Shown here piece after piece: positions 1 to 64,000 of a stretch of DNA of 64,000 nucleotides. The translations under genes and the position numbers were made by a program. Below the pieces are notes generated by a model, which searched no databases, was not told the origin of the DNA, and worked only from the letters and a program-made list of their open reading frames with translations. Source of the DNA: Luteitalea sp. Its GTDB lineage: Bacteria; Acidobacteriota; Vicinamibacteria; Vicinamibacterales; Vicinamibacteraceae. Location of the stretch: contig WHTT01000014.1 in the NCBI GenBank assembly GCA_009377605.1, positions 1 through 64,000 on the forward strand. Direction: 5' to 3'. Each line of letters opens with the position of its first letter. Positions within the stretch are counted from its first letter, which is position 1.

Positions 1-388
1 GGACGTCGACTGCCAGGTTGTCGAGAAAGTTGGTTCCCCAGAGACGCTGGAAGTCGGCAATGAGGCTCTGCTCGAGCTGTTCACTCCAGGGCGTCCACTG
101 GTTCTGCGAGGGCCGGCTGATCTTCGCGAGGCTCTGGATGTAGTACACGTAGGTCTGCGCCTCGACTACCGGCTGCCCCCCTTGCGCCTCGAAGCAGGGG
201 ACGATCAACCAGAAGACCGGCGGTGAGCCTGGCGGCGGCAGGTTGGCCGGCGGCTTCACCTCTTGACCGCAAATTGTGACGGTGCCTTCAGCTCTGGCGA
301 CGGTTTGACCGTGCGCCGTGGAGCCGACGAGAAGCACTATTGCCACGACAGAAGAGAGGCTGGCCTGAAGCTCGAGGAACCGACACAT
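1..388 (-). CDS. BamA-like outer-membrane assembly protein, N-terminal part (runs off the window)
   Basis: The reading frame starts at the ATG complementary to 386-388 and stays open to base 1, so only about 129 N-terminal residues are present. A hydrophobic signal-like segment (LSSVVAIVLLVGSTAHGQ) comes first. Later stretches such as SRPSQNQWTPWSEQLEQSLI and DFQRLWGTNFLDNLAVDV look like the first POTRA domain of acidobacterial BamA/Omp85 proteins, where an FxRLWxTNFLDD-type motif is common. The usual role is insertion of beta-barrel proteins into the outer membrane. The barrel lies outside the window, so the call rests on the first POTRA only. A two-partner secretion or TamA-type Omp85 protein is also possible. 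Confidence 0.6.
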   Translation of the reverse strand, partial: MCRFLELQASLSSVVAIVLLVGSTAHGQTVARAEGTVTICGQEVKPPANLPPPGSPPVFWLIVPCFEAQGGQPVVEAQTYVYYIQSLAKISRPSQNQWTPWSEQLEQSLIADFQRLWGTNFLDNLAVDV

Positions 389-975
389 GAGAACAGCTAA
401 CCGATCGGACGATCATCGTCGTTCGTGACGACGTCTTGCTTGGGCGTTGCATGCAGCAAGAGACGTGCCTGTGCCGGTGCAGCGGCCTAGCGGCTTGCTT
501 GGTGGGTATGAGCGCCAGGTGTCTCCTCACGGAGATAGAGTCGCCTTCGGCGGAGGACGATCTCGGTTCGAGAGATTCTCGATGTTGGACACTAACTGCC
601 GTGTCTCGCACGCCAAGAGTCGAAATGTGGCAAAACGATGGCAGGGCGACGCGAAATCCGTGGTTCGCACTGGCCGTGCCCCAGTAGTCGTCGCGGTGCA
701 CTTGTAACTCTCGATCCTGTGTGATCTCTCTATAGACTTGTGCGGCGACACGTTTATTTCATTAAGTTCATGGATCGGTCATAACTAGACGATGACTGTT
801 GTCAGCGTCGACAGATCTAAACGTAGACTCTGGAGTAACCAGATATATTCCATCGACACCAGGATCAATCAACGCAGGCGCCGGGTGAGATGGCGGCGAA
901 GGGCGCGGAAGGAGGTGAGCATCTGGGCGTACGAGTAATGTGCGTCGACGGAGAGGCATGAGCTGTCCAGGCGAC
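389..975. other. Intergenic stretch without a convincing gene
   Basis: This 587-base gap lies between the start of the BamA-like gene and the 3' end of the kinase gene, both on the minus strand. It should hold the promoter of the former and the terminator of the latter. The open frames here overlap one another, lack a good ribosome-binding site and show no recognisable motif. I see no tRNA-like cloverleaf and no strong hairpin. Confidence 0.4.
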
Positions 976-3774
976 CTAGCTGAATGACGGAGAGCTGGCG
1001 GCAGCTTCGAGCGCGGAGTGCATCTCCGAGCTTGTGTGAAAGCGCGACTCTGGCCGGCGGGCGAGGGCGCGCTCGAAGAAGGGACCCAGGGCGGGGGGCA
1101 GGTCACTCAGGTATGCGGAGAGATCGGCAGAATGACTGTTTCTGCCGCGATGGGACAGCCGGACTCGATCGGCAGTCGCAAAGGGATTCACGCCAGTCAT
1201 TGCTTCGAGCATGACCACTGAGAGGGCCCAGAGATCGAATGCGGTCGTCGGAGGTGCCCCTTCGTACGCCTCTGGAGGCAGATACGCGGGTGTGCCAGCA
1301 AACGGGGCCCTGGCCGCGATCGGGGCGCTGGCGCCACGTTGGCGATCCACGTCCGTCGAGGGCGGAATCAGGGTAGCGAGGCCGAAGTCGAGGAGCTTGG
1401 GCGCGCCGGTCGCTGCGAACCCGATATTGCTTGGCTTGAGATCGCGATGAAGCAGACCTTTGGAATGAACGTACGTCAGAGCCCGCGTCAAGGTGAGGCC
1501 GACGCGGACGGCGCTGGCCGGTGACAGCGGACCACCTGTCAGCCTATGGGCCAGCGTTCCGTTGGGCAGATACTCGACCACGAGCACTGGCGTGTGCCGC
1601 CAGATCTCCAAATCATAGATTGTTGCGAGCGAGGCGTGGTTGAGGGTGGCCATCGCGCGCGCTTCCTCACGGAGGTGCGACACACCGCCCTCGCCGAGCT
1701 CTGGCAGAGTTTTCAGCGCCACTTCGCGATCGAGGGTCGTGTCCCGCGCCAGGTAGACGACGCCCATGCCGCCTGCGCCGAGCCGTCGCTGGACGATGAA
1801 CTTCCCGCGGAGACGGCGAGGCAGGGAGGCAAGACTCGCGTCGACTCGGCAAGAGCACGGCAGCGGTCCGGTGTCAACGACCACCCCACAGCGCGGGCAC
1901 TCGAGGGCTGCCTCACCCCGGCCGCTGGCATGGCCCGCGGCCTCGCCCGCGCGACTGGTGCTGCGAGCTGAATCCCACACCGCGGCGGCTGCGGTCGTGA
2001 GGGTGGTCACGAACCAACGATCACGCTCATCGAATGGAAGGCCGCCCACCCTGTGACCGACCAACGCAATTGCAGCCACGGTGCCATCGCGGCGGGTGAG
2101 AGCAGCGGCGAGCTCAACGTCGTTGGCCGCCACCCAATCACGTTCCTCTTTCGGGAGCAGCGCGAAAAGTGGGCCACCGCCCGAGAGATCGAGCGGCGTC
2201 GTCGACTTCTGGAGCATGGCGACTATAGCGGCGTCGCGAGGTAGCTGTGTGTTCCCGCCGAAAGGTTCGGCGAAGGCGTCGCCGCCTTTGGGCACGAGTA
2301 GGTGGACCGCGGCTGCGCCGATGCTCTTGCACAGCTCTCTCTTCACGGTCACCATAATCTCCCGCTGGCCGCGTGCGTTGCGCACGCGTTCCAGGCTTCG
2401 GGCGAGCAGCTCACGATGGTCTGCGGCACGGCGGGAGAAGCGCCGATCGACGGTCTCGAGCAGCGTCGAGCGCGCGAAGAGGAGGAGGCAGCCGACAGCG
2501 GCGCACGAGAGCAGCAGCCAGGCCCGTGAGTCGGCGAAGAGATCGGCGATCACGACATCTCGCAGCCCATACAGCGCCAGGAAGAGCACGACGAACGGCG
2601 CAGCGACGAGCGCTGTCAATGCGCTCCGTGCCAGCGCATAGCGCCACGCGCGGCGGAGGATTGATTGAAGCTCGAGGGGGCGATCGACGATTACCGCGGC
2701 AGTGGCCAGGATTGGTGTGACCGCGAGTGCGGTAATGACTAGACGAACGAGCCAGATGCGCTGAAAAGGGCTCACGACTAGCAGCCACGCACCAACGCCT
2801 GGCCACACGATTGGCGCGACGCCAAATAGAAGGAATGGCGTCGTGCCCGCAGTGATCGCACAGGCAAAGCGCGCCACCTTGCGGCGCTCCGATGGAGGAG
2901 CGCGATGGGAGCGCACCAGAACCACAGCCACGGCGGGAACAAGCGTTGCCGCTAACAGATGCCAGAACGCGTTACTGGGGTGGTCGCGCAAGAGGTAGAC
3001 GAGCAGACCCTGGTCGACAGGGTGATACGCAGCAACCACATTGATTCCAAAGACCAAGCTACCGAGGAAACACGTAGCGGCTGCACCATGGCGGGTGAGC
3101 ATGTCGAACACAGTGAATCGCCGCACCCGGGGAAAGTCCAGGGCGAAGAGCCACATGCAGCCGGGTATGAAGGTTTCGGGAAAGAGCCCTTGGGTTACCG
3201 GATCGATCGACTCGGCCCAGCCCTCGCGGAGGCCCGTCAACGCGCCGCGAGCGAACGCGCTTGCGGCGCATACGAAGAACGCGAGTAAGTAGAGGCTGCG
3301 CGGGTCCCGCGACGTGACCGTCCCGAGGAATAGACTCGCTGCTGCGAAGCCCAGCGTCAGGACGACCTGGGGCGCCCGGTTCGAGATCGACTCACCGCTC
3401 GCGAGCGCCGTCGCCAGAACGACCAAGCTGCAGATTACCTGAGTCGTTGCGAGCACCACGACCAGACGAACGAGCAGCGACGTTGGTGACCGGCGCTCGG
3501 GTGCCGGCCTTGCCTCACGCCGGCCCGACGCCTGCCGAGCATTGGTGCTGCGAGCGCGGCCCGCTGCTTCGCGAATGCTGTCGAGGAAACAGAGGTTCTG
3601 AACAATCGCGCGGTCCCGGTCGCCGCGGGCGCGTCCGAGCAGAGTGGCCCAATCGATGAGTGCTCTATCGATGAAGGCCTCGGTGGCCTGCACCAGGAGT
3701 CGGCGCGGCTCAGCGTTCGCCCATCTGCTCCGCCAACCGGCGAACCGCGCGTTGAAGAGCCATTCTCGCGGCAT
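976..3774 (-). CDS. Membrane-bound Ser/Thr protein kinase with GAF-like region and C-terminal kinase domain
   Basis: 932 residues. The order is a soluble N-terminus of about 95 residues, roughly ten hydrophobic segments (about 95-440), a GAF-like region (about 450-610), a short zinc-ribbon-like piece (ECPRCG...CSC), then a complete Hanks-type kinase domain from about 640 to the end. Kinase motifs visible are the glycine loop GAGGMGVVY, the lysine in VALKTL, HRDLKPSN, DFG in LLDFGLA, and GTPAYLPPE. Most bacterial kinases of this class carry the kinase domain first and the membrane segment after it; here the order is reversed. The start overlaps the end of the ECF sigma gene by about 65 bases. 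A GTG at 3693, just past the sigma stop, would remove the overlap. The sigma/kinase adjacency suggests a joint signalling unit. Confidence 0.85.
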   Translation of the reverse strand: MPREWLFNARFAGWRSRWANAEPRRLLVQATEAFIDRALIDWATLLGRARGDRDRAIVQNLCFLDSIREAAGRARSTNARQASGRREARPAPERRSPTSLLVRLVVVLATTQVICSLVVLATALASGESISNRAPQVVLTLGFAAASLFLGTVTSRDPRSLYLLAFFVCAASAFARGALTGLREGWAESIDPVTQGLFPETFIPGCMWLFALDFPRVRRFTVFDMLTRHGAAATCFLGSLVFGINVVAAYHPVDQGLLVYLLRDHPSNAFWHLLAATLVPAVAVVLVRSHRAPPSERRKVARFACAITAGTTPFLLFGVAPIVWPGVGAWLLVVSPFQRIWLVRLVITALAVTPILATAAVIVDRPLELQSILRRAWRYALARSALTALVAAPFVVLFLALYGLRDVVIADLFADSRAWLLLSCAAVGCLLLFARSTLLETVDRRFSRRAADHRELLARSLERVRNARGQREIMVTVKRELCKSIGAAAVHLLVPKGGDAFAEPFGGNTQLPRDAAIVAMLQKSTTPLDLSGGGPLFALLPKEERDWVAANDVELAAALTRRDGTVAAIALVGHRVGGLPFDERDRWFVTTLTTAAAAVWDSARSTSRAGEAAGHASGRGEAALECPRCGVVVDTGPLPCSCRVDASLASLPRRLRGKFIVQRRLGAGGMGVVYLARDTTLDREVALKTLPELGEGGVSHLREEARAMATLNHASLATIYDLEIWRHTPVLVVEYLPNGTLAHRLTGGPLSPASAVRVGLTLTRALTYVHSKGLLHRDLKPSNIGFAATGAPKLLDFGLATLIPPSTDVDRQRGASAPIAARAPFAGTPAYLPPEAYEGAPPTTAFDLWALSVVMLEAMTGVNPFATADRVRLSHRGRNSHSADLSAYLSDLPPALGPFFERALARRPESRFHTSSEMHSALEAAASSPSFS

Positions 3775-4306
3775 TTCGGGACCGACCGATCATGCAACCG
3801 AGCTGCGCGTGGCTGTAGCCGAGCTCCACGTGGGCGACGATTAGCTCACGGTCCCTCGGCGCCAGGCGCGCCAGAGCTCTGCGATAACATACCCACCGCT
3901 CGTTCGCCATCGTCTGTTCGACGGGCGAGGGGACGGGATCTGCAAGCTCACGGGACACCTCATGCGTGCCACGCCTCGCAAAGAGACGATGCTCGTCGCG
4001 GATGCGGTTCTGGACAGCCCTGAGCAGGTACGCTCCGAGGGCGCGCTGACCCCGAAGCTGGAATGCTCCGCGCCGACGAATGGTGCGGAGAAGAACATCC
4101 TGGATGAGATCCGACGTATCCGCCAGAGTCCGCGCCCATCGCGGCAGCCGTCCATGTGCCCACAGGCGTAGTCGCGGGACACAACGAGTCAGAAGGCGGC
4201 CGAAGGCACTCGAGTCGCCGAGACAGGCGCGTGTGGACAGGCGCCAAGACTCTTCACTGACGGGCTGTGCGGCGGCGTCGGCTGTCGAGGACCTCTGGAG
4301 CACCAC
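3710..4306 (-). CDS. ECF-type RNA polymerase sigma factor
   Basis: About 198 residues from the GTG at 4306. The frame is open much further upstream, but the extra part is low-complexity and unlike the family. Region 2 is seen in DTSDLIQDVLLRTIRR and region 4 in LARLAPRDRELIVAHVELGYS followed by an HTH-like ARMALQRAVRRLAEQ. It should direct RNA polymerase to a dedicated promoter set. It lies directly upstream of, and overlaps, the Ser/Thr kinase gene, an arrangement frequent in Acidobacteriota and Planctomycetota, where the kinase may control the sigma factor. No anti-sigma gene is visible. The start codon is uncertain because no strong ribosome-binding site was found. Confidence 0.75.
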   Translation of the reverse strand: MVLQRSSTADAAAQPVSEESWRLSTRACLGDSSAFGRLLTRCVPRLRLWAHGRLPRWARTLADTSDLIQDVLLRTIRRRGAFQLRGQRALGAYLLRAVQNRIRDEHRLFARRGTHEVSRELADPVPSPVEQTMANERWVCYRRALARLAPRDRELIVAHVELGYSHAQLGCMIGRSRNAARMALQRAVRRLAEQMGER

Positions 4307-4431
4307 GAGAGTATGCTCAGTGTCCCCAACGGCAGGGCAGAGGGCCACTAAATATAGTTTGTTGTATGAGCTAACACTATAAATATAGATTGTGGTGCCC
4401 GCGCACCTCTTGCCCAATAGTTCGGGCAGGA

Positions 4432-4821
4432 ATGCAAGAGAAGCTGCGAGCAGTTCGGTTGCGCGTTGGCGAGAGAATAAGGCAGTTGCGCAACTTTCGC
4501 GGTCTGAGCCAGGAGCAACTTGCCGAACAAGTGGGGAACACGCCCGTGCACATGGGGCTGGTCGAGCGCGGTAAGGCCAACGTGACCATCGATATCCTGA
4601 CGATGATCGCGGACAAGCTCTCGGTAGATGTCGCGGAGCTGGTCGTACCGGCGCCGGGCCTGGCGCCGGGCGAGCACACCCACATCGCCACACAGCACGA
4701 CTTAGAGGACATCATGCAAGTCGTCCGGCGCATCAAGCGCGGAGGAGGTCGACGCATGCGGGAGACACAGGATCGGCCCACCATCGGCCGAAGAGTGAGC
4801 GTCACGCGACCCACCAAGTAA
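4432..4821 (+). CDS. XRE-family helix-turn-helix regulator
   Basis: 129 residues from the ATG at 4432 (MQEKLRAVRLRVGERIRQLR). A purine-rich GGCAGGA lies immediately before the ATG. An in-frame codon at 4390 would add 14 residues unlike the family. The HTH_3 domain is clear at about residues 10-65: GLSQEQLAEQVGNTPVHMGLVERGKANVTIDILTMIADKLSV. The tail of about 60 residues carries a basic stretch (RRIKRGGGRRMR). It should bind DNA as a dimer. The gene is divergent from the ECF sigma gene at 3710-4306, so it may regulate the sigma/kinase unit; that is inference from position only. Confidence 0.8.
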   Translation: MQEKLRAVRLRVGERIRQLRNFRGLSQEQLAEQVGNTPVHMGLVERGKANVTIDILTMIADKLSVDVAELVVPAPGLAPGEHTHIATQHDLEDIMQVVRRIKRGGGRRMRETQDRPTIGRRVSVTRPTK

Positions 4822-5027
4822 ACCCGCCCCGCTTGTCCTAGAGCGAGCGCAGCGCAACATCATCCGTCAGTATTGTCGATCGGTGACGAGCGCGACGTGC
4901 GTTTTGCATCCGCCATGTGCCTGACCGTCGATAGACTGCCCAACGCCTTGACAATACCATCTATCGATGTCATCGTCACCATTCATAGAAGTCATCGTCT
5001 GGAGCAACGATCTGCATTGTCTTCGAC

Positions 5028-5555
5028 TCAGCGGCGCGATCGTCGTGGAGCGCGGCGTGGAAGGGGAGGCGGCTGATGCGCAAGGATCCGATCGAAGATG
5101 CCGGTCAGAGTCTTCAGCGCCGCCGCGATCGCTTCAACGTCGGCAGGGGACAAGCGATAAGCCATCGAGTCCATTGGCGTGATCGTGTCGAACAGCTCGC
5201 CAACGGACACTCCGAGGCCGCGCGCCAGACGCACCAGCACTTCAGCGCCGGGCTCGGCCTTCGAGAGCTCGACGCGCCCGATGTACTTGTAGTTCAGGTC
5301 CGCGCGCGCGGCGAGACCTTCCTGCGACAGCTTGCGCTCGAGGCGTAGGCGACGCGCCTGCGGTCCGAGCGGCCGGATGAGCGCAGGCAGCGGACGGCGT
5401 TTCTTCGCACGCGACTTCTTTGCCGCCGGTGATTTCTTCGCAGCAGCCGCCTTCCGAGCACCGGTTGATCGCCGCCCGGTAGTGGATTGCTGCGGGACCG
5501 TCGAGTCCGGTCCTGGTCTCGGCTTCTGCTGACTAGATGATTTCCGTCTTGGCAC
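5028..5555 (-). CDS. XRE-family regulator with long Lys/Ala-rich N-terminal tail
   Basis: 175 residues from a GTG start. The first 60 or so residues are low-complexity and basic (AAAAKKSPAAKKSRAKKRR), resembling histone-H1-like tails. The HTH domain follows at about 65-130: RLRLERKLSQEGLAARADLNYK, then GRVELSKAEPGAEVLVRLARGLGVSV. A C-terminal helix follows. The basic tail probably adds non-specific DNA affinity; this is inference. It is divergent from the ECF sigma gene at 5662, with 106 bases between them that contain a direct repeat ATTAGAGG (about 5607 and 5647). That layout suits mutual or autoregulation. Confidence 0.75.
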   Translation of the reverse strand: MPRRKSSSQQKPRPGPDSTVPQQSTTGRRSTGARKAAAAKKSPAAKKSRAKKRRPLPALIRPLGPQARRLRLERKLSQEGLAARADLNYKYIGRVELSKAEPGAEVLVRLARGLGVSVGELFDTITPMDSMAYRLSPADVEAIAAALKTLTGIFDRILAHQPPPLPRRAPRRSRR

Positions 5556-5661
5556 ACGCGGTTGTGTACCGCATCACCAGTGTGGGCGGAAACCTACCAT
5601 CGAAGGTATTAGAGGCTGTAATAATCACGATAGCCATTACTAACGATTAGAGGTTCTCATC

Positions 5662-6324
5662 ATGAGCAGGAACGCAGCCGGCACCAGATCGGACGCCGAG
5701 CTGATGGCTACCATGCATTCGACGAACGGCGATGCGCTTGCAGCACTATTTCGTCGCTATGGTCGCATGGTCCAGCGGGTGACGTTCGATATTCTGCGGG
5801 ATGCCGGAGAGGCAGAGGATGTAACCCAAGAAGTGTTCCTCGAGGTTTATCGACGGTCACACTTGTACGATCCGTCACGGGGATCCCTGAAAGGGTGGCT
5901 CCTTCAGTACGCCTATCATCGAGGCTTGCGACGCAAGGAGGCCCTTCGACGACGCGCGGCGTATGGGAGTCAGCCGCTCGATGAGGTGGAGGCGCTGACA
6001 CAACGGCGTCCACTCGACCTGACTCGACAGGAACGTCGATGGGTGATTCGGGCAGGCCTGGCCCAGTTGCCCGAGCGGCAGCGAGCGACGCTGGAGCTCG
6101 CGTGTCTGGAGGAGCTGAGCCTGCGTGATGTCGCGGAGCGGCTGCGTGTATCGTTGGGGTGCGCGCGCCACTATTACTATCGCGGGCTGGCGCGTTTGCG
6201 AGCATGGGCGGTGGTAGCGGCGCTGCCGGATAGGGAGGAGCGGGCGGTCAGGAGCCGGCGGGGAAGTCGGGTGACGGTTGCCGTTTCGCGCGGAGGATTG
6301 CCACGCAGGCGTCGTGGTATTTGA
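5662..6324 (+). CDS. ECF-type RNA polymerase sigma factor
   Basis: 220 residues starting MSRNAAGTRSDAELM. Region 2 is clear (ALAALFRRYGRMVQRVTFDI, then GEAEDVTQEVFLEVYRR) and so is region 4 (LPERQRATLELACLEELSLR, then DVAERLRVSLGCARHYYYRG). About 30 basic residues at the C-terminus fall outside the usual family boundary. No anti-sigma gene follows. The gene upstream and divergent is an XRE regulator with a basic tail. This is the second ECF factor within 2.6 kb, so the block 3.7-6.3 kb looks devoted to transcription control. Confidence 0.85.
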   Translation: MSRNAAGTRSDAELMATMHSTNGDALAALFRRYGRMVQRVTFDILRDAGEAEDVTQEVFLEVYRRSHLYDPSRGSLKGWLLQYAYHRGLRRKEALRRRAAYGSQPLDEVEALTQRRPLDLTRQERRWVIRAGLAQLPERQRATLELACLEELSLRDVAERLRVSLGCARHYYYRGLARLRAWAVVAALPDREERAVRSRRGSRVTVAVSRGGLPRRRRGI

Positions 6325-6685
6325 GCAGGGGATCGAAGCGGGTGGTCCGGCACGTGCCTCACTGCCGGATGCCGGGCGGCCGCGAGCATGAGTACGGGAA
6401 CGCTCGATGTGCTAAGAGCCCACGCTCTTGTCTAATTACCCTGATGCGACCGGGGCGAGAGCGGGCGGCTGGCTGGCACGAACACGATGCAAACGTCGGG
6501 GGGCGTACACGCGATCACCAACGAGAATACCCGAAACAGGGGCGATCTTCGATGACATCCCCGCGGCGCGGATCGTGCCAGCCGTAGCGCGCGGGCCGGA
6601 GCCTAGCACGGCGTTCCGCACGCTACGGCCGTCAGTGTGTTCCATATCCAGCAAAGGCGGAATGGCGGCCTACTGTCGGCCACCT
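6325..6685. other. Convergent intergenic stretch, no gene recognised
   Basis: This gap lies between the 3' ends of the ECF sigma gene and the small unknown gene on the other strand. Open frames on both strands are short, mutually overlapping and lack motifs. No strong terminator hairpin was found by eye. Confidence 0.35.
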
Positions 6686-7129
6686 TCACCCAACGCGAGC
6701 GAGGCGTGGTCTCGGTGCCAGAGCCGCGAGGAAGTCTTCTGCCGGTCCAGTGTCGAGTGGTGCCTCGTTACAACTCTCGGGAGGTGAACAGCAAAACTCA
6801 GAGGCGAGCGGACTAGCGCTTGATTGAATCGTGCAGTCCGCGCGGATGACCTTGAATGCACTGGTCAATTCGTCCAGGCCCACGACCGTTGCGCCCACAT
6901 GGTTGGCGAAGAAGTTCGCAAAGGCACCCAGATGACGAGCGCTGTCGCGAACACGCTGGCCGTGGTCAGCCCATCGCTTCCCACCCGTGGGATGGTCTAG
7001 ATGTCGCTCGAAGTTGTACCGAAGCGAGCCGAGCACCGTTTCGAGAGCGCTTTCGTCGATCGGCAACCGACACGCGGCTCTCAACTCCGTGACACACTCA
7101 TCGAACGCAAAGTCTGACGATTTTCTCAT
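6686..7129 (-). CDS. Unknown small protein with Cys-rich C-terminal tail
   Basis: 147 residues from the ATG complementary to 7127-7129. This start is preceded by GGAGGT at a 6-base spacing, which decides it over an upstream in-frame codon at 7267. The first 100 or so residues look helical (FDECVTELRAACRLPIDESA, then LETVLGSLRYNFERHLDHP). The last 50 residues look disordered and hold a cluster of cysteines (ADC, FCC, ESC) with many Ser and Pro. I do not recognise the family. Its upstream region resembles that of the radical SAM gene at 11414, so it may be co-expressed with that operon. A modified peptide substrate or partner of the nearby radical SAM and glycosyltransferases is one possibility, but nothing in the sequence proves it. 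Confidence 0.6.
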   Translation of the reverse strand: MRKSSDFAFDECVTELRAACRLPIDESALETVLGSLRYNFERHLDHPTGGKRWADHGQRVRDSARHLGAFANFFANHVGATVVGLDELTSAFKVIRADCTIQSSASPLASEFCCSPPESCNEAPLDTGPAEDFLAALAPRPRLARVG

Positions 7130-7194
7130 TGCGCTACCTCCAGAGTTTGAAACGACATACCATCCCTGTCGCACTGGCAGGGTGTGCGGCTGCT

Positions 7195-7310
7195 CACGCC
7201 AGTGAGCGGCTCTTAAGATGGAATGCCGCACGGAGGCGCGAGTTGTACCCAGATTCGTGAGTCTCACGTATCGGTGGTATTCGTGCCGTGTCTGGCACGC
7301 GTGTGCTCCA
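7195..7310. promoter_or_regulatory. Upstream block A, diverged copy of the block at 11515-11640
   Basis: Read on the minus strand it contains GGTACA, then CGCCTCC, then TGCGGCAT, in the same order and near-equal spacing as the block upstream of the radical SAM gene. Both blocks also contain GCCGTG followed by a TGGCAC element. Block A holds a perfect inverted repeat CGTGCC-N6-GGCACG at 7282-7299. It lies between the small unknown gene (minus) and the glycosyltransferase (plus) and could serve either. Confidence 0.45.
7293..7307 (+). promoter_or_regulatory. Sigma-54-like element with -12 box one base too close
   Basis: TGGCACGCGTGTGCT on the plus strand is identical over its first 12 bases to the promoter before the lasso operon (13640), but one T is missing. 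The GG-GC distance is therefore one short of the canonical sigma-54 spacing. It points towards the glycosyltransferase at 7453. It may be weak, decayed or only an activator-site half. Confidence 0.25.
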
Positions 7311-7452
7311 GCGTTAGCAGCGATCCAGACGCACCGGCGCGCGTGTGTGCCACACTAGCCCGACAGAGTGATCGGAGTGATCAGTAATGCGTGAAGAGTC
7401 AGTCGCGAGTAACGTTCGCATCGAGGGCTACAACGAGCAGGAGCGAGGGTGA

Positions 7453-9096
7453 ATGCCGCCAAGAGCGCTGTTCTTCCATGGCCGGCTGCTGGATGTCGAA
7501 GAGGAGCTCGCCAGAGATCCAACGTCGCTCCTGTGCATCGACGGCGCGAGCGTCTTTAACGCGAGCTTTCTGCGCGCGGTGATCGAGCACAGCAATCGTG
7601 AGGAGCTGTATCTTCCACGATTGTCCGGCTCGACGGATCCTGTCGCCCACATCCCAGCCTGGGCAAGGCCACACGCCAAACGGCTGCGATGGATCGACGG
7701 TGACGAATTGCGAGATGTGCTGCGGCGTCGGCAGCTTGTGTTGATGGCGCCCGATCCGTATCTGTGGACGCTCGCCTGTGTCCGCGCGCAGGTGGACGCC
7801 CATGCGTCACCGATCACCGGCGTAATTCACGCCATTCAACCGATCAAACTTGCAAGCTGGCTCAGCAGCCGGATGATGCAACTGCTCCATGAAGCGGATG
7901 CGTTGGTCTGTACGAGCGTGGCAGGCCGGTCAGCCGTGGAGAAGATTGTCGAGGCGCTTCCCACGGCGCTTCGCGGTGCGGAGCGCATCCCATTTCGTAC
8001 TCCAATCATCCCTCTCGGTATCGAGCCTCGGTTGTGCGAAGAACCTGGAAGAGCCAGTGGAGATCAAGAAGCGCGGCCGATCTCGCTGCTCTACGTGGGC
8101 CGCCTGTCCGATACGAACAAAGCGGACCTCGTGCCGATGTTGCTGGCGTTGGGGGATGTGGCTCGGCAGAGGTCTGTTCGACTGACGATAGCTGGCGACG
8201 ACCGAGCGCGGCAGTGCGCCCCTGTGCTCCGTGCGATCGGTGCTGAACTGGGGCTGTCCGAAGTGCTCACGGTCGTGCCAAACGCGAACCACGAGAAAAA
8301 GTGGAAGCTGCTACGCCACGCCGACATCTTTGTATCCCCCGTCGACAACGTACAAGAGACGTTTGGCCTCAGCCTTCTGGAGGCCATGCTGGCGGGGCTT
8401 CCGGTGGTTGCGTCAGACTGGAGCGGCTACCGAGACATTGTCGTACATGGCAGGACAGGCTTTCTCGTACCCACCATGATCGGACGGGCGGATCGAGGAG
8501 ACGAGGGTATCGATATCGCAGGATCATGGCAGCGGAACGCCGAGATGGCCGCGGTCACCTACGTGGACTTCGATTCGTGGAAGCATTACGTTACGCAGCT
8601 CGTGGACGATGCGGAGCTTCGGTCGCGGATGGGCCGTGAGGGACGACGACGCGTGCTCGCCGAGTTCAGCTGGCGAGGCGTCATTGGTGCCTATGAGGCG
8701 CTCTGGACGGAGCTGGAGGCCGGCGCGAAACGGCTGCGGTGTGGCGATCGCCTGCGCCCAAGCTTGCGATTTCATGACGTCTTCGAACACTACGCGAGCG
8801 CGATGCTGGACGATGCCTCGCCGCTGTACTGCCCGGGAGACGACCTCATCCCGAGCCGCGTCGCGCTGGCACGTCGATGGAGAGACACCGCACACGCTGG
8901 ACTACTGGAGGTCCTGTCGCATGTCTGCAGGCGGCCGGGCCTCAGCATCGTGGAGCTGGAGCGAACAACAGGCAAGGCGCGGGACGAGCTGCGAATGGCG
9001 GTGATGCGCCTACTCAAGTACGGCGCCCTGCGAAATGGCGGTCCTCGAGCATGTTCGACCCGGTCGCCTTACGCATCAACGACGGCACGGCCGTAA
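7453..9096 (+). CDS. GT4-type glycosyltransferase with C-terminal winged-helix-like tail
   Basis: 547 residues. The GT-B fold donor half is seen in LLYVGRLSDTNKADLVPMLL and in the E-x7-E motif of ETFGLSLLEAMLAGLPVVAS, which binds the nucleotide sugar. The N-terminal acceptor half is unusual in sequence. The last 75 or so residues (LLEVLSHVCRRPGLSIVELE, then ALRNGG) resemble a winged helix, which is not usual in this family. GAGCGAGGG precedes the start. The neighbours are a small unknown gene (divergent) and a second glycosyltransferase running convergently. The acceptor cannot be told from sequence: surface polysaccharide or a peptide from the nearby clusters are both open. Confidence 0.8.
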   Translation: MPPRALFFHGRLLDVEEELARDPTSLLCIDGASVFNASFLRAVIEHSNREELYLPRLSGSTDPVAHIPAWARPHAKRLRWIDGDELRDVLRRRQLVLMAPDPYLWTLACVRAQVDAHASPITGVIHAIQPIKLASWLSSRMMQLLHEADALVCTSVAGRSAVEKIVEALPTALRGAERIPFRTPIIPLGIEPRLCEEPGRASGDQEARPISLLYVGRLSDTNKADLVPMLLALGDVARQRSVRLTIAGDDRARQCAPVLRAIGAELGLSEVLTVVPNANHEKKWKLLRHADIFVSPVDNVQETFGLSLLEAMLAGLPVVASDWSGYRDIVVHGRTGFLVPTMIGRADRGDEGIDIAGSWQRNAEMAAVTYVDFDSWKHYVTQLVDDAELRSRMGREGRRRVLAEFSWRGVIGAYEALWTELEAGAKRLRCGDRLRPSLRFHDVFEHYASAMLDDASPLYCPGDDLIPSRVALARRWRDTAHAGLLEVLSHVCRRPGLSIVELERTTGKARDELRMAVMRLLKYGALRNGGPRACSTRSPYASTTARP

Positions 9097-9106
9097 CGAC
9101 CGTCCG

Positions 9107-10090
9107 CTAGGGACGTGCGGCCAAGGTCTCCAAGCGAAGGATGGCTCTCCAGGCAGCTTCAACGCTCGCCCGATGTGCGTGCGGCGCATATGGCCTGGCC
9201 CGCTCCTGTCCCAGCCGAGCCAGCTCTTCGAAGCGCCGTGGTGCTTCCGGACGCCTGCTCACGGCATCCTCGATCAGCTGGGTAACCCCGGCCAGGTCTC
9301 CCCACTCGAAAAGCGCCGCAGACGGAAGAATCTCCTGAAGGCTGCCGTTGCGAAAGCCGACCACAACGCACCCACACGCCATGGCTTCTAGCGCAACACG
9401 TCCCAGGCCCTCCTCGGCGCTGAAGAAGACCACGACGAGCGATTCCTGAAGCGTCTGTGCCAGCGCTCCTTCGCCCATGTTCGTGAGCGGCAGCCAGCTC
9501 ACATCCGATGCTTCATTGAGACCTACCGCGGCACGGGACGCGACGATACGGCGCAGGGCTTCAACTGACTGGCGACACTTCGGAACGAAAGCAATCTGTC
9601 GTCGACGCCCCACCCATGGCTTGAAGCCGAAGACGGCCGTGTCAATATGTGGGACAACTCTGATCACAGCGACCTGGGGGTACGCCAATCGCAGGTGCCG
9701 TGCATTGTGTTCGGACATCGCGAGAACGGCCAGAACGTCCGGGTGCCTGTATGGATCTCTGTCCTGGCAGTTCTCGAGGCTTGAAAACCCGCGCCAGAGG
9801 CTCTTGTTGAAGATGATCTTTCGCCCTCGGTACTCTAGGATCCGCGCGCCGAGATCCTCGGGCAACACGACATAATCGCGCTCACAATTCATCAGGCGCG
9901 CGGCCGTTCGCCAGTCGATGACACGCGTAGCATTGTCGAACCAGGTGAGCCTGAACCCTGGCCGATCATGAACGATGTACGCCTCGTATCCGAGGTCGTT
10001 CAGCGCATCGACATGCTTGTAGGTATCCTTCTGACCCCCAACCTGATGCTGATGGCTGTAGCAATGGCAGAATACCTTACACGTCGGCAT
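9107..10090 (-). CDS. GT4-type glycosyltransferase
   Basis: 327 residues starting MPTCKVFCHCYSHQHQVGGQ. The Rossmann-like N-terminal half includes KDTYKHVDALNDLGYEAYIV. The C-terminal half has the retaining GT-B signature E-x7-E in EEGLGRVALEAMACGCVVVG. The gene overlaps the 3' end of the radical SAM gene by 14 bases in the same direction, so the two are almost certainly one operon and translationally coupled. It ends 10 bases from the convergent end of the other glycosyltransferase gene. The substrate is unknown. Confidence 0.8.
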   Translation of the reverse strand: MPTCKVFCHCYSHQHQVGGQKDTYKHVDALNDLGYEAYIVHDRPGFRLTWFDNATRVIDWRTAARLMNCERDYVVLPEDLGARILEYRGRKIIFNKSLWRGFSSLENCQDRDPYRHPDVLAVLAMSEHNARHLRLAYPQVAVIRVVPHIDTAVFGFKPWVGRRRQIAFVPKCRQSVEALRRIVASRAAVGLNEASDVSWLPLTNMGEGALAQTLQESLVVVFFSAEEGLGRVALEAMACGCVVVGFRNGSLQEILPSAALFEWGDLAGVTQLIEDAVSRRPEAPRRFEELARLGQERARPYAPHAHRASVEAAWRAILRLETLAARP

Positions 10091-11414
10091 AGGGAGAGAT
10101 GGCCTCGTCGAAGAAGCAGTCCTCGTTTTGCCAGCTCGATCGATGGCTGCGTGGGCGATAGCGGGAAACGAGATGGTCTCTGTGCTGCCGCAGATCTTCG
10201 GCCGATAGCGCGCACGTTCTCACTTCGTACGCGGTCTGGCCACCCTTTATCCCATAGGCGCCGGTGATCTCACCATCGGAGCCGGCCGGACGGAGCTGCA
10301 AGTCGATCGCAGTTCCATGATCGAGCGCCTGGCGGATGGCGGTTCCCCGGAACGGCATGTAGACGGCACACTGGAAATCGTCGATGCCAGAGTCCCTGAT
10401 GAAGGCTTCCGTTTCGGCAAGCGTGCCCGCATTCTCGCCTGGAAGGCCCAGCAGGATGAAAGCCTTGACCTGGATGCCATATTTCTTTGCATACCGCACC
10501 GTCTGGTAGTTCTGCTCAACCGTGCAACGCTTCTGCACGTTGTCGAGGATGCGTTGACTGCCAGACTCGGCGCCGAAGGCGACCTCCACGCAGCCCGTGT
10601 TGGCAAGGAGCTGCGCCATGTCCTCGCCCCACTTGGTGAAGTATCGCGCCTGGGCGTTGCAGCGATACCAGAGCTCGCGCTTCGAGAGCTGCTGGCAAAT
10701 GGGCTGGATCTTCGGGAGCGAGATGGCGAAGAGATCGTCGAAGATGTAGACCGCACGCCAGCCGGCGGCACGAATATCGTCCAACTGGTGCCCAATGCTG
10801 TCCAGGCTCGACCATCTGACCGCCGTCAGCGCCTCCTCGCAGAAGGTGCATCGCTCGGGGCAGCCGCGCGCCGTCATGAGCGTGGTCGCCGGGCGCCCGC
10901 AGAGCAGATACCGATAACGCCGCAGGATCTGGATGGCGTTGTCGCTGGTTCGATCAGGTCTCGGTTGAGTGGCGATCTCCTCTCGCGTGAGCACGCTCGA
11001 GAGGGTGCGGCTGCTGGCTTGGCCGGCGAGAATGGCCACGAGCGCCTTCTCGCCATCGAGCGGAACCAGAAAGTCGAAGACCGGCTCTCTTGCCAGATCC
11101 TGCCAGTAGTGCTTCACGTGCGGGCCGCCCGCAATGACGGTGGTTCTAGGCGACGCCGCTTTGATGGCTGCCGCCAGTCGAAGTGCCTCGTGTCGCTGGG
11201 GCGTCATGATGCTGATACCCACCGCGTCGTAATCGCGCACCCACGCGAGGTGTTCGACGTCGTAATCGTCATCGCCGACGATGACCCGTGTGTCTGGCAG
11301 ATAGCGCTCCACATAACTCTTCAGGTAGAAGTTTGCCAGCGGCGGATACACTTTCGCATCGTCGAGAAATGGGCTTCGGCAACTCAAGAGGAGGAGATTG
11401 CTGGCTGGAAGCAT
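10077..11414 (-). CDS. B12-binding-domain radical SAM protein
   Basis: About 445 residues from MLPASNLLLLSCRSPFLDDA; an in-frame codon 36 bases upstream exists but adds nothing like the family. The N-terminal cobalamin-binding-like Rossmann domain spans about 5-140 (VGISIMTPQRHEALRLAAAI, VIAGGPHVKHY). The radical SAM core carries the 4Fe-4S motif in ARGCPERCTFCEE and a GAESGSQRILDNVQK segment typical of the class. Family members do methylations or carbon skeleton chemistry on lipids, antibiotics and RiPPs. It is coupled to the glycosyltransferase at 9107-10090. Its upstream region resembles that of the small unknown gene at 6686-7129, which suggests a shared regulon. Confidence 0.85.
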   Translation of the reverse strand: MLPASNLLLLSCRSPFLDDAKVYPPLANFYLKSYVERYLPDTRVIVGDDDYDVEHLAWVRDYDAVGISIMTPQRHEALRLAAAIKAASPRTTVIAGGPHVKHYWQDLAREPVFDFLVPLDGEKALVAILAGQASSRTLSSVLTREEIATQPRPDRTSDNAIQILRRYRYLLCGRPATTLMTARGCPERCTFCEEALTAVRWSSLDSIGHQLDDIRAAGWRAVYIFDDLFAISLPKIQPICQQLSKRELWYRCNAQARYFTKWGEDMAQLLANTGCVEVAFGAESGSQRILDNVQKRCTVEQNYQTVRYAKKYGIQVKAFILLGLPGENAGTLAETEAFIRDSGIDDFQCAVYMPFRGTAIRQALDHGTAIDLQLRPAGSDGEITGAYGIKGGQTAYEVRTCALSAEDLRQHRDHLVSRYRPRSHRSSWQNEDCFFDEAISPYADV

Positions 11415-11514
11415 CGGAACGCCCTGGCGACAGTGAGACACGATTCCCACGCGCCGGTTCGAAGTGCGGATTCGCGCGACGGGCCGGTTCAGCGGACGTC
11501 TCTACGTTCGCGCG

Positions 11515-11640
11515 GTGACAACTCTCGAAGAGGTGATGCCGCAATAGAGGTGCGTCGTGTACCGATGATCAGGCGTGGCGCATACTCAATGGCACCTGCC
11601 GTGCACGTCTTGGCACAAGTGTGTGATTGTGTCCGGCTGA
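11515..11640. promoter_or_regulatory. Upstream block B of the radical SAM operon
   Basis: Read on the minus strand it carries GGTACA, then CGCACCTC, then TTGCGGCAT, matching block A at 7195-7310. It also has two GTGCCA copies in direct orientation about 21 bases apart. On the plus strand 11590-11605 reads TGGCACCTGCCGTGCA, close to a sigma-54 consensus with correct spacing, but no sense gene follows it. Shared regulation of the two minus-strand genes downstream of blocks A and B is inference. Confidence 0.45.
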
Positions 11641-11693
11641 TTGATGTGCTGCGATCGGTGATGCCCTTGCTGACACGCCACTAGCGGTCGCAC

Positions 11694-12671
11694 CTATCGG
11701 CGCACGAGGATCGCGCCGGTGTCGCGGCGTTTGAGAAGGCGATAGAGCTGATGTCGAGAGAGACCGAGCTCGGCAGCGGCAGCTCCCCGTCTGAAGCCGT
11801 TCCGTTCCAGAGCCGCTTGAACTTCAGCAGAGGAAGGGGGGCGGTCGAGGACCGTGGTGGAATGCCCGGGCAGCCGATGCGGCGCGCCCCCTGTCGCGCC
11901 GAAGTCCTCCGGGAGGTGCTCGCGCGCCAGCAGCACCTCGCCTCCGGCAGCGACGATCATGCGCTCGAGCGTGTTCTCCAACTCCCGGACGTTGCCTGGC
12001 CAGTGGTAGCGGACGAAGAGCTCGAAGACTCCCGGCTCGAGCGCCGGAACCGAACGGCTCTTGCGCTCAGCAAAGCGCTTGAGAATCGCTTCAACCAACT
12101 TCCACAGATCACTCGCGCCGCGCCGGCGCAGGGGCGGCACGCGCAGCTCATACACCTTGAGCCGGTAGTACAGATCCTCCCGGAACCGCCCACGCGCCTT
12201 CGCCCGCGTGAGGTCGACGTGTGTCGCCGCAATCACGCGAACGTCGAAGGGGATCTCGTGTCGGCCGCCCACTCGCTGCACCGTGCGCTGCTGGAGTGCC
12301 CGCAGGAGCTTCATCTGAAGGTCGGGTATCAAGTCGCCGACCTCGTCCAGGAACACGGTCCCACCGTTGGCCCGCTCGAACGGTCCGGGCTGGTCGTCGA
12401 GCGCACCGGTGAACGCACCTCGCACATGGCCAAAGAGCTCATCCTCGACCAAGGTCGGGGAGAGGCCGGCGCAGTTGACCACCACGAAGCGAGCTCGGTG
12501 GCGCGGCGAAGCGCGATGAATGCCGTGTGCGACGCGCTCCTTTCCCGTGCCTGACTCGCCGACAATCAGGACGGTGACGTCCGCATCGCGCGCAACACGC
12601 TGCATGTGTTGCTTCAGCGCGCAGATCTCCGCCGAGCCACCATCCACTTCCGGAAAGGGATCGTCCGGCAT
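11694..12671 (-). CDS. Sigma-54-dependent transcription activator (AAA+ plus Fis-type HTH)
   Basis: About 325 residues from the ATG complementary to 12669-12671 (MPDDPFPEVDGG), preceded by GGCGGAG; an upstream codon at 12737 would add 22 basic residues. The AAA+ domain is complete: Walker A GESGTGKE, the sigma-54 contact loop GAFTGA, Walker B in GGTVFLDEVGDL, and the arginine-finger region in FREDLYYRLKV. The C-terminal HTH is Fis-like (EVQAALERNGFRRGAAAAEL, then GLSRHQLYRLLKRR). There is no receiver, FHA, GAF or PAS domain, so any signal must act through another protein or through its expression level. A near-perfect sigma-54 promoter sits about 1 kb away, before the lasso operon, making this the obvious candidate activator. 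Confidence 0.9.
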   Translation of the reverse strand: MPDDPFPEVDGGSAEICALKQHMQRVARDADVTVLIVGESGTGKERVAHGIHRASPRHRARFVVVNCAGLSPTLVEDELFGHVRGAFTGALDDQPGPFERANGGTVFLDEVGDLIPDLQMKLLRALQQRTVQRVGGRHEIPFDVRVIAATHVDLTRAKARGRFREDLYYRLKVYELRVPPLRRRGASDLWKLVEAILKRFAERKSRSVPALEPGVFELFVRYHWPGNVRELENTLERMIVAAGGEVLLAREHLPEDFGATGGAPHRLPGHSTTVLDRPPSSAEVQAALERNGFRRGAAAAELGLSRHQLYRLLKRRDTGAILVRR

Positions 12672-12809
12672 GTGCATCTCCGCCGAGGGGCACCCCCCGG
12701 CCATGAGTGCAGAACGCCGGATCCGCCGAAAACGCACACTACGGTTCAGCTGGCGATGTGATTTTCTTCTTCGGCACCACAGATCGCCCGGGCCACCGCC
12801 TCGTGAGAC

Positions 12810-13217
12810 CTACGGCCCGCGGCTCAGGTACACGAACACGAGACCGAAGGAGAGACCGGCGTAGTAGTACGCGGTGTCGGAGGCGGCCTGCACCTGTCCG
12901 GCCGCGGTCTCGATGTCGTCTCGTTGCTCCAAGGTCAAGCCGGCCGCCTTCAAGGCCTTGCGCCACGCGGCGCGCGCATCGCCGAACTCGAGATGCGCAC
13001 GTGCAACAGACTCGATGGCCGCGAAGAGCTCGGGCTCGCTGCGCGCACCCGGATCGAAGATGCCGCGTGAGGGCACTTGGCGCATGGCGAGCGCGATGAG
13101 CTCGGACAGCGCCTCCGCGTGGCCGCGAGGACACTCGAGCTCGGCGGCGCGAACGACCCGGTGCAGCGTCGGATGCCAGTCCGCCAGGGCGCGGGAACGT
13201 GAAAGACGATGACGCAT
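12810..13217 (-). CDS. Unknown protein with C-terminal membrane segment
   Basis: 135 residues; GGGGGTCGC precedes the ATG. The body is helical and charged (ELECPRGHAEALSELIALAM, then SVARAHLEFGDARAAWRKAL). The last 20 residues are hydrophobic and aromatic (AYYYAGLSFGLVFVYL), suggesting a single membrane anchor. I do not recognise a family. It lies between the sigma-54 activator gene (same strand, about 140 bases downstream) and the lasso promoter region (divergent), so a sensory role upstream of the activator, which lacks its own sensor domain, is conceivable; this is inference from position. Confidence 0.6.
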   Translation of the reverse strand: MRHRLSRSRALADWHPTLHRVVRAAELECPRGHAEALSELIALAMRQVPSRGIFDPGARSEPELFAAIESVARAHLEFGDARAAWRKALKAAGLTLEQRDDIETAAGQVQAASDTAYYYAGLSFGLVFVYLSRGP

Positions 13218-13498
13218 GCGACCCCCTGACCCTCATTGGTTGACGGGTGAGGCCTGGTCGTGCGTATCGCCCGCGCGGCCGGGCCGTTCTTTTTGTACGG
13301 ATGCCCGCTGTTGGGCCAGTGGGTCGCCGAGCGCCTGTCGTGTTTGCCCCCGGCGGTCTGAGCACGAAGATGCCGGACGGGCGGCGATCGCGGCGAGTAG
13401 AAGGAACAGCGGACGACGAGAGCGTAGCGCGCGCCAGGGGCGAAGACAAGGGAAAAGGTCGTGCCAACTTTTGATATCCTCGCTTCCTCGGCGCGATA

Positions 13499-13526
13499 AC
13501 GGCCGCCTCGGCGAGGCGGCCCTACC
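13499..13526. repeat. Half copy of a dispersed palindromic repeat
   Basis: It contains GGCCGCCTCGGCGAGGCGGCC, slightly trimmed here as GCCGCCTCGGCGAGGCGGC, followed by CCTACC. The same palindrome ends the copy at 48526-48608, and related units occur at 33714-33866. Here it lies upstream of the lasso promoter. Confidence 0.6.
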
Positions 13527-13544
13527 ATGATGGGCCTGGTCATG

Positions 13545-13574
13545 GTGCGCGCATGCGCGCGCATGCGCGCGCAC
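13545..13574. repeat. 30-base alternating purine-pyrimidine tract
   Basis: The run begins GTGCGCGCATGCGCGC and ends GCGCGCAC, with two ATG-centred dyads inside. Every step alternates purine and pyrimidine, a pattern prone to Z-form DNA. It ends 65 bases before the sigma-54 promoter of the lasso operon, about where an activator-binding site would be expected. Confidence 0.7.
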
Positions 13575-13639
13575 CGAGTGCGGGTGCTGTCCAGCGCTTC
13601 CTGATCTCGAATTCATTGGTCGGACTCGGCACCGAGCGA

Positions 13640-13655
13640 TGGCACGCGTGTTGCC
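13640..13655 (+). promoter_or_regulatory. Sigma-54 (-24/-12) promoter of the lasso operon
   Basis: TGGCACGCGTGTTGCC matches the TGGCACGNNNNTTGCW consensus at all fixed positions except the last base, with the correct GG-to-GC distance. Taking the C at 13654 as -12 puts the transcript start near 13666. That gives a 13-base leader with GGGAG ahead of the ATG at 13679. A sigma-54 activator gene without its own sensor domain lies about 1 kb upstream on the other strand. Confidence 0.8.
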
Positions 13656-13678
13656 TCCTGCCAGCGGGAGTGACTGGC

Positions 13679-13957
13679 ATGAACGAGGATCGCGTATCCG
13701 TATCGCCGGCCGTGCGAGCGTCGATTTCCGGAGATGGCCTTGTGCTCCTGGACGTGCATGGTGGTCTCCTCTTGACGTCGAATCCGGTTGGCGCACGGAT
13801 CTGGCGGCTGCTCGAACAGCAATGGACGCCTCTCGAGATCGCGCACCAACTGGTCGAGGAATGCGACGTTCCTCTCGAGCGCGTGCATCACGACGTGACA
13901 GCATTCGTCTCGGCGCTCGTGAAGCTGGGTCTGGCGACCGAGGAGGTGACGAGGTGA
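13679..13957 (+). CDS. Lasso-peptide RRE protein (B1, PqqD-like)
   Basis: 92 residues starting MNEDRVSVSPAVRASISGDG, with GGGAG eight bases before the ATG. The sequence has the PqqD/RRE winged-helix pattern: a beta hairpin (LVLLDVHGGLLLTSNPVGAR), then IWRLLEQQWTPLEIAHQLVE, then a helical pair ending VSALVKLGLATEE. In lasso systems this domain binds the precursor leader and hands it to the protease. The stop codon overlaps the GTG start of the protease gene (GTGA), so B1 and B2 are a split version of the fused B protein found in some Proteobacteria. Confidence 0.9.
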   Translation: MNEDRVSVSPAVRASISGDGLVLLDVHGGLLLTSNPVGARIWRLLEQQWTPLEIAHQLVEECDVPLERVHHDVTAFVSALVKLGLATEEVTR

Positions 13958-14358
13958 CGCGGCGCGCCGTGCGCCAGGCCCACCGGCTCGCCATACTGAC
14001 CGGCCACGCATGGCTCGGTCTCGTCGCGTTCGACGTTGCGCGGCTGGCTGGGTTCGCTCGCCTACACGAGTCGCTGCGTCGCTATCGGGCGCGCCGCCGC
14101 GAGGGTGATGGTCCTGGCATCGACGACCTGGTTTGGGCGATCGATGAAGCCTGCGTCTGGTACGTGAAGCGTGCGGCCTGCTTACAGCGCTCGGCAGTTG
14201 CGACCTGGCTGCTCCGGCGGCATGGCTTTGCCGCGGAGCTGGTCATCGGATATCGGCCGATTCCATTCGAGTCGCACGCCTGGGTGGAAGTAGATGGCCT
14301 GGTCGTCAACGACCGGCCGCAATACAAGAAGTTCTTTGCGGTGTTGGAACGTCTCTGA
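13954..14358 (+). CDS. Lasso-peptide leader protease (B2, transglutaminase-like)
   Basis: 134 residues from a GTG that overlaps the B1 stop; AGGAGG lies just upstream. The typical lasso B2 catalytic residues are visible: Cys76 in RAACLQRSAVATWLLRRHG, His108 in SHAWVEVDG and Asp120 in VVNDRP. The enzyme removes the leader peptide from the precursor, using ATP indirectly through the cyclase complex. Length and motifs match the split B2 family. It is followed after 19 bases by the cyclase gene. Confidence 0.9.
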   Translation: MTRRAVRQAHRLAILTGHAWLGLVAFDVARLAGFARLHESLRRYRARRREGDGPGIDDLVWAIDEACVWYVKRAACLQRSAVATWLLRRHGFAAELVIGYRPIPFESHAWVEVDGLVVNDRPQYKKFFAVLERL

Positions 14359-14377
14359 TTCCTGGAAGCGGTGAGTC

Positions 14378-16273
14378 ATGGCAGCGTTGGCGGGATCTCT
14401 CTTCTTCGATCGGCGCCCAACCGAGAACGAATGCTCATCGCTGGTTGCTGCGCTCCAGCCGATGACGCCCGATGGTGTCTCGGTGCATGCCGAGCCGGGC
14501 CTGGTGATGGTGCATGGCGCATTCGACGTCTGGGCGGGCGAGCGGTCGGCGCAACAACCTGCACGCTCATCGTCCGGGCTCGTCATGACCTGGGACGGCC
14601 GGCTCGACAACCGCGACGATCTGCTGCTGCGGCTCAGCGGAAGGCTCGGGAACGATGCAAGTGACGACGCGATTGCGCTGTCGACATTCGAACGGTGGGG
14701 CGTGGAAGGTTTGCGCTTGCTCATTGGCGATTGGAGCCTCGTGATATGGGACAGCAGGCAGCGGACGCTTCATTTGGCGCGCGACTACATGGGAGTCAGG
14801 CCGCTCTATTACCTCGCCGATTCCCAGGCGATCATGTGGTCCAGCAGCCTCGGCGAGCTGGCGATACGTGCCGATCGAGCGGACGCGCTGGACGAAGCCT
14901 TCGTCGCACGATTCATGGCCCTTCAGTTCTCGACCGACGTGACCCCTTACCAAGGCATTCGCGGAGTGCCGACGGCAACCTGCGTGTCGTTCTCGCCGGA
15001 AGGTGCGGAGACAAGGCAGCGCTTCTGGCACCTGCAGCCAGGCCTCACCCGCTACCGCGACAAGGGGCAGTACGAAGAGCATCTTCGGGCGCTATGGATC
15101 GAGGCCGTCGGGTCGCGCCTGCGGGCTGAAGGCACGGTATGGGCGGAGCTGAGCGGCGGCCTGGATTCGTCGTCTGTGGTCTGCATCGCGGACGCGCTCA
15201 TCAAAGCCGGGCGCGTGACGGCGAGTGCCATTCAACCGCTGTCGCATGTCACGCTGAAGTCACCGGAAGGCGACGAGAGACGGTTCATCGCGGAGGTGGA
15301 AGCTCGCGTCGGCGTTCCTAGTGAAGTCATTGGCGTGGAGGACCATCAGGATCTGGTTGACTCCGAATGGGACTGGGTGTCGCCCTTTGCCGCCCGCGGC
15401 GTGGGGCTGGCAATGGTGCGGCATGTGACTCGACGAGGAGGGCGAGCAATCCTCTCTGGACGTGTGGGCGACACGGTCATGGGTTGTCTGCCAGATAACA
15501 GCCTGGCCGTGCTGGACGACTTCGAGCAGGGCAGCGTGATTACCGCGCTGGCCAAGATGCGGCGGTGGTGTCGCGCGACCCAGAAGCCGTTCGTTGAGAT
15601 CGCCTGGGGTCTCGCCGTTGCGTATTGGCACGCGGGGCTCACGAAAACCACTCAGGGGCATCTGAATGAGTCGCAGCAGGCAGGTCTCGACCTCGTCACG
15701 CCGCGATTCCAGCTTCTGGTACGGGGAGATACGTCGGTTGCCAGCGCATTCTCGAGAGTGACGCCGTCCAAGTGCCGCCTTGCTTCGTCGGTGCTCGCGT
15801 ATTCGTTGACGGGGCGCTTGAACATTCCCATCCTTCCGCCAGGCGTGATCCACACATACCCATTCGTCCATCGGCCGCTTGTCGAGTACATCCTGGCCAT
15901 TCCCGGTGAAGAGCTGAGCGCGCCTGGCGAGACGCGGTCCCTCATGCGTCGTGCGTTCGAAGGCTTGGTCCCAGAGAGGATCCTGCGGCGCACGTCGAAG
16001 GGCCACTACGCCCCAGCAGCCACGCGCGCCGCTCGCCCGCTTGCCGCCTCGATGTTGCCGGTCGAGCGCCTCGAAGTGGTTCGGCGCGGTTGGATTGACC
16101 CTCAGAAGCTCGAGGCGATGATTCACATGCTCGTTCACGGCGGCGGCCGCACAGGGGTGGACGTACGACGGGTGTTGCGCTTGGAACAGTGGCTGACATC
16201 ACGAGATCGGCGGGGGCCCGCCGCAATGCCAAAACGAAAGGAGGTGATAACCAATGCGATACGAAGCGCCTGA
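14378..16273 (+). CDS. Lasso-peptide cyclase (C, asparagine-synthetase-like)
   Basis: 631 residues. The N-terminal glutaminase-like domain spans about 1-220 but begins MAAL, so the Cys2 nucleophile of true asparagine synthetases is missing, as in lasso cyclases. The synthetase domain has the ATP PP-loop SGGLDSSSV from residue 259, and later RGVGLAMVRHVTRRGGRAIL and GRVGDTVMG. It would adenylate a Glu or Asp side chain of the core and close the macrolactam on the N-terminal amine. The 3' end overlaps the precursor gene by 20 bases, and the precursor's ribosome-binding site lies inside this reading frame. Confidence 0.9.
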   Translation: MAALAGSLFFDRRPTENECSSLVAALQPMTPDGVSVHAEPGLVMVHGAFDVWAGERSAQQPARSSSGLVMTWDGRLDNRDDLLLRLSGRLGNDASDDAIALSTFERWGVEGLRLLIGDWSLVIWDSRQRTLHLARDYMGVRPLYYLADSQAIMWSSSLGELAIRADRADALDEAFVARFMALQFSTDVTPYQGIRGVPTATCVSFSPEGAETRQRFWHLQPGLTRYRDKGQYEEHLRALWIEAVGSRLRAEGTVWAELSGGLDSSSVVCIADALIKAGRVTASAIQPLSHVTLKSPEGDERRFIAEVEARVGVPSEVIGVEDHQDLVDSEWDWVSPFAARGVGLAMVRHVTRRGGRAILSGRVGDTVMGCLPDNSLAVLDDFEQGSVITALAKMRRWCRATQKPFVEIAWGLAVAYWHAGLTKTTQGHLNESQQAGLDLVTPRFQLLVRGDTSVASAFSRVTPSKCRLASSVLAYSLTGRLNIPILPPGVIHTYPFVHRPLVEYILAIPGEELSAPGETRSLMRRAFEGLVPERILRRTSKGHYAPAATRAARPLAASMLPVERLEVVRRGWIDPQKLEAMIHMLVHGGGRTGVDVRRVLRLEQWLTSRDRRGPAAMPKRKEVITNAIRSA

Positions 16274-16397
16274 GCTCATCATGCTCGGTCCGGCACCACT
16301 CGTGGTGCTGGGGACCCGCGAGCCCGGAGAGGACGACAACGGCAGCTCCCAGGTCTCTCGGCCAGAGCCTGGCATCGCACTCGGTCTCGACGACTGA
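16254..16397 (+). CDS. Lasso-peptide precursor (A)
   Basis: 47 residues. The ATG follows AAAGGAGGTGATAACCA, an exceptionally complete match to the anti-Shine-Dalgarno. The leader starts MRYEAPELIMLGPAPLVVLG and carries the Y-x2-P-x-L...G pattern recognised by lasso B1 proteins. The rest is acidic and flexible (TREPGEDDNGSSQVS, then RPEPGIALGLDD). If Gly20 is core residue 1, Glu7, Asp8 and Asp9 of the core all fall in the ring-closing window and the core is 28 residues long. Using Thr21 as the usual -2 Thr leaves no acid at positions 7-9, so that cut is unlikely. The gene sits after the cyclase, unlike the common A-first order. Confidence 0.8.
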   Translation: MRYEAPELIMLGPAPLVVLGTREPGEDDNGSSQVSRPEPGIALGLDD

Positions 16398-16460
16398 GTG
16401 TTCTCTCGACCTACCCTCGCCTTCGGTGTGCGCAGCCGAGGGCGAGGGCCCTTGCAACGC

Positions 16461-17798
16461 ATGCGACAGATGCTGCACCTGCTCGCTATCGATCCCGACC
16501 GTCGTGCCGCGCTCGCGTCGTGGCACAAGGCGCGATGGGCGTTGCCAATCGCCTGCTGCTCGGAGTGGGCGCGATCCGGGCCGCTGGTGTCTCAGTGGCT
16601 GGCGGATCGTGGCCTGGCCGGCGTGCTGATCGGGCAATGGCTCGGACGCCTGTCGCTTGAGGCGGATGCCGTCGATTGGCTGGCCGTTGCACACGTGTCC
16701 GCACTGCGAGCCGTGGCCCCGGCAATGTCCTGGACACCGATTGAGTCGCTGAGGTCTCCAGACTCCCTGCTCGAATACCAGCGGTGGGCGGTTTCGCAGG
16801 CGATGTGCAGCGGGGAGCTCCCCTGCGTGCCTGGCCCGTTCGGAAAGCCAACCTGGTTCGAGGAGGTGAAGACCTGGACTTGCAGCGCCGTGGGCGCGTC
16901 TGACGCATCGCATGTGGTGTCATACCGAGCCACGCCGTACGAGGTCGTGCTGGGCGTTTCGACGCCGCGCGGTCGAGTGTACTTTAAGGGCTTCTCTTCG
17001 GATCGGGCGTCGGAAGCAAGCATTACGCGAGCTCTGTCGGAGCTCGCACCGGGCGCGTTCCCCCGTACGCTGGCACTGGAACAGAGAAGCAATGGGTCGG
17101 TGTGGTGGGTCACCGAGGAGTGCCCTGGCCCTTCGCTCGCGCGAAGCGTTACGCGAGACCGTGCGGCACGTTCTGGCGCAGCCTGTGCACACTTGCAACA
17201 GCGGCTCGCCGACTATTTGAGCCGCGAAAACGGTCTGGCGATGCCTAACGTCGATCTTGGTAGGCTTTCTGCTTGGGGAAGGGAAATCCTACGTCATTCA
17301 TATCAGGAAGAAGCTATAGGTACCCATTTCACTGCGATCACGCGCGCCTGCGAGGAGGTGGGAGCGGCCAACGTCGTGCACAGCCTCGTCCCGGCCGATC
17401 TACATCCGAGCAACATTGTCGTGACCGATGACGCCGTCCGATTCATCGACCTGGACGAGGCGCACATCGGCCCGTCGCCGCTCGCGGTATCGATCTTGGT
17501 GCGGCGACTGGCACGAGCGCAGCGAAGTCGCTCCGCTCACTCTATGTTGCGCAATGCGCTCTATTCCGTGTATGAGCGCGCCTGGTCGTCCCCGTGTCAG
17601 ATGGCTGGTCGCTGGCCAGCCTTCGAGGCCGTCTCGGCTCTTCTCGAGGCATATCTGGGATGGACCCGCGTCGTGAGAAAGACGGAACGTGGCGAAATCT
17701 ACGGCGTGCTCGATCTTGCCAAAGAGCGAACAGCGCAGCGACTCGTGGAGACGTTCAGTGCCGAGCACTCTGAACGCTGGGATCAATCGAAGCGATAG
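16461..17798 (+). CDS. Aminoglycoside-phosphotransferase-like kinase of the lasso locus
   Basis: About 445 residues from the ATG at 16461; an in-frame GTG at 16398, directly after the precursor stop, would add 21 residues. The first 140 or so residues are helical and unassigned. A kinase N-lobe follows (VLGVSTPRGRVYFKGFSSDR). The C-lobe carries PADLHPSNIVV and RFIDLDEA, corresponding to the HxDxxxxN and metal-binding Asp motifs of APH/choline-kinase folds, except that the first His is Pro. The catalytic Asp (about 313) and the Asn remain. It is co-directional with and close to the precursor gene, so a tailoring kinase acting on a core Ser or Thr is plausible. Known lasso kinases are HPr-kinase-like, not of this fold. 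It ends in a 16-base convergent overlap with the S8 peptidase gene. Confidence 0.65.
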   Translation: MRQMLHLLAIDPDRRAALASWHKARWALPIACCSEWARSGPLVSQWLADRGLAGVLIGQWLGRLSLEADAVDWLAVAHVSALRAVAPAMSWTPIESLRSPDSLLEYQRWAVSQAMCSGELPCVPGPFGKPTWFEEVKTWTCSAVGASDASHVVSYRATPYEVVLGVSTPRGRVYFKGFSSDRASEASITRALSELAPGAFPRTLALEQRSNGSVWWVTEECPGPSLARSVTRDRAARSGAACAHLQQRLADYLSRENGLAMPNVDLGRLSAWGREILRHSYQEEAIGTHFTAITRACEEVGAANVVHSLVPADLHPSNIVVTDDAVRFIDLDEAHIGPSPLAVSILVRRLARAQRSRSAHSMLRNALYSVYERAWSSPCQMAGRWPAFEAVSALLEAYLGWTRVVRKTERGEIYGVLDLAKERTAQRLVETFSAEHSERWDQSKR

Positions 17799-20700
17799 AC
17801 CATCGTTCCAACCGCCGACGGGCGGTCCCTCAGCTTGGGAATGCGCTTTCGATTCTCCCACGGGTGTCGTGCCTCATCACGCTCCATGGCACCGTCGATC
17901 AGCTCACAGAGCAGCACGCGCACATGCCCCGGCTCGGCCGACGGCGCCGAAGGGAGCTTTACGGTTTCGGTCCACTTCGCGCCTGGCTGGCGTGGGCCGC
18001 TTCGCGAGGACGCGTGGCGCTGCGCCTTCGTCGTGATGATCTCGTCCAACACAAATTTACCGGTCTTCGTTGGAAACGGCGCCGTATTGACAGCAGCGAT
18101 CCAGCGTCCCGCCCGGGGCCGTCTGACCACGAGTCTCTGCTCCTTCGCGGCTGGCAGCGTGAAATTGTCAGAAAAACACTCTCCGGACGAGCAGTCGTAC
18201 AAATACAGCTCCAGAGGGTCCGGTTCGGTATCCACGCCGCGGAGATGCAGGGCGAGGGTTGCAGCACCTTCCGGAACGTCGATCTCGAACTGGTTCGGTA
18301 GCCCCGCCGGAAGAAGCTCCCCATGGTGACGCTTGAGCGTACCGACCGACGTTTCGAGGACTGGCTCTGTGAGCTGGCCACCGCGGTTCTCGACGTCGAT
18401 CTCGAGCACGCCATGACCGGCGGAGGCTGGCCTGAGCGATGTTCTCAGGAGCCGCGCGGTGAGGGCGTACTCTGCCTCGTCCGTCGACACGAGCTCTGGA
18501 TTGTCTTCGGTCCGCGCACTGGTATTGCTCACACTGATCGTCCAGGTGCCAGCCGCAGGGTTGGGCATGGCAAGGTGATACGTGCCTTTCGGGAACGTGC
18601 GTCCGCCCAGTGGGTACGCGTGACCATAGTAGTTGGGATACAAACCGTGGCTCGGCACGATGCTTGCCCGGACGGAGCCACTGACCACTTTCAGCTCGAT
18701 GCTCAGCGTGGCCACACCTTCCGGTACTGTCAGATAGTGTGTGTTCGTGCGCATCAACGGGGCCGACCCGCTCAAGCGGAGCGTGGCGTCAGGCGCGTCG
18801 AAGCGCTCGGTTGCTACTAGCGTGGCTTGCGTCCTGAAAACGATGGCATCGGTGGCCGGATCGTGCAGATTGAGAATCGCGCTGTGGGCGCCTGTGGACG
18901 CGAGGGCGATGGCCACCGGCAGAGAGGTCGTCTGGTTCAGCGGCAGCGTGAGGGAGCGTTGTGTCGAAAACGTGCCATCATTGCCGGTCCAACTCAAGCG
19001 ATACGTGACCGCGCTGTCAGCGCCTGATTGACGTTGAAAGTGAATGGTGCGCCGACCTCTCATGCCGGCGCTCCAACCCTCACGCTCGAAGATGCCTACG
19101 CCTTTGTGTCCATGCGCCGCGTACGGTGCCAAGGGATGCACAATCTTTGCAGTGGCTTGAATCCGTGGTATCTCGATGGGACGCTTGAGCTCCCGCCAGG
19201 CGGCGTTCACGTCGAGAACGCCGTTACCTTGCTGATGTGACGGCCATCCAGCGAGAAACCGTGCGCCGACGCGCAACGCACGGCCGAGGGTCGGAACCGT
19301 GTAACTGACATGCTCCTGTTTGGCCGCGCTCAGGAGGAGCGCCGCCACTCCGGCGGCGTAGGGACCGCTGGCAGACGTGCAGCAACTGATCTGGTAACCT
19401 GGCGGGAACTTCGCTGTTGGTGCGTTCTTCGGGATCTGAAGGGCCACGCTGTCGTTCCACACATCCGCGGCGATGCGGTGTACGGGCGCGAGGAAATCCG
19501 GCTTGAGAGCGCCATCGAGTGACGGCCCAGACGCGCCGACCGGATGGAGCATAAGACCACCCAGAGTACCGCCCCCATAGAGAGCCGCGAACGTCTGCGG
19601 CCCGATCGAGCCGCCAACTGAGAAGACGTCACCAAGTGACGCCACGCTGTTGAGCCAGAGCTGCATGTTACCAGCACTGTTGAAAATCGGCTTTCCATGG
19701 ACGGCAACCATCCGTCGAAAGAAGAGGCCCGTGAAGTCGGCCGCCGTGTCCGGCACCATGACGATGCCCGCTGCCGTGCCAATGAGGTCGACGTCCGGTC
19801 GTTTGATGGTGTCCAGGTAGCTTTCCAGGAGCGTGTGCAGCCCAGAGAACGTGGAGGACCTCCGGACCAGCAACACTCGCGCGCCTGGCGCGACGCCATA
19901 CGCCAAGCCATCCTCGGTCTTGCTGCCGGCGGCGACGCTGAGCGTCATGGCCTGATGGCCACCCCGTGACGTATAGATGTGCACCGTGTGAGGTGCGCGC
20001 CCTGCCGCCACGACGAAGCTCAGATCAACTGGTTCGGGGTGCGTCAGCTTCAGGGCGCGGACATCGAGCTCCTCGTTGGCGTCCGTGACCGGCGTCTCGT
20101 CTCTAAAATCTGCGTTTCCGTTCGCGTCAACCCAGATATCACCGCTGGCCTCCTCCCGAAGGACGCCATACTCATGAATGAGATTGACCGCAGCCGGCAG
20201 GCGGAAGAGACCAAACCTGTAGCGGCCGGGTCGAGGCACGGCGTACGTCCGGTCTCCTATTTTCTGCCACGCGTGTGTGGCGTGGACCTCTGTGGAGAGC
20301 TCGACGCGCGTGGTATCCCCTTGGTCTGGGCCGATCGCACTGAGAATACCGGCGAGCTTTGGGATCTCACGTCCATCGAGCGTCTTGGCGCTGTGGAGCG
20401 TTGGATGGCGAAACTCCGGGAGAGCGCTTTCGAGGATTGCAATCGTGACCCCGCGGCCATCGTATGTCGGGTGCTTCTGGAACCACTCCGTCAAGCCGAC
20501 ATCCTCGTCGGCCGTATAGCCGCTCTCACGCGCTCGCGTCGCTGAAAGGAAGGGTAACTCGCGGCCCTCAACCGGCTTCCGCCGCACGTTCGGTATAACT
20601 CTTTCGTATTCGCGAAATAGCTCGGCGTTTTCTTGCGGCGGTCCGTCGCGATACCAACTCGCCTTGGACATCGAGGATATTTGGTACGCTTCTATGCGGT

Positions 20701-21109
20701 CGTCCGCGACCAGGTCGGTGAGCTTCTCGATAGGCACCTCCGCGCGCACGTAACGGATGTCCTCATCCGCGCGTTGTACTCGTCCGCCAAGGCGCTCCAC
20801 TCGCGCGGATGTTGCTGTGAGCCCGTTGTCCGTGACGAGAAGCATGACCTCCAATGCCCGGAGTCCGCTGACCGCAGCGCGGTTCAGCAGTAAGCGGTTG
20901 TGAAAAGACATCCGTTGTGTTTCCGCCTCGGTGGGTGCAATCAGGGCAATCACGGACACGACCGTAAGCCCCACCAAGAGGCAAGATACAGTTGCCGCGC
21001 ACACGATAGGCTGGTGGCGCGTGGCCCGAGCCGCGAGACTGCGCGCGGCCTCTGCGACCCGGTGTCGCTGTGTGTTATTGATTGAAGACCGCCTGATGCG
21101 TAGAGACAT
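17783..21109 (-). CDS. Membrane-anchored S8 (subtilisin-like) peptidase with altered catalytic Asp
   Basis: 1108 residues. A membrane segment lies at about 34-58 (CAATVSCLLVGLTVVSVIAL). The S8 domain runs from about 215 to 640. The Asp motif is replaced by VTIAILESALPEF, with Glu227 where Asp is expected. The His motif is GGHQAMTLSVAAG (His385), the oxyanion Asn lies in FNSAGN, and the Ser motif is CTSASGPYAAGVAALLL (Ser579). About 450 C-terminal residues look like beta-sandwich modules. It follows the TonB-dependent receptor gene by 11 bases on the same strand, and its end overlaps the lasso kinase gene convergently. A role in degrading or opening an imported peptide, analogous to lasso isopeptidases, is an inference; a general secreted peptidase is the alternative. 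Confidence 0.8.
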   Translation of the reverse strand: MSLRIRRSSINNTQRHRVAEAARSLAARATRHQPIVCAATVSCLLVGLTVVSVIALIAPTEAETQRMSFHNRLLLNRAAVSGLRALEVMLLVTDNGLTATSARVERLGGRVQRADEDIRYVRAEVPIEKLTDLVADDRIEAYQISSMSKASWYRDGPPQENAELFREYERVIPNVRRKPVEGRELPFLSATRARESGYTADEDVGLTEWFQKHPTYDGRGVTIAILESALPEFRHPTLHSAKTLDGREIPKLAGILSAIGPDQGDTTRVELSTEVHATHAWQKIGDRTYAVPRPGRYRFGLFRLPAAVNLIHEYGVLREEASGDIWVDANGNADFRDETPVTDANEELDVRALKLTHPEPVDLSFVVAAGRAPHTVHIYTSRGGHQAMTLSVAAGSKTEDGLAYGVAPGARVLLVRRSSTFSGLHTLLESYLDTIKRPDVDLIGTAAGIVMVPDTAADFTGLFFRRMVAVHGKPIFNSAGNMQLWLNSVASLGDVFSVGGSIGPQTFAALYGGGTLGGLMLHPVGASGPSLDGALKPDFLAPVHRIAADVWNDSVALQIPKNAPTAKFPPGYQISCCTSASGPYAAGVAALLLSAAKQEHVSYTVPTLGRALRVGARFLAGWPSHQQGNGVLDVNAAWRELKRPIEIPRIQATAKIVHPLAPYAAHGHKGVGIFEREGWSAGMRGRRTIHFQRQSGADSAVTYRLSWTGNDGTFSTQRSLTLPLNQTTSLPVAIALASTGAHSAILNLHDPATDAIVFRTQATLVATERFDAPDATLRLSGSAPLMRTNTHYLTVPEGVATLSIELKVVSGSVRASIVPSHGLYPNYYGHAYPLGGRTFPKGTYHLAMPNPAAGTWTISVSNTSARTEDNPELVSTDEAEYALTARLLRTSLRPASAGHGVLEIDVENRGGQLTEPVLETSVGTLKRHHGELLPAGLPNQFEIDVPEGAATLALHLRGVDTEPDPLELYLYDCSSGECFSDNFTLPAAKEQRLVVRRPRAGRWIAAVNTAPFPTKTGKFVLDEIITTKAQRHASSRSGPRQPGAKWTETVKLPSAPSAEPGHVRVLLCELIDGAMERDEARHPWENRKRIPKLRDRPSAVGTMVYRFD

Positions 21110-21120
21110 ATGTGATCGCT

Positions 21121-23997
21121 TCAGTATGAGAGCCGGAGGACGAGCTGGGCCGAGCGTGGGAGTTGCCTGAACGTCGTCGAGCCAAAGAGCGGATTGAACG
21201 TCTCGGTCGCCCCACTCTCGAAGCTCAAGTCGGCGCCGTTATTGGTGACGTTGAAGACGTCCAGGCCCGCATCGAGCGTGAGCGCACGCCACAAGAATCG
21301 GCGACCGATGCGCACGTTCCACGTGTGGAGTGTCGGTGTCCGCAACTGGCCCTCGCCCCGCGTCGGAAACGCAAAGCGGAGCGTTGTCGCAAGCGGATTG
21401 GCGACGACGCGGCCATTCGAAAGCGTGACGGTCTCCGGCCCGAATGCGGGGTCCGGTGAGTCGAGGCTCGAGATGATGGGTCCGGACCACGCGCCTGACT
21501 GGAACGCATAGGTACTGGCAAGGAGAAGCTGCCACGGTCCAGTGTAGGTAACGCCGACCCTCACGATGTGGTTCTGCCACTGCGCGCTGCCGGTGCCGCG
21601 CTGGCTCATGTGCCCATCGGAGAGGCTGTTCGCGTCGGTCGATGGCGTGCCGGTGGAGCCGGTTGGGCTGCCGATGCCCTTGTCGTTGGCAAACGCCTGT
21701 GGCTGGATGAACGCAGCGGGGTCGTTCGGCTGCCAGGTGCCGGCTATGTGCCGCCACTGCCGGACGTAGCTCGCGATCCCTTCGAGGCGGGCCGTGCGCT
21801 TTGTCAGCGCGACCTCGAACGAGCTGTAAACAGGCGAGTTCCATTGGTTGTTCGTTGCCAGGTAGAGCTCGTTGAACGCTTCGTCCTCGTATCCGACAAA
21901 GCTGTTGTCCCGGTACTGAGCATTCGTCTCCACGAAGGTGAGCCGATCGCGGAACCGGCGGCGCACGACGTCCACTCGGGCCGTGACGTTGCCACCAAGT
22001 TGCGTCTCATAACCCGTTCCCCATTCGTGAATGAACGGTTGGTGGAGATTCCGATCGATCGTCCTGTCCGGGCGTACAGCGAGGGTGGCTGGCGTCTCAT
22101 AGACGGTTTCGAACGTCCCATCGAGATCGAGGTCGTACAGGTCGCGCCGGCCCAATGCCGACGTCCCAGCGGATATGCGCGTTTGGGAAGGGTGGTCGTG
22201 AACTCGTACCCAATGCGCCCGGACCACGTTGCGCCCGTTCCTGGTCAGCGCGTAGTTGACGCCAAGACGGGGGCCAATCTCGGTCGTGCGCTGCGTCGTG
22301 ACATCGAAGAGACGATCTGTCCACGCGATGCGATCGATTCGGATGCCAGCGTTGATCGTGAGGTTGACGATGGGGCGCCAGGCGTCCTGGACGTAGACGG
22401 CGAGGTCTTCACCTTCCCGCCGAGAGTTGGTCAGCTCGGTGCCATCGACAATCTGGCGATGAAATGGTTGAACCGTGCCGTCCAGGACGCTCGGCTCGCG
22501 AAGCACGGCTTCTTCGAAGACGAACCCGTCGTTGACATAGAAGGTACGAAGACCGACCTCGATACGCGGCTGCGCGTAAGCGCCGACCTGGAGCTCGTGA
22601 GATCCGAGTAGATGACTGGCGAAGAGGGTGGCATCGAACGACAAGGTGAGCTTGGAATTGGGTTGTTCGTTCCAGGCCGTCACGGGCGAGTCCAAATTGG
22701 CGAGCCGGCCATTGCCGACGAGGCGGCCACCCGACGGAATCGTGTCCTGAAAGACGCGTCGCAACGGTTCGTCAATTCCAGGGTCTCTGTCGTCGTTGCG
22801 CTTGTCGTTGTAGCTCGCGCCAAAGCGGGTCGTCAGCCGGTCTGACCAGATCGATGACAACCGGACGGAGGCTCCATTGCCGCCCGCCGCCTCAGTAGTT
22901 GGGTGCTCGACCACGGCGGTCGCGGACGTGACCGGATTGACGTCTCGTTGATAGAACCCCTCCAGTCGATGCGCGTTGGATAATTGGCCATTGAGCTTGG
23001 TGAACCAGAAATGCGCCTCGTTTGTGCCGTCGAACGGCGCAAACCCGGGAACCAACGCGCGCAGCGCCTCGAGCTCCGTTGAGGTGCGGCTGATCCCATT
23101 CTCGACGTCGACGTAGCGATAAGCCCCGAACGCCCACAGGCGATCTCTCACAACCGGTCCGCCGAGCGACAAGTCCACGTGGCGCTGATCTACCGTGCTG
23201 CTCGTGCCCCCGGGCGTGTTGGAGGCGTTCCAGGCGCGTGGCTGGAGAAACGCGCTTGTCGTGCCGCGGAGCTCGTTCGTGCCGCTGGCCGTCGCAATGT
23301 TGATGACACCGCCCACGCCCAAGGGAGACGACGCATCCACGCCGGCAGTCTTGACTTGAATGTCGTCGATCAGGTCCGTATTCAATCCTATGTAGCCGAC
23401 GCCGGAGAGAAGGGCTGGAGCCACGTCTGCGCCATCGATCTGTATGACGTTGGTGTTGGCGGCGGCGCCATGAACGTAGAAGAACTTCTCGTTGTTCGCC
23501 CATTCGGCGGTCGTCACGCCGGGCGCCAAGGTTAGCGCGCCAAACCACTCCCGGCGTTCTGACAGTGGCATCGAGCGAAGCAGCCTCCCGCTGATCTGAA
23601 CCGACTGCCCTGCGTTCTGTGTTTCGAGGAGGGGAGTCTCTTGCGTGACCTCGACCGTCTCGTCGATGGAACCGATCGTCATCACGATATTGAGGTCTCG
23701 ATTGCCGCCGGCCCGCACGGTGACGCGAGATTCAGGCGACTCGAAGCTCGGGAGCGTTGCGACAATGACGTAGTCGCCTGGTGGAAGGTCCAGGAGGCGG
23801 TATGAGCCGTCACTATGCGTTGTCGCCGCGTGGATGCCAGGAACAGTCTCGCTCGTTGCAACGATGGAGACACCGGGGAGCACCGCACCCTGTTCATCCG
23901 CCACGACACCTCGAACGCTCCCGTTCGCCGTCGTCTGAGCATGCACGGACGACGCGGAGAGAAGCGCAAGGAACAACAGGCTGGAAATGCGGTACAT
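21121..23997 (-). CDS. TonB-dependent receptor with N-terminal carboxypeptidase-like regulatory domain
   Basis: 958 residues. A signal peptide (MYRISSLLFLALLSASSVHA) leads into a CarboxypepD_reg domain (GVVADEQGAVLPGVSIVATS), then a plug (SMPLSERREWFGALTLAPGV, VIQIDGADVAPALLSGVGYI) and a long barrel. The protein ends SAQLVLRLSY, with the C-terminal aromatic residue typical of outer-membrane barrels. It should import a substrate with TonB energy. It forms an operon with the S8 peptidase and runs towards the lasso genes. Exporter-less proteobacterial lasso clusters often carry such a receptor, so a lasso peptide is a reasonable candidate ligand. Acidobacterial genomes hold many such receptors, so chance adjacency is possible. 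Confidence 0.9.
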   Translation of the reverse strand: MYRISSLLFLALLSASSVHAQTTANGSVRGVVADEQGAVLPGVSIVATSETVPGIHAATTHSDGSYRLLDLPPGDYVIVATLPSFESPESRVTVRAGGNRDLNIVMTIGSIDETVEVTQETPLLETQNAGQSVQISGRLLRSMPLSERREWFGALTLAPGVTTAEWANNEKFFYVHGAAANTNVIQIDGADVAPALLSGVGYIGLNTDLIDDIQVKTAGVDASSPLGVGGVINIATASGTNELRGTTSAFLQPRAWNASNTPGGTSSTVDQRHVDLSLGGPVVRDRLWAFGAYRYVDVENGISRTSTELEALRALVPGFAPFDGTNEAHFWFTKLNGQLSNAHRLEGFYQRDVNPVTSATAVVEHPTTEAAGGNGASVRLSSIWSDRLTTRFGASYNDKRNDDRDPGIDEPLRRVFQDTIPSGGRLVGNGRLANLDSPVTAWNEQPNSKLTLSFDATLFASHLLGSHELQVGAYAQPRIEVGLRTFYVNDGFVFEEAVLREPSVLDGTVQPFHRQIVDGTELTNSRREGEDLAVYVQDAWRPIVNLTINAGIRIDRIAWTDRLFDVTTQRTTEIGPRLGVNYALTRNGRNVVRAHWVRVHDHPSQTRISAGTSALGRRDLYDLDLDGTFETVYETPATLAVRPDRTIDRNLHQPFIHEWGTGYETQLGGNVTARVDVVRRRFRDRLTFVETNAQYRDNSFVGYEDEAFNELYLATNNQWNSPVYSSFEVALTKRTARLEGIASYVRQWRHIAGTWQPNDPAAFIQPQAFANDKGIGSPTGSTGTPSTDANSLSDGHMSQRGTGSAQWQNHIVRVGVTYTGPWQLLLASTYAFQSGAWSGPIISSLDSPDPAFGPETVTLSNGRVVANPLATTLRFAFPTRGEGQLRTPTLHTWNVRIGRRFLWRALTLDAGLDVFNVTNNGADLSFESGATETFNPLFGSTTFRQLPRSAQLVLRLSY

Positions 23998-24136
23998 CTG
24001 TAGGTACTCCTCTTCCGGGTCGAGACAAAGATGCTACGCAGGGGATAGGTCAGAATGCGCGGTGACGTTCAAAGCCGAAGCAGAACGTGACCAGGCTTCC
24101 AAAGTGCCTGTGCCACACGTACATCACAGAGTCGTA

Positions 24137-24162
24137 GCAACATCACTTATAGGTGATGTTGC
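24137..24162. promoter_or_regulatory. Perfect palindrome upstream of the receptor operon
   Basis: GCAACATCAC-TTATAG-GTGATGTTGC has 10-base perfect arms and a 6-base AT-rich spacer. It lies about 140 bases upstream of the receptor start and about 210 bases before the cupin gene on the other strand. It looks like a dimeric repressor or activator site; the hairpin alternative is possible but no T-run follows. Confidence 0.5.
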
Positions 24163-24370
24163 TTACTCGACGATGCACTCGCCGAGGCCTGCATGTACCC
24201 AGAACGCGGGCGCCGCTGGCGGCACAGGTCGCGGGTAGGACGTCTTGCCGCAGCCGGTGGCACGCCTGGTGAACTGTCATGCGGTTTGAGTGAATCAGGA
24301 CGAGGTGGTTATGATTGTGTCGGCCTTGGTCGCAGCCGACAGGTAACCATTTTCACCCGGAGTGAATCAG

Positions 24371-24772
24371 ATGAATCGACGTGTGAGCTTTTGTGCAGGA
24401 ATCCTAACGGGCACGGCGCTGACCTGCGGCGCGTGGCTCGCCGTTCAGGCGCTGCCCAATGAGGTGCGCGCCCAAGCCGGCACGACCGGCCAGAAGAACA
24501 CCAGCCGCATCGTGCTGGAGAACGACCGCGTGCGCGTGAAGGACGCGACTTTTTATCCTGGCGACGAGAACCCCGGCATGCACACCCACGACTTGCCGCA
24601 CGTCGGTGTCATCATCGAGGGCGGGACGCTCATGTTCCGGTCGCCGAATGAGGAGACCGAGACCGTGGAGCTCGAAGCCGGCGGCGTCGGTTATCGCGAA
24701 GCCAATGTGACGCACGAGCCCATCAATACAGGCAGCAACCCGGTCCGTGTGATCGAGGTGGAGATTAAGTAG
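24371..24772 (+). CDS. Exported cupin-domain protein
   Basis: 133 residues from the ATG at 24371, which has CGGAG eight bases upstream; an in-frame GTG lies 9 bases earlier. A signal-like hydrophobic N-terminus ([20 protein letters not shown]) precedes a small cupin fold: [20 protein letters not shown] contains the metal-binding His pair, and [18 protein letters not shown] the second cupin motif. It is a single-domain cupin with no clear substrate. Its 3' end overlaps the decayed end of the YdeI-like gene on the other strand. Confidence 0.75.
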
Positions 24773-25188
24773 CCACGTCGGCGGCGCCGGCGGTGTCGTC
24801 CCAAACAGGCCGCCATGGTGCGAGGTCTGTTCTCGTACGAGTAGATCCCGGATCTGTTCTCTTTGCGCGCCTCGAACGCCCGCAAACCAGCCGGCTGCAT
24901 GAGCCCCTGTCCGCCAAGCTCCTCGGCTCGTTTGATATTGATCGCGCTCCAGACACTCGCGGGCTTGCGCGGCGTGAAGCGGATCGTATAGCTGACCTCG
25001 TCGATGCTCTTGCGGACGGCGTCGATCCAGCCGAAGCAGAGTGCCTCGTCGACCGACTGGGGCCAGGTAAGGCTTGGCTTGCCCGAGCCGGTCTTGTAGT
25101 AGCCCACCCAGAGCTCCCGCGCCTTCTCGTGATTGGCCTCGAGCCAGCGCCGGAAATCGGACTGTCGTCGAAAGAACCTGGGCTTCAT
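24691..25188 (-). pseudogene. YdeI/OmdA-like protein, C-terminally truncated
   Basis: The first 118 or so residues match YdeI-like proteins well: FRRWLEANHEKARELWVGYY, LTWPQSVDEALCFGWIDAVR, then FTPRKPASVWSAIN and GIYSYENRP. Full-length relatives continue with about 70 more residues holding the conserved FFxxQPPxYRR helix region. Here the frame runs into unrelated residues ([17 protein letters not shown]) that overlap the cupin gene. I read this as a 3' deletion, so the product is probably inactive, although the frame is open to 24691. Confidence 0.65.
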
Positions 25189-25196
25189 CGATGGTG

Positions 25197-26492
25197 TCAG
25201 CTCGAGCGCTCACTCAACCCGTGGCGGCGAAGCGCGTCTCGAACGGCGTCGCTGCCTTCAATGGCCCCAGGGAGCGTCGCGCCGGCTCGAATCAGCGCAT
25301 CGACCGTTGCGCCGTAGTCGCCCGTCTTCGCGTACCAGCCGTTCTCGGAACCGTAGATGGCCCAGCGCAGCGGCGTTCCGCTGAAGTCGGCGTCGGTCAG
25401 CTCCAGCGGTGGATCGAAGCGCAGAACGTCACGCGCCATGTCCGGGTTGCCGTGAAACGCGGCCCAGTGGAGCGGCGTCGCCTGGTGCTGACCTCTGGCG
25501 TCCGGCGGCCAGCCACACTCCAGCATGAGCCGGACGACCGAAATCTCGTTGTTGCGCGCGGCGTGCGCCACCTGGCGGTGGTCCGCTTCGGATAGACGAC
25601 CGATGATGTCGGGCTGCTCGGCTCGGATCGCGTGCACCGCCGCTTCATCGCCACGCCAGCAGGCGTCGATGAGCCGAACATCTGCCGGGCTGTGGTCGAG
25701 CAGGACTTGCAGAATGTCCTGGTGACCGAACTTCCTGGCGACGCCGTGCACCGAGACATGGAAGCCAAGCGTCCACTGGTAGATGGTGCCGCCAGCCTTC
25801 TTGTCGACCATCGGGAAGCACTCGTCGCTCACCCGCATCCGGATGCCATCCGGATCGGCATCGAGATGCCGCCGCACGAGATCCAGATCGCCGAGCGCGA
25901 CTCCCATGAGGATGTCGGTCTTGCAGCCGCGCGAGACCAGATAGCGAGCCACGTCTTGCCGATCGCCGACCATATACTGCGCGGGCGTCGATTCATGATC
26001 CACGTCGCGCGCATCGATCTCGGCACCGTGATCGAGCAGGTATTCTGCAATGTCGACCCTGCTGACGAAGTGCAGCGGCGTCTGGCCATCCCCGCCGCGC
26101 GCATGGACCGAGCCGGGATCTTGCGCGATGAGCTCCCGTAGTCTGTCCATCATGCCGAGCCGCGCGGCCGCGTGCGGATCCACTGCCGCGCCACGCTCGA
26201 TGGCATACGCTGCGAGCTCGGGATCTGCGCAGTCGAGGAGCCCAAAGCCGCCCGCCCACCAACGGGTCCTGGCGTTGATGTCAGCGCCCGCATCCAGCAG
26301 CACGTCTAACATCTCGCGGCTGCGGACGTTGGTAATCGCAGGCGAATCGAATGGCCCGATGGGCTCGTTGATGAGTGCCTTGAGATCGGGATGGCGCTCG
26401 ACAATCGCGCGGACACGATCTGCGTCATCCGCTTCGAATGCCTTCTTCGCTTCGTCGACGACCTTCGTGAACTCGGGTCCGGTCGCGCCCAT
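25197..26492 (-). CDS. Ankyrin-repeat protein
   Basis: 431 residues with at least six ankyrin-type units, for example REMLDVLLDAGADINARTRW, GQTPLHFVSRVDIAEYLLDH, then GAEIDARD, and TPLHWAAFHGNPDMARDVLR. No signal peptide or membrane segment is seen, so it is probably a cytoplasmic scaffold for protein contacts; the partner is unknown. It follows the decayed YdeI-like gene on the same strand with an 8-base gap. Confidence 0.85.
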   Translation of the reverse strand: MGATGPEFTKVVDEAKKAFEADDADRVRAIVERHPDLKALINEPIGPFDSPAITNVRSREMLDVLLDAGADINARTRWWAGGFGLLDCADPELAAYAIERGAAVDPHAAARLGMMDRLRELIAQDPGSVHARGGDGQTPLHFVSRVDIAEYLLDHGAEIDARDVDHESTPAQYMVGDRQDVARYLVSRGCKTDILMGVALGDLDLVRRHLDADPDGIRMRVSDECFPMVDKKAGGTIYQWTLGFHVSVHGVARKFGHQDILQVLLDHSPADVRLIDACWRGDEAAVHAIRAEQPDIIGRLSEADHRQVAHAARNNEISVVRLMLECGWPPDARGQHQATPLHWAAFHGNPDMARDVLRFDPPLELTDADFSGTPLRWAIYGSENGWYAKTGDYGATVDALIRAGATLPGAIEGSDAVRDALRRHGLSERSS

Positions 26493-26550
26493 ATCTCGCT
26501 CACCGCCACGATACCAGATGGTACGCTTCTAGGGGAAGGGAAACGGAGAC

Positions 26551-26655
26551 GGCCCTTCGACTCGCTTCGCTCGCTCAGGGCATTCGACTCGTCTGCGGCT
26601 TGCCATGAGCGAGGCTGACGGCTCGCCGAAGGTGGGCCGTCAGACGAGTCGAATG
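26551..26655. repeat. Inverted repeat pair upstream of the methyltransferase
   Basis: A short palindromic unit, GCCCTTCGACTCGCTTCGCT followed by CGCTCAGGGC, is joined to a perfect 15-base inverted repeat: CATTCGACTCGTCTG at 26581-26595 and CAGACGAGTCGAATG at 26641-26655. The unit resembles REP-type elements. It covers the earliest in-frame ATG of the methyltransferase, arguing for a later start. Confidence 0.6.
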
Positions 26656-26697
26656 GGAAACAGGAACCTTTTGCGCCATCCGAGCGTCCATGCGGAA

Positions 26698-27435
26698 ATG
26701 CCAAAGATGTACGACGAGCTCGCCTCGTGGTGGCCGCTTCTTTCCTCGCCGGACGAGTACGCAGAGGAAGCGACGTTCTACGGCGACGCGCTCGCGGCGG
26801 CGTGCGAGCGGCCGCCCAAGACCGTTCTCGAGCTGGGCAGTGGTGGCGGCAACAATGCCTCGCATCTGAAGACGCGCTTCGAGCTGGTGCTCGTCGAGCC
26901 GTCAGCCGGGATGCGGGCGGTCAGCCGCGGGCTGAACCCGGAGTGCGAGCACGTCGACGGCGACATGCGGACGGCGAGGCTGGGCCGTCAGTTCGATGCC
27001 GTCTTCGTCCACGACGCCGTCTGCTACATGACGAAGGAATCCGACCTGCGGATGGCAATCGAGACGACGTTTCTCCACTGCAGGCCAGGAGGTGCTGCGC
27101 TGTTTGCACCCGACTTCATCCGGGAGAACTTTCGCTCTTCGACCGACCACGGCGGTCACGACAGCCAGACAGGTGGCCTTCGGTACCTCGAATGGACGTG
27201 GGATCCGGACCCAGCCGACACCACGTACGTTGTCGACTACGCTTACCTGCTGCGCACGCCGAACGGCGAGATGCGCGTCGAGCACGACCGGCACGTCGAA
27301 GGTCTGTTCGCCCGAGCAGACTGGCTCCGCCTGCTGTCGGCGGCGGGGTTCGAGCCGCGCGCCGTGCCGTTCGAGCATTCGGACCTGGAGCCTGGCTCAC
27401 ACGAAGTGTTCGTGGCGAAGAAGCCGGGCCGCTGA
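26698..27435 (+). CDS. Class I SAM-dependent methyltransferase
   Basis: 245 residues if translation starts at 26698 (MPKMYDELASWWPLLSSPDE). In-frame ATGs at 26605 and 26653 lie in an inverted repeat and are less likely. Motif I is VLELGSGGGNNASHL, motif II-like VLVEPSAGM, and the post-II region RQFDAVFVHDAVCYMT. The ending GSHEVFVAKKPGR is typical. It transfers a methyl group from SAM to an unknown small substrate. It is monocistronic by spacing, 55 bases before the Ada-AlkA fusion gene. Confidence 0.8.
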   Translation: MPKMYDELASWWPLLSSPDEYAEEATFYGDALAAACERPPKTVLELGSGGGNNASHLKTRFELVLVEPSAGMRAVSRGLNPECEHVDGDMRTARLGRQFDAVFVHDAVCYMTKESDLRMAIETTFLHCRPGGAALFAPDFIRENFRSSTDHGGHDSQTGGLRYLEWTWDPDPADTTYVVDYAYLLRTPNGEMRVEHDRHVEGLFARADWLRLLSAAGFEPRAVPFEHSDLEPGSHEVFVAKKPGR

Positions 27436-27490
27436 TCCATGTCTGAAAGCGGCTAGTCAGGGAGCCAGCTCAGGGCGTATCGTCTCCCCG

Positions 27491-28972
27491 ATGCACGACC
27501 TCCCAGGCTTCGACCGCGCGTCCCTGGACCGCGCGCGCCTGAGCCGCGACCCGCGCTTCGACGGGAAGTTCTTCATCGCGGTGACCTCGACCGGCATCTA
27601 CTGCAGGCCAATCTGTCCCGTTCGAAGTCCGAAGCCGGCACACATACGCTATTACGCCACAGCCGCCGCGGCAGCCGCCGCCGGTTTTCGTCCCTGCCTA
27701 CGCTGTCGTCCCGAAGCCGCGCCCGGCACGCCGGCGTGGCTCGGCACATCAGCCGTTGTGCGCCGAGCGCTGCGGCTGATCGACGATGGCGCCTTGGATC
27801 ACGACTCGGTGGACGAGCTCGCGGCGCGCGTGGGGATCGGGTCGCGTCACCTCCATCGTCTGTTCTTGCAGCACGTGGGCGCGTCGCCCATCACATTTGC
27901 GCAGACGCGCCGGCTCCACTTCGCCAAGCGCCTCCTCGACGAGACCGATCTGCCGATCACGGAGATTGCGCTGGCGGCAGGCTTCCGAAGCCTGCGGCGC
28001 TTCAACGCCGCCTTTCAGGGGACCTACGGGCGCGCACCGCGCGAGCTCCGGGGAGGCCGGCGCGGCGGGCTCGCCACCGACGACCGAGACGAAGTGGTTC
28101 TGAGGCTGGCGTTCCGCCCGCCGTACGACTGGATTCAGGTGCGCGACTATCTCGCCGCGCGCGCGGTGCCCGGAGTCGAGCGCGTCGACTCACGCGGCTA
28201 CGCCCGCACGGTCGCTTCGGAGGCTGGACACGCCGTCGTGTGCGTGCGGGCTCTAGACAACGAGGATGCGCTGGAGCTCCGCGTCAGGGGCGCCGTGCCG
28301 GCGGCGCTGTTCCAGCTTTCCTCGGCCGTGCGTCGCGCGTTCGACCTTGCCGCCGACTCGGCGCGGATTGCCAACGCCCTGGCTCCGGATCCACTGCTTG
28401 CTTCGCTGGTCGAGCGCAGCCCAGGGCTCCGTATTCCCGGTGCCTGGGATCCCTTCGAATGCGCGGTGCGTGCTGCGCTCGGCGAGCACCAGAGCGTTGC
28501 GGCAGCGCGGACACGGGCAGCGCGCGTGGTGGCGCGCTGCGGGCGCCCGATTGCAGATGGATGCGACGGGTTGACGCACCTGTTCCCATCAACGGGTGCC
28601 CTCGCCGCCGCCGACCTCGAAGGGCTTGGTCTCTCGGCCACACGGATCAACACCCTGCGCGTGCTCGCGCGCGTCGTCTCTGAAGGCGCGCTCGACCTCG
28701 ACGGCCCCGTCGAGGGGGTGGGTGCCGCGCTGCGATCGCTGTGCGGGTTCGATGCCTCGATGGCGCAGTATGTCGCGCTCCGCGCACTCGGCGAGCCAGA
28801 CGCGTTTCCGTCTGCAGATCCCCTGCTTCGTCGCAGGGCCGCTCCCAATGGCATGCCGCTGACCACCCGCGGACTCGAAGCACGTGCCGAGGCGTGGCGG
28901 CCCTGGCGCGGTTACGCGGCGCTGCATCTCTGGCGCGCAGCCGACCATCCCGGTCCGCATGCGCGGAGGTGA
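27491..28972 (+). CDS. Ada-AlkA fusion: adaptive-response regulator with 3-methyladenine DNA glycosylase
   Basis: 493 residues from the ATG at 27491; upstream in-frame sequence belongs to the previous gene. The Ada zinc domain has four cysteines at 38, 42, 69 and 72 (GIYCRPICP, FRPCLRCRP). An AraC-type HTH pair follows (about 95-190). Then comes an AlkA-like glycosylase: a helix-hairpin-helix region around FDASMAQYVALRALGEPDAF and a DAFPSADPLLRR stretch that aligns with the catalytic Asp region of AlkA. The protein both senses alkyl-phosphotriesters and excises alkylated bases. Such fusions are known in actinobacteria and other phyla. Confidence 0.9.
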   Translation: MHDLPGFDRASLDRARLSRDPRFDGKFFIAVTSTGIYCRPICPVRSPKPAHIRYYATAAAAAAAGFRPCLRCRPEAAPGTPAWLGTSAVVRRALRLIDDGALDHDSVDELAARVGIGSRHLHRLFLQHVGASPITFAQTRRLHFAKRLLDETDLPITEIALAAGFRSLRRFNAAFQGTYGRAPRELRGGRRGGLATDDRDEVVLRLAFRPPYDWIQVRDYLAARAVPGVERVDSRGYARTVASEAGHAVVCVRALDNEDALELRVRGAVPAALFQLSSAVRRAFDLAADSARIANALAPDPLLASLVERSPGLRIPGAWDPFECAVRAALGEHQSVAAARTRAARVVARCGRPIADGCDGLTHLFPSTGALAAADLEGLGLSATRINTLRVLARVVSEGALDLDGPVEGVGAALRSLCGFDASMAQYVALRALGEPDAFPSADPLLRRRAAPNGMPLTTRGLEARAEAWRPWRGYAALHLWRAADHPGPHARR

Positions 28973-29025
28973 TCACGTCCGAAAGCGGCGAGTACAGCCC
29001 ACGCGACGAGCGTAGTGTCATCCGC

Positions 29026-29532
29026 ATGCAGGATCGCACCGCTCGTCGTGAAGTCATCAACCTGGTCGTGGTCTCAACGCTCTTGTTCGGCGTCCTGTCA
29101 ATGCCCGGCGTCTCTTACAGTGACGCCGGGCAGGTGGGTGACCAGACACAGCCGCGCCCTGACGAGGCATCCGACATCGCCGCGCTGACGACGCTCAATG
29201 AAGACTATGTGCAGGCCGTCCGGAGCTCTGACGTGAAGCGGTTCGAGGAGATCCTGGCAGACGACTTTCTCTGCACACTGGGCGACGGATCGCAGATCGA
29301 TCGAAGGCATTTCCTGGAAGAGATCGCCAAGCCGATGAAGGCTTCGAATCTCGAGGTCCACGACGTCAACGTGCGCCTCATGGGCGACGTCGCGATCGTT
29401 CACGCGCGGACCTCGTACACGACCGAGGATGGCGAGCCGGGAGAGTCCCGCTACACGGACGTCTGGGCACGACGCGATGGCCGCTGGCTCGCGGTCTCGG
29501 CACAGATCACGCGCGTGGCCGCCACCAAGTGA
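29026..29532 (+). CDS. Exported SnoaL/DUF4440-like protein
   Basis: 168 residues from the ATG at 29026; the frame is open further upstream, but that part overlaps the glycosylase gene. A hydrophobic N-terminal segment (VINLVVVSTLLFGVLSMPGV) suggests export or an anchor. The NTF2-like cone fold shows in LTTLNEDYVQAVRSSDVKRF, ILADDFLCTLGDGSQIDRRH and YTDVWARRDGRWLAVSAQIT. Members have diverse or unknown roles. Nothing in the sequence fixes a substrate. Confidence 0.75.
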   Translation: MQDRTARREVINLVVVSTLLFGVLSMPGVSYSDAGQVGDQTQPRPDEASDIAALTTLNEDYVQAVRSSDVKRFEEILADDFLCTLGDGSQIDRRHFLEEIAKPMKASNLEVHDVNVRLMGDVAIVHARTSYTTEDGEPGESRYTDVWARRDGRWLAVSAQITRVAATK

Positions 29533-29618
29533 GCGCGGCCAGCACGGGCTAGCGGCTGAATGTTGCGGGTGGCCGGCGGAGGGACCGGCGCCTTGTCATT
29601 GGAGGGAGGGGTGTTCCG

Positions 29619-32600
29619 ATGCGCAGAAGTGCTGTTGTCTTGCTGATGACGCTCACCTTCGCTGTTCCGGCGTTTGCCCAAGAGCAACGGGCATCCATCG
29701 AGGGAACGGTCACCGATACCTCGGGTGCGGTGCTACCAGGTGCGACCGTCGAGGCCCGGAGCGCCGCGGGCGTCGTGGTCTCGACCGTGACCAATGACTC
29801 AGGCGTCTATCGCTTCCCAGTACTGCGTCCTGGCGCCTATGACGTGACGGCGACGCTCGATGGGTTCGCCCCGCAGAGAGTCTCTGGCATCAACCTGTCG
29901 CTGGGCCAGATTCTGCGCGCCGACCTTGCCCTCGTGCTGCAAGGCGTGACCGAGCAGGTGCAGGTGACCAGCGAGGTGCCGCTCATCGACGTGCGTCAGA
30001 GCGCCCGGTCGGCGAACATCCGTGATGAGTACATCGAGCGCTTGCCGAAAGGGCGAGACTTCACCACGCTCGTGACACAGGCTCCCGGTGCCAACGACGA
30101 GATGAAGCTCGGTGGCCTGTCGATCGACGGCGCGAGCGCGGGGGAGAATCGCTACGTCATCGACGGCACGGAGACGACCAACGTACGCAACGGCACCTCG
30201 GGCAAGATGCTGGTTGTTGACTTCATCGACGAAGTTCAGGTGAAGTCGTCTGGATACCAGGCCGAATACGGCGGCGCTACCGGCGGTGTCGTCAATGTGA
30301 TCACGAAGAGCGGGACGAACCAGTTCCACGGGGATGCGGGCTTCTACTACAGCGGATCGGGTCTCACCACCGGCTCGTACTTTCCGGGAAGCACTGCGGG
30401 CGCGACCGATCCCACCGGGAACGTCTCTGCCGTGCGCACCACGACACTGCGTCTGAACCCGAGCGACACGTCGAACGCGGAGCATATCAACTACCCCGCG
30501 GACACCTCGTCGCGATGGGAGCCGGGCTTCACCATTGGCGGCCCACTCGCCAAGGACAGCCTCTGGTTCTTCGGTGGGTATCAGCCCTCCCTGCTGACGA
30601 TCGATCGCACCGTGACGCTCGCGGCGGACCAATCAGACGTCACGCGCGCCAGGCGTATCCGCGATCACCATGCAAGCGGCAACGTAACCGCGCAGATTGC
30701 CAGCCAGCTTCGGCTGCGCGGGTCCTTCAACTCGAGCAGCGCCGTCCGTGACGGCCTGCTTCCGGCCATCGACGGCACGGATCCAACCGGCACGCTCTAC
30801 GACATCAAGTCGACGTTTCCCAACTACGCCTACTCCGGCAGCGCCGACTACGTGGCCAGCCCTCGGCTCCTGCTCTCGGCTCGCGTCGGGTATTTCTTCG
30901 AAGATCGGACGGACGAGAACATTCCGCAGGGGCCGCTGTATCTCTTCGGATCGACCACCAACCTCGGGATGGCGGGCGTCGCGACGGACCTGCAGCGGCC
31001 CGCTGGGTTCCGGAGCCTGCCGACCAACACCGAGACCACGCGAGACAACTTGAATCGCCTGGACTTCCAGGCTGATGCTACCTGGTACGCGAACCTCGCC
31101 GGGGAGCATGCCTTCAAGGGTGGAGCTCAAGTGAACCGCATCGGCAACGACGTGTTCTTCGGCGAGACCGGCAACCGCGTGAGCCTGTTCTGGGATCAGG
31201 CGTACCAGGGCAACGGATTCGCGCAGCGCGGCGAGTTCGGCTACTACGGCGTGCGGAGCAACGGTGTCGACCCCAACCTCGGCTTCCTGCGCGCTGGGAA
31301 CGTCGAGAGCAACAGCATCGGCCTCTTCGTCCAGGATGCCTGGACGATCAACAACCGCCTCACGCTCAACCTCGGCCTGCGCACCGAGAAGGAGGATCTA
31401 CCGTCGTTCAACGAGTTCTCCGGGATCAGCTTCGGCTTCGGCGAGAAGATCGCGCCGCGCGCCGGCTTTGCGTGGGACCTCCGCGGTGACGGCCGCACGA
31501 AGGTCTACGGAAGTTGGGGGATCTTCTACGACATCATGAAGTACGAGCTGCCGCGCGGCAGCTTCGGCGGCGAGCACTGGCTCGACTACGTCTTCACACT
31601 CGACATGCCGAACTGGCCGGACCTGATTGGTGATGGGTGCATCCCGAATTGCCCGGGCACGCTGCTCAAGGGCCCCATCGATCGCCGGCATCCGTCGAAC
31701 GATCCGGCCGACCAGACCGTCGATGCCGACTTGAAGCCGATGAAGATGCAGGAGGCCGTAGCGGGCCTCGAGCACGAGCTGTTCTCCGGCGTGTCGGCAA
31801 CGGTGCGCTATGTGCACAAACAGATCGACGTGGCGGTGGAAGACATCGGCACGCTCGACGCCAGCTCGAATGAGATCTACACGATCGGCAACCCTGGCGT
31901 CGGCCAGGGCCGGTATTTCTTCGTTGCTGGGACCGATCTCCGCAAGCAGCTTCCGAAAGCCGTGCGCGACTATGACAGCGTCGAGCTCGCGTTGAACCGT
32001 CGGCTGGCGAACAACTGGGGCGTGAGGGTCAGCTATCTGTGGAGCCGGCTGTACGGCAACTACTCGGGGCTCTCGCAGTCGGACGAGGATGGCCGCCTGA
32101 GCCCGAATGTGGGCCGCCTGTTCGACTATCCAATCATGAGCTTTGGTGAGGACGGCCAGCCGGTGCTCGGCGTCCTCGCCACGGACCGGCCGCACCAGTT
32201 CAAGACGCAGTTCATCTACACGTTCCCGTTTGGCACTGGCGTCGGGGTCAACCAATACGTTGCGAGCGGTATTCCGACCACGAGGGAGGCTGCCTTCATC
32301 GGCAGCAGCTTCTACCCTGTGCCCTATCGCGGGAGGAACAGTGACGGGAGGACGCCAATGTTCACGCAGACCAATCTGTTGCTCCAGCACGAGCTGCGGC
32401 TGGGTGCGCGGAACCGCCTGCAATTGATGATGGACGTGCAGAACCTCTTCGATGAGAAGACGGCGACCAACCGCTTCCCAACCGAGCTCGCATCCGGCCA
32501 AGCCGTTGGTGTCAGCGAGATTGACTTCTACAACGGCGTCAACACGCAGCAATTGATCGAAGATCAACAACTGGTGCGCGACGCGCGGTTCCTCATGGAC

Positions 32601-32654
32601 GGCGCGTTCGAAGCACCGCGATCGATTCGCGTTGCGGTGAAGCTGCTGTTCTGA
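29619..32654 (+). CDS. TonB-dependent receptor-like outer-membrane protein with carboxypeptidase-like regulatory domain
   Basis: 1011 residues. A signal peptide ends at about AFAQEQ. The CarboxypepD_reg domain spans about 25-110 (GTVTDTSGAVLPGATVEARS, YDVTATLDGFAPQRVSGINL). The plug includes RLPKGRDFTTLVTQAPGAND and EVQVKSSGYQAEYGGATGGV. A long barrel ends in VAVKLLF with a C-terminal Phe. This is the Oar-like class common in Acidobacteriota, often linked to peptide or polymer uptake. It has no obvious operon partner; a decayed permease fragment lies just after it on the other strand. Confidence 0.9.
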   Translation: MRRSAVVLLMTLTFAVPAFAQEQRASIEGTVTDTSGAVLPGATVEARSAAGVVVSTVTNDSGVYRFPVLRPGAYDVTATLDGFAPQRVSGINLSLGQILRADLALVLQGVTEQVQVTSEVPLIDVRQSARSANIRDEYIERLPKGRDFTTLVTQAPGANDEMKLGGLSIDGASAGENRYVIDGTETTNVRNGTSGKMLVVDFIDEVQVKSSGYQAEYGGATGGVVNVITKSGTNQFHGDAGFYYSGSGLTTGSYFPGSTAGATDPTGNVSAVRTTTLRLNPSDTSNAEHINYPADTSSRWEPGFTIGGPLAKDSLWFFGGYQPSLLTIDRTVTLAADQSDVTRARRIRDHHASGNVTAQIASQLRLRGSFNSSSAVRDGLLPAIDGTDPTGTLYDIKSTFPNYAYSGSADYVASPRLLLSARVGYFFEDRTDENIPQGPLYLFGSTTNLGMAGVATDLQRPAGFRSLPTNTETTRDNLNRLDFQADATWYANLAGEHAFKGGAQVNRIGNDVFFGETGNRVSLFWDQAYQGNGFAQRGEFGYYGVRSNGVDPNLGFLRAGNVESNSIGLFVQDAWTINNRLTLNLGLRTEKEDLPSFNEFSGISFGFGEKIAPRAGFAWDLRGDGRTKVYGSWGIFYDIMKYELPRGSFGGEHWLDYVFTLDMPNWPDLIGDGCIPNCPGTLLKGPIDRRHPSNDPADQTVDADLKPMKMQEAVAGLEHELFSGVSATVRYVHKQIDVAVEDIGTLDASSNEIYTIGNPGVGQGRYFFVAGTDLRKQLPKAVRDYDSVELALNRRLANNWGVRVSYLWSRLYGNYSGLSQSDEDGRLSPNVGRLFDYPIMSFGEDGQPVLGVLATDRPHQFKTQFIYTFPFGTGVGVNQYVASGIPTTREAAFIGSSFYPVPYRGRNSDGRTPMFTQTNLLLQHELRLGARNRLQLMMDVQNLFDEKTATNRFPTELASGQAVGVSEIDFYNGVNTQQLIEDQQLVRDARFLMDGAFEAPRSIRVAVKLLF

Positions 32655-32675
32655 AGGGGCCGGCGCCGACGGCGG

Positions 32676-33018
32676 CTACTCGCGGCGCAGCGCGATGAGG
32701 GGATCGACCCGTGCTGCGCGCCAGGCAGGGGCGGCCGAGGCGCCAAGCGCAACCGCCGCCAGAACCAGGAAGGCGCCTGCGAAGCTCACCGGATCCAAGG
32801 GGCTGATCGCAACCAGCAGATGTCGCAGGACGCCGGTGAGCATCGTTGCACCGACAAGCCCCAGCGCCAGGCCCGCGACTGTGAGCAGGACGCCTTCCCG
32901 CATGACGAGACGCAAGACGTTTCCGCCAGTGGCGCCGAGCGCGATGCGGGATGCCAATCTCCTTCGTGCGCTGTGTCACGGTGTACGCGACGACGACGGA
33001 GATCCCAACGCCGGTCAA
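32676..33018 (-). pseudogene. ADOP/MacB-type permease, frameshifted C-terminal remnant
   Basis: Two overlapping frames together encode the last FtsX domain of an ADOP permease. The upstream part reads GISVVVAYTVTQRTKEIGIP, and after a frame change RIALGATGGNVLRLVMREGV continues to ARVDPLIALRRE. The join falls in EIG(I/V)R-IALGA, a highly conserved spot, so a single indel near 32945-32960 is the simplest cause. The N-terminal 700 or more residues are missing. Intact paralogues lie at 38282-40969 and 41634-44417. Confidence 0.8.
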
Positions 33019-33022
33019 GTGC

Positions 33023-33472
33023 TTACTGCCGCCGGCCTCCGTCGCCCCAAGAGATCACCTCCAGCGCCACGCGTTGAAGACCCTTACGCACAAAGCCGAG
33101 CTTCTTCGCAGCTCCATAGGAGAGATCGATAATCACACCGCGAGATCTGGTCCAGGCCGCCGGCCCGCGATCGTTGACTGTTACGACAGTGCTCCGGCCG
33201 TTCGTGAGATTCGTGACGCGCAACTTCGTCCCGAATGCGTACGCAGGATGTGCCGCCGTCATCGCATGCATGTTGAATCGCGCGCCACTTGCTGTCGTTC
33301 GGCCATGGAAATCCTTGGCGTAGAACGAGGCGATACCGCTTTGTCGCTCAACGGCGGGGCCCGCCGGACCGACCTTCGCAGTGCGTGTCGCGCAGGCCGC
33401 GAGGACGCACGCTGCGGCAACCAAGATGACGATGACGACCGACCGCACGGCAATGAATGGGCTGGATCGCAT
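33023..33472 (-). CDS. rlpA: RlpA-family septal ring lipoprotein
   Basis: 149 residues from the ATG complementary to 33470-33472, which is preceded by GGAG; a codon at 33511 would add 13 residues. A hydrophobic stretch ends in a lipobox (VLAACATR), so the protein is probably lipidated. The double-psi beta-barrel follows: GIASFYAKDFHGRTTASGAR, LRVTNLTNGRSTVVTVNDRG, VIIDLSYGAAKKLGFVRKGL. RlpA proteins cleave denuded peptidoglycan or support cell separation. There is no SPOR domain, so septal targeting is uncertain. Confidence 0.85.
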   Translation of the reverse strand: MRSSPFIAVRSVVIVILVAAACVLAACATRTAKVGPAGPAVERQSGIASFYAKDFHGRTTASGARFNMHAMTAAHPAYAFGTKLRVTNLTNGRSTVVTVNDRGPAAWTRSRGVIIDLSYGAAKKLGFVRKGLQRVALEVISWGDGGRRQ

Positions 33473-33713
33473 GGCTCCGTCCTCGTCCATCAAGCCCCCG
33501 GGTGTTCCCAATTGGGGGCAGTCGGCAGGCTTCGACCTCTATCGGGCAAAGCTTGTGCCAAAGAGTCATCTTTTTGTGAAAGCTCCAAGCCGACCCAAGG
33601 TGAGCTGAGCCATGACGATATGACATGCGTCACCGAGCTTGGACGAATCCATGAATCGAAACGTTGATTGGGCGCGGCCGCACGGACGGGCTGGAATAGC
33701 ACAGAATTCCTGG

Positions 33714-33866
33714 GTAGGGACGCCCCGCCGAGAGTCCGTGACGGCGCGCTCGGCGAGCGCGCCCTACCATTGTGGATACGGAACGTGTCGCGATGGCGCG
33801 CGCAGGCGGGGTAGGGACGCCTCGCCGAGGCGTTCGTGACGGCGCGTTCGGCGAACGCGCCCTACC
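33714..33866. repeat. Two copies of a GGTAGGG-bounded palindromic repeat
   Basis: One unit runs from 33714 to 33768, the other from 33811 to 33866. Each begins GTAGGGACGC and ends in CGCGCCCTACC, with an internal GTGACGGCGCG and a palindrome of the type CGCTCGGCGAGCG or CGTTCGGCGAACG. They lie just before the phoD-like gene, and their arms overlap its upstream open frame but not its coding sequence. Confidence 0.7.
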
Positions 33867-33888
33867 GGTGCGGACGGGAGATAAATGC

Positions 33889-35961
33889 ATGGCTCATCAG
33901 ACGCGAAGGGAATTCATCCGGGCTGCGGCAGCCATGGGAGCGACAATCGCCTGGGCAGGCCCGCCCGGCTGCTCGCGTGCGCGGTGGGTCGAGCGACGTG
34001 AGTTGTTCGCACAGGGCGTCGCCTCTGGCGATCCTGGCACGACGAGCGCGCTGCTGTGGACGCGCGTATCCGCGGCCGGATCCACGCCAGCCGTCTCGCT
34101 GACAGTGCAGGTTGCCGAGGATCCTGCCTTCGACCGCGTCATCACGACAGCAGCAACCCGTGCCCTTGCCGTTGCCGATCATACCTGCCGCGTGCTGGTC
34201 GGTGGCCTGCATCCCGGCCGCACATACTGGTATCGATTCTCGGACGAGGAGGGGAACGGTAGCCGAATCGGGCGGACGCGGACCGCGGCGGCCGACGATG
34301 ACTCGCGTCCCGTGCGCTTCGCCTTTGTGAGTTGTCAGAACGTCTGCGAGGGCGCGCAGAACGCCTACCGGCGGATGATCTTCGAGGACGAGCGCGCCGC
34401 GCCGGAGGACCAACTGGGGTTCGTGCTGCATCTAGGCGATTTCATCTACGAGGTCGTGCAGTACCCAGAAGATCAACCGGAGGCACGCCGCTATGATCGG
34501 CGATTGCGCGATGTCGTTCGCTTCCCGGACGGCGAGCAGATATTGACCTTTCGGATTCCTGCGACGTTGGCCGACTACCGTGCCCTCTATCGCGCGTATC
34601 TCCAGGATCCGGATCTGCAGGACGCGCGGGCGCGCTGGCCGTTCGTTGCCATCTGGGACAACCACGAATTCTCCTGGCTCGGATGGCAGTCGTTCCAACG
34701 CTTCGACGACAAGGTGCGCCCGGCGCAGACGCGCAAGGTGGCTGCCAACCAAGCGTGGTTCGAGTATCAGCCCGCGCGTGTGAGGCATGCGGGCGGGCCG
34801 TCGCTCGAGCGCTTCGATCCGCCGCCGGTCGAGGACGCGCCGATCGAGAGCTTCGATGATGAAGGCCTGGGGCGGGAGCCCAACAACCTTGCCGCGATTG
34901 GGAGCCTTACCGCCTCTCGTACGGTGCGCTGGGGGCGGCACCTCGAGCTGCTCCTCACCGATCAGCACAGCTATCGCGGGCAGGAGCCCAGCAGCCGGCC
35001 GGAAGCGCCGCCGCTCTCCAACGACGACTTCCCGGAGTTGTATCCCCAGGAAGTTCTGGAGATCCTCGACGCCGGACGGACGTATGCAGGGGGCCGCCCA
35101 CCGGACACCATTCGCGACAACGGCCAGGAGGTGCCCAACTTCCGGAAGGATGAGTCGCCACAAACGATCCTGGGCGCGAAGCAGAAGGCGTGGTTCCTGC
35201 AGCGCCTGCGCGCATCGGGCGCCACCTGGAAGGTGTGGGGCAACTCGCTCGGCACACTCGATTGGCGCGCCGACCCGCAGAACCTACCTGTGGGGCTGGC
35301 CGCCCCGTGGCCGGGCGCTGGGTACGCCTGCTTCGGTGGCGGGGGCGATTGGGGCACCGCCTACACGGAGCGTGCCGAGATCTACGACGCCGTGCGCGAC
35401 GCGGATATCACAGGCTTCGTCACGGTCTCGGGCGACCGGCACAGCTTCTGGGCGGGCCTGGCCGCCGCAGGACTCCCGCCCTCGGCGTTCGAGCCGGTCG
35501 GGGTAGCGTTCATCACCGGTTCGGTCTCAGCGGCCGGCCTCGTGGAAGCCTTCGAGCACCGCTTTCCAAAGGACCATCCGCTGCGGCCACTGTACCTAGC
35601 AGAGGTTGACGGGAAGGTGCAGCCTGCCGTGAACCTCCTGCTGCACCACGGCGTCGGCGCATGCCTCGAGTATCAGCGGACCGGGGACCTCGAGCGCGCA
35701 CGTCGCGCGTCGAACGCCGACCTGTCACCGCACGTGGCGTTTGTCGACATGGGCGGTCACGGGTACGCGGACGTGCGGCTCGCCGCTGACTCGATGGAAT
35801 GCGAGTTCGTGTGCATCCCACGGCCGTTGGAGCGCAGCTCCGGCGTGGACGGCGGGCCGGTCCGTTATCGCGTGGCACACCGCGTCGCGCTTTGGCGAAG
35901 CGGAGAACGGCCTCGCCTCGAGCAGCGCGTCGTCGAGGGCGATCCGGGGCTGGCAGTCTAG
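33889..35961 (+). CDS. phoD: PhoD-type alkaline phosphatase, Tat-exported
   Basis: About 690 residues from the ATG at 33889, with GGGAG nine bases upstream. The Tat signal QTRREFIRAAAAMGATIAWA precedes the fibronectin-like PhoD N domain (SGDPGTTSALLWTRVSA, LHPGRTYWYRF). Metal-site motifs include FAFVSCQN, HLGDFIYE, WDNHEF and VSGDRHSFW. PhoD enzymes hydrolyse phosphomonoesters and diesters outside the cytoplasmic membrane, using calcium and iron. The gene is alone by spacing, convergent with the ECF42 gene. Repeats lie upstream. Confidence 0.9.
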   Translation: MAHQTRREFIRAAAAMGATIAWAGPPGCSRARWVERRELFAQGVASGDPGTTSALLWTRVSAAGSTPAVSLTVQVAEDPAFDRVITTAATRALAVADHTCRVLVGGLHPGRTYWYRFSDEEGNGSRIGRTRTAAADDDSRPVRFAFVSCQNVCEGAQNAYRRMIFEDERAAPEDQLGFVLHLGDFIYEVVQYPEDQPEARRYDRRLRDVVRFPDGEQILTFRIPATLADYRALYRAYLQDPDLQDARARWPFVAIWDNHEFSWLGWQSFQRFDDKVRPAQTRKVAANQAWFEYQPARVRHAGGPSLERFDPPPVEDAPIESFDDEGLGREPNNLAAIGSLTASRTVRWGRHLELLLTDQHSYRGQEPSSRPEAPPLSNDDFPELYPQEVLEILDAGRTYAGGRPPDTIRDNGQEVPNFRKDESPQTILGAKQKAWFLQRLRASGATWKVWGNSLGTLDWRADPQNLPVGLAAPWPGAGYACFGGGGDWGTAYTERAEIYDAVRDADITGFVTVSGDRHSFWAGLAAAGLPPSAFEPVGVAFITGSVSAAGLVEAFEHRFPKDHPLRPLYLAEVDGKVQPAVNLLLHHGVGACLEYQRTGDLERARRASNADLSPHVAFVDMGGHGYADVRLAADSMECEFVCIPRPLERSSGVDGGPVRYRVAHRVALWRSGERPRLEQRVVEGDPGLAV

Positions 35962-35970
35962 GCGTAGGGG

Positions 35971-37233
35971 TCAAGGGGGGCTAGCGGCGAGTCGGGCGGC
36001 TTTCGTCATGAGATAGTCGCGCTCCGGAATGCTCTTCGTCTCTTGCGCCGCCCCCCGGTAATGCGCAATGGCCGCCTCGCGGTCTCCAGCCATCTCGAGC
36101 AGATGGGCCCGAACGGCGTCGAGGCGATAGTGGCCGGCCAAGCGACCATCGGTGTCGAGCGCCTTCAACAGCTCCAAGCCAGCCGGCGGGCCGTGCACCA
36201 TGGCCGCGGCGATAGCGTGATTGAGCGCCACCATCGGGTTGTCGGACATGCGTTTGAGCAAGCCATACAACGCAAGGATCTGCGGCCAGTCGGTGTCCTC
36301 GGCTCGCGCCGCTTCATCGTGGACGGCCGCAATCGCAGCCTGGAGCTGATACGCGCCAATCGATCCCTTGGAGAGCGTGGCGCTGATGAGCTCAATGCCT
36401 TCCGAGATCGCGTTCCGATCCCACAGCGTTCGATCCTGTTGGTCCAGCGGGATCAAGGCGCCGTCCGGATCGGTCCGCGCCGCGCGCCTGGCATCGGTGA
36501 GCAGCATCAGCGCCAGCAGTCCTGCCACCTCCCCTTCGTCTGGCAGGAGGTTGTGAACGGCTCGCGTGAGGCGAATGGCTTCGTTGGCGAGGTCGCTGCG
36601 CTGCAGATTCGGGCCGATGCTGCTCGCGTAGCCTTCGTTGAAGATCAAGTAGAGGACGTGCAGCACGGCGCTGAGCCGTTCCGCGCGCTCTCGGTCGCTG
36701 GGCATGCGAAACGGCACGCCGGAGGACTTGATGCGCTGCTTGGCACGGCTGATCCGCTGCGCCATCGTGGCCTCTGGCACCAGAAACGCGTTGCCGATCT
36801 CTGCGGTCGTGAGACCGCCGGCTGCCCGCAGCGTGAGCGCAATTGCCGAAGGACGCGTGAGCGCCGGGTGGCAGCACATGAATAACAGGATGAGCGTGTC
36901 GTCTTGGTCCGTTGCTACTCCACTGTCTGGTGCGGGCGACACCTGCTGATCGGGCGGCGCCTGCATCATGACGATGGTTTCGCGGCGCCGGCGGGCGAGC
37001 TCGGCGCGGATGTGATCGGTCATACGCCGGGCGGCGACATGGATCAGCCAGCCGCGCGGGTTGTCGGGCACCCCCTCCTCGGGCCATTGCATGGCCGCCG
37101 CGAGGAGCGCCTCCTGAACAGCGTCCTCCGCGGCGGAGAAGTCGCCGAAGCGCCTGATCACGGCGCCGAGAACCTGCGGCGCAAGCTCGCGCAGCAGGTT
37201 CTCGCCGGTCAAGTTCAAGGAAGCGGCCGTCAC
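35971..37233 (-). CDS. ECF42-type sigma factor with C-terminal TPR-like domain
   Basis: 420 residues from a GTG. The sigma-70 region 2 (LGAVIRRFGDFSAAEDAVQE, then ALLAAAM) and region 4 (LTTAEIGNAFLVPEATMAQR, then ISRAKQRIK) are followed by about 230 residues typical of ECF42 (HVLYLIFNEGY, LYGLLKRMSDNPMVALNHAI). The GTGA overlap with the DGPF gene at 37230 shows translational coupling. ECF42 factors regulate DGPF-protein genes in other bacteria and act without a classical anti-sigma factor. Confidence 0.9.
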   Translation of the reverse strand: MTAASLNLTGENLLRELAPQVLGAVIRRFGDFSAAEDAVQEALLAAAMQWPEEGVPDNPRGWLIHVAARRMTDHIRAELARRRRETIVMMQAPPDQQVSPAPDSGVATDQDDTLILLFMCCHPALTRPSAIALTLRAAGGLTTAEIGNAFLVPEATMAQRISRAKQRIKSSGVPFRMPSDRERAERLSAVLHVLYLIFNEGYASSIGPNLQRSDLANEAIRLTRAVHNLLPDEGEVAGLLALMLLTDARRAARTDPDGALIPLDQQDRTLWDRNAISEGIELISATLSKGSIGAYQLQAAIAAVHDEAARAEDTDWPQILALYGLLKRMSDNPMVALNHAIAAAMVHGPPAGLELLKALDTDGRLAGHYRLDAVRAHLLEMAGDREAAIAHYRGAAQETKSIPERDYLMTKAARLAASPP

Positions 37234-37628
37234 ATTTCAGCAGCCGGTGCGCTCATCACCTCGCGCACCTCGATTGGGATCTTCAATGGCGTACCGCCTG
37301 GTCCTGGCGCCGCCGACGCACGAGCCGCGATGTGGTAGGCACGCTCCTCGCTCTCGCAGTCGACGATCCAGTAGCCGGCTAGGAACTCTTTGGCTTCCGG
37401 GAAGGGGCCATCGGTCACTTCGGGCGCACCTCCTTTGCCGGCGCGCACAATCTTGGCCTGCGCCGGCCCGGCCAGCCCTTCGGCGCCCGCGAGCTCGCCC
37501 GCATCCGTGAGCTCCTTGTTCAAGCGCCGCATGAAGGCAATGTGGGCCTCGAGATCCTCGGCGGGCCACTTGGAAACGGCCCAGTCTCCCTCGCCACGCG
37601 GGGCGTGCATCATCAGCATGAACTTCAT
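37230..37628 (-). CDS. DGPF/YCII-family protein
   Basis: 132 residues from the ATG complementary to 37626-37628 (MKFMLMMHAPRGEGDWAVSK). The diagnostic DGPF motif is visible in EVTDGPFPEAKEFLAGYWIV. The family has a ferredoxin-like fold and no firm biochemical role. It is directly upstream of and coupled to the ECF42 sigma gene, the conserved pairing of this sigma group. An upstream extension of the frame reads through repeat-like DNA and is not credible. Confidence 0.85.
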   Translation of the reverse strand: MKFMLMMHAPRGEGDWAVSKWPAEDLEAHIAFMRRLNKELTDAGELAGAEGLAGPAQAKIVRAGKGGAPEVTDGPFPEAKEFLAGYWIVDCESEERAYHIAARASAAPGPGGTPLKIPIEVREVMSAPAAEM

Positions 37629-37803
37629 GTCGTTTGCTCCTCTCAATGTTCGTCCGCCTCCGCGGCTGCGCCGCTTCGGCGAGACACGCCCGTCTTCGCG
37701 GCTGCCCCCGCTTCGGCGGGCTTCATGGGTAAGTCGGAGCACGCCGCGTGTTCTCGACATCCCGAATGCCCATGGCCGGACAATTCTACATTTGCTCTGC
37801 CGC

Positions 37804-37831
37804 GCACGCCCGACCTTTAGGTCGGGCGTGC
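37804..37831. repeat. Perfect 13-base hairpin (GCACGCCCGACCT arms)
   Basis: GCACGCCCGACCT-TT-AGGTCGGGCGTGC lies in the divergent gap between the DGPF gene and the PadR gene. There is no T-run, so it is not a typical terminator. Degenerate GC-rich repeats (37665-37735) lie next to it. Confidence 0.6.
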
Positions 37832-37906
37832 AGCGCGGGATATCGTCCAGGGTTGACATGACCCACCTTGTGGATATGATTGAGTCGTTCACTAAGTTAT
37901 CTACAT

Positions 37907-38236
37907 ATGCCTCGATACGACTCGCTCCATGGCACGCTCCCTCTGCTGGTGCTGAAGATTCTCGCTCGGCGCGGGCCGCTGCACGGCTATGCGATCACGA
38001 CGCACGTCGAAGGCATGTCTTCTGATGTCCTACGCGTGGAGGAGGGTTCGCTGTACCCGGCGCTCCACCGCATGGAAGAGGCGGGATGGGTCAAGGCCCG
38101 ATGGCGCGTCACCGAGCGGAACCGCCGCGCGCGCCTTTATGAGATTACACCGCGCGGGCGCCGGCAGCTCGCAGCGGAAGAAGTCCGCTGGCAAGCCGTC
38201 ACCAGCGCCGTGGGCCACATCCTGAAGCATGCGTAG
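37907..38236 (+). CDS. PadR-family transcription regulator
   Basis: 109 residues from the ATG at 37907. The winged helix is clear: GTLPLLVLKILARRGPLHGY, then VEEGSLYPALHRMEEAGWVK and the wing RLYEITPRGRRQL. PadR proteins repress divergent or downstream genes and respond to small ligands. It lies 45 bases before an ADOP permease gene on the same strand, the usual acidobacterial PadR-ADOP unit. A looser inverted repeat (TGTGGATA ... TATCTACA) lies just before its start. Confidence 0.9.
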   Translation: MPRYDSLHGTLPLLVLKILARRGPLHGYAITTHVEGMSSDVLRVEEGSLYPALHRMEEAGWVKARWRVTERNRRARLYEITPRGRRQLAAEEVRWQAVTSAVGHILKHA

Positions 38237-38281
38237 GAGTCCTGCCATCTGACGTTCGGCATGCGTTGAAAGAGGTTCGCC

Positions 38282-40969
38282 ATGTCCTGGATCTCGCGGG
38301 TCGTCAACGTGTTTCGGACATCGCGGGTGGATCCCGAGCTGGACGAGGAGCTTCAGTTTCACGTCGAGGAGCGGACCGAAGCGCTCATGCGCGACGGCCT
38401 GCCGCGGAAGGCGGCGGAGGCACTCGCGCTCCGGCAGCTCGGCCGCCCGCTGCGCCTGCGCGAGGAGAGCCGCGATATCAAGCTGCTCCCGTGGCTCGAT
38501 TCGCTCGCGCAGGACGTCCGGTTCGCGCTTCGCGGCCTGCGCAAGAGCCCGAGCTTTGCGTTCGCGGCGGTTTGCACGCTGGCCTTGGGCATTGGCGCGA
38601 ACACGGCAATCTTCAGTGTCGTCTACGCGGCGCTTTTCAAGCCGCTGCCGTATACGAATCCCGACGAGCTCGTTGCGATCTCGGTGTACGTCCCGCAGCT
38701 CCAATCGAGGTTCCCGAGCCTGGCCATCCGCCCTGTGGACTTCGAAGAATTCCGCCGGTCGAATCGCGTTTTCGCCGACATGGCGGCAATTCGCGAGCGA
38801 AACTTCACCCTGACAGGTCGAGGCGAGCCGGAGCGATTGTACGGCGCGCGCGTCTCGGCGAACCTGTTTCCACTGCTCGGGGTGCAGCCGCAGCTCGGAC
38901 GTACGTTTCTGCGCGAGGAGGATGTGGAGGGGCACGAGCGGGTCGTCGTCATCAGCCACGATCTCTGGCGCAGGCGCTTTGGAGCGGATCCGAGCATCAT
39001 CAACCGCACGCTCTCGCTCGACGGACAGCCACACATCGTCATCGGCGTTATGCCGGCTGGATTCCTATTTCCGACCGGGAAGCAGCTTCACAGCCACGTC
39101 GAGCTCGGCCCGCGCATCGATGTGTGGAAGCCCGCGGCGTTCAATCAGTATGAGCTGAGCCTGGAGGAGTTGAACAATTTCAGTTGGGGAGTGGTGGGGC
39201 GCCTGAAGCCTGGAACGCCACCTCAGGTTGCTCAGGCGAATCTCGATGTGATTGCGCAGAGCATCGTGGAGCGAATGCGCGCAAAGTTGTCGGCCTTTGA
39301 CGAGGTGGAGCTTCGCACGCTGATCACACCGCTGCGCGACGTCTATTTTGGCAGCGTGCATCAGAGCCTCGTGATGCTGATGGGCGCCGTTGGATTGCTG
39401 CTCGTCATCGGCTGCGTCAATCTCGTGAACCTGCTCCTCGCCCGTCTGAACAGCCGCTCACGAGAATTGGCGACGCGCGCGGCGTTGGGGGCGCCTCGGA
39501 GCCGGCTCGTTCGACAGTTGATCACTGAAAGCGTGGTTGTGGCAGTGCTGGGCGGTGCAGCCGGCATTCCCGTTGCGGCCTGGGGCACGCGCGTGCTGAT
39601 CGCGCTTGGCCCATCCGATTTTCCGGCTGGCCAAGCCATGTGGCTCAACGGTCCCGTGTTCCTCTTCGCCATGACCATCGTTCTTGGAGCGGGGCTGGCC
39701 GTTGGTCTCGTGCCTGCGACCGAGATAGCTCGTGGTCATCTCCACGGCAACCTGAAGGATGGCGGTCGCGGCATGACGACGGGCAAAGGATCCGGCGACG
39801 TCCGGCGAGCGCTCGTCACGTCCGAGGTTGCACTGTGCACGGCGCTCCTCGTGGTCGCAGGGCTGCTGCTTCGCGGCTTCGTGAATCTCATGCGTGTGGA
39901 CAAGGGATTCGAGGTCGAGCGCGTGCTCTCGGTCGATCTCGCGCTATCAGGGGAGCGATACCAAGGGAGTCAGCGCGTTGCCTTCTATCGAGATCTGCTC
40001 GACAACGTACGGGGGCTGCCCGGCGTGGCGTCGGCAGGGGCGATCAGCATCCTGCCATTGACGTCGGAGTCCGAAGGCAATACCACACCGATCTTCTTGG
40101 AAGCTGACACCAAAGTCCGGCTCGATCGGCCGGTTGCGCCATACCGCGCCGTAACGCCGGGATACTTCGCGGCGATGGGCATTCCGCTCGCGGCCGGCCG
40201 ATTTCTCGAAGCGGAGGAGCCGGCGTCTAATGTCGTCGTGAGCGAGAGGCTCGCAACGCATCTCTGGCCGGACACTCAGCTCTCGAGCGTCGTCGGCCGT
40301 CGCATCAAGATAGGTGAGGTCACCGACGATCCCACCACGATCGTCGGCGTCGTTGGCGACGTTCGAGCGGCTGCCCTCGATCGCGATCCCGTACCAGCGC
40401 TCTACGTGCCGTATACGCGTGCTCGGATGGCTGCAATGACAGTGGTGATTCGCACCACCCAAGAACCGGAAACACTCGCGGCCGCCGTCCGCGCGCAGAT
40501 ATGGAAGCGCGATAACAGCATCCCGGTCGAGACGATGAGGACCATGCGTGAGATCGTGTCCGAGTCGGTGGCGCCGCGCCGGTTCCAGACGGCTCTGGTG
40601 CTACTCTTCGCCCTGCTTGCGCTCGGTCTCGCGCTGGTTGGTGTGTACGGTGTCACGAGCTACGCGGTCGCGCGTCAAACCCAGGAGATCGGTGTGCGTC
40701 TCGCCTTGGGAGCGCAGCGATCAGATCTCTTGAGGTCGGTCCTGGCGCAAGGTCTCCGCCCTGTTGTTGCCGGTCTCCTGGTCGGCCTGGTGCTCGCGTG
40801 GACCGCGGCCACGGCGATTCGAAGCTTCCTGTTCGGGGTCGCCCCGCTGGATCCTGTCGCGCTTGGCACCGTCTCCGCCGCGCTGATCTTGACCGCAGCG
40901 ATGGCCTGTTATCTCCCCGCTCGGCGTGCCGCACGAATCGATCCCGTCGTGGCGCTCCGGCGCGATTAG
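38282..40969 (+). CDS. ADOP-type MacB/FtsX permease
   Basis: 895 residues. The N-terminal PadR-associated segment (ELDEELQFHVEERTEALMRD) is followed by two FtsX units, each with periplasmic MacB_PCD domains: FALRGLRKSPSFAFAAVCTL, LALGIGANTAIFSVVYAALF; then RELATRAALGAPRSRLVRQL, and a second set near the end (EIGVRLALGAQRSDLLRSVL, PARRAARIDPVVALRRD). About eight membrane segments are expected. The class lacks its own ATPase; partner ATPase genes are not present here. Substrate and direction of transport are unknown. Confidence 0.9.
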   Translation: MSWISRVVNVFRTSRVDPELDEELQFHVEERTEALMRDGLPRKAAEALALRQLGRPLRLREESRDIKLLPWLDSLAQDVRFALRGLRKSPSFAFAAVCTLALGIGANTAIFSVVYAALFKPLPYTNPDELVAISVYVPQLQSRFPSLAIRPVDFEEFRRSNRVFADMAAIRERNFTLTGRGEPERLYGARVSANLFPLLGVQPQLGRTFLREEDVEGHERVVVISHDLWRRRFGADPSIINRTLSLDGQPHIVIGVMPAGFLFPTGKQLHSHVELGPRIDVWKPAAFNQYELSLEELNNFSWGVVGRLKPGTPPQVAQANLDVIAQSIVERMRAKLSAFDEVELRTLITPLRDVYFGSVHQSLVMLMGAVGLLLVIGCVNLVNLLLARLNSRSRELATRAALGAPRSRLVRQLITESVVVAVLGGAAGIPVAAWGTRVLIALGPSDFPAGQAMWLNGPVFLFAMTIVLGAGLAVGLVPATEIARGHLHGNLKDGGRGMTTGKGSGDVRRALVTSEVALCTALLVVAGLLLRGFVNLMRVDKGFEVERVLSVDLALSGERYQGSQRVAFYRDLLDNVRGLPGVASAGAISILPLTSESEGNTTPIFLEADTKVRLDRPVAPYRAVTPGYFAAMGIPLAAGRFLEAEEPASNVVVSERLATHLWPDTQLSSVVGRRIKIGEVTDDPTTIVGVVGDVRAAALDRDPVPALYVPYTRARMAAMTVVIRTTQEPETLAAAVRAQIWKRDNSIPVETMRTMREIVSESVAPRRFQTALVLLFALLALGLALVGVYGVTSYAVARQTQEIGVRLALGAQRSDLLRSVLAQGLRPVVAGLLVGLVLAWTAATAIRSFLFGVAPLDPVALGTVSAALILTAAMACYLPARRAARIDPVVALRRD

Positions 40970-41245
40970 CCGCGCTTATCGAAGCGATGCGATCGTCAAG
41001 CGGCGCAGGGCGTACCCCCCTGCTCATCCAGGAAACCGCGCATCCGGGAGGCCGAGTCGAACGCGCCTTCGACCACACTCGTCAGCACTGCGCCCGTCCG
41101 CTCGAGGCACGGCTTCACGGGTGCCGGCGACCGCGCGAGCATCGGTCGCAGGAAAGATGCTGTTGCCATCGAAGGGATTATCGCTCTACCAGTTGTGGGA
41201 TGTGACATGAGCGCCGATGTCTCCTGACAGACAGGGCGTGTGATA
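40970..41245. other. Gap between the two PadR-ADOP units
   Basis: A minus-strand frame at 40996-41208 (MSHPTTGRAIIPSMATASFL...) encodes 70 residues with no motif I recognise and no good ribosome-binding site. It could be a gene remnant. I do not call it a gene. Confidence 0.3.
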
Positions 41246-41274
41246 TTCTTACCTTAAGAACCTTAAGGTAAGAA
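41246..41274. promoter_or_regulatory. Perfect palindromic operator at the second PadR gene
   Basis: Arms TTCTTACCTTAAG and CTTAAGGTAAGAA are exact inverted copies around a 3-base AAC spacer. The right arm ends three bases before the PadR ATG and covers its ribosome-binding site (AAGG). This fits autorepression by PadR, as is common in the family. Confidence 0.75.
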
Positions 41275-41277
41275 TCA

Positions 41278-41634
41278 ATGAAGAAATCCAGTCTCGACGT
41301 TGTCCGCGGCACACTCGACGTGCTGATCCTCAGAGCCTTGTCGTGGGGACCCCAACATGGCTATGCCGTGTCGCAGTGGATTCGCGATCAGACCAGGGAG
41401 GAGCTCCTCGTCGAGGAGGGTGCGCTCTATCCGGCGCTCTACCGGATGGAGGCGAAGGGCTGGGTCCGAGCCGAGTGGCGCGTGAGCGAGAACAACCGGC
41501 GCGCGAAGTATTACACGCTCACGGCGGAAGGCCGGCGTCATCTCAGGCAGGAGTCGGCCACCTGGAAGCGCTATACGCTCGCGGTCTCCCGCATCCTGTC
41601 GGCCACGACCGGCCCTGGGCTGAGGAGGGTGTGA
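41278..41634 (+). CDS. PadR-family transcription regulator
   Basis: 118 residues starting MKKSSLDVVRGTLDVLILRA. The winged helix shows in GPQHGYAVSQWIRD, VEEGALYPALYRMEAKGWVR and AKYYTLTAEGRRHL. The gene is preceded by a perfect palindrome (41246-41274) that covers its start region. Its stop overlaps the ATG of the ADOP gene (TGATG), so the pair is translationally coupled. This is the second such pair within 4 kb, the two PadR proteins being clearly related but different. Confidence 0.92.
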   Translation: MKKSSLDVVRGTLDVLILRALSWGPQHGYAVSQWIRDQTREELLVEEGALYPALYRMEAKGWVRAEWRVSENNRRAKYYTLTAEGRRHLRQESATWKRYTLAVSRILSATTGPGLRRV

Positions 41635-44417
41635 TGGGGGAGAAGCCCGCATGGCGACGGTACGCGCGCTTCTTTGGTGCCGACGTGGCGAGCGACGTCG
41701 ACGAAGAGCTGCGGTTCCATCTCGACGAAAAGACCCGAGACCTCATCGACAGCGGTCTGACTCCAGAAGCGGCGCGCGCCGAGGCGCTGCGCCAGTTCGG
41801 CGAGGTGGCAGAAATGGGGCGCCTGTGTCAGGCGTTGGGGCAGTCGCGCGAGCGGACCATCGAACGGCGCCACGCCTGGACAGGATGGGGTCGCGACCTC
41901 CAGTATGCGGTGCGTACGCTGCGCAAGGCACCTATCGTCACGGCGGTGGCCGTGCTCTCGATCGCGCTGGGCATTGGCGCGAACACCGCCGTGTTCACGC
42001 TGCTCGACCAGGTGCTGCTGCGAAAGCTGCCGGTGGACGCCCCCGACCGGATCGTTCGTGTCCACGGCGAGGGGTACTACTACGGCAGCACGATGGGCAG
42101 CGGGCGCGAGCTCTCCTATCCTCTGTACCTCGACTTTCGGAATCACAACCAGGTGTTCTCCGGCATCTTCGGTCTGTGTCCGTTTAATGCGGCAGTGAGC
42201 GCCGGCGAGCGGGCGGAGATGACGCCGGGTGAGCTGGTTACCGGCACCTACTTCTCGACGCTCGGCGTCGGAGCGATCCGCGGACGAGTGATTGGTCCCG
42301 ATGACGACCGCGTGCCCGGCGGCCACGCCGTCGTCGTCATCAGCCATGCCTATTGGCAGCGACGCTTCGGCGCCGACCCGTATATCGTCGGGCGCACGCT
42401 CACCATCAGCAACCACCCGATGACGATCATCGGCGTGGTCGAGCCGGGCTTCAATGGCATGAACATCGCCGCCGGGACGCAAGTGTTCGTTCCGGTGACG
42501 ATGACGGCCGAGATGTTTGCAGACGTTGGGCCGTCTCGTCTCGAGGATCGCGGGCTGCGCTGGTTGAACGTCTTTGCGCGGCTGAAGCGTGGCGTGACGC
42601 CGGAGCAGGCGAGGGCCAGCCTCGCGCCGTTCTATCGTTCCATTCTCCAGACCGAGGTGAACGACGAGCGGTTCGCGCGGGCAACGGATACGACCAAGCG
42701 GCGGTTCGTGAACGACAACCACATCGCGGTGACCTTGTCGCCGGGAGGCCATACGCCCGTGCGCCGCGAGATGCAGCGGCCGCTCTGGATTCTGATGGCT
42801 ATCGTGTGTGGCGTGCTGCTGATCGCCTGCGCCAACGTTGCCAACTTGCTGCTCGCGCGCGGCGCCTCGCGGCAGCGCGAAGTCGCCATTCGCCTCTCGC
42901 TGGGCGCGACGCGTGGGTGCATTGTCCGCCAGTTGCTCGTCGAGAGCCTGATGCTCGCCATCGCGGGTGGGTTGGCCGGTCTGTTGCTGGCGACTGTCGG
43001 CGTGCAGCTGGCGATTGGATTCTTCGTGAATCCGGAGAGCGTCACGCTCATCAAGGCGAGCCCAGACCTGCGCGTCCTGAGCTTCACAGGCACGGTGACG
43101 GTGCTGACCGGCCTGCTCTTCGGTCTCGTTCCGGCGTTCCAAGCCACGACGCCGGCGCTCGCGCCGACGCTGAAGGATCAGGCAGGCAGCGTGCTGGGTG
43201 GGGGACACGTCCGCTTGCGGAAAGCTCTCGTTGCCTCACAGGTCGCGTTGTCTCTCTTGTTGCTCATCGGCGCGGGGCTCTTCATTCGCAGCTTGAACGG
43301 GCTGATGACGCTCGACCTCGGATTCGAGACGGGTCGGCTCTTGACGTTTGGCGCCAACCCGAGACTGGCCGGCTATGAGGACACGCGCGTCAAACATTAT
43401 GCGATAGAGCTGCTCGCGAAGGTGCGCGCCACCCCGGGTGTGAGCGCCGCCGGTTTCGCGCAAGTCGCGCTCCTCCGAAACGGCTGGTGGGGCAGCAGCA
43501 TTGCCGTGGAAGGCTACCAAGCCACGGAGGACCAAGGCATCGGCTCCCGCTGCAACGCCGTCAGCCCCGGATATTTCGAGGCCATGGGCATCCCGCTGCT
43601 CATGGGCCGAGACTTCAACGAAGGGGACTTTCGTGTCGCCGAGCCCGCTGGCGAGACGGCCGAGCAAGAGGAGTACCGCGTCGTCATTGCCAGCGAGTCG
43701 TTCGTCAAGCAATACATTCAGGGCAATCCGATTGGCCGCCACATCGGGTTCGGCGCAGATCCTGGTACGCCGACGCCGATTGAAATCGTCGGCGTCGTCA
43801 AGGACTCCACGTACGCGAGCCCAGCCGAAGAGCGGCAGGGGCAACTGTACTTTCCATTCCTCGAGAGCCGTCACCCACGCACCGCCTGGTTCTACGTACG
43901 CACGGCGCAGGATCCGGGATCGATGCTCGCGGCGATGCGCCGCGTGATGCAGGAAATCGATCCGAACGTGCCACCGCTGGCCATGCGCACCGTGGACAAT
44001 GACCTCAAGCGCTCGTTGGTGAACCAGCGGCTGGTGACAGGGCTGTCGACTGTCTTCGGCCTGTCGGCGACGCTGCTCGCCGTGGTGGGGTTGTACGGCG
44101 TGATGGCATACAGTGTAACGCGACGCACTCGGGAGATTGGGATCCGCATGGCGCGCGGCGCACGAGCGACGCGCGCCGCTTGGCTGATCATGCGCGAAGC
44201 GATGATGCTGGTTGCGATTGGCGTGGGCGTTGCGCTGCCGGCGGTCTGGTGGCTGAGTCGGTACGTGCAGAGCGAGTTGTACGGCGTCGCGCCAACGGAT
44301 CCGATGGCGATCGGCGTCGCGGTGCTGGGGCTGACCGTCGTCGCCGCCGCGGCGGGTCTGATTCCCGCGCTGCGCGCGGCGCGCATCAATCCCATCCGCG
44401 CGTTGCGGCACGAATGA
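41634..44417 (+). CDS. ADOP-type MacB/FtsX permease
   Basis: 927 residues from the ATG that overlaps the PadR stop (GAGGAGGGTG upstream); the frame is open upstream through the PadR gene, which is not coding in that frame. The order matches its paralogue at 38282: the N-terminal segment ASDVDEELRFHLDEKTRDLI, then FtsX units with PIVTAVAVLSIALGIGANTA, REVAIRLSLGATRGCIVRQL and the ending RAARINPIRALRHE. The last FtsX unit has MARGARATRAA where LALGA-type is usual. Transport role unknown. Confidence 0.9.
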   Translation: MGEKPAWRRYARFFGADVASDVDEELRFHLDEKTRDLIDSGLTPEAARAEALRQFGEVAEMGRLCQALGQSRERTIERRHAWTGWGRDLQYAVRTLRKAPIVTAVAVLSIALGIGANTAVFTLLDQVLLRKLPVDAPDRIVRVHGEGYYYGSTMGSGRELSYPLYLDFRNHNQVFSGIFGLCPFNAAVSAGERAEMTPGELVTGTYFSTLGVGAIRGRVIGPDDDRVPGGHAVVVISHAYWQRRFGADPYIVGRTLTISNHPMTIIGVVEPGFNGMNIAAGTQVFVPVTMTAEMFADVGPSRLEDRGLRWLNVFARLKRGVTPEQARASLAPFYRSILQTEVNDERFARATDTTKRRFVNDNHIAVTLSPGGHTPVRREMQRPLWILMAIVCGVLLIACANVANLLLARGASRQREVAIRLSLGATRGCIVRQLLVESLMLAIAGGLAGLLLATVGVQLAIGFFVNPESVTLIKASPDLRVLSFTGTVTVLTGLLFGLVPAFQATTPALAPTLKDQAGSVLGGGHVRLRKALVASQVALSLLLLIGAGLFIRSLNGLMTLDLGFETGRLLTFGANPRLAGYEDTRVKHYAIELLAKVRATPGVSAAGFAQVALLRNGWWGSSIAVEGYQATEDQGIGSRCNAVSPGYFEAMGIPLLMGRDFNEGDFRVAEPAGETAEQEEYRVVIASESFVKQYIQGNPIGRHIGFGADPGTPTPIEIVGVVKDSTYASPAEERQGQLYFPFLESRHPRTAWFYVRTAQDPGSMLAAMRRVMQEIDPNVPPLAMRTVDNDLKRSLVNQRLVTGLSTVFGLSATLLAVVGLYGVMAYSVTRRTREIGIRMARGARATRAAWLIMREAMMLVAIGVGVALPAVWWLSRYVQSELYGVAPTDPMAIGVAVLGLTVVAAAAGLIPALRAARINPIRALRHE

Positions 44418-44458
44418 GCTCGGCGCGGGAAGCCCTGCTTCCGCATGAGGAGGGTGTC

Positions 44459-44992
44459 GTGGCAAGGAGCGACGCGGTCCGGCGCGCAACCGGGCGAGGG
44501 CGGGACGAGTGGTTCGCACTGCTCGACGAGTGGCCTGCCGCGCGCCGTCCGTACCGAGAGACCGCCGACTGGCTCACGGGCAAGCACGACGTCAGCCGGT
44601 GGTGGGCGCAGAAGCTCATTGTCGAGTACCAGGAGGCGCGCGGGGTCCGCCCTCACGGCGTGCGCCCCAACGGCACGTTCGAGGTCAGCACCAGCAAGAC
44701 GGTCGCGGTGCCGGTCGAGCGGCTCTTCGACGCATTCGTCGATACACGCCTGCGGAAGAAGTGGCTCACCGAGGGGAGAATGTCGCTGCGAACCTCGCAG
44801 CTGAACCGCTCGGCGCGCTTCGACTGGGAGGGCGGGCCGACGAGGGTGAACGTCGACTTCGCCGGCAAGGGTCGCTCCAAATCGACGGTCGCGATGGCGC
44901 ATGCGCGGCTCGCCAATGTAGACGAGGCCGAAACGACCAAGGCCTTGTGGAAGCAGCGACTGTCCGAGCTCAAGTCGTTCCTCGAGTCGTGA
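44459..44992 (+). CDS. DUF4287/SRPBCC-type protein
   Basis: 177 residues from the GTG at 44459, preceded by GGAGGGTGTC; an ATG at 44414 overlaps the permease stop and would add 15 residues. The choice is supported by the truncated relative at 56325, whose ATG starts at the same residue (ARSDAVRRATGR). The first 60 residues (RDEWFALLDEWPAARRPYRE, TADWLTGKHDVSRWWAQKLI) form a DNA-binding-like helical domain of unknown role, and the rest is SRPBCC-like (VAVPVERLFDAFVDTRLRKK). Function unknown. Confidence 0.8.
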   Translation: MARSDAVRRATGRGRDEWFALLDEWPAARRPYRETADWLTGKHDVSRWWAQKLIVEYQEARGVRPHGVRPNGTFEVSTSKTVAVPVERLFDAFVDTRLRKKWLTEGRMSLRTSQLNRSARFDWEGGPTRVNVDFAGKGRSKSTVAMAHARLANVDEAETTKALWKQRLSELKSFLES

Positions 44993-45041
44993 CGCGGGCC
45001 AACGGGTGCCGGGTTAGACTACTGCGGCAGTAGGAGGCCCG

Positions 45042-47270
45042 ATGATTCGAGGCGTCACCGCCACTGTTTGTCTATTCGTCATTCTTGTCGCAACACCTCG
45101 TGGGACGGCGCGTCAGCAAGAACAGCCCGCTCCACCAACCTTCACCCTCGACGCGATTTTCGACGGTGCAGCAGCAGCCACGAGCGCGTCACGGCCGGTC
45201 TGGTCTCCAGACGGAACGCAGTTGGCGTACGTCTGGGAGGAGGGGGACAGCTCGGCCATCTGGGTGCTGGACGTCGAGTCCGGCAAAGCCCGCTCGGTCT
45301 TTGGCCTCGGTGATTTCTCCTGGGCCGAGCGTGATGCGGATCCTACCCAGATCAGCGAGGCCGGTTACCAGTGGGCACCGGACGGGCAGGCGCTCCTGGC
45401 GCAGCTCGAGACCGACCTCTACCTGATCGACGTGGCAGCCGGCACGGCACGGCGTCTCACCGAGACGGCCGAGCGCGAGAGCGACCCCCGCTTCTCGCCG
45501 GATGGCACGCAAGTCGCCGTCGTACGCGACTTCGATCTCGTCTTGCTCGATCTCGAGAGCGGCACGGAGCGTGTGCTGACCGATGACGGCGACGGTGATC
45601 GTATTCGGAACGGCATACCCGACTGGGTCTACTGGGAAGAGCTCTGGGGGCGTGAGGGTCGGGGCTACTGGTGGAGCCCGGAAGGCGGCAGTATTGCCTA
45701 CTACCGATTCGACGACTCCGACGTGGGGCGTTATCCGCTGGCCAACCAGGTAGCCCCATACCCAGACGTGACCTGGCAGCGCTATCCCACTGCCGGCACC
45801 AAGAATCCAACTGTGCAGGTCGGCGTGCTGCGCCTGGCGGGCGGTGCCACCACCTGGCTCCAGACGGGATCCCGCTCCGACATCTACCTCGCCCGGGTCG
45901 ACTGGGCGGAGGACGGATCGGCTGTCTACGTCCAGCGTCTGAACCGCGACCAGACACGACTCGAGCTGCTGCAATGCGACCCTGAGGATGGGCGTTGCAA
46001 GACGCTAATCACCGAGGAGCAGCGGACTTGGGTGAACCTGTCGGATGACTACGAGATCCTTGACGACGGCCGCATCGTCTGGCCGTCAGAGCGGAGCGGC
46101 TGGAAGCAGCTCTACCTCTATTCGCCGGATGGCGCGCTCATCCGCCAGCTCACTCGGGTCCCGGGAGCGGTTGCTTCCCTCGAAAGCGCTGACGAAAAGA
46201 GCGGTGACATCATCTTCACCGCCTTCGGCGCTCCTCCCCTGGGCGCGGCACGGCGAGAGGTCTACCGCACTTCACTCGAGGGCGGCGAGGCTGAATCCCT
46301 GACCACGGCGGATGGTTGGAACGTCGCCGACGTGGCGCCCGGCGGCAGCGGCTACTGGATCCACGGCTGGAGCGATGCGAATCGCCCGGGCGAGAGTGTC
46401 GTCCGCAACGCTGATGGCAAGGTGGTGGTGGAGCTTCCGTCAAAGGCCGCGACCATTGCTCCGGAGGATCTGCCGGCGTGGGAGCTGCTCACCATCCCAG
46501 GGCCGAATGGCAGCAAGCTGCCAGCACGGATGATCCGACCTCCAGACCAGAAGGCAAACGAGCGATACCCGGTGATCATGTACCACTACGGCGGTCCGGG
46601 ATCGCAGGTCGTCGTGGATCGTTGGGAGGACTCGCCGCGCAGCCTGTGGCTGAAGCTCATGGCTCAGCGCGGCTACGTCGTCTTCAGCGTCGACAACCTC
46701 GGCTCGACCTTCTTCGGCAAACGAGGCGAAGACCGCTTGCATCGTCGCTTCGGGGAAGTGGAGCTGGCAGCCCAGCGCGCAGGCGTGGACTATCTCTCGT
46801 CGCTGCCGTTTGTCGATGCCAAGCGGATTGGCATCTGGGGCTGGTCGGGGGGCGGCTTCAACACGTTGTACTCACTCACCCATGCCCCCGGTGTCTGGCG
46901 TGCCGCAGTCGCGGGCGCGCCGGTGGCGGACCTCACGTTCTACGACACGATCTGGATGGAGCGCTACATGGATCACCCGGCAGACAATGCGGAGGGCTAT
47001 CGGGATTCCTCACCACTGACTGCGGCGGACAAGCTCCGTGATCGGCTGCTGATTGTGCACGGCCTGGCGGACGACAACGTCCATCCAAACAACAGCGTGG
47101 CGTTCGTCGCGAAGCTGACCGACGCGGGCATCCCGTTCGAATCGGCGTTCTACCCGAAGCAGAAGCACGGTTTCCGCGGACCCGCAGAGCGCCACCTCTA
47201 CGAGCGCATGACGGATTTCTTCGAAAGGGCGCTCTCGCCGGAGCAGCGCGTCAAAAGTTCCCATCCTTGA
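45042..47270 (+). CDS. Dipeptidyl-peptidase-IV-type S9 peptidase, exported
   Basis: 742 residues with a signal peptide (TATVCLFVILVATPRGTA). The beta-propeller (about 40-490) includes the substrate N-terminus-binding EE motif in DWVYWEELWG. The alpha/beta hydrolase part (about 500-735) has the catalytic Ser602 in GWSGGG, Asp678 in ADDNVHP and His709 in QKHGF. It should remove N-terminal dipeptides, often after Pro or Ala, in the periplasm. It stands alone. S9 enzymes include lasso isopeptidases, but this one lies 21 kb from the lasso locus and has DPP-IV-specific motifs. Confidence 0.92.
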   Translation: MIRGVTATVCLFVILVATPRGTARQQEQPAPPTFTLDAIFDGAAAATSASRPVWSPDGTQLAYVWEEGDSSAIWVLDVESGKARSVFGLGDFSWAERDADPTQISEAGYQWAPDGQALLAQLETDLYLIDVAAGTARRLTETAERESDPRFSPDGTQVAVVRDFDLVLLDLESGTERVLTDDGDGDRIRNGIPDWVYWEELWGREGRGYWWSPEGGSIAYYRFDDSDVGRYPLANQVAPYPDVTWQRYPTAGTKNPTVQVGVLRLAGGATTWLQTGSRSDIYLARVDWAEDGSAVYVQRLNRDQTRLELLQCDPEDGRCKTLITEEQRTWVNLSDDYEILDDGRIVWPSERSGWKQLYLYSPDGALIRQLTRVPGAVASLESADEKSGDIIFTAFGAPPLGAARREVYRTSLEGGEAESLTTADGWNVADVAPGGSGYWIHGWSDANRPGESVVRNADGKVVVELPSKAATIAPEDLPAWELLTIPGPNGSKLPARMIRPPDQKANERYPVIMYHYGGPGSQVVVDRWEDSPRSLWLKLMAQRGYVVFSVDNLGSTFFGKRGEDRLHRRFGEVELAAQRAGVDYLSSLPFVDAKRIGIWGWSGGGFNTLYSLTHAPGVWRAAVAGAPVADLTFYDTIWMERYMDHPADNAEGYRDSSPLTAADKLRDRLLIVHGLADDNVHPNNSVAFVAKLTDAGIPFESAFYPKQKHGFRGPAERHLYERMTDFFERALSPEQRVKSSHP

Positions 47271-47306
47271 CGTACGGATAGCTCCACAACGTGACCTGAA
47301 ACCGCG

Positions 47307-48512
47307 TTAGCGCGGCACCGGCTTGTCGAGCGAATCCCAATTGTATGCGGCGGCGACGCGCGCTTCGAGCTCGCCAAGGAGCGCGCCGCCGCTGTCACTG
47401 TTGGTCATGATGGCGACGCCGTAGCCCTTGACCGCATGGGCAATCAGTTGGCACCTGAAGCCCCAGTTGCCGCCGCCGTGCGAGAAGTACCAGCCTTCGC
47501 CGCGCTTCTCGATATTGAAGCCGACAGCGAACGGGCCGACGCCCACCGGGGTGACCATCTGGCGCGCGACCGCTCGCGATAGCACGCGGTTCTCGTCGCC
47601 CTGCAGCGCGCGCTGCAGCTCGATCGCGAATTGCGCGAGGTCCGTTGCCGTCGTCCAGAGCCCGGCCGCGGCTAGCTCCGGGTAGACGTGCCACTTGGCG
47701 TCCATGGCACGCCCCTCGCCATCGTGCGCCCGCGTGGCGTTGCGATCCCGCTCCGGCGAGAGCGGCTGCTCGAACGTGGAGTCGCGCATGCCGACCGGGC
47801 CGAGCACGCTTGCCTGCATGATCTCGGGGTACGGCTTGCCCAGCAGCTCCGTGAGAGCCAACTGCACGATCGTGATGCCGCCGCCGGAGTACTTGAAGTA
47901 CGTGAACGGCGGTCGTTCGAACAACACCGGACCGACGTTCGATGGTGGGTCGCCGTTCAGGATCTCAGCCACGCTCGGCCGCCGCGCCGACGGATGGTAG
48001 CCCGGGAAGCCGAAGCCATCGCCCGAGCCGGACGTGTGGCTGAGCAGCGCACGCAGCGTGACCGGCTGTTTCCGTGTGTGCTCGCTCGACGGCACTTTCC
48101 AGGATTTCAGGATCGTGTTGATATCGACGTCGAGCGACACCTTGCCATCTTGCACGGCCTTGAGCACCGCCATGGCATTGACCGGCTTGCTGATGGACGC
48201 GGCCTGGAACAAGGTGTGCGCGTCGACAGGTGCCTTGGTCTTCACGTCTGCGACGCCGTAGGCCTTGGCCCAGTGAATCTCGAAGTCCTTGATGACAGCG
48301 ATGCTCACGCCAGGCACGTTGAAGCGGGTCATCAACTCGGTGAGCGTCAGCGGATCGAAGCCCTGCCGGTTGGGGGACTGTGGCGCCTCGATACGCGCGA
48401 CTAACGCCTCGGCAGATTCCTGTGCGCCGGCGCGTTGCGGGCCGAATGAACCGAGCAGGATGAGCGCGGTCAGTGCAAGGAGCAGATGGAGCGTACGGAA
48501 TCGTCGGGGCAT
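47307..48512 (-). CDS. Exported serine hydrolase, beta-lactamase class C/esterase fold
   Basis: 401 residues; GGGAGGATCG precedes the ATG. A signal peptide (LHLLLALTALILLGSFGPQR) comes first. The SxxK motif is FQAASISKP and the second motif YFKYSGGG. FSHGGGNWGFRCQLIAH probably corresponds to the third (HxG) motif. Members include esterases, D-aminopeptidases and penicillin-binding-like hydrolases; the substrate cannot be chosen. It is convergent with the DPP-IV-type gene. Confidence 0.85.
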   Translation of the reverse strand: MPRRFRTLHLLLALTALILLGSFGPQRAGAQESAEALVARIEAPQSPNRQGFDPLTLTELMTRFNVPGVSIAVIKDFEIHWAKAYGVADVKTKAPVDAHTLFQAASISKPVNAMAVLKAVQDGKVSLDVDINTILKSWKVPSSEHTRKQPVTLRALLSHTSGSGDGFGFPGYHPSARRPSVAEILNGDPPSNVGPVLFERPPFTYFKYSGGGITIVQLALTELLGKPYPEIMQASVLGPVGMRDSTFEQPLSPERDRNATRAHDGEGRAMDAKWHVYPELAAAGLWTTATDLAQFAIELQRALQGDENRVLSRAVARQMVTPVGVGPFAVGFNIEKRGEGWYFSHGGGNWGFRCQLIAHAVKGYGVAIMTNSDSGGALLGELEARVAAAYNWDSLDKPVPR

Positions 48513-48525
48513 CGATCCTCCCGAT

Positions 48526-48608
48526 GGTAGGGCGCGCTCGCAGAGCGCGCCGTCATGACCGCCTCGCCGAGCGCGCTATCACGGCCGCCTCGGCGAGGCG
48601 GCCCTACC
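48526..48608. repeat. Long GGTAGGG/CCCTACC-bounded palindromic repeat
   Basis: It begins GGTAGGGCGCGCTCGCAGAG, and ends GGCCGCCTCGGCGAGGCGGC, then CCTACC. Two palindromes lie inside, separated by GTCATGACCGCC. The right half equals the copy at 13499-13526. The unit lies just upstream of the serine hydrolase gene. Confidence 0.7.
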
Positions 48609-48634
48609 TTGGACGGGACGCTCCGCGCGATGGT

Positions 48635-48931
48635 TTACCTGCTTCCGACGTCGTCGGGATCTCTGAAGCGCACGATGGTCGCGCCCAGGTGCGATTCCGG
48701 CGCATCCCAGAACTCGATCGCCGGCAGCGACCGCAGCAGCCGATGAACCGCTGCTCGCTGCGCGCCGATGCCACGACCGTGGATGAGGCGTACCTCGCGC
48801 AACCCCTTCTCCCGCGCGGCTGCGAGATAGTCGTCGACGACGGCGACCACGTCCCTTGGCGCAAACGCGTGCAGATCGAGAACGCCCTCGATTGGAACCT
48901 CGACGATCTCATCAGGCCTGTCGTCGCCCAT
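48635..48931 (-). CDS. Small Smr-domain protein
   Basis: 98 residues starting MGDDRPDEIVEVPIEGVLDL. The Smr signature is LDLHAFAPRDVVAVVDDYL, followed by LREVRLIHGRGIG and the end VHRLLRSLPAIEF. In MutS2 this domain is an endonuclease or RNA/DNA-binding unit; stand-alone Smr proteins act on nucleic acids or stalled ribosomes in some bacteria. The HGRG loop is intact. Function in this organism is unknown. Confidence 0.85.
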   Translation of the reverse strand: MGDDRPDEIVEVPIEGVLDLHAFAPRDVVAVVDDYLAAAREKGLREVRLIHGRGIGAQRAAVHRLLRSLPAIEFWDAPESHLGATIVRFRDPDDVGSR

Positions 48932-49083
48932 GTGACGTCGTCTTTCTCCTCGATAGAAAGAAGCTGGACGGATCGTAGCAGGTACCTCCCCAGCGTGGAA
49001 GGCGCTGACTTCCCACTACGTCCTGTCTTGGCTTGCGGCATCTGGCCACATGTGGCTATATTCGAGCGTAACGTTCCGCATGA

Positions 49084-49164
49084 GTGAAGCGTAACTGAGA
49101 AAAAGGAACCGGGTATCTTTTCGGCGTCGAAAAGGTACCCGGTTCCTTTTCCGCATCGCTTCAC
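49084..49164. terminator. Nested palindrome, possible bidirectional terminator
   Basis: The core stem is AAAAGGAACCGGGTA (49101-49115) against TACCCGGTTCCTTTT (49136-49150), with an inner CTTTTCG/CGAAAAG stem. An outer pair GTGAAGCG (49084-49091) and CGCTTCAC (49157-49164) encloses it. The T-run after the stem on both strands suits a bidirectional terminator between the Smr gene and the next gene. The outer arms make it longer than a usual terminator. Confidence 0.6.
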
Positions 49165-49185
49165 TTGACGAAGGAGGCTTCGCCC

Positions 49186-50520
49186 ATGCGAGTGCTCATG
49201 CTCTGCTTGCTGGTGATCGCGGCAACCGCGCAGACTCATGCCGAGAATTGGCCACAGTGGCGAGGGCCATCGGGCAGCGCCGTATCGACGGAGCGCAACC
49301 TCCCGGAGCGCTGGGACGGGACCAGCGGCATCGCATGGACGGCGCCGCTTCGCGTCCGAGGCATCTCGACGCCGGTCGTGTGGGGCGACAGGGTGTTCAT
49401 CACATCGCAGGTTGGCGCTGGCGCGCTTCGTGAGGGGAATCACCCAACGCTCGTCCAAGGCGGCACGGCGCAGGATGCGGGCGAGCGCGCGCTCGGCCTC
49501 GACGAGGAGACCCGAGACGCGAAGGTGCTATTTCTCGTCGAGGCTTTCAGACGCGGCGACGGAGGGCTGCTGTGGACCTTCGAGCTGCCGGCCGAGGGCG
49601 AGCTGCCGGGTGTTCACGAAAAGCACAACCTCGCGAGCGCGAGCCCCGTGACCGACGGCGAGCGAGTGTATGCCATCTTCGGCACGGGCCAGATGGTCGC
49701 CGTCGACATGTCGGGCAAGAGGGCGTGGCAGCGCAATCTTGCCGAGGAGTACGGCGCGTTTCAGATCTCCTGGGGGCATGGAAGCTCGCCCATCGTATAC
49801 AAGGATCTGGTGATCCTGCCGTGTTACCACGAGCCTGCCTCGTACCTCCTGGCGCTCGACCGCCGGACCGGCGAGACGCGCTGGCGCGTCGAGCGGGAGA
49901 GCGAAGTGCTCTCGTACAGCACGCCGCTTTTGGTTGAGAGCGCCAGCGGAGACGAGCTGGTGTTGAACAGCAGCCAGGGCATCGAGGCGTACGATCCATC
50001 CACGGGGAAGGCGTTGTGGCACATGGATGAGCCCAACCGCTTTCCCATCCCCACGCCAGTCCATCACGACGATGTCATCTACGCGAGTCGTGGATACCGG
50101 AGCGGGCCATACGCGGCGATACGAACGGGTGGGCGCGGCGACATCGCGGCGTCGCACGTCTTGTGGAACGTCCCAACGGGTGCGCCGTACATCGCGTCGC
50201 TGGTCTACTACGATGGGCTCCTCTACATGGCCGGTGACGTCGGTGTCGTCACCTGCATCGACGCGAAGACTGGCGAGAGGGTTTGGCAGGAGCGCATCGA
50301 TGGGATCTTCACGGCGTCGCCCGTGGCCGGCGACGGCAAGATCTACCTGGTGAGCGAGACGGGAGAAACGATCGTCATGCGTGCCGGACGCACTCCCGAC
50401 CTGCTCGCGCGCAACCCCATCGACGGCCGGCTCCTCGCCTCTCCCGCAATCTCCGGCGGCTGGCTCTTCCTTCGAACCGATGACAGCCTGGTGGCGGTGA
50501 GCGGCCAGGCGATGGGTTGA
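49186..50520 (+). CDS. Exported PQQ-like beta-propeller protein
   Basis: 444 residues from the ATG at 49186 with AAGGAGG upstream; a codon 21 bases earlier is less likely. The signal peptide (RVLMLCLLVIAATAQTHA) precedes ENWPQWRGPSGSAVSTERNL, a hallmark of this family. Propeller blades repeat the pattern YLLALDRRTGETRWRVE, GDVGVVTCIDAKTGERVWQE. No dehydrogenase catalytic residues are recognised, so it is probably a binding or scaffold propeller and not a PQQ enzyme. Confidence 0.85.
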   Translation: MRVLMLCLLVIAATAQTHAENWPQWRGPSGSAVSTERNLPERWDGTSGIAWTAPLRVRGISTPVVWGDRVFITSQVGAGALREGNHPTLVQGGTAQDAGERALGLDEETRDAKVLFLVEAFRRGDGGLLWTFELPAEGELPGVHEKHNLASASPVTDGERVYAIFGTGQMVAVDMSGKRAWQRNLAEEYGAFQISWGHGSSPIVYKDLVILPCYHEPASYLLALDRRTGETRWRVERESEVLSYSTPLLVESASGDELVLNSSQGIEAYDPSTGKALWHMDEPNRFPIPTPVHHDDVIYASRGYRSGPYAAIRTGGRGDIAASHVLWNVPTGAPYIASLVYYDGLLYMAGDVGVVTCIDAKTGERVWQERIDGIFTASPVAGDGKIYLVSETGETIVMRAGRTPDLLARNPIDGRLLASPAISGGWLFLRTDDSLVAVSGQAMG

Positions 50521-50639
50521 CACGGGTCAGGTGACGTTAGTCCCGCGATCTCGCCGATTCATCCCAAACTATATGGGGACCCAGAAGACAAGCATGATCG
50601 TGTGGGGCACCGCGCGGTACGCGCGAAGGAGGCTGCCCC

Positions 50640-51527
50640 GTGACACACAAAGGTCTCATGCTCGTCGTCCTGGTTGTAGCGCTGGCGAGTACCTCCGGCC
50701 CTCTTCCGGAGGCCGTGGCAAACGAATGCCCCCCAGTACGCAAGTTTGGTCCAGGACACTTCTCGACCGATCACCAATGGGAGTGGAGGCTGACGTTTTC
50801 ACCCTCTCGCCTGACCGCTTATTGGTCGGTGAGTGATGAATCCTATCCCCCAGGCTCGAACGTCAAGGTCACCATTGTGACCTCGCACTGGCGCCCGTCT
50901 GGATGGACGCCACCCACGGTGGCACCGTTCTCGGGCGCGCATACCGACATCGATCCCTTCATTACCCTCGACGGGCGGCGGCTGTACTTCTCATCCAATC
51001 GTCCAGTGGAGGGCGAACAGCGCACCGAGACGGACCTGTGGGTCGTGCATCGGACCAATCGCGGTTGGAGCCCGCCAGTGAACCTGGGCCCCGCGGTCAA
51101 TAGCCCGGGCAACGAGCTCTATCCCAGCGCGGATCTCTGGGGCAATCTATACTTCGGGAGCGACCGCGAGGGGCAATGGGATATCTGGCGCAGCTCGGTC
51201 CGCTTCGACGGCAGCTACCGGCCCGCCGAGAAGATTGGACCAGGGGTGAACACGGACTTCTGGGAGTTCAACCCGGAGATCTCGCCAGACGGCCGGATGC
51301 TCTTGTTCGCGAGCGCTGGTCGCGCTGATAGCTTCGGCGACGTCGATCTCTACGTCAGTCGGCTGGCCCACGGCCGATTCGGCCGAGCCGAGAATCTGGG
51401 GGCGTGCGTCAATACCGCCGCGAGCGAGTTCCACCCGACGGTCTTGTGGGAGCGACGCCAACTGGTCTTCGTGCGAGTCGGTGCTACTGGCGACTTCTAT
51501 GTGACGCCGCTGCGCGTGCCGCGTTGA
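50640..51527 (+). CDS. Exported TolB-like (PD40) propeller protein
   Basis: 295 residues with a signal peptide (LMLVVLVVALASTSGPLP). WD40-like PD40 repeats are visible: DPFITLDGRRLYFSSNR, LYPSADLWGNLYFGSDREGQ, then WDIWRSS and FNPEISPDGRMLLFASA. The fold fits periplasmic protein or ligand binding; no catalytic residues are seen. It is followed by a LytS-type kinase gene 72 bases on, in the same direction, so a link with that two-component pair is possible. Confidence 0.8.
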   Translation: MTHKGLMLVVLVVALASTSGPLPEAVANECPPVRKFGPGHFSTDHQWEWRLTFSPSRLTAYWSVSDESYPPGSNVKVTIVTSHWRPSGWTPPTVAPFSGAHTDIDPFITLDGRRLYFSSNRPVEGEQRTETDLWVVHRTNRGWSPPVNLGPAVNSPGNELYPSADLWGNLYFGSDREGQWDIWRSSVRFDGSYRPAEKIGPGVNTDFWEFNPEISPDGRMLLFASAGRADSFGDVDLYVSRLAHGRFGRAENLGACVNTAASEFHPTVLWERRQLVFVRVGATGDFYVTPLRVPR

Positions 51528-51599
51528 TCGGTCCGATGCGCCGGTGGGACGAACGAAGGAAACACAGGGACCAACGCCGCGGCGGCAATTGCGCGCGCC

Positions 51600-52679
51600 G
51601 TGGCCCCGCGCTATCGTGGGCGCGTGAAGCGCTCCTCCCAGCTGTGGCTCGCGGTAACGGTCTGGTGGACGCTCAGCGGTTTCGCCACGGCGGCCGAGAT
51701 CCGCACGATGCGTTATCACGCGGGCGCCGTGCTGCCTTGGGACGATGCGTTGACGATGGGCCTGGCCAGCGCGTGGCTGTGGATTCCCATCACGCTGGGC
51801 ATCCTCTGGCTGGTCTATCGCTACCCGTTCGAGCGTGGCCGGTGCGGGTCGTCATTGACGGTGCTCGGCCTTGGCGTGGTGGTTGTGGTCGTCGTGCGCG
51901 CGCTGGCTGTCCTCCTGCTGAACGATTGGGTGCGCTGGTATCCGGACGGCACGCCGCCGTTCGGCGAGCTACTGACCACCAGCGTCACGAACAACGTGCT
52001 CTTCACCTGGATGATCGTTGGTGTCGCGCACGCGCTCCTCTTTGCCGACCGCGCACAGCAGCGCGAGCGCCAAGCGAAGGAGCTGGCCGGACATCTCGCG
52101 CAGGCGCGCTTGGCCGCGCTCGCCGCGCAGCTCAATCCGCACTTCCTCTTCAACTCCCTCAATTCGATTGCGGAGCTGGTGCACCAGGACCCGCAGGCGG
52201 CCGATCGACTGCTGATGCGCCTGAGCGACGTGCTTCGGCACAGCCTCGACACGACGCACAGCACCGATGTCAGCTTGCGCGAGGAGCTCGACGTGCTGCG
52301 CCACTATCTGGAGATCGAGCAGGCGCGGCTCGGCGAGCGCCTGCGCCTGCGCTGGGACATCGACGAAACCACGCTCGATGCCCGTGTGCCGCATCTGATC
52401 CTGCAGCCCATCGTCGAGAACGCAATCAAGCATGCCGTGGCGCCGAGCGCCGGGCGGAGCTCGGTCCGTATCTCGGCGACTTCGGCGGATGGGCACCTCA
52501 TCCTGGAAGTGCGGGATGCCGGACGCGCCTCTGGCCTGGTGGCGGTCCCTCCCGGCATCGGACTGACGAACACGCGGGCGCGGCTGGAGTGCCTCTACGG
52601 GCCCGGCGACCGTCTGACGCTCACGACGGCGCCGGACGGCGGCACCGTCGCGCGCGTGACGCTGCCGCTATCTGGATGA
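51600..52679 (+). CDS. LytS/YehU-type sensor histidine kinase
   Basis: 359 residues from a GTG; another in-frame GTG at 51624 could be the start. About four membrane segments (WLAVTVWWTLSGFATAA, ALTMGLASAWLWIPITLGIL, SSLTVLGLGVVVVVVVRALA, LFTWMIVGVAHALLFA) precede a His_kinase domain with the phospho-acceptor His181 in QLNPHFLFNSLNSI. The ATP site includes PIVENAIKHAVAPSAG and GIGLTNTRARL. Its stop overlaps the start of the response regulator gene (ATGA). Confidence 0.9.
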   Translation: MAPRYRGRVKRSSQLWLAVTVWWTLSGFATAAEIRTMRYHAGAVLPWDDALTMGLASAWLWIPITLGILWLVYRYPFERGRCGSSLTVLGLGVVVVVVVRALAVLLLNDWVRWYPDGTPPFGELLTTSVTNNVLFTWMIVGVAHALLFADRAQQRERQAKELAGHLAQARLAALAAQLNPHFLFNSLNSIAELVHQDPQAADRLLMRLSDVLRHSLDTTHSTDVSLREELDVLRHYLEIEQARLGERLRLRWDIDETTLDARVPHLILQPIVENAIKHAVAPSAGRSSVRISATSADGHLILEVRDAGRASGLVAVPPGIGLTNTRARLECLYGPGDRLTLTTAPDGGTVARVTLPLSG

Positions 52680-53482
52680 TTGTCATGTCCCCATCATCGG
52701 CCCTGCATTCCGTCCTTCGGACGCTGATCGTGGACGATGAGCCGCTCGCGCGTGCGCGGCTCAAGCGGCTCCTCGAAGCGGAGCCAGACGTGACGATTGT
52801 TGGCGAGTGCCGCACGAGCGCGGAGGCGGTACAAGCCATCTGCCGGGAAGCGCCGCATATCTTGTTGCTCGACATCCAGATGCCGGAGGGCGACGGCTTC
52901 TCGGTTCTGCAGCGGATGCCGTCCGATCTGCGTCCCCTCCCGATCCTCGTCACGGCGTATTCGGAGCACGCCGTGCGTGCGTTCGACGCACAGGCATTCG
53001 ACTACCTGCTCAAGCCCATCAGCGCGGAGCGCCTCCGTGCCTCCCTCGATCGTGCACGCGCGCAGCTCGCCGAGCGGCGCCGGCTGGAGCTGTCCGGCGC
53101 GCTGGCACACCCGCATCAGGAAGCCTTGCCCGGACCGTACGCCGACCGCCTGGCGGTGCCCGCCGGACCGCGCATCCGCTTCGTGCCGGTAAACGAGGTG
53201 GACTTCATCACGGCGCAGGCGAACTACGCGGAGCTGCATGTCGGCGGTACGACATACCTGGTGCGCGAGACGATGAGCGCCCTCGAAGGCCGACTGGATC
53301 CGCGTGTCTTCGTGCGCATCCATCGATCACGGATGGTGCGGCTGAACTTGATTGCGGACATCGAGCCGCTGGCGTCGGGACAGTACGTCTTGCGGCTCAA
53401 GACCGGCGTCCGGCTGACGTCTGGGCGAAGCTATCGTGTCCGGCTTCGTCGAGCGTTGGGGCTGGACGATGGGCGGGACTGA
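52676..53482 (+). CDS. LytTR-family response regulator
   Basis: 268 residues from the ATG at 52676 that overlaps the kinase stop; an ATG at 52685 is the alternative. The receiver has the DDEP acid pair and the phospho-acceptor Asp66 in LLLDIQMPEGDGF. The LytTR DNA-binding domain follows (VNEVDFITAQANYAELHVGG, VFVRIHRSRMVRLNLIADIE, then LTSGRSYRVRLRRALG). It should bind direct-repeat promoter sites after phosphorylation by the coupled kinase. Target genes are unknown. Confidence 0.92.
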   Translation: MIVMSPSSALHSVLRTLIVDDEPLARARLKRLLEAEPDVTIVGECRTSAEAVQAICREAPHILLLDIQMPEGDGFSVLQRMPSDLRPLPILVTAYSEHAVRAFDAQAFDYLLKPISAERLRASLDRARAQLAERRRLELSGALAHPHQEALPGPYADRLAVPAGPRIRFVPVNEVDFITAQANYAELHVGGTTYLVRETMSALEGRLDPRVFVRIHRSRMVRLNLIADIEPLASGQYVLRLKTGVRLTSGRSYRVRLRRALGLDDGRD

Positions 53483-53567
53483 TCGGAGATGTCGAGAATC
53501 GGCGCTCGGCTCCGACTTACTCACGAAACGCGGGGAAACACCCCGCCACAACACATCGAAGGAGAGA

Positions 53568-54026
53568 ATGATGCCGACAATCACGCCATTTCTCTGGTTC
53601 GACACCAAGGCCGAAGAGGCCATGAGCTTCTACGCCTCGATTTTCGAGCGCTCGAAGGTCATCTCGGTCAATCGGGCGGACGGGAAGGTGATGTCCGTGC
53701 AGTTCGAGCTCGAGGGCCAGAAGTTCATGGCCCTCAACGCCGGTCCGCACTTCAAGTTCACCGAGGCGATCTCGTTCTTCGTGGGTTGCGAGACCCAGGA
53801 GGAAATAGACGAGCTCTGGACGAAGCTCACCGCCGATGGCGGCGCGCCCAGTCGATGCGGCTGGCTGAAGGACAAGTTCGGACTGTCGTGGCAGATCATT
53901 CCGAACGAGCTCGGCGTGATGCTGGGGGATCAGGATGCGGCGAAATCCCAGCGGGTCATGAACGCCATGCTCCAGATGGACAAGCTCGATCTGAAGCGGT
54001 TGCAGCAGGCGTACCACGAGGCATAA
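53568..54026 (+). CDS. PhnB/VOC-family protein (3-demethylubiquinone methyltransferase-like fold)
   Basis: 152 residues from the first of two adjacent ATGs, with AAGGAGAGA upstream. The VOC fold is visible in TPFLWFDTKAEEAMSFYASI, VQFELEGQKFMALNAGPHFK and WQIIPNELGVMLGDQDAAKS. Despite the family name this group is not a proven methyltransferase; roles are mostly unknown. It is a single gene. Confidence 0.85.
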   Translation: MMPTITPFLWFDTKAEEAMSFYASIFERSKVISVNRADGKVMSVQFELEGQKFMALNAGPHFKFTEAISFFVGCETQEEIDELWTKLTADGGAPSRCGWLKDKFGLSWQIIPNELGVMLGDQDAAKSQRVMNAMLQMDKLDLKRLQQAYHEA

Positions 54027-54054
54027 TCACTCGGGCGGCGGGCCGCCTCCGCGG

Positions 54055-54579
54055 TTACCGCCGCTTTACCTTTCGCGTGGTGGGTCTCTGCGCGGCCTTC
54101 GCGCTTCTCTTTTTCTTCGGGCGAAGCTTCGGCTTCGTGGCGGCGCGCTTCGTGTCGGCATTCGTGGCCAGCACGTTCGACAGCTCGTACGCTTCCTGCA
54201 GCCAGTCTGTGATTGGCGCCTCTACCTCGTCTCGGTGGCGGATCCGAATGATGTGAACGAGCTTGGACTTCGAGGCGCGATCGATGCGCCGGACTTGCGG
54301 AGCCTTCAGCGCACGGCCCAGGAACACGCAGACCTCGAGGAAGCTTTTCTTCGGGCGTACGAAGAAGTAGCAGGACTTGCGCGAGAACATGATCGATTTG
54401 TGCGAGGCGTAGATCCGCTGCTCTCCAAAAGAGGCGGCGGTCTCGCGCAGCCGCTCCCAGGCATCCTGCAGGTCCTCCGACAGATCCGCCGTGAGCGCCG
54501 CTTCGGTGGTCGTCCAGCAATCGTGCGCCTCGCCTTCCTCGACCCACTGCTTGCAGTGGTAGCACTCCCGACCGGCCAT
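54055..54579 (-). CDS. DUF5655-like protein with N-terminal zinc motif and basic tail
   Basis: 174 residues from the ATG complementary to 54577-54579 (MAGRECYHCKQWVEEGEAHD); the earlier codon in frame is a TTG. CYHC and a later HDC suggest a small zinc site. The middle matches DUF5655 (IYASHKSIMFSRKSCYFFVR, LEVCVFLGRALKAPQVRRID). The C-terminal 40 residues are Lys/Arg-rich (KPKLRPKKKRSAKAAQ), which fits nucleic acid contact. Function is not known. Confidence 0.7.
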   Translation of the reverse strand: MAGRECYHCKQWVEEGEAHDCWTTTEAALTADLSEDLQDAWERLRETAASFGEQRIYASHKSIMFSRKSCYFFVRPKKSFLEVCVFLGRALKAPQVRRIDRASKSKLVHIIRIRHRDEVEAPITDWLQEAYELSNVLATNADTKRAATKPKLRPKKKRSAKAAQRPTTRKVKRR

Positions 54580-54650
54580 ACCCAATTGTAGCGACGGACC
54601 CGCGCCGATTCCTTGGATGGCCTGAGATTGAACTTTGTGCTCCGGACCAC

Positions 54651-54737
54651 TTAGAAGGTCGTGTTCCAGAGCGAAACGATGAGATAGATCGGGAGAATCA
54701 GAACGGTGCCGAACGCCAGCATGATCTGCAGCAGCAT
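54651..54737 (-). CDS. Putative 28-residue single-span membrane peptide
   Basis: MLLQIMLAFGTVLILPIYLI followed by VSLWNTTF. AAGGA with a 5-base spacing lies before the ATG. The peptide is one hydrophobic helix. It is too short for most gene finders. No relative is recognised; it is slightly reminiscent of KdpF-like or stress membrane peptides but lies next to no kdp genes. Reality depends on expression data. Confidence 0.4.
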   Translation of the reverse strand: MLLQIMLAFGTVLILPIYLIVSLWNTTF

Positions 54738-54908
54738 GGCGTTTCCTTACTCGACTCTGAGGGTAAAATGCCCCAGGCGGATGGACTCGTGCTCACGGCG
54801 TCTCGAGGCCCGCCGCTGAGATGGCGCATCGGACCAGTGGAGCGGTCCCGCCGGCCGATGATATGAATCACTCATGCGAACTATGTTGTTGATCATGGTG
54901 GGGCTGCC

Positions 54909-56294
54909 GTGACGAGCTTCGACGCCATCATTATCGGTGCGGGCCAGGCCGGTCCGCCGCTCGCGGGCCGGCTGACTGGCGCCGGCATGACGGTCGCACT
55001 CGTCGAGCGCAAGCTCTTCGGCGGCACGTGCGTCAACACCGGCTGCATGCCGACCAAGACCCTCGTGGCAAGCGCCTACGCGGCACATCTCGCCCGACGA
55101 GCCGCAGACTATGGCGTCGTCCTGTCCGGCGACCCGCAGATCGACATGGCCAAGGTCAAGTCCCGCGCCGACGCCGTGTCGGCGAAGGCGCGCGGCGGCG
55201 TTGAGAAGTGGCTGCGTGGGATGTCTGGCTGCACGGTGCTCGAAGGTCATGCGCACTTCGAGTCGCCGAACACCGTTCGTGTGGGCGAGCAACGGCTGAC
55301 CGCTCCACGCATCTTCATCAATGTCGGCGGACGTGCCGTCGTGCCCGACATGCCAGGCGTTGGTGAGGTGCCATACCTGACCAACACCTCAATCCTGATG
55401 TTGGACCATGTGCCTCGGCACCTGGTGGTCGTCGGAGGCAGCTACGTCGGCCTCGAGTTCGCGCAGATGTACAGGCGGTTCGGCGCGGAGGTGACCGTCG
55501 TGGAGAAGGCGCCACGATTGATAGCCCGCGAAGACGAGGATGTCTCCCTGGCAGTCGGAGACATCCTGGAAGCCGAGGGCATCGCGATCCGCACGGAGGC
55601 CACGTGCATCGGCCTTGCGCCGCGCGATCAGGGTATCGCGGTCTCCGTCGACTGCACCCACGGGTCGCCCGAAGCGATCGGAACACACGTGCTGCTGGCG
55701 GTCGGCCGCCTTCCGAACACCGACGATCTAGGGCTGGACAGAGCAGGGGTCACCACCGACGCTCGCGGCTACATCACCGTTGACGAGAGCTTGGCCACCA
55801 GCGTCCCCGGGATCTGGGCGCTCGGCGACTGCAACGGTCGCGGTGCCTTCACGCACACTGCGTACAACGATTTCGAGATTGTCGCCGCCAATTTGCTGGA
55901 CGGCGCACGCCGCGAGCTGCGAGCGCGCGTGCCGGCGTATGCCCTGTACATCGATCCACCCCTGGGGCGTGTCGGGGTCACAGAGGCCCAGGCGCGGGCG
56001 AGCGGCCGTCCGCTCCTGATCGGCAAGCGGCCGATGAGCCGTGTCGGCCGGGCCATCGAGAAGGGTGAGACGCAGGGCTTCATGAAGGTCGTCGTCGACG
56101 CAGAGACCAGGAGCATTCTTGGTGCGGCTATCCTCGGTACCGGGGGGGATGAAGCGATCCACGGCGTGCTCGATATCATCAATGCGCGCGTGCCGTACGA
56201 TGTGCTTCAGCGTGCAGTACCGATTCATCCGACTGTCTCCGAGCTCATTCCGACGCTGCTTCGCGACATGCAACCAGAGCCCGCGCGCCGTTGA
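54909..56294 (+). CDS. Mercuric-reductase-like flavin disulfide oxidoreductase
   Basis: 461 residues from a GTG. The FAD site is IIIGAGQAGPPLAGRL, the redox disulfide GGTCVNTGCMPTKTL, the NAD(P) site VVVGGSYVGLEFAQM, the second FAD motif GIWALGDCNGRGAFTHT, and the dimer interface ends HPTVSELIPTLLRD with the catalytic His. There is no N-terminal heavy-metal domain and no C-terminal vicinal Cys pair, so mercury reduction is not supported. It is a general class I pyridine nucleotide-disulfide reductase of unknown substrate. Confidence 0.88.
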   Translation: MTSFDAIIIGAGQAGPPLAGRLTGAGMTVALVERKLFGGTCVNTGCMPTKTLVASAYAAHLARRAADYGVVLSGDPQIDMAKVKSRADAVSAKARGGVEKWLRGMSGCTVLEGHAHFESPNTVRVGEQRLTAPRIFINVGGRAVVPDMPGVGEVPYLTNTSILMLDHVPRHLVVVGGSYVGLEFAQMYRRFGAEVTVVEKAPRLIAREDEDVSLAVGDILEAEGIAIRTEATCIGLAPRDQGIAVSVDCTHGSPEAIGTHVLLAVGRLPNTDDLGLDRAGVTTDARGYITVDESLATSVPGIWALGDCNGRGAFTHTAYNDFEIVAANLLDGARRELRARVPAYALYIDPPLGRVGVTEAQARASGRPLLIGKRPMSRVGRAIEKGETQGFMKVVVDAETRSILGAAILGTGGDEAIHGVLDIINARVPYDVLQRAVPIHPTVSELIPTLLRDMQPEPARR

Positions 56295-56324
56295 CACGCA
56301 CGACTCGTCAGTGAGGAGGTTGTC

Positions 56325-56489
56325 ATGGCAAGAAGCGACGCCGTGCGGCGCGCGACCGGGCGAGATCGGGACGAGTGGTTTGCCCTGCTCGACGCGTGGC
56401 GTGCTGCGGGCCGTCAGTACCGAGAGATCGCCGACTGGCTCATGGGCGAGCACGACGTCAGCAGGTGGTGGCCCAGAAGCTCACTGTAA
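56325..56489 (+). pseudogene. Truncated relative of the SRPBCC/DUF4287 gene at 44459
   Basis: 54 residues (MARSDAVRRATGRDRDEWFA... to SRWWPRSSL) match the first 50 residues of the gene at 44459-44992. After SRWW the frame shifts: the DNA still resembles the intact copy (TGGTGG..CCAGAAGCTCA) but one or more G/C bases are lost, leading to a stop. The ribosome-binding site GGAGG is kept. The 3' three-quarters of the gene are gone. Confidence 0.75.
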
Positions 56490-56532
56490 ACGGGTAGGAA
56501 CGTGAGCACAGGGCTGGCAGCACACCGACTCG

Positions 56533-56817
56533 ATGGACATGGGTGCCGGGATGGGCATCTACTTCATGTTCAACGACCCCGACAAGATCACCAAGGGCGG
56601 CATGTCGAACATGGCCAAAGCGATGAACATGCCGCCGCACTGGCTGCATTACGTCACCGTCGACGAGATCGCCGCGACAATGGAGCGAGTCAAGAGCAAG
56701 GGCGGCAAGGTCCTCAATGGACCGATGGACGTCCCCGGCGGGGACCAGATCGCCCAGTGCCAGGATCCGCAGGGCGGCTTCTTCGCCGTCTACGCGGCGG
56801 GCAAGAACAAGAAGTAA
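56533..56817 (+). pseudogene. C-terminal half of a VOC (glyoxalase-like) protein
   Basis: 94 residues (DMGAGMGIYFMFNDPDKITK ... CQDPQGGFFAVYAAGKNKK) match the second half of VOC-fold proteins, including VTVDEIAATMERVKSKGGKV. The usual first beta-alpha-beta unit is missing. Sequence similarity to the family begins at about 56521, 30 bases after the stop of the preceding fragment, so two incomplete genes lie end to end. It could still be translated from 56533 but would lack half the fold. Confidence 0.65.
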
Positions 56818-56954
56818 CGCGTTAGGGCATCAGTGTGGGCGTGGCTGGGTGGGCGTGGCCCAGGGAGATCCCGCGTCCGAGAACCGGTCTCATACATGCG
56901 CGAGAACGCCCCGATATCTGTGCCGGCGTTAACACCCGCGATAAAGTAGGGGCC

Positions 56955-57890
56955 ATGGCAACGCTTGCACTGTTTGGAGCCACCGGAGCGATTGGACGAA
57001 GCATGGTCGACGCTCTCCGCGTGGACGGAACGCCGTACAGGGTCGTGGGACGCTCACGGTCCGCGCTCGAAGGGGCGTTCGGCACCGATGCTCTGGCGGA
57101 GATCGCAACCTGGAATCCAGAAGATGAGGCCTCCATCAAGGAGGCCGCTGCTGGAATCGACACGATCGTCTACGCCGTGGGCGTACCTTACTGGGAATTC
57201 CGACTGCACCCGATCCTCATGAAGAAGACGATCGACGCGGCGATCGCCGTGGGCGTGGCTCACATACTCTTGATTGGGACCGTCTATCCGTATGGTCGCC
57301 CTCGTGCGGAGCGGGTGCGCGAAGACCATCCGCGTGAGCCGCACACGTTCAAGGGCAAGATGCGCAAGGAGCAAGAGGATTTGCTCTTGGCCGCGGATGC
57401 CGCTGGCAGGCTTCGCGGTGCAGTGCTCAGGTTGCCGGACTTCTACGGTCCGAACGTCGACAAGAGTCTCATGGGGAGCGCCTTCCGCGCCGCGAAGGAA
57501 GGCGGACGTGCCCCGCTCTTGGGTCCCATCGACACGCCGCACGAGTTCGTCTTCGTTCCGGATGTCGGGCCGGTGGTGACGAAGCTCGTGCGGGAGCCGC
57601 GCGCCTGGGGCAGCGTGTGGCACTTCGGCGGTTTGGGTGTGATCACGATCCGTGCCTTCGCCGAGGAGATTTTCGCGCAGGCCGGCCGCCAGCCGAAGCT
57701 CTTCGTGGTAAACAACTGGATGCTGCGAGTGGCCGGCGTTTTCAACCCCATGATGCGCGAGCTTGTCGAGATGAACTATCTGCTGAAGACTCCGGTCATC
57801 ATGAACGACGACCGGTTACGGGATCTTCTGCCCGGCGTCCACAAGACCGCTTATTCGGCTGGCATCACCGCAACCCTCGGAGCGATGTGA
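56955..57890 (+). CDS. NAD(P)-dependent epimerase/dehydratase-like SDR protein
   Basis: 311 residues from the ATG at 56955; the frame is open upstream, but that part is not family-like. The atypical SDR glycine motif is ALFGATGAIGRSMVDALRVD. Later blocks include DTIVYAVGVPYWEF and IGTVYPYGRPRAERVREDHP; the usual YxxxK is partly replaced, here near KMRKEQEDLLLAAD, so this is an extended or atypical SDR. It is a sugar-nucleotide epimerase-like or reductase-like protein with unknown substrate. Confidence 0.75.
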   Translation: MATLALFGATGAIGRSMVDALRVDGTPYRVVGRSRSALEGAFGTDALAEIATWNPEDEASIKEAAAGIDTIVYAVGVPYWEFRLHPILMKKTIDAAIAVGVAHILLIGTVYPYGRPRAERVREDHPREPHTFKGKMRKEQEDLLLAADAAGRLRGAVLRLPDFYGPNVDKSLMGSAFRAAKEGGRAPLLGPIDTPHEFVFVPDVGPVVTKLVREPRAWGSVWHFGGLGVITIRAFAEEIFAQAGRQPKLFVVNNWMLRVAGVFNPMMRELVEMNYLLKTPVIMNDDRLRDLLPGVHKTAYSAGITATLGAM

Positions 57891-57942
57891 GCCGGTCGCA
57901 ACAGTCATTTGCTTCGGCGCGTTTCCCTCGCGTGACGGCTCC

Positions 57943-60660
57943 ATGACGTCGATCGCACCGATCTTGACCCCTCTCGGCCACCTTTTGCTCGAGCCGGTAG
58001 ACGATGCGCCGCCGCTGCCGGGCGACGTGTTGGATCGGCTCCAGGAGGCATTTGCGCGCGGTTCCGGCCATGGACTGCTGCAGCTCGGAGCAGGGGAGGT
58101 GGGAACAGCCCTGCCCGGCCTGTTCGGCTACTGGTGCGAGCTCGCGGGACGATACGTGAGCGCCGTGTGCGGGCAGCAGGATCTCGGGAAGAGTCGCAGC
58201 CACACGCCAATTCCACCTCCGCCACAGGACGAGCTCGAGATGCTGGCCGTGGCCGCGCCGCCGATGATGGGCGCGGAATACCTGACGGGGCCCGTGCTGG
58301 AAGCGCTCTGGAACCAGCTGGGGGCGGCGTTCCGGATAGAGCTCGCCGAATCGAAAACCTCGCTCCAGGACTTTCTGCGGCGCAAGAGCCCCGCGTGGCA
58401 CCTGGTTGGCCGCGTACACTTCAATCTCGCCGAGAACCGCCGCGACGAGGAGGCGCCGTTCGCGTTTCTCGCGACGTACACCGCGCAGCTCTCGGCGCAC
58501 GCGAAAGCACAACACCTCCCGCTCGGCCGCGCGCTCACCGAGTACGCGGGTGCGGCAAACCGATCTCGGTTGCTCTCGTTGCTCTTACCCGTGCAACGGG
58601 CGGCAGAGCAGTGCGCTTGGCTGAAGTCGATGGTCGACGCGGGCGAGATCTTTCACCCGCTGCGATGGACACCTGCCGATGCCTATCAGCTGCTCACCGA
58701 CCTCCCGCGTCTCGAGGCAGCAGGCGTCATCGTGCGCGTGCCCAGCACGTGGCGCGCGAATCGCCCTCCCCATCCTCGCGTGAGCGCCGTCGTCGGCAGC
58801 AAACCGCCCTCTGGTCTGGGCACGGAGGCGCTTCTCGACTTTCGCATGGAGGTGACGCTCGACGGCGAATCGCTGACTCCGGTGGAGGTCGAGCAACTGC
58901 TCGCAGGCTCCGATGGCTTGCACCTCGTCCGCGGCCGCTGGGTCCAGGTGGATCGCGCCACGCTTGGCCGCATGCTCGATGAGCTCCGCGCGGTCGAAAA
59001 GGTTGCCGAAGAGAGAGGTCTCGGGTTTGCGGAAGCGATGCGCCTCGTCGCCGGCGCGAGGTTCTCCGGCGACGAGCGGCTGGATGCTGCCGCTCCAGAC
59101 TGGTCCCGTGTCGCCGCCGGTCCCTGGCTGGCAACGACGCTCGAGGGACTGCGCCGGCCGGACGGGCTCGCACGCGTCGACCCGGGAGACGCGCTGAAGA
59201 CCGAGCTGCGTCCATATCAACAGGCCGGCGTGCGCTGGCTGCACCTGTTGTCGGGGCTCGGCCTCGGCGCCTGTCTCGCCGACGACATGGGGCTGGGAAA
59301 GACGATGCAGGTGTTGGCGCTGTTGTTGGTGCTGCGCAGTCAGGACGGCTCGCCGGATCGCGGCGCGCGCCGCCGGCGAGCGAGCCTGATCGTCGCGCCG
59401 GCGTCGCTCCTCGCCAACTGGGAGTCGGAAGCGGCTCGGTTCACGCCCTCCCTGCGGACGCTCGTCGCACACCCGTCGGTGCTACCGAGCGCCGATCTGC
59501 GAACGCTCGACTCGGGCCGGCTGGCGGATGTCGATCTCGTGATCACGAGCTACGGCACACTCGTCCGTACGCCCGCGCTCCTCGAGATCCCTTGGGAGCT
59601 GGCCGTGCTCGATGAAGCCCAGGCCATCAAAAGTCCTGGCGCAAGGCAGACGCGAACGGTCAAGCAGCTCGACGCGCGGGCGCGGATCGCGCTCACGGGC
59701 ACGCCCGTGGAGAATCGGGTCGGGGACGTCTGGTCCATCTTCGACTTCATCAACCCCGGCTTGCTGGGCACCAGCAAGGAGTTCGGCCGGTTCACCAAAC
59801 GCCTTGCCGCAGGGTCGCAGAGCAGCTATGGGCCGCTGCGTGATCTCGTCCGACCGTACGTCCTCCGGCGACTCAAGACGGACAGGTCGATCATTGCCGA
59901 CCTGCCGGACAAGACCGAAGTGAAGGCGTTCTGCTCGCTCAGCCGCGCGCAGGCCGCCCTGTATCAGCGAAGCGTGACAGAGCTGGCCAGGGAGCTCGCC
60001 GCGGCCGACGGAATCAAGCGCAGGGGCGTGGTGCTCGCGTTTCTCATGCGCTTCAAGCAGATCTGCAATCATCCATCGCACTGGTTGGGCGACGGTCGGT
60101 GGGCAGAGGCTGATAGCGGAAAGCTGTCACGCTTACGTGAGATCGCCGAAGTCATCGTCGCAAAGCAGGAGAAGGTGCTCGTCTTCACCCAGTTCCGCGA
60201 GGTCACCGCTCCCTTGGCGGCCTTTCTCGGCTCGGTATTCGGCCGGCCCGGGCTCGTGCTGCACGGCGAGACCAGCGTGAAGAAGCGCCAGGCGCTCGTC
60301 CAGCAGTTTCAGGAGGACGAGCGCGTGCCCTTCTTCGTCTTGTCGCTCAAGGCCGGCGGCTCGGGCCTCAATCTCACGGCGGCGTCGCACGTCGTTCACT
60401 TCGACCGCTGGTGGAATCCGGCTGTCGAGAACCAGGCAACCGACCGCGCGTTCCGCATCGGGCAGACCAAGAACGTGCTCGTGCACAAGTTCTTGTGCCG
60501 CGGAACGGTTGAGGAGAAGATCGACGAGTTGATCGAGTCGAAGCGGCAGCTCTCCCAGGATCTGCTCGAGGGCGGCGCCGACGTGCTGCTTACCGAGATG
60601 GATGACGAGGCGCTGCTGAAGCTCGTGACACTCGATCTACACGCCGCATCGCAGGAATGA
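57943..60660 (+). CDS. SNF2-family DEAD/DEAH-box helicase-like ATPase
   Basis: 905 residues. The N-terminal 420 residues hold a SNF2-helicase-associated region. The Swi2/Snf2 core follows: LRPYQQAGVRWLHLLSGLGL, DDMGLGKTMQVLALLL (Walker A), VLDEAQAIKS (motif II, DEAQ) and ALTGTPVENR. The helicase C half has FTQFREVTAPLAAFLGS, LKAGGSGLNLTAASHVVHFD and DRAFRIGQTKNVLVHKF. It moves along double-stranded DNA and remodels protein-DNA complexes. Its stop overlaps the SWIM gene (ATGA), a widely conserved bacterial pair of unclear function. Confidence 0.93.
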   Translation: MTSIAPILTPLGHLLLEPVDDAPPLPGDVLDRLQEAFARGSGHGLLQLGAGEVGTALPGLFGYWCELAGRYVSAVCGQQDLGKSRSHTPIPPPPQDELEMLAVAAPPMMGAEYLTGPVLEALWNQLGAAFRIELAESKTSLQDFLRRKSPAWHLVGRVHFNLAENRRDEEAPFAFLATYTAQLSAHAKAQHLPLGRALTEYAGAANRSRLLSLLLPVQRAAEQCAWLKSMVDAGEIFHPLRWTPADAYQLLTDLPRLEAAGVIVRVPSTWRANRPPHPRVSAVVGSKPPSGLGTEALLDFRMEVTLDGESLTPVEVEQLLAGSDGLHLVRGRWVQVDRATLGRMLDELRAVEKVAEERGLGFAEAMRLVAGARFSGDERLDAAAPDWSRVAAGPWLATTLEGLRRPDGLARVDPGDALKTELRPYQQAGVRWLHLLSGLGLGACLADDMGLGKTMQVLALLLVLRSQDGSPDRGARRRRASLIVAPASLLANWESEAARFTPSLRTLVAHPSVLPSADLRTLDSGRLADVDLVITSYGTLVRTPALLEIPWELAVLDEAQAIKSPGARQTRTVKQLDARARIALTGTPVENRVGDVWSIFDFINPGLLGTSKEFGRFTKRLAAGSQSSYGPLRDLVRPYVLRRLKTDRSIIADLPDKTEVKAFCSLSRAQAALYQRSVTELARELAAADGIKRRGVVLAFLMRFKQICNHPSHWLGDGRWAEADSGKLSRLREIAEVIVAKQEKVLVFTQFREVTAPLAAFLGSVFGRPGLVLHGETSVKKRQALVQQFQEDERVPFFVLSLKAGGSGLNLTAASHVVHFDRWWNPAVENQATDRAFRIGQTKNVLVHKFLCRGTVEEKIDELIESKRQLSQDLLEGGADVLLTEMDDEALLKLVTLDLHAASQE

Positions 60661-61544
60661 CGATGGACTACGACGGCTGGAGACCCTATGTGCCTGTCGC
60701 CACGCGCCGCCGTCGAGCGGCGCGGGTGTTGGCGGGGCTCAAACAGAAGGGGCACGAGGCCGCACCGGTCCTCATCGATGGCCGAAAGATCACGAGCACG
60801 TTCTGGGGCAAGGCGTGGTGCGAGAATCTGGAGCGCTACAGTGATTTCCAGAACCGGCTGCCACGCGGGCGGACGTACGTCCGCAACGGTTCCGTCATCG
60901 ATCTGCAGATCTCGCCGGGCGATGTGACTTCACTGGTCAGCGGATCCGACCTCTATCGGGTTCGGATAGGCGTGGCCGCGCTGCCGAAGCTGCAGTGGCG
61001 CGGCATCTGCCGCGACTGCACGGGCGCCATCGACTCGGTCGTCGAGCTGCTCCAGGGACGGTTGTCCACCAGCGTCATGGCTCGGATCTGTGAGCCGAAG
61101 AAGGGGCTCTTCCCGGCGCCGAGAGAGATCTCGTTTCGTTGCAGTTGCCCAGACTGGGCACGGATGTGCAAGCACGTCGCGGCGGTGCTGTACGGCATCG
61201 GCGCGCGGCTCGACGAACGGCCTGAGCTGCTGTTCCTGCTCAGGGGTGTGGACCAGCAGGATCTCATCGCCAAGGCGGGCACCGGCTTGCAACCCAGCAG
61301 CAAGAGACCAGCGGCGGCGAAGGTCCTCGAGGCCGGTGATCTAGCAGAGATCTTCGGCATCGACATAGCTCAATCCGAGCCCGCGGAGGCGTCACCTGTT
61401 CGCCGGAAACGGACGGTGCGGGCAGGAGCCGCTGCAGGCGCGAAGCCGGCGGTGGGCGCTTCCACGAAGCCGATTGGGCAGACGGTTCCGAAACGCGCAA
61501 CACGTTCGCCCCTTCGCGCGTCACGATCGCGTGGGTCGGGATGA
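60657..61544 (+). CDS. SWIM zinc-finger protein paired with the SNF2 ATPase
   Basis: 295 residues from the ATG overlapping the helicase stop. The SWIM motif CxCx(n)CxH is FRCSCPDWARMCKHVAAVLY. The N-terminus has GKAWCENLERYSDFQNRLPR and GRTYVRNGSVIDLQISPGDV. The C-terminal 70 residues are basic and low-complexity. It is presumably the DNA- or protein-recognising partner of the SNF2 protein; this is based on the recurring gene pair. Confidence 0.9.
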   Translation: MTMDYDGWRPYVPVATRRRRAARVLAGLKQKGHEAAPVLIDGRKITSTFWGKAWCENLERYSDFQNRLPRGRTYVRNGSVIDLQISPGDVTSLVSGSDLYRVRIGVAALPKLQWRGICRDCTGAIDSVVELLQGRLSTSVMARICEPKKGLFPAPREISFRCSCPDWARMCKHVAAVLYGIGARLDERPELLFLLRGVDQQDLIAKAGTGLQPSSKRPAAAKVLEAGDLAEIFGIDIAQSEPAEASPVRRKRTVRAGAAAGAKPAVGASTKPIGQTVPKRATRSPLRASRSRGSG

Positions 61545-61677
61545 CTCGGCGGCAGATTGATGTGGTGCTGGTTCGAGCTGCATGATCCGAGTGTAGAGCT
61601 ATCACGTGAGATGCGCTGTCTTCTATTGCACAGCTCGGGTCACATGCGGCGCGCGTTCGAGCCGCTGAAATGCTGGC

Positions 61678-62349
61678 TCAGTCGTGAAGAACGATACTCA
61701 GTAGGGAGCCGTTCACCTTGAGCTTCCCGTTGTACTCGATGAGGCCGAGCTTGCGGAACTTGTTCATGAAGAAGTTCACACGCGACCGCGTCGTTCCCAC
61801 CATCTCGGCGAGAGTCTCCTGTGACAGCTTGGGCAGCGCCCGCTGGGTCGTCTCTTCCCTCCCGTATCGTGCGAGGAGCAGCAGCGTGCGGGCGAGCCGC
61901 TTCTCGCTCGAGTTGAAGAGCTGATCGACGAGGTCCTCTTCGATTCGAATGTTGCGCGCCAGCATGTGGGCGATGAATCGGTCGGAGAACTCGGAGTGGT
62001 CGTGCAGCATCCGAAGCATGTCGCGTTTATGGATCCGGAGGACAGCCGTCGGCACGACGGCCGTGGCGCTTCCCATGCGCAGCGGCTGCCCCGCCAGGCA
62101 CCCCTCACCGAAGAAGTCGCCGGGCCCGAGCATGGCGACGACGGCCTCCTTTCCCGCCGAGGACAACACCGACAGCTTCACGCCGCCATCCTGGATGTAA
62201 AAGAGGGTGTTCGCCTGTGCACCCTGGACGAACACGCCGGCGCCGGTCGCAAACCGAACGATGCGGGAGGACACGCCGGCCGACTTGAGGAACGCCTTCA
62301 CATCGACCAAGGCGGCTGTCACGCTGGCGGGAGGCGGTTTTCGCGGCAT
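61678..62349 (-). CDS. Crp/Fnr-family transcription regulator
   Basis: 223 residues from the ATG complementary to 62347-62349 (MPRKPPPASVTAALVDVKAF); an earlier codon would add 13 residues. The cyclic-nucleotide-binding-like domain spans about 30-140 (FVQGAQANTLFYIQDGGVKL, MLGPGDFFGEGCLAGQPLRM). The HTH_Crp is at about 160-215 (LSQETLAEMVGTTRSRVNFF, then MNKFRKLGLIEY). No Fnr cysteine cluster is present, so it is not an FeS oxygen sensor of the Fnr type. Ligand unknown. Confidence 0.9.
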   Translation of the reverse strand: MPRKPPPASVTAALVDVKAFLKSAGVSSRIVRFATGAGVFVQGAQANTLFYIQDGGVKLSVLSSAGKEAVVAMLGPGDFFGEGCLAGQPLRMGSATAVVPTAVLRIHKRDMLRMLHDHSEFSDRFIAHMLARNIRIEEDLVDQLFNSSEKRLARTLLLLARYGREETTQRALPKLSQETLAEMVGTTRSRVNFFMNKFRKLGLIEYNGKLKVNGSLLSIVLHD

Positions 62350-62623
62350 CTGAACTAGATCATCCCACGACCGAACGCCAGGAGCCACAGGGAACGGCTG
62401 TCGTGCGGCGGCTCGTACAGGTGAAGTGCAGAGCTGGCCCTCAAGATGTGCAGTTTAGAACAGCGGGCGCGCTGAAAACCTGCTTGACTGCCTGAAATGG
62501 CGGCAGTCAGCGTTTTAGGGCTCCCACCCAAGGCGCCCGCCAATGCTGGAATTCAAGTTGCATTTGCCAGTGATGGGAGATCCGTAATGGGACGGTAACA
62601 GTGATATCGGCAGAATATTGCAC

Positions 62624-64000
62624 ATGGCTGTGTACCTGATCAACCCGAGTGATGTGTCGTTCGGCACCGCTGTGATCACGCCTCGCTGGCTGTATGTGCT
62701 GGCGGCCGCCACACCTTCCGCCCACGGCGATCCCATCGTCATCGACGAGACATTGGAACAGCTCGACCCGGCTGTGCTGCGGCCCGGCGATGTGGTCGGC
62801 ATTGGCATTCACACGAGCAACGCCTTCCGCGGCTATGAGCTTGGACGCCTCGCGCGTGAGCGCGGCGCGTACGTCGTGTTTGGCGGGATCCATGCCACCT
62901 TGTTTCCCGATGAAGCGCATCAGCGCGGTGGTGCGCATGGTGTCGTGCGAGGCGACGGCGACATGATCTGGGCCGAGGTGCTCGAGGATTGCGCCGCAGG
63001 CCGGGTCAAGCCCGTATATGAAGGTGGGCGGGTCGACGGCGCGACGTTCCGGGCTGCGCGATGGGACCTTCTGCCGCGCGATCGCTATATGTGGGGGTCG
63101 GTCCAGACGGTGCGCGGCTGTCCGAAGCACTGTTCGTTCTGCTCGGTGTGGAGAACAGACGGCCAGCAACCTCGGCAGCGAGTGGCGAGCGCAGTGGCCC
63201 AGGAAGTGATGGAGCTGCGCCGACTTGGGTTCCGGTTCATTTTACTCGCCGACGACAACTTCTATCCCGTGACGCTCGAGGATCTGCGACAGGCGGGACG
63301 GCGCAGCGACCGTCACCGCTTGGACGAGCTCAGCGCTCTTCGCGCCGAGCGGTTCGAGCTGATGGCCGAGCTCGCCCGGCTGCCGGACGATCTCAAGTTC
63401 TATACTCAGATCACCATGGAAGCGGCCGAGGATCCGGAGTTCCTGGACGCGATGCGCAAGGCGCACATCCGTGGCGCGCTCGTCGGCGTCGAATCGGTGA
63501 CTGCCGAAGGGCTCAAGGCCGTCTTCAAGAATTTCAATGACGCCGGCGACGCGCTCGTGACCCGCTTGCAGGCCTTTCGCCAGCACGGCATTCACCTGCT
63601 TGGCTCGTTCATCTTCGGGCTGCCGACCGACACACCTGAGACCTTTCGAGCCACGGCGGATCTCGCGCAACAAGCCGATCTCAGCTTCGCGCAGTTCGTC
63701 ATGCTGACGCCGTTCCCGGGCACGGTGGACTTCGCCAGATGGGAAAAAGAGCTCGGATCAGAAGCGCCGGAGATCGATGGCGTGCCGCTGACGCGCTATT
63801 GGCTCGTGCCGCCCGACCAGCGGCCGAAGGTGTATCTGCCCCACCCGGGGATGTCCGCGGACGAGATCCGTCGGGGCACGCAGGAGACCTGGGACCGCTT
63901 CTACTCCCTTCCCGTGATTTGGCGGCGCGCGCGCTTTCTCCGGTCGCTTCGGTCGAGGCTTGCGTTCGTGCTGATTTCGAAGCTGTACCGGCAGATGTAC
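62624..64000 (+). CDS. B12-binding-domain radical SAM protein, 3' end outside the window
   Basis: 459 residues are visible and the frame is open at the last base. The N-terminal B12-like domain includes GIGIHTSNAFRGYELGRLAR and YVVFGGIHATLFPDEAHQRG. The radical SAM motif is VRGCPKHCSFCSVW. The C-terminal part (LVPPDQRPKVYLPHPGMSAD) is of the DUF4070-like type. This class modifies lipids, hopanoids, peptides or antibiotics. It is clearly different from the radical SAM protein at 10077-11414. The substrate is unknown. Confidence 0.85.
   Translation, partial: MAVYLINPSDVSFGTAVITPRWLYVLAAATPSAHGDPIVIDETLEQLDPAVLRPGDVVGIGIHTSNAFRGYELGRLARERGAYVVFGGIHATLFPDEAHQRGGAHGVVRGDGDMIWAEVLEDCAAGRVKPVYEGGRVDGATFRAARWDLLPRDRYMWGSVQTVRGCPKHCSFCSVWRTDGQQPRQRVASAVAQEVMELRRLGFRFILLADDNFYPVTLEDLRQAGRRSDRHRLDELSALRAERFELMAELARLPDDLKFYTQITMEAAEDPEFLDAMRKAHIRGALVGVESVTAEGLKAVFKNFNDAGDALVTRLQAFRQHGIHLLGSFIFGLPTDTPETFRATADLAQQADLSFAQFVMLTPFPGTVDFARWEKELGSEAPEIDGVPLTRYWLVPPDQRPKVYLPHPGMSADEIRRGTQETWDRFYSLPVIWRRARFLRSLRSRLAFVLISKLYRQMY

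Follow-up and report, generated by a model that had tools for sequence, protein, structure and literature searches.

The window, a stretch of 64,000 nucleotides from a Luteitalea sp. genome, carries a lasso peptide cluster together with several genes that are variants on the usual set. The features on which our argument depends are listed here by position.

11694..12737, minus strand: sigma-54-dependent activator (PF00158, E 3.9e-62; homologue in L017-L021)
13640..13654, plus strand: sigma-54-type promoter TGGCACG-N4-TTGC, 39 bases before B1
13679..13957, plus strand: B1, PqqD-like leader-binding protein (RRE; PF05402, E 6.8e-15)
13954..14358, plus strand: B2, transglutaminase-like leader peptidase (NF033537, 78 bits against a cut-off of 33; PF13471)
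14378..16273, plus strand: C, asparagine-synthase-like lasso cyclase (PF00733 and GATase_7)
16254..16397, plus strand: A, lasso precursor gene (reading frame with Shine-Dalgarno sequence, nine homologues behind cyclases, codon-position pattern)
16254..16310, plus strand: predicted leader, residues 1-19 (invariant columns; register that of BsfA)
16311..16394, plus strand: predicted core GTREPGEDDNGSSQVSRPEPGIALGLDD (Gly20, Gly25, Asp28, Gly40, Leu43, Gly44 and Asp46 invariant in 9/9)
16414..16448, plus strand: 14-bp hairpin between A and K (-31.9 kcal/mol, z -2.9)
16461..17798, plus strand: K, APH-fold kinase (catalytic residues, AlphaFold model, Foldseek matches)
17783..21109, minus strand: S8 subtilase-like protein, convergent with K (PF00082; Glu replaces the catalytic Asp)
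21121..23997, minus strand: TonB-dependent-receptor-like outer-membrane barrel with CarboxypepD_reg domain (PF25183, PF13620)

The PqqD-like B1, transglutaminase-like B2 and asparagine-synthase-like C expected of a lasso cluster are thus all present. The best NCBIfam match of C is the lasso cyclase model NF033535, with a score of 230 bits that lies below the exception cut-off of that model, and its sequence carries the PP-loop SGGLDSS. Gene A has an ATG start, 47 codons and the translation MRYEAPELIMLGPAPLVVLGTREPGEDDNGSSQVSRPEPGIALGLDD. Because it begins inside the cyclase gene, the two overlap by 20 bases, and gaaAGGAGGTGATaacca, directly before the ATG, is a near-complete Shine-Dalgarno match. 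The initial annotation had described a hidden lasso precursor gene with these coordinates, this overlap and this ribosome binding site, and in all of these it was correct. When start-to-stop frames of 30-80 codons were collected over the whole window, with any start accepted and nested starts counted, a single one of the 1,516 combined a strong Shine-Dalgarno sequence with Y-x2-P-x-[LIV] near its start, and this was gene A. When 193 genomes of the class were searched with a profile of the precursor family, 6 gave matches, and every match lay next to a lasso cyclase. Among the homologues, substitutions per codon at positions 1, 2 and 3 were 0.31, 0.26 and 0.49, highest at the third position, and for tandem copies within one genome dN/dS, estimated by a simple method and from short sequences, was about 0.24-0.37, with nonsynonymous changes below synonymous ones. 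Judged from its sequence, the reading frame is a real gene, a lasso precursor behind B1-B2-C. No near-identical plasmid copies were found, and a literature search for Luteitalea or Vicinamibacter together with lasso peptides yielded nothing relevant.

Searching with the cyclase gave matches in eight of 193 genomes from the class. Besides the genome of the window, four share the complete syntenic block and have two precursors in tandem apiece, and nine syntenic sequences from these five genomes, the window among them, were aligned. Residues Y3, P6, E7, L8, G12, A14, V18, G20, G25, D28, G40, L43, G44 and D46 are invariant in all nine; between G20 and D28 every position varies except G25. An alignment across relatives had been proposed in the initial annotation as a check, with the loss of Gly20 and of the acidic cluster as the damaging outcome; Gly20 and Asp28 are kept in 9/9, whereas Glu26 and Asp27 of the acidic cluster are not. 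The overlap of C with A is exactly 20 bases in all six clusters in which C and the first precursor are readable, and our locus comparison agrees with a published study (PMC9064862) that a precursor downstream of C, often as a tandem pair, is the usual arrangement in Acidobacteriota. The source genome possesses a second, diverged lasso cluster on contig C102 (L002/L025), with the precursor MKYEKPKLYELASALSIVRGIPPVGLDSPDPGERLEGLEVGLDD behind its cyclase; the overlap is again 20 bases and this precursor likewise ends in GLDD; no homologue of K, of the S8-like protein or of the barrel was present beside it on the stretches of this contig that were read. A Luteitalea-type precursor in L016 (1344-1481), MRYEKPELVEVGFALDIVLESGTSEDVDNPETRERRQDMLAGLDD, has Glu in place of Gly20 and keeps the GLDD end. 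In the acidobacterial loci L028-L074, one to four tandem precursor copies follow C, and their ends carry acidic motifs conserved within each subgroup (YEADE, YDLDE, YADWE).

The precursor sits in a variant gene set, of which the exchange of the peptidase beside the receptor is the best lead. The barrel gene precedes the S8 gene by 11 bases, and the pair is kept in G049, G040 and G039 (loci L018 and L020 among them); what can be seen of the S8 gene in G134 is its end, and L019 has two S8 copies in tandem. E227, H385 and S579 are invariant in 5/5 full-length copies linked to lasso genes, so that the Asp-His-Ser triad of active S8 subtilases is incomplete, with Glu at the Asp position and His and Ser retained. 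The AlphaFold model of this protein is poor (pLDDT 41), too poor to be of use, and leaves the active site unmodelled. In other acidobacterial lasso loci the best NCBIfam match of the protein in the slot beside the barrel is the AtxE2 lasso isopeptidase, an S9 enzyme: L057 scores 438 bits, above the cut-off, and seven others score 145-182 bits, below it. The slot protein of L038 had no match to the AtxE2 model, and the S8-like protein of the window had none to the AtxE2-type isopeptidase model NF033523. By sequence, a new feature is an S8-like protein beside the receptor where other acidobacterial lasso clusters have an AtxE2-like S9 protein. Probably the receptor and the S8-like protein form an arm that would act in uptake or turnover of the peptide, the S8-like protein standing in for the S9 isopeptidase.

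The most serious alternative, to which we give an appreciable minority weight, is that the S8-like protein and the barrel are neighbours through shared ancestry and have no role in lasso metabolism. All the syntenic genomes come from one order, and the remote S8 homologue of G192 (L094), which keeps the canonical Asp, belongs to a distant TonB-S8 pair around which 14 kb of sequence showed no lasso gene. However, among the 193 genomes high-scoring S8 proteins are limited to five of the six with a cyclase of at least 50% identity, plus one fragmented assembly; the co-occurrence with the cluster has a hypergeometric P of about 2e-8, computed on six genomes of shared ancestry. That AtxE2-like proteins fill the same slot in other lasso loci also speaks against mere neighbourhood. 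Within an uptake arm, a more specific proposal, that the Glu-His-Ser protein is a dedicated lasso-peptide hydrolase replacing the S9 isopeptidase, is one we make tentatively and consider rather doubtful, and given the altered triad a role in binding only is equally compatible. If the hydrolase proposal were true, evolution would have found a second way to open or degrade a threaded peptide once it has been taken up through the receptor. We know of no lasso-opening enzyme outside S9, and the S8-like protein, if it acts on the peptide, would be the first; it would also help to test why some lasso clusters have a receptor and a peptidase.

The leader agrees with what is expected of lasso peptide clusters. 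Of the signature Y-x2-P-x-L...G, noted in the initial annotation, Tyr3, Pro6 and Leu8 are invariant in 9/9, and relative to Gly20, also invariant, these residues fall at -17 (Y3), -14 (P6) and -12 (L8), the correct distance, with V18 at -2 and L19 at -1. In BsfA the register is likewise Tyr(-17), Pro(-14) and Leu(-12) (Duan et al. 2023, PMC10368454), which places the site at Val(-2)-Leu(-1)|Gly1. B1 would bind the leader through Tyr3-x2-Pro-x-Leu, and cleavage by B2 at Leu19|Gly20, with Val18 serving as the -2 residue, is supported by the invariance of both Val18 and Gly20, as the initial annotation had proposed in cutting before Gly20. This argument from register holds for the clade of the window only, because the distance from leader to acid is not fixed in the lasso precursors of Terriglobia. 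In several precursors of L028-L074 the first acid lies more than nine residues past the expected cut.

Cut before Gly20, the core has 28 residues and a pI of about 4, and Glu7, Asp8 and Asp9 fall in the range of the ring acid, as had been claimed. All three adjacent candidates lie at core positions 7-9, where a lasso cluster requires its acid, but they are not equal: Glu26 and Asp27 each occur in 3/9 precursors, common to the window and L017 only, and Asp28 in 9/9, so that the three acceptors narrow mainly to Asp28. This invariant acid is at core position 9 in the window and in L020b and at position 8 in the other seven; counted from Gly25, the spacing G-x2-D-[NSH] is invariant in 9/9. Since L020b has its acid at position 9 and none at 7 or 8, nine-residue rings are expected to occur in the clade. 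The best assignment is a ring from Gly20 to Asp28 (Gly1-Asp9), and we regard the ring acid as largely settled by the alignment. C would link the amine of Gly20 with the side chain of Asp28, giving a nine-residue ring and a 19-residue acidic tail. We think it unlikely that, with the same gene and the same cut, the ring instead closes on Asp27 with eight residues and leaves Asp28 just outside. Such a closure would agree with the acid at position 8 in 7/9 precursors, which is where Asp27 lies in the window, and with the review evidence that changing the size of a lasso ring by one residue usually reduces yield (PMC13352647); the poor conservation of Asp27, the fixed spacing from Gly25 and the example of L020b all point instead to Asp28. 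The cut, the ring and the threading of the product are predictions from these patterns. Beyond the ring, the core has candidate Ser/Thr residues at positions 13 and 16 and a conserved GxxLGLDD tail, and this acidic LGLDD end is a new feature.

K had no match in a Pfam search. Its catalytic Lys, Glu, Asp, Asn and metal-binding Asp (K176, E185, D313, N318, D330) are invariant in 23 homologues from lasso loci, and its AlphaFold model is good (pLDDT 90), with aminoglycoside and corramycin phosphotransferases as the top Foldseek matches in the PDB (best E 2.8e-10); the predicted fold is that of an APH kinase. Homologues are present in many Terriglobia lasso loci. A start at GTG 16398 was rejected, and ATG 16461 agrees with the starts of the relatives; the first part of the protein (16461-16820) is a mixed alpha/beta region of about 120 residues ahead of the kinase domain. 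Columns 32 and 35 hold Ser or Thr in 9/9 precursors, and because of this conservation we infer that the precursor is probably a substrate of K, with phosphate added to Ser32, Ser35 or both (core 13 and 16) ahead of cleavage by B2. The combination of an APH-fold kinase gene behind the precursor and two core positions at which Ser/Thr never changes is a new feature and offers a candidate for a new phosphorylation site that is directly testable. Corramycin phosphotransferase acts on the peptide antibiotic corramycin, and as it is the best structural match of K, one might suppose that K serves self-protection by phosphorylating the finished peptide and is not a precursor kinase. We judge this improbable: precursors are the substrates of the lasso kinases known so far, the core peptide was no substrate for BsfK (PMC10368454), and no K-linked precursor has lost Ser/Thr at column 32 or 35.

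The usual, though not universal, Thr(-2) of lasso precursors is absent, and Val18, invariant in the clade, takes its place. The initial annotation called the cleavage site atypical, and the absence of Thr stands; the site is not without precedent, however, as leaders with Ile/Val(-2), all with a kinase or phosphotransferase, are known from Acidobacteriaceae, and release of the core by BsfB2 after Ile(-2) has been proven in vitro by mass spectrometry (PMC10368454). For this reason Val(-2) is not taken as a defining loss; Val18 and K together place the precursor, by its sequence, in the known Ile/Val(-2) kinase-associated group. The window precursor does have Thr21, but a core that starts at Glu23, as the Thr(-2) rule would have it, and becomes a linear or otherwise modified peptide is scarcely credible, as this core (EPGEDDNGS...) has N, G and S at positions 7, 8 and 9 and therefore no ring acid, as had been pointed out, and Thr21, found in 1/9 homologues, was ruled out as the -2 residue. 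Since Thr(-2) is the usual guide to a lasso core, clusters like this one may be overlooked or mis-cut, and the alignment gives a rule by which the core can be located in this clade: V-[LQ]|G...G-x2-D-[NSH].

Comparison with described systems bears on which parts are new. The bsf cluster of Bradymonas sediminis (PMC10368454) shares the split B1/B2, the Y(-17)xxP(-14)xL(-12) leader, a beta-branched hydrophobic residue at -2, Gly1 and a kinase in the cluster, but BsfK resembles HPr kinases and modifies Ser3, whereas K has an APH fold and the third core residue in the window is Arg, and the ring acid is Asp8 in bsf and probably Asp9 in the window. The acidobacterial cluster 482.1 from a soil metagenome (PMC9064862) has B1, B2, C, a 1404-bp kinase annotated 'aminoglycoside phosphotransferase family' and similar in size to K, two small A genes after C and a non-Thr residue at -2; it differs in that the kinase precedes B2 and a 2118-bp hypothetical gene is adjacent, and the text names no isopeptidase or S8 protein. 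In the paeninodin family (PadeA/PadeK) a lasso precursor is also tailored by a kinase, but PadeK, of the HPr-like class, modifies a C-terminal Ser, and here the C-terminus is LGLDD, ending in Asp-Asp, with an APH-like kinase of another fold class. The astexin and benenodin clusters (AtxE2) likewise have a receptor-peptidase pair beside the lasso operon; there, however, the isopeptidase is of the S9 type and GntR and sigma/anti-sigma genes are found, in place of the S8-like protein with Glu for Asp and the sigma-54 activator of the window. As a whole, we are reasonably confident of A as a class II lasso precursor (without cysteine) within the full proposed scheme of cut, ring, kinase, sigma-54 control and S8 arm.

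The sigma-54-type promoter and the activator are a further new feature of this lasso cluster. The sigma-54 consensus is matched at 10/10 bases in the window and L017 and at 9/10 in L019-L021, always 37-40 bases before B1; L018 has a weaker motif at another location. A genome-wide count of the pattern gave 7 instances against 7 for the reversed control, so there is no excess and the support for the promoter is positional. Probably the operon is switched on by sigma-54 with the adjacent activator. The 20-base overlap would probably couple translation of A to that of C, and the hairpin between A and K, which has counterparts in the A-K gap of 4/4 K-linked relatives, may ensure a surplus of precursor message. 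A search for known RNA families in 13000-18000 found none, and the idea that the hairpin loop is a dispersed repeat was rejected, as it is a single copy in the genome. Adjoining the activator is a gene for a small protein with no Pfam match (12810-13217, minus strand), kept in L017-L021. At 13545-13574, 5' of the promoter, are GC-rich CGCGCATGCGCG repeats, similar in the relatives, which are a possible binding site for the activator.

Follow-up and report, generated by a model that had tools for sequence, protein, structure and literature searches.

Does the kinase-like gene that directly follows a lasso peptide precursor gene in Luteitalea sp. act on the encoded peptide, and what does it mean that a proline occupies the place of the usual histidine in its catalytic loop? 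Both questions are raised by gene K, which lies in a stretch of 64,000 nucleotides that was analysed as a whole (the window).

A lasso peptide cluster with an adjoining kinase gene

The genes of the locus are arranged in the order B1-B2-C-A-K (Table 1). With a precursor carrying a YxxPxL leader, B1, B2 and the cyclase C side by side, this is by gene content a complete lasso cluster, whose threaded lasso product is predicted from the genes. B2 scored 78.1 bits with the NCBIfam model lasso_biosyn_B2 (cut-off 33) and matched Pfam Transglut_core3 (E 4.4e-23); the best NCBIfam match of C was lass_lactam_cya (E 5.2e-68, under the cut-off of this model). Judged by its sequence, the core GTREPGEDDNGSSQVSRPEPGIALGLDD could be cyclised between Gly1 and Asp9 (or Asp8), and the Asp9 column is invariant in the alignment of the window precursor and eight homologues.

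K is an open reading frame of 445 codons with an ATG start and no internal stop. An in-frame GTG at 16398 is situated upstream of this ATG, and four homologues align from the ATG. A preliminary description of the locus had placed K 63 bases after the precursor and in the same direction, which was borne out to the base, and had called it fused to the lasso locus, which was wrong: K is a separate gene adjoining the precursor gene. Pfam APH (PF01636) was matched by K with an E-value of 4.5e-9 and 36.9 bits against a curated cut-off of 23.2, which assigns it to this superfamily, and by 29 of 34 K homologues at E <= 0.01.

Hairpins were predicted in the homologous A-K spacers of all five clusters of this type described below (50-64 nt, z -2.71 to -4.03), and the element probably acts as an attenuator or as a stabiliser, setting the ratio of precursor to enzyme. 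The hairpin sequences differ between the window and loci L004, L005, L012 and L013. A hairpin is also present behind the precursor of a cluster devoid of a kinase gene (L119 816-903).

Table 1. Positions of the lasso cluster genes, candidate acceptor codons and neighbouring genes in the window.
Feature	Position	Strand	Remarks
Lasso B1, PqqD-like RRE protein	13679..13957	+	Pfam PqqD E 6.8e-15; NCBIfam lasso PqqD below cut-off
Lasso B2, leader peptidase; its GTG start codon overlaps the B1 stop	13954..14358	+	
Lasso C, asparagine-synthetase-like cyclase, 631 aa	14378..16273	+	Pfam Asn_synthase E 8.6e-30
Precursor A, MRYEAPELIMLGPAPLVVL / GTREPGEDDNGSSQVSRPEPGIALGLDD, leader Y-x-x-P-x-L and Val(-2)	16254..16397	+	
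Codon of core Ser13, candidate phosphate acceptor	16347..16349	+	column 6 S + 3 T
Codon of core Ser16, candidate phosphate acceptor	16356..16358	+	column 7 S + 2 T
Precursor-kinase spacer with 14-bp hairpin	16398..16460	+	MFE -30.2 kcal/mol, z -2.74
Kinase K, 445 aa: predicted degenerate Nudix fold (1-120), then APH-fold kinase (about 125-445)	16461..17798	+	Pfam APH, AlphaFold model, fold searches
Catalytic loop V-P-A-D-L-H-P-S-N, residues 310-318 (P311, D313, N318)	17388..17414	+	
Convergent S8-like peptidase	17783..21109	-	Pfam Peptidase_S8 E 3.6e-7
Outer-membrane beta-barrel, TonB-receptor-like	21121..23997	-	Pfam OMP_b-brl_4 E 3.2e-27

Relatives of K accompany lasso genes in two acidobacterial branches

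A profile of K identified five positive genomes among 162 of the same order, and a profile of the window-type precursor identified the same five of the 162 at strong scores, a sixth match being at chance level (E 0.005). Extension of the search to 193 genomes of the class yielded no further K-bearing genome. K follows the precursor at a distance of 50-64 nt in 5/5 of these genomes, which make up the window clade; two of them are of modest quality, and as clade members are related and non-independent, such counts overstate independence.

A divergent branch of K was detected in lasso clusters of one other Acidobacteriota family (20/150 genomes). While a contig scan with patterns derived from three sequences was too narrow and returned no relatives, adding the Acidobacteriaceae branch gave 36 loci, from Silvibacterium, Edaphobacter, Granulicella, Terriglobus, Candidatus Acidiferrum and others, including a weak match in a Capsulimonas MAG (L203). 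In these loci of GTDB genomes B1 is located directly upstream of K in 34 of the 36 and a C gene is found on the same fragment in 30; B1 adjoins K in most of the Acidobacteriaceae hits as well. The two branches of K share about 15-20% identity and differ in the tails of their precursors. Co-occurrence together with adjacency implies that the association of K with lasso genes is not due to chance, and the preliminary description was right to treat the gene as lasso-linked, since the family recurs next to lasso genes in both branches.

Catalytic residues are retained around the catalytic-loop proline

The loop sequence PADLHPSN, with Pro for the usual His, had been read correctly in the preliminary description, and it is followed by F-I-D-L-D at residues 328-332. 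Among 34 aligned K homologues Lys176, Glu185, Asp313 and Asp330 are invariant, likewise Trp132 and Tyr371, and Asn318 is present in 32 and kept throughout the window clade. K thus has the Lys, Glu, catalytic Asp, Asn and metal Asp of the APH kinase fold, in agreement with what had been noted earlier for the last three, and departs in Pro311 from the His that usually opens the HxDxxxxN loop, a feature outside the curated definition of PF01636. The first HxD position is filled by His in 28 homologues, Pro in 5 and Leu in 1. Those with Pro are exactly the five members of the window clade, and the lone Leu-bearing homologue retains the remaining catalytic residues. The role of this His in protein-kinase-like folds is to support the loop, not to act as catalytic base. 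Pro is therefore fixed in a single clade, at a site where substitution has also occurred elsewhere, and the residues of phosphate transfer never change. The suggestion of a non-phosphoryl role is unsupported by this pattern of an invariant Lys, Glu, Asp and Asp and a clade-wide Pro at a family-variable residue.

The kinase gene at L013 5417-6556 has an open frame, but the segment that joins the N lobe to the catalytic loop is shorter by about 55-60 residues. It represents a decaying gene or an assembly artefact, and not every copy of K need be active.

A degenerate Nudix fold precedes the predicted kinase domain

An AlphaFold model of K, run with the 34-row alignment, reached a pLDDT of 91.6 and a pTM of 0.90. 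The ATP site, for which structure prediction had been proposed as a check, looks intact in the model and by residue conservation. In fold searches, K from about residue 123 onwards matched small-molecule kinases of the APH fold, namely the amicoumacin kinase AmiN (Z 19.5), homoserine kinase (19.2) and YihE (18.8), followed by choline kinases (about Z 18) and corramycin phosphotransferase (17.4); LxmK, from the pathway of the class V lanthipeptide lexapeptide, aligned with the K model over 277 residues with Z 16.9 and an rmsd of 5.0. Residues 1-120 alone gave a pLDDT of 89.9 and a match list with Nudix domains throughout (Z up to 13.1). Since this part is Nudix-like in fold and the Nudix box GX5EX7REUXEEXGU was found in 0/34 K homologues, K is best modelled as a degenerate Nudix fold joined to an APH/choline-kinase fold.

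At the sequence level, phmmer with the single K protein gave no match among PDB sequences, and the 34-row profile gave weak APH-kinase matches and one weak Nudix match; no match to LxmK appeared among its 60 best PDB hits. A search of viral contigs with the K protein was likewise negative.

Conserved hydroxyl residues in the precursor tails

If K modifies the precursor, acceptor residues should stand out among its homologues. In window-type precursors exactly two core columns (32 and 35, which hold core Ser13 and Ser16 of the window precursor) are restricted to Ser or Thr in 9/9 sequences, neighbouring columns being varied, and the two residues interchange within both columns. In the other branch, a conserved Tyr lies close to the acidic end, and all 46 distinct precursors place a Ser or Thr 4-5 residues ahead of it; 41 do so at -4, where Thr and Ser again interchange. 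Other tail positions are Ser/Thr in no more than 30% of these 46. The search pattern behind the 46 specified a leader motif, plus an acidic end for some of the sequences, and did not include Ser/Thr. Concordantly, the idea of a target other than the C-terminal residue gains support, as the conserved Ser/Thr are internal and none is found at the C-terminus. These positions could alternatively be kept for the lasso fold or for target binding. Several precursors of the other branch, among them those of L069, L117, L070 and L116, lack Gly1, or have neither Asp nor Glu at core positions 7-9.

Val(-2) is present in 9/9 window-type precursors and Ile/Val(-2) in 46/46 of the other branch. As Ile/Val at this position has been linked to phosphorylated lasso peptides (PMC10368454), we counted this match for a kinase function. 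The genome that holds the window encodes a second lasso cluster on contig C102 (L119 1-5346). Its precursor, MKYEKPKLYELASALSIVR / GIPPVGLDSPDPGERLEGLEVGLDD, has retained Val(-2) and the terminal GLDD and lacks the Ser/Thr pair. No kinase related to K is encoded within 20 kb of this single control cluster, and the joint absence of pair and kinase was likewise counted for a kinase function. Val(-2) alone does not imply a kinase, as this single case indicates, and the C102 cluster does not follow the reported rule that clusters with Ile/Val(-2) precursors, those of Acidobacteriaceae included, encode "a kinase or phosphotransferase" (PMC10368454). A 531-aa gene upstream of B1 in the C102 cluster was considered as a kinase and rejected, being not APH and having at most a weak HTH match.

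K as a putative Ser/Thr kinase of the lasso precursor

We consider K to be, with a probability of roughly 0.7, an active Ser/Thr kinase with an APH/choline-kinase fold and a Nudix head, and its substrate to be the core of the lasso precursor in linear form. It would modify Ser13 and/or Ser16, the most likely acceptors, before or during maturation by B1, B2 and C. Mg-ATP would be bound by Lys176/Glu185 and Asp330 and the acceptor hydroxyl activated by Asp313, with Pro311 in place of a supporting His that the chemistry would not need. The Nudix fold, its hydrolase motif lost, probably holds the leader, the B1 protein or the core. The simplest account appears to be that K phosphorylates Ser/Thr of the precursor under guidance by the leader. 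It would parallel PadeK and BsfK, lasso precursor kinases of unrelated fold (PMC9266682; PMC10368454), and CaoK, an APH-like enzyme with in vitro kinase activity on Ser/Thr residues of a RiPP precursor (PMC9486802).

The fold neighbours of K also allow a different substrate stage. Corramycin phosphotransferase, the amicoumacin kinase AmiN and aminoglycoside kinases, which are nearest in fold, would suit an enzyme that phosphorylates the mature lasso peptide, as self-protection or late tailoring, and keeps it inactive in the producer in the manner of antibiotic-modifying kinases. However, K of the other branch is directly coupled to the leader-binding B1, in keeping with a step that acts on the precursor under guidance by the leader, and K is accompanied by the Ile/Val(-2) feature of the leader; we therefore regard action on the mature peptide as unlikely.

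The altered loop could instead mark K as a pseudokinase or scaffold that, with its catalytic-loop His lost, only binds ATP and assists B1 and C. Pro in 5/5 clade members and the internal deletion in L013 point in this direction, but the complete conservation of Lys, Glu, catalytic Asp and metal Asp (34/34), the Asn kept in the clade, the otherwise unaltered catalytic residues of the Leu-bearing homologue and the conserved Ser/Thr acceptors of the window clade make it quite improbable.

Phosphate might also be an intermediate that a lyase eliminates to form dehydro-residues, as happens in lanthipeptides of classes V and III. The LxmK-like fold, a weak LanKC similarity in NCBIfam and the conserved hydroxyls would be in line with this route. 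A HopA1-type lyase (PF17914) was found in 0/12 kinase-bearing genomes, however, which makes elimination quite improbable, and the N-terminal domain of K has a Nudix fold rather than a lyase fold. That K is a housekeeping APH-like kinase adjacent by chance, as might be argued because APH-like genes are common in bacteria, is contradicted by exclusive co-occurrence and adjacency over two branches and is hardly credible.

Beyond the individual enzyme, we lean towards the view that lasso-precursor kinases comprise a second class of independent evolutionary origin, represented by the family of K. This class would combine an APH fold, a dead Nudix domain as docking module for substrate or B1, and fixed internal tail Ser/Thr as acceptors in place of the C-terminal Ser or Ser3, with one branch functioning in the absence of the catalytic-loop His.

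Relation to known kinases and lasso clusters

The association of K with lasso genes is already in the literature as annotation. The metagenomic lasso cluster BGC 482.1 from Acidobacteria contains an "aminoglycoside phosphotransferase family protein" gene of 1404 bp that is listed as kinase, and its expression gave no product (PMC9064862). This gene resembles K in family and length, and the layout B1-K-B2-C-A is that of the sister branch; it was listed and not analysed, whereas in the window branch K follows A, Pro replaces His and the precursor tail differs. Acidobacteriaceae bacterium TAA 166, cited for an Ile(-2) lasso precursor (PMC10368454), holds a member of the K family (L170). In the searchable non-subscription literature we found no functional study of any K member, no Nudix fold in connection with lasso peptides, no conserved acceptor positions and no clade with a His-to-Pro change.

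The HPr-kinase-like enzymes PadeK, ThcoK, SyanK, PsmK and BsfK share with the proposed role of K the phosphorylation of lasso precursors and belong to an unrelated protein family. That reported lasso kinases are HPr-kinase-like, as stated in the preliminary description, agrees with the searchable literature, where lasso phosphorylation is known only from such enzymes; that they act on a C-terminal Ser was incomplete, as BsfK acts on Ser3 (PMC10368454). The candidate acceptors of K, in contrast to both, are internal Ser/Thr of the tail. BsfA likewise carries Ile(-2) in its leader and is phosphorylated faster in the presence of B1 (PMC10368454). No HPr-kinase-like (P-loop) domain was detected in K, Pfam returning only APH matches up to E 1, and the HPr kinases of the window clade, one per genome in 4/5 genomes, are located on other contigs.

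CaoK and LxmK (LanK) have the APH fold in common with K, and CaoK is itself a Ser/Thr kinase of a RiPP precursor. Unlike class V LanK, K has a Nudix head, resides in a lasso cluster and, in the 12 genomes mentioned above, has no LanY partner of the HopA1 type. With Nudix hydrolases, residues 1-120 share the fold but not the Nudix box. K is best read as a candidate analogue of the class V lanthipeptide kinase CaoK that has no homology to the HPr-kinase-like enzymes acting on lasso precursors. If true, a widespread APH-type family with clear candidate acceptors would show that lasso phosphorylation evolved more than once, and would extend APH-type RiPP kinases from class V lanthipeptides to lasso peptides. 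The precursors would offer simple, testable substrates from Acidobacteriota, a phylum with mostly uncharacterised peptides, and the fixed Pro would probe the extent to which the APH fold depends on the HxD histidine.

Genes accompanying the clusters

The five window-clade clusters are syntenic, with regulators, a sigma-54 activator, B1, B2, C, one or two A genes and K, and where the contig reaches, synteny continues with the convergent S8-like peptidase gene and the outer-membrane barrel gene. Homologues of the peptidase occupy the same place in L004 (3478-9998, two copies), L005 (10203-13424), L012 (6295-9507) and L013, that is, in five clusters including the window; it is likely linked to the cluster and may, by analogy, be a counterpart of the S9 isopeptidases of proteobacterial lasso clusters. 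In the window protein the first triad residue is Glu (ILES), where Asp is usual. The barrel gene has homologues in L005 and L012 and a partial one in L004. Positions 7453-11450 of the window, between the sigma factor gene and the sigma-54 activator, contain two glycosyltransferase-like genes and one for a B12-binding radical SAM protein; this stretch is missing at the corresponding place in L004 and L005.

In the divergent branch, L080 (4470-6491), L072, L116 and L117 carry an S9 prolyl-oligopeptidase gene (about 675 aa) between K and B2 and an outer-membrane barrel gene downstream; a possible interpretation is an isopeptidase plus uptake set in Acidobacteriota. A gene of 525-556 aa is found upstream of B1 in L069 (3127-4740), L070 (8635-10305), L072 (1064-2677) and L116 (378-1955). 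The products of these genes in Acidobacteriaceae clusters are 33-50% identical to each other and unmatched by the kinase profile, and are perhaps regulators. A 543-aa APH protein encoded 2.2 kb upstream of B1 in L060 was also unmatched by the kinase profile and not counted; by eye, it has an apparent receiver-like N-terminus.
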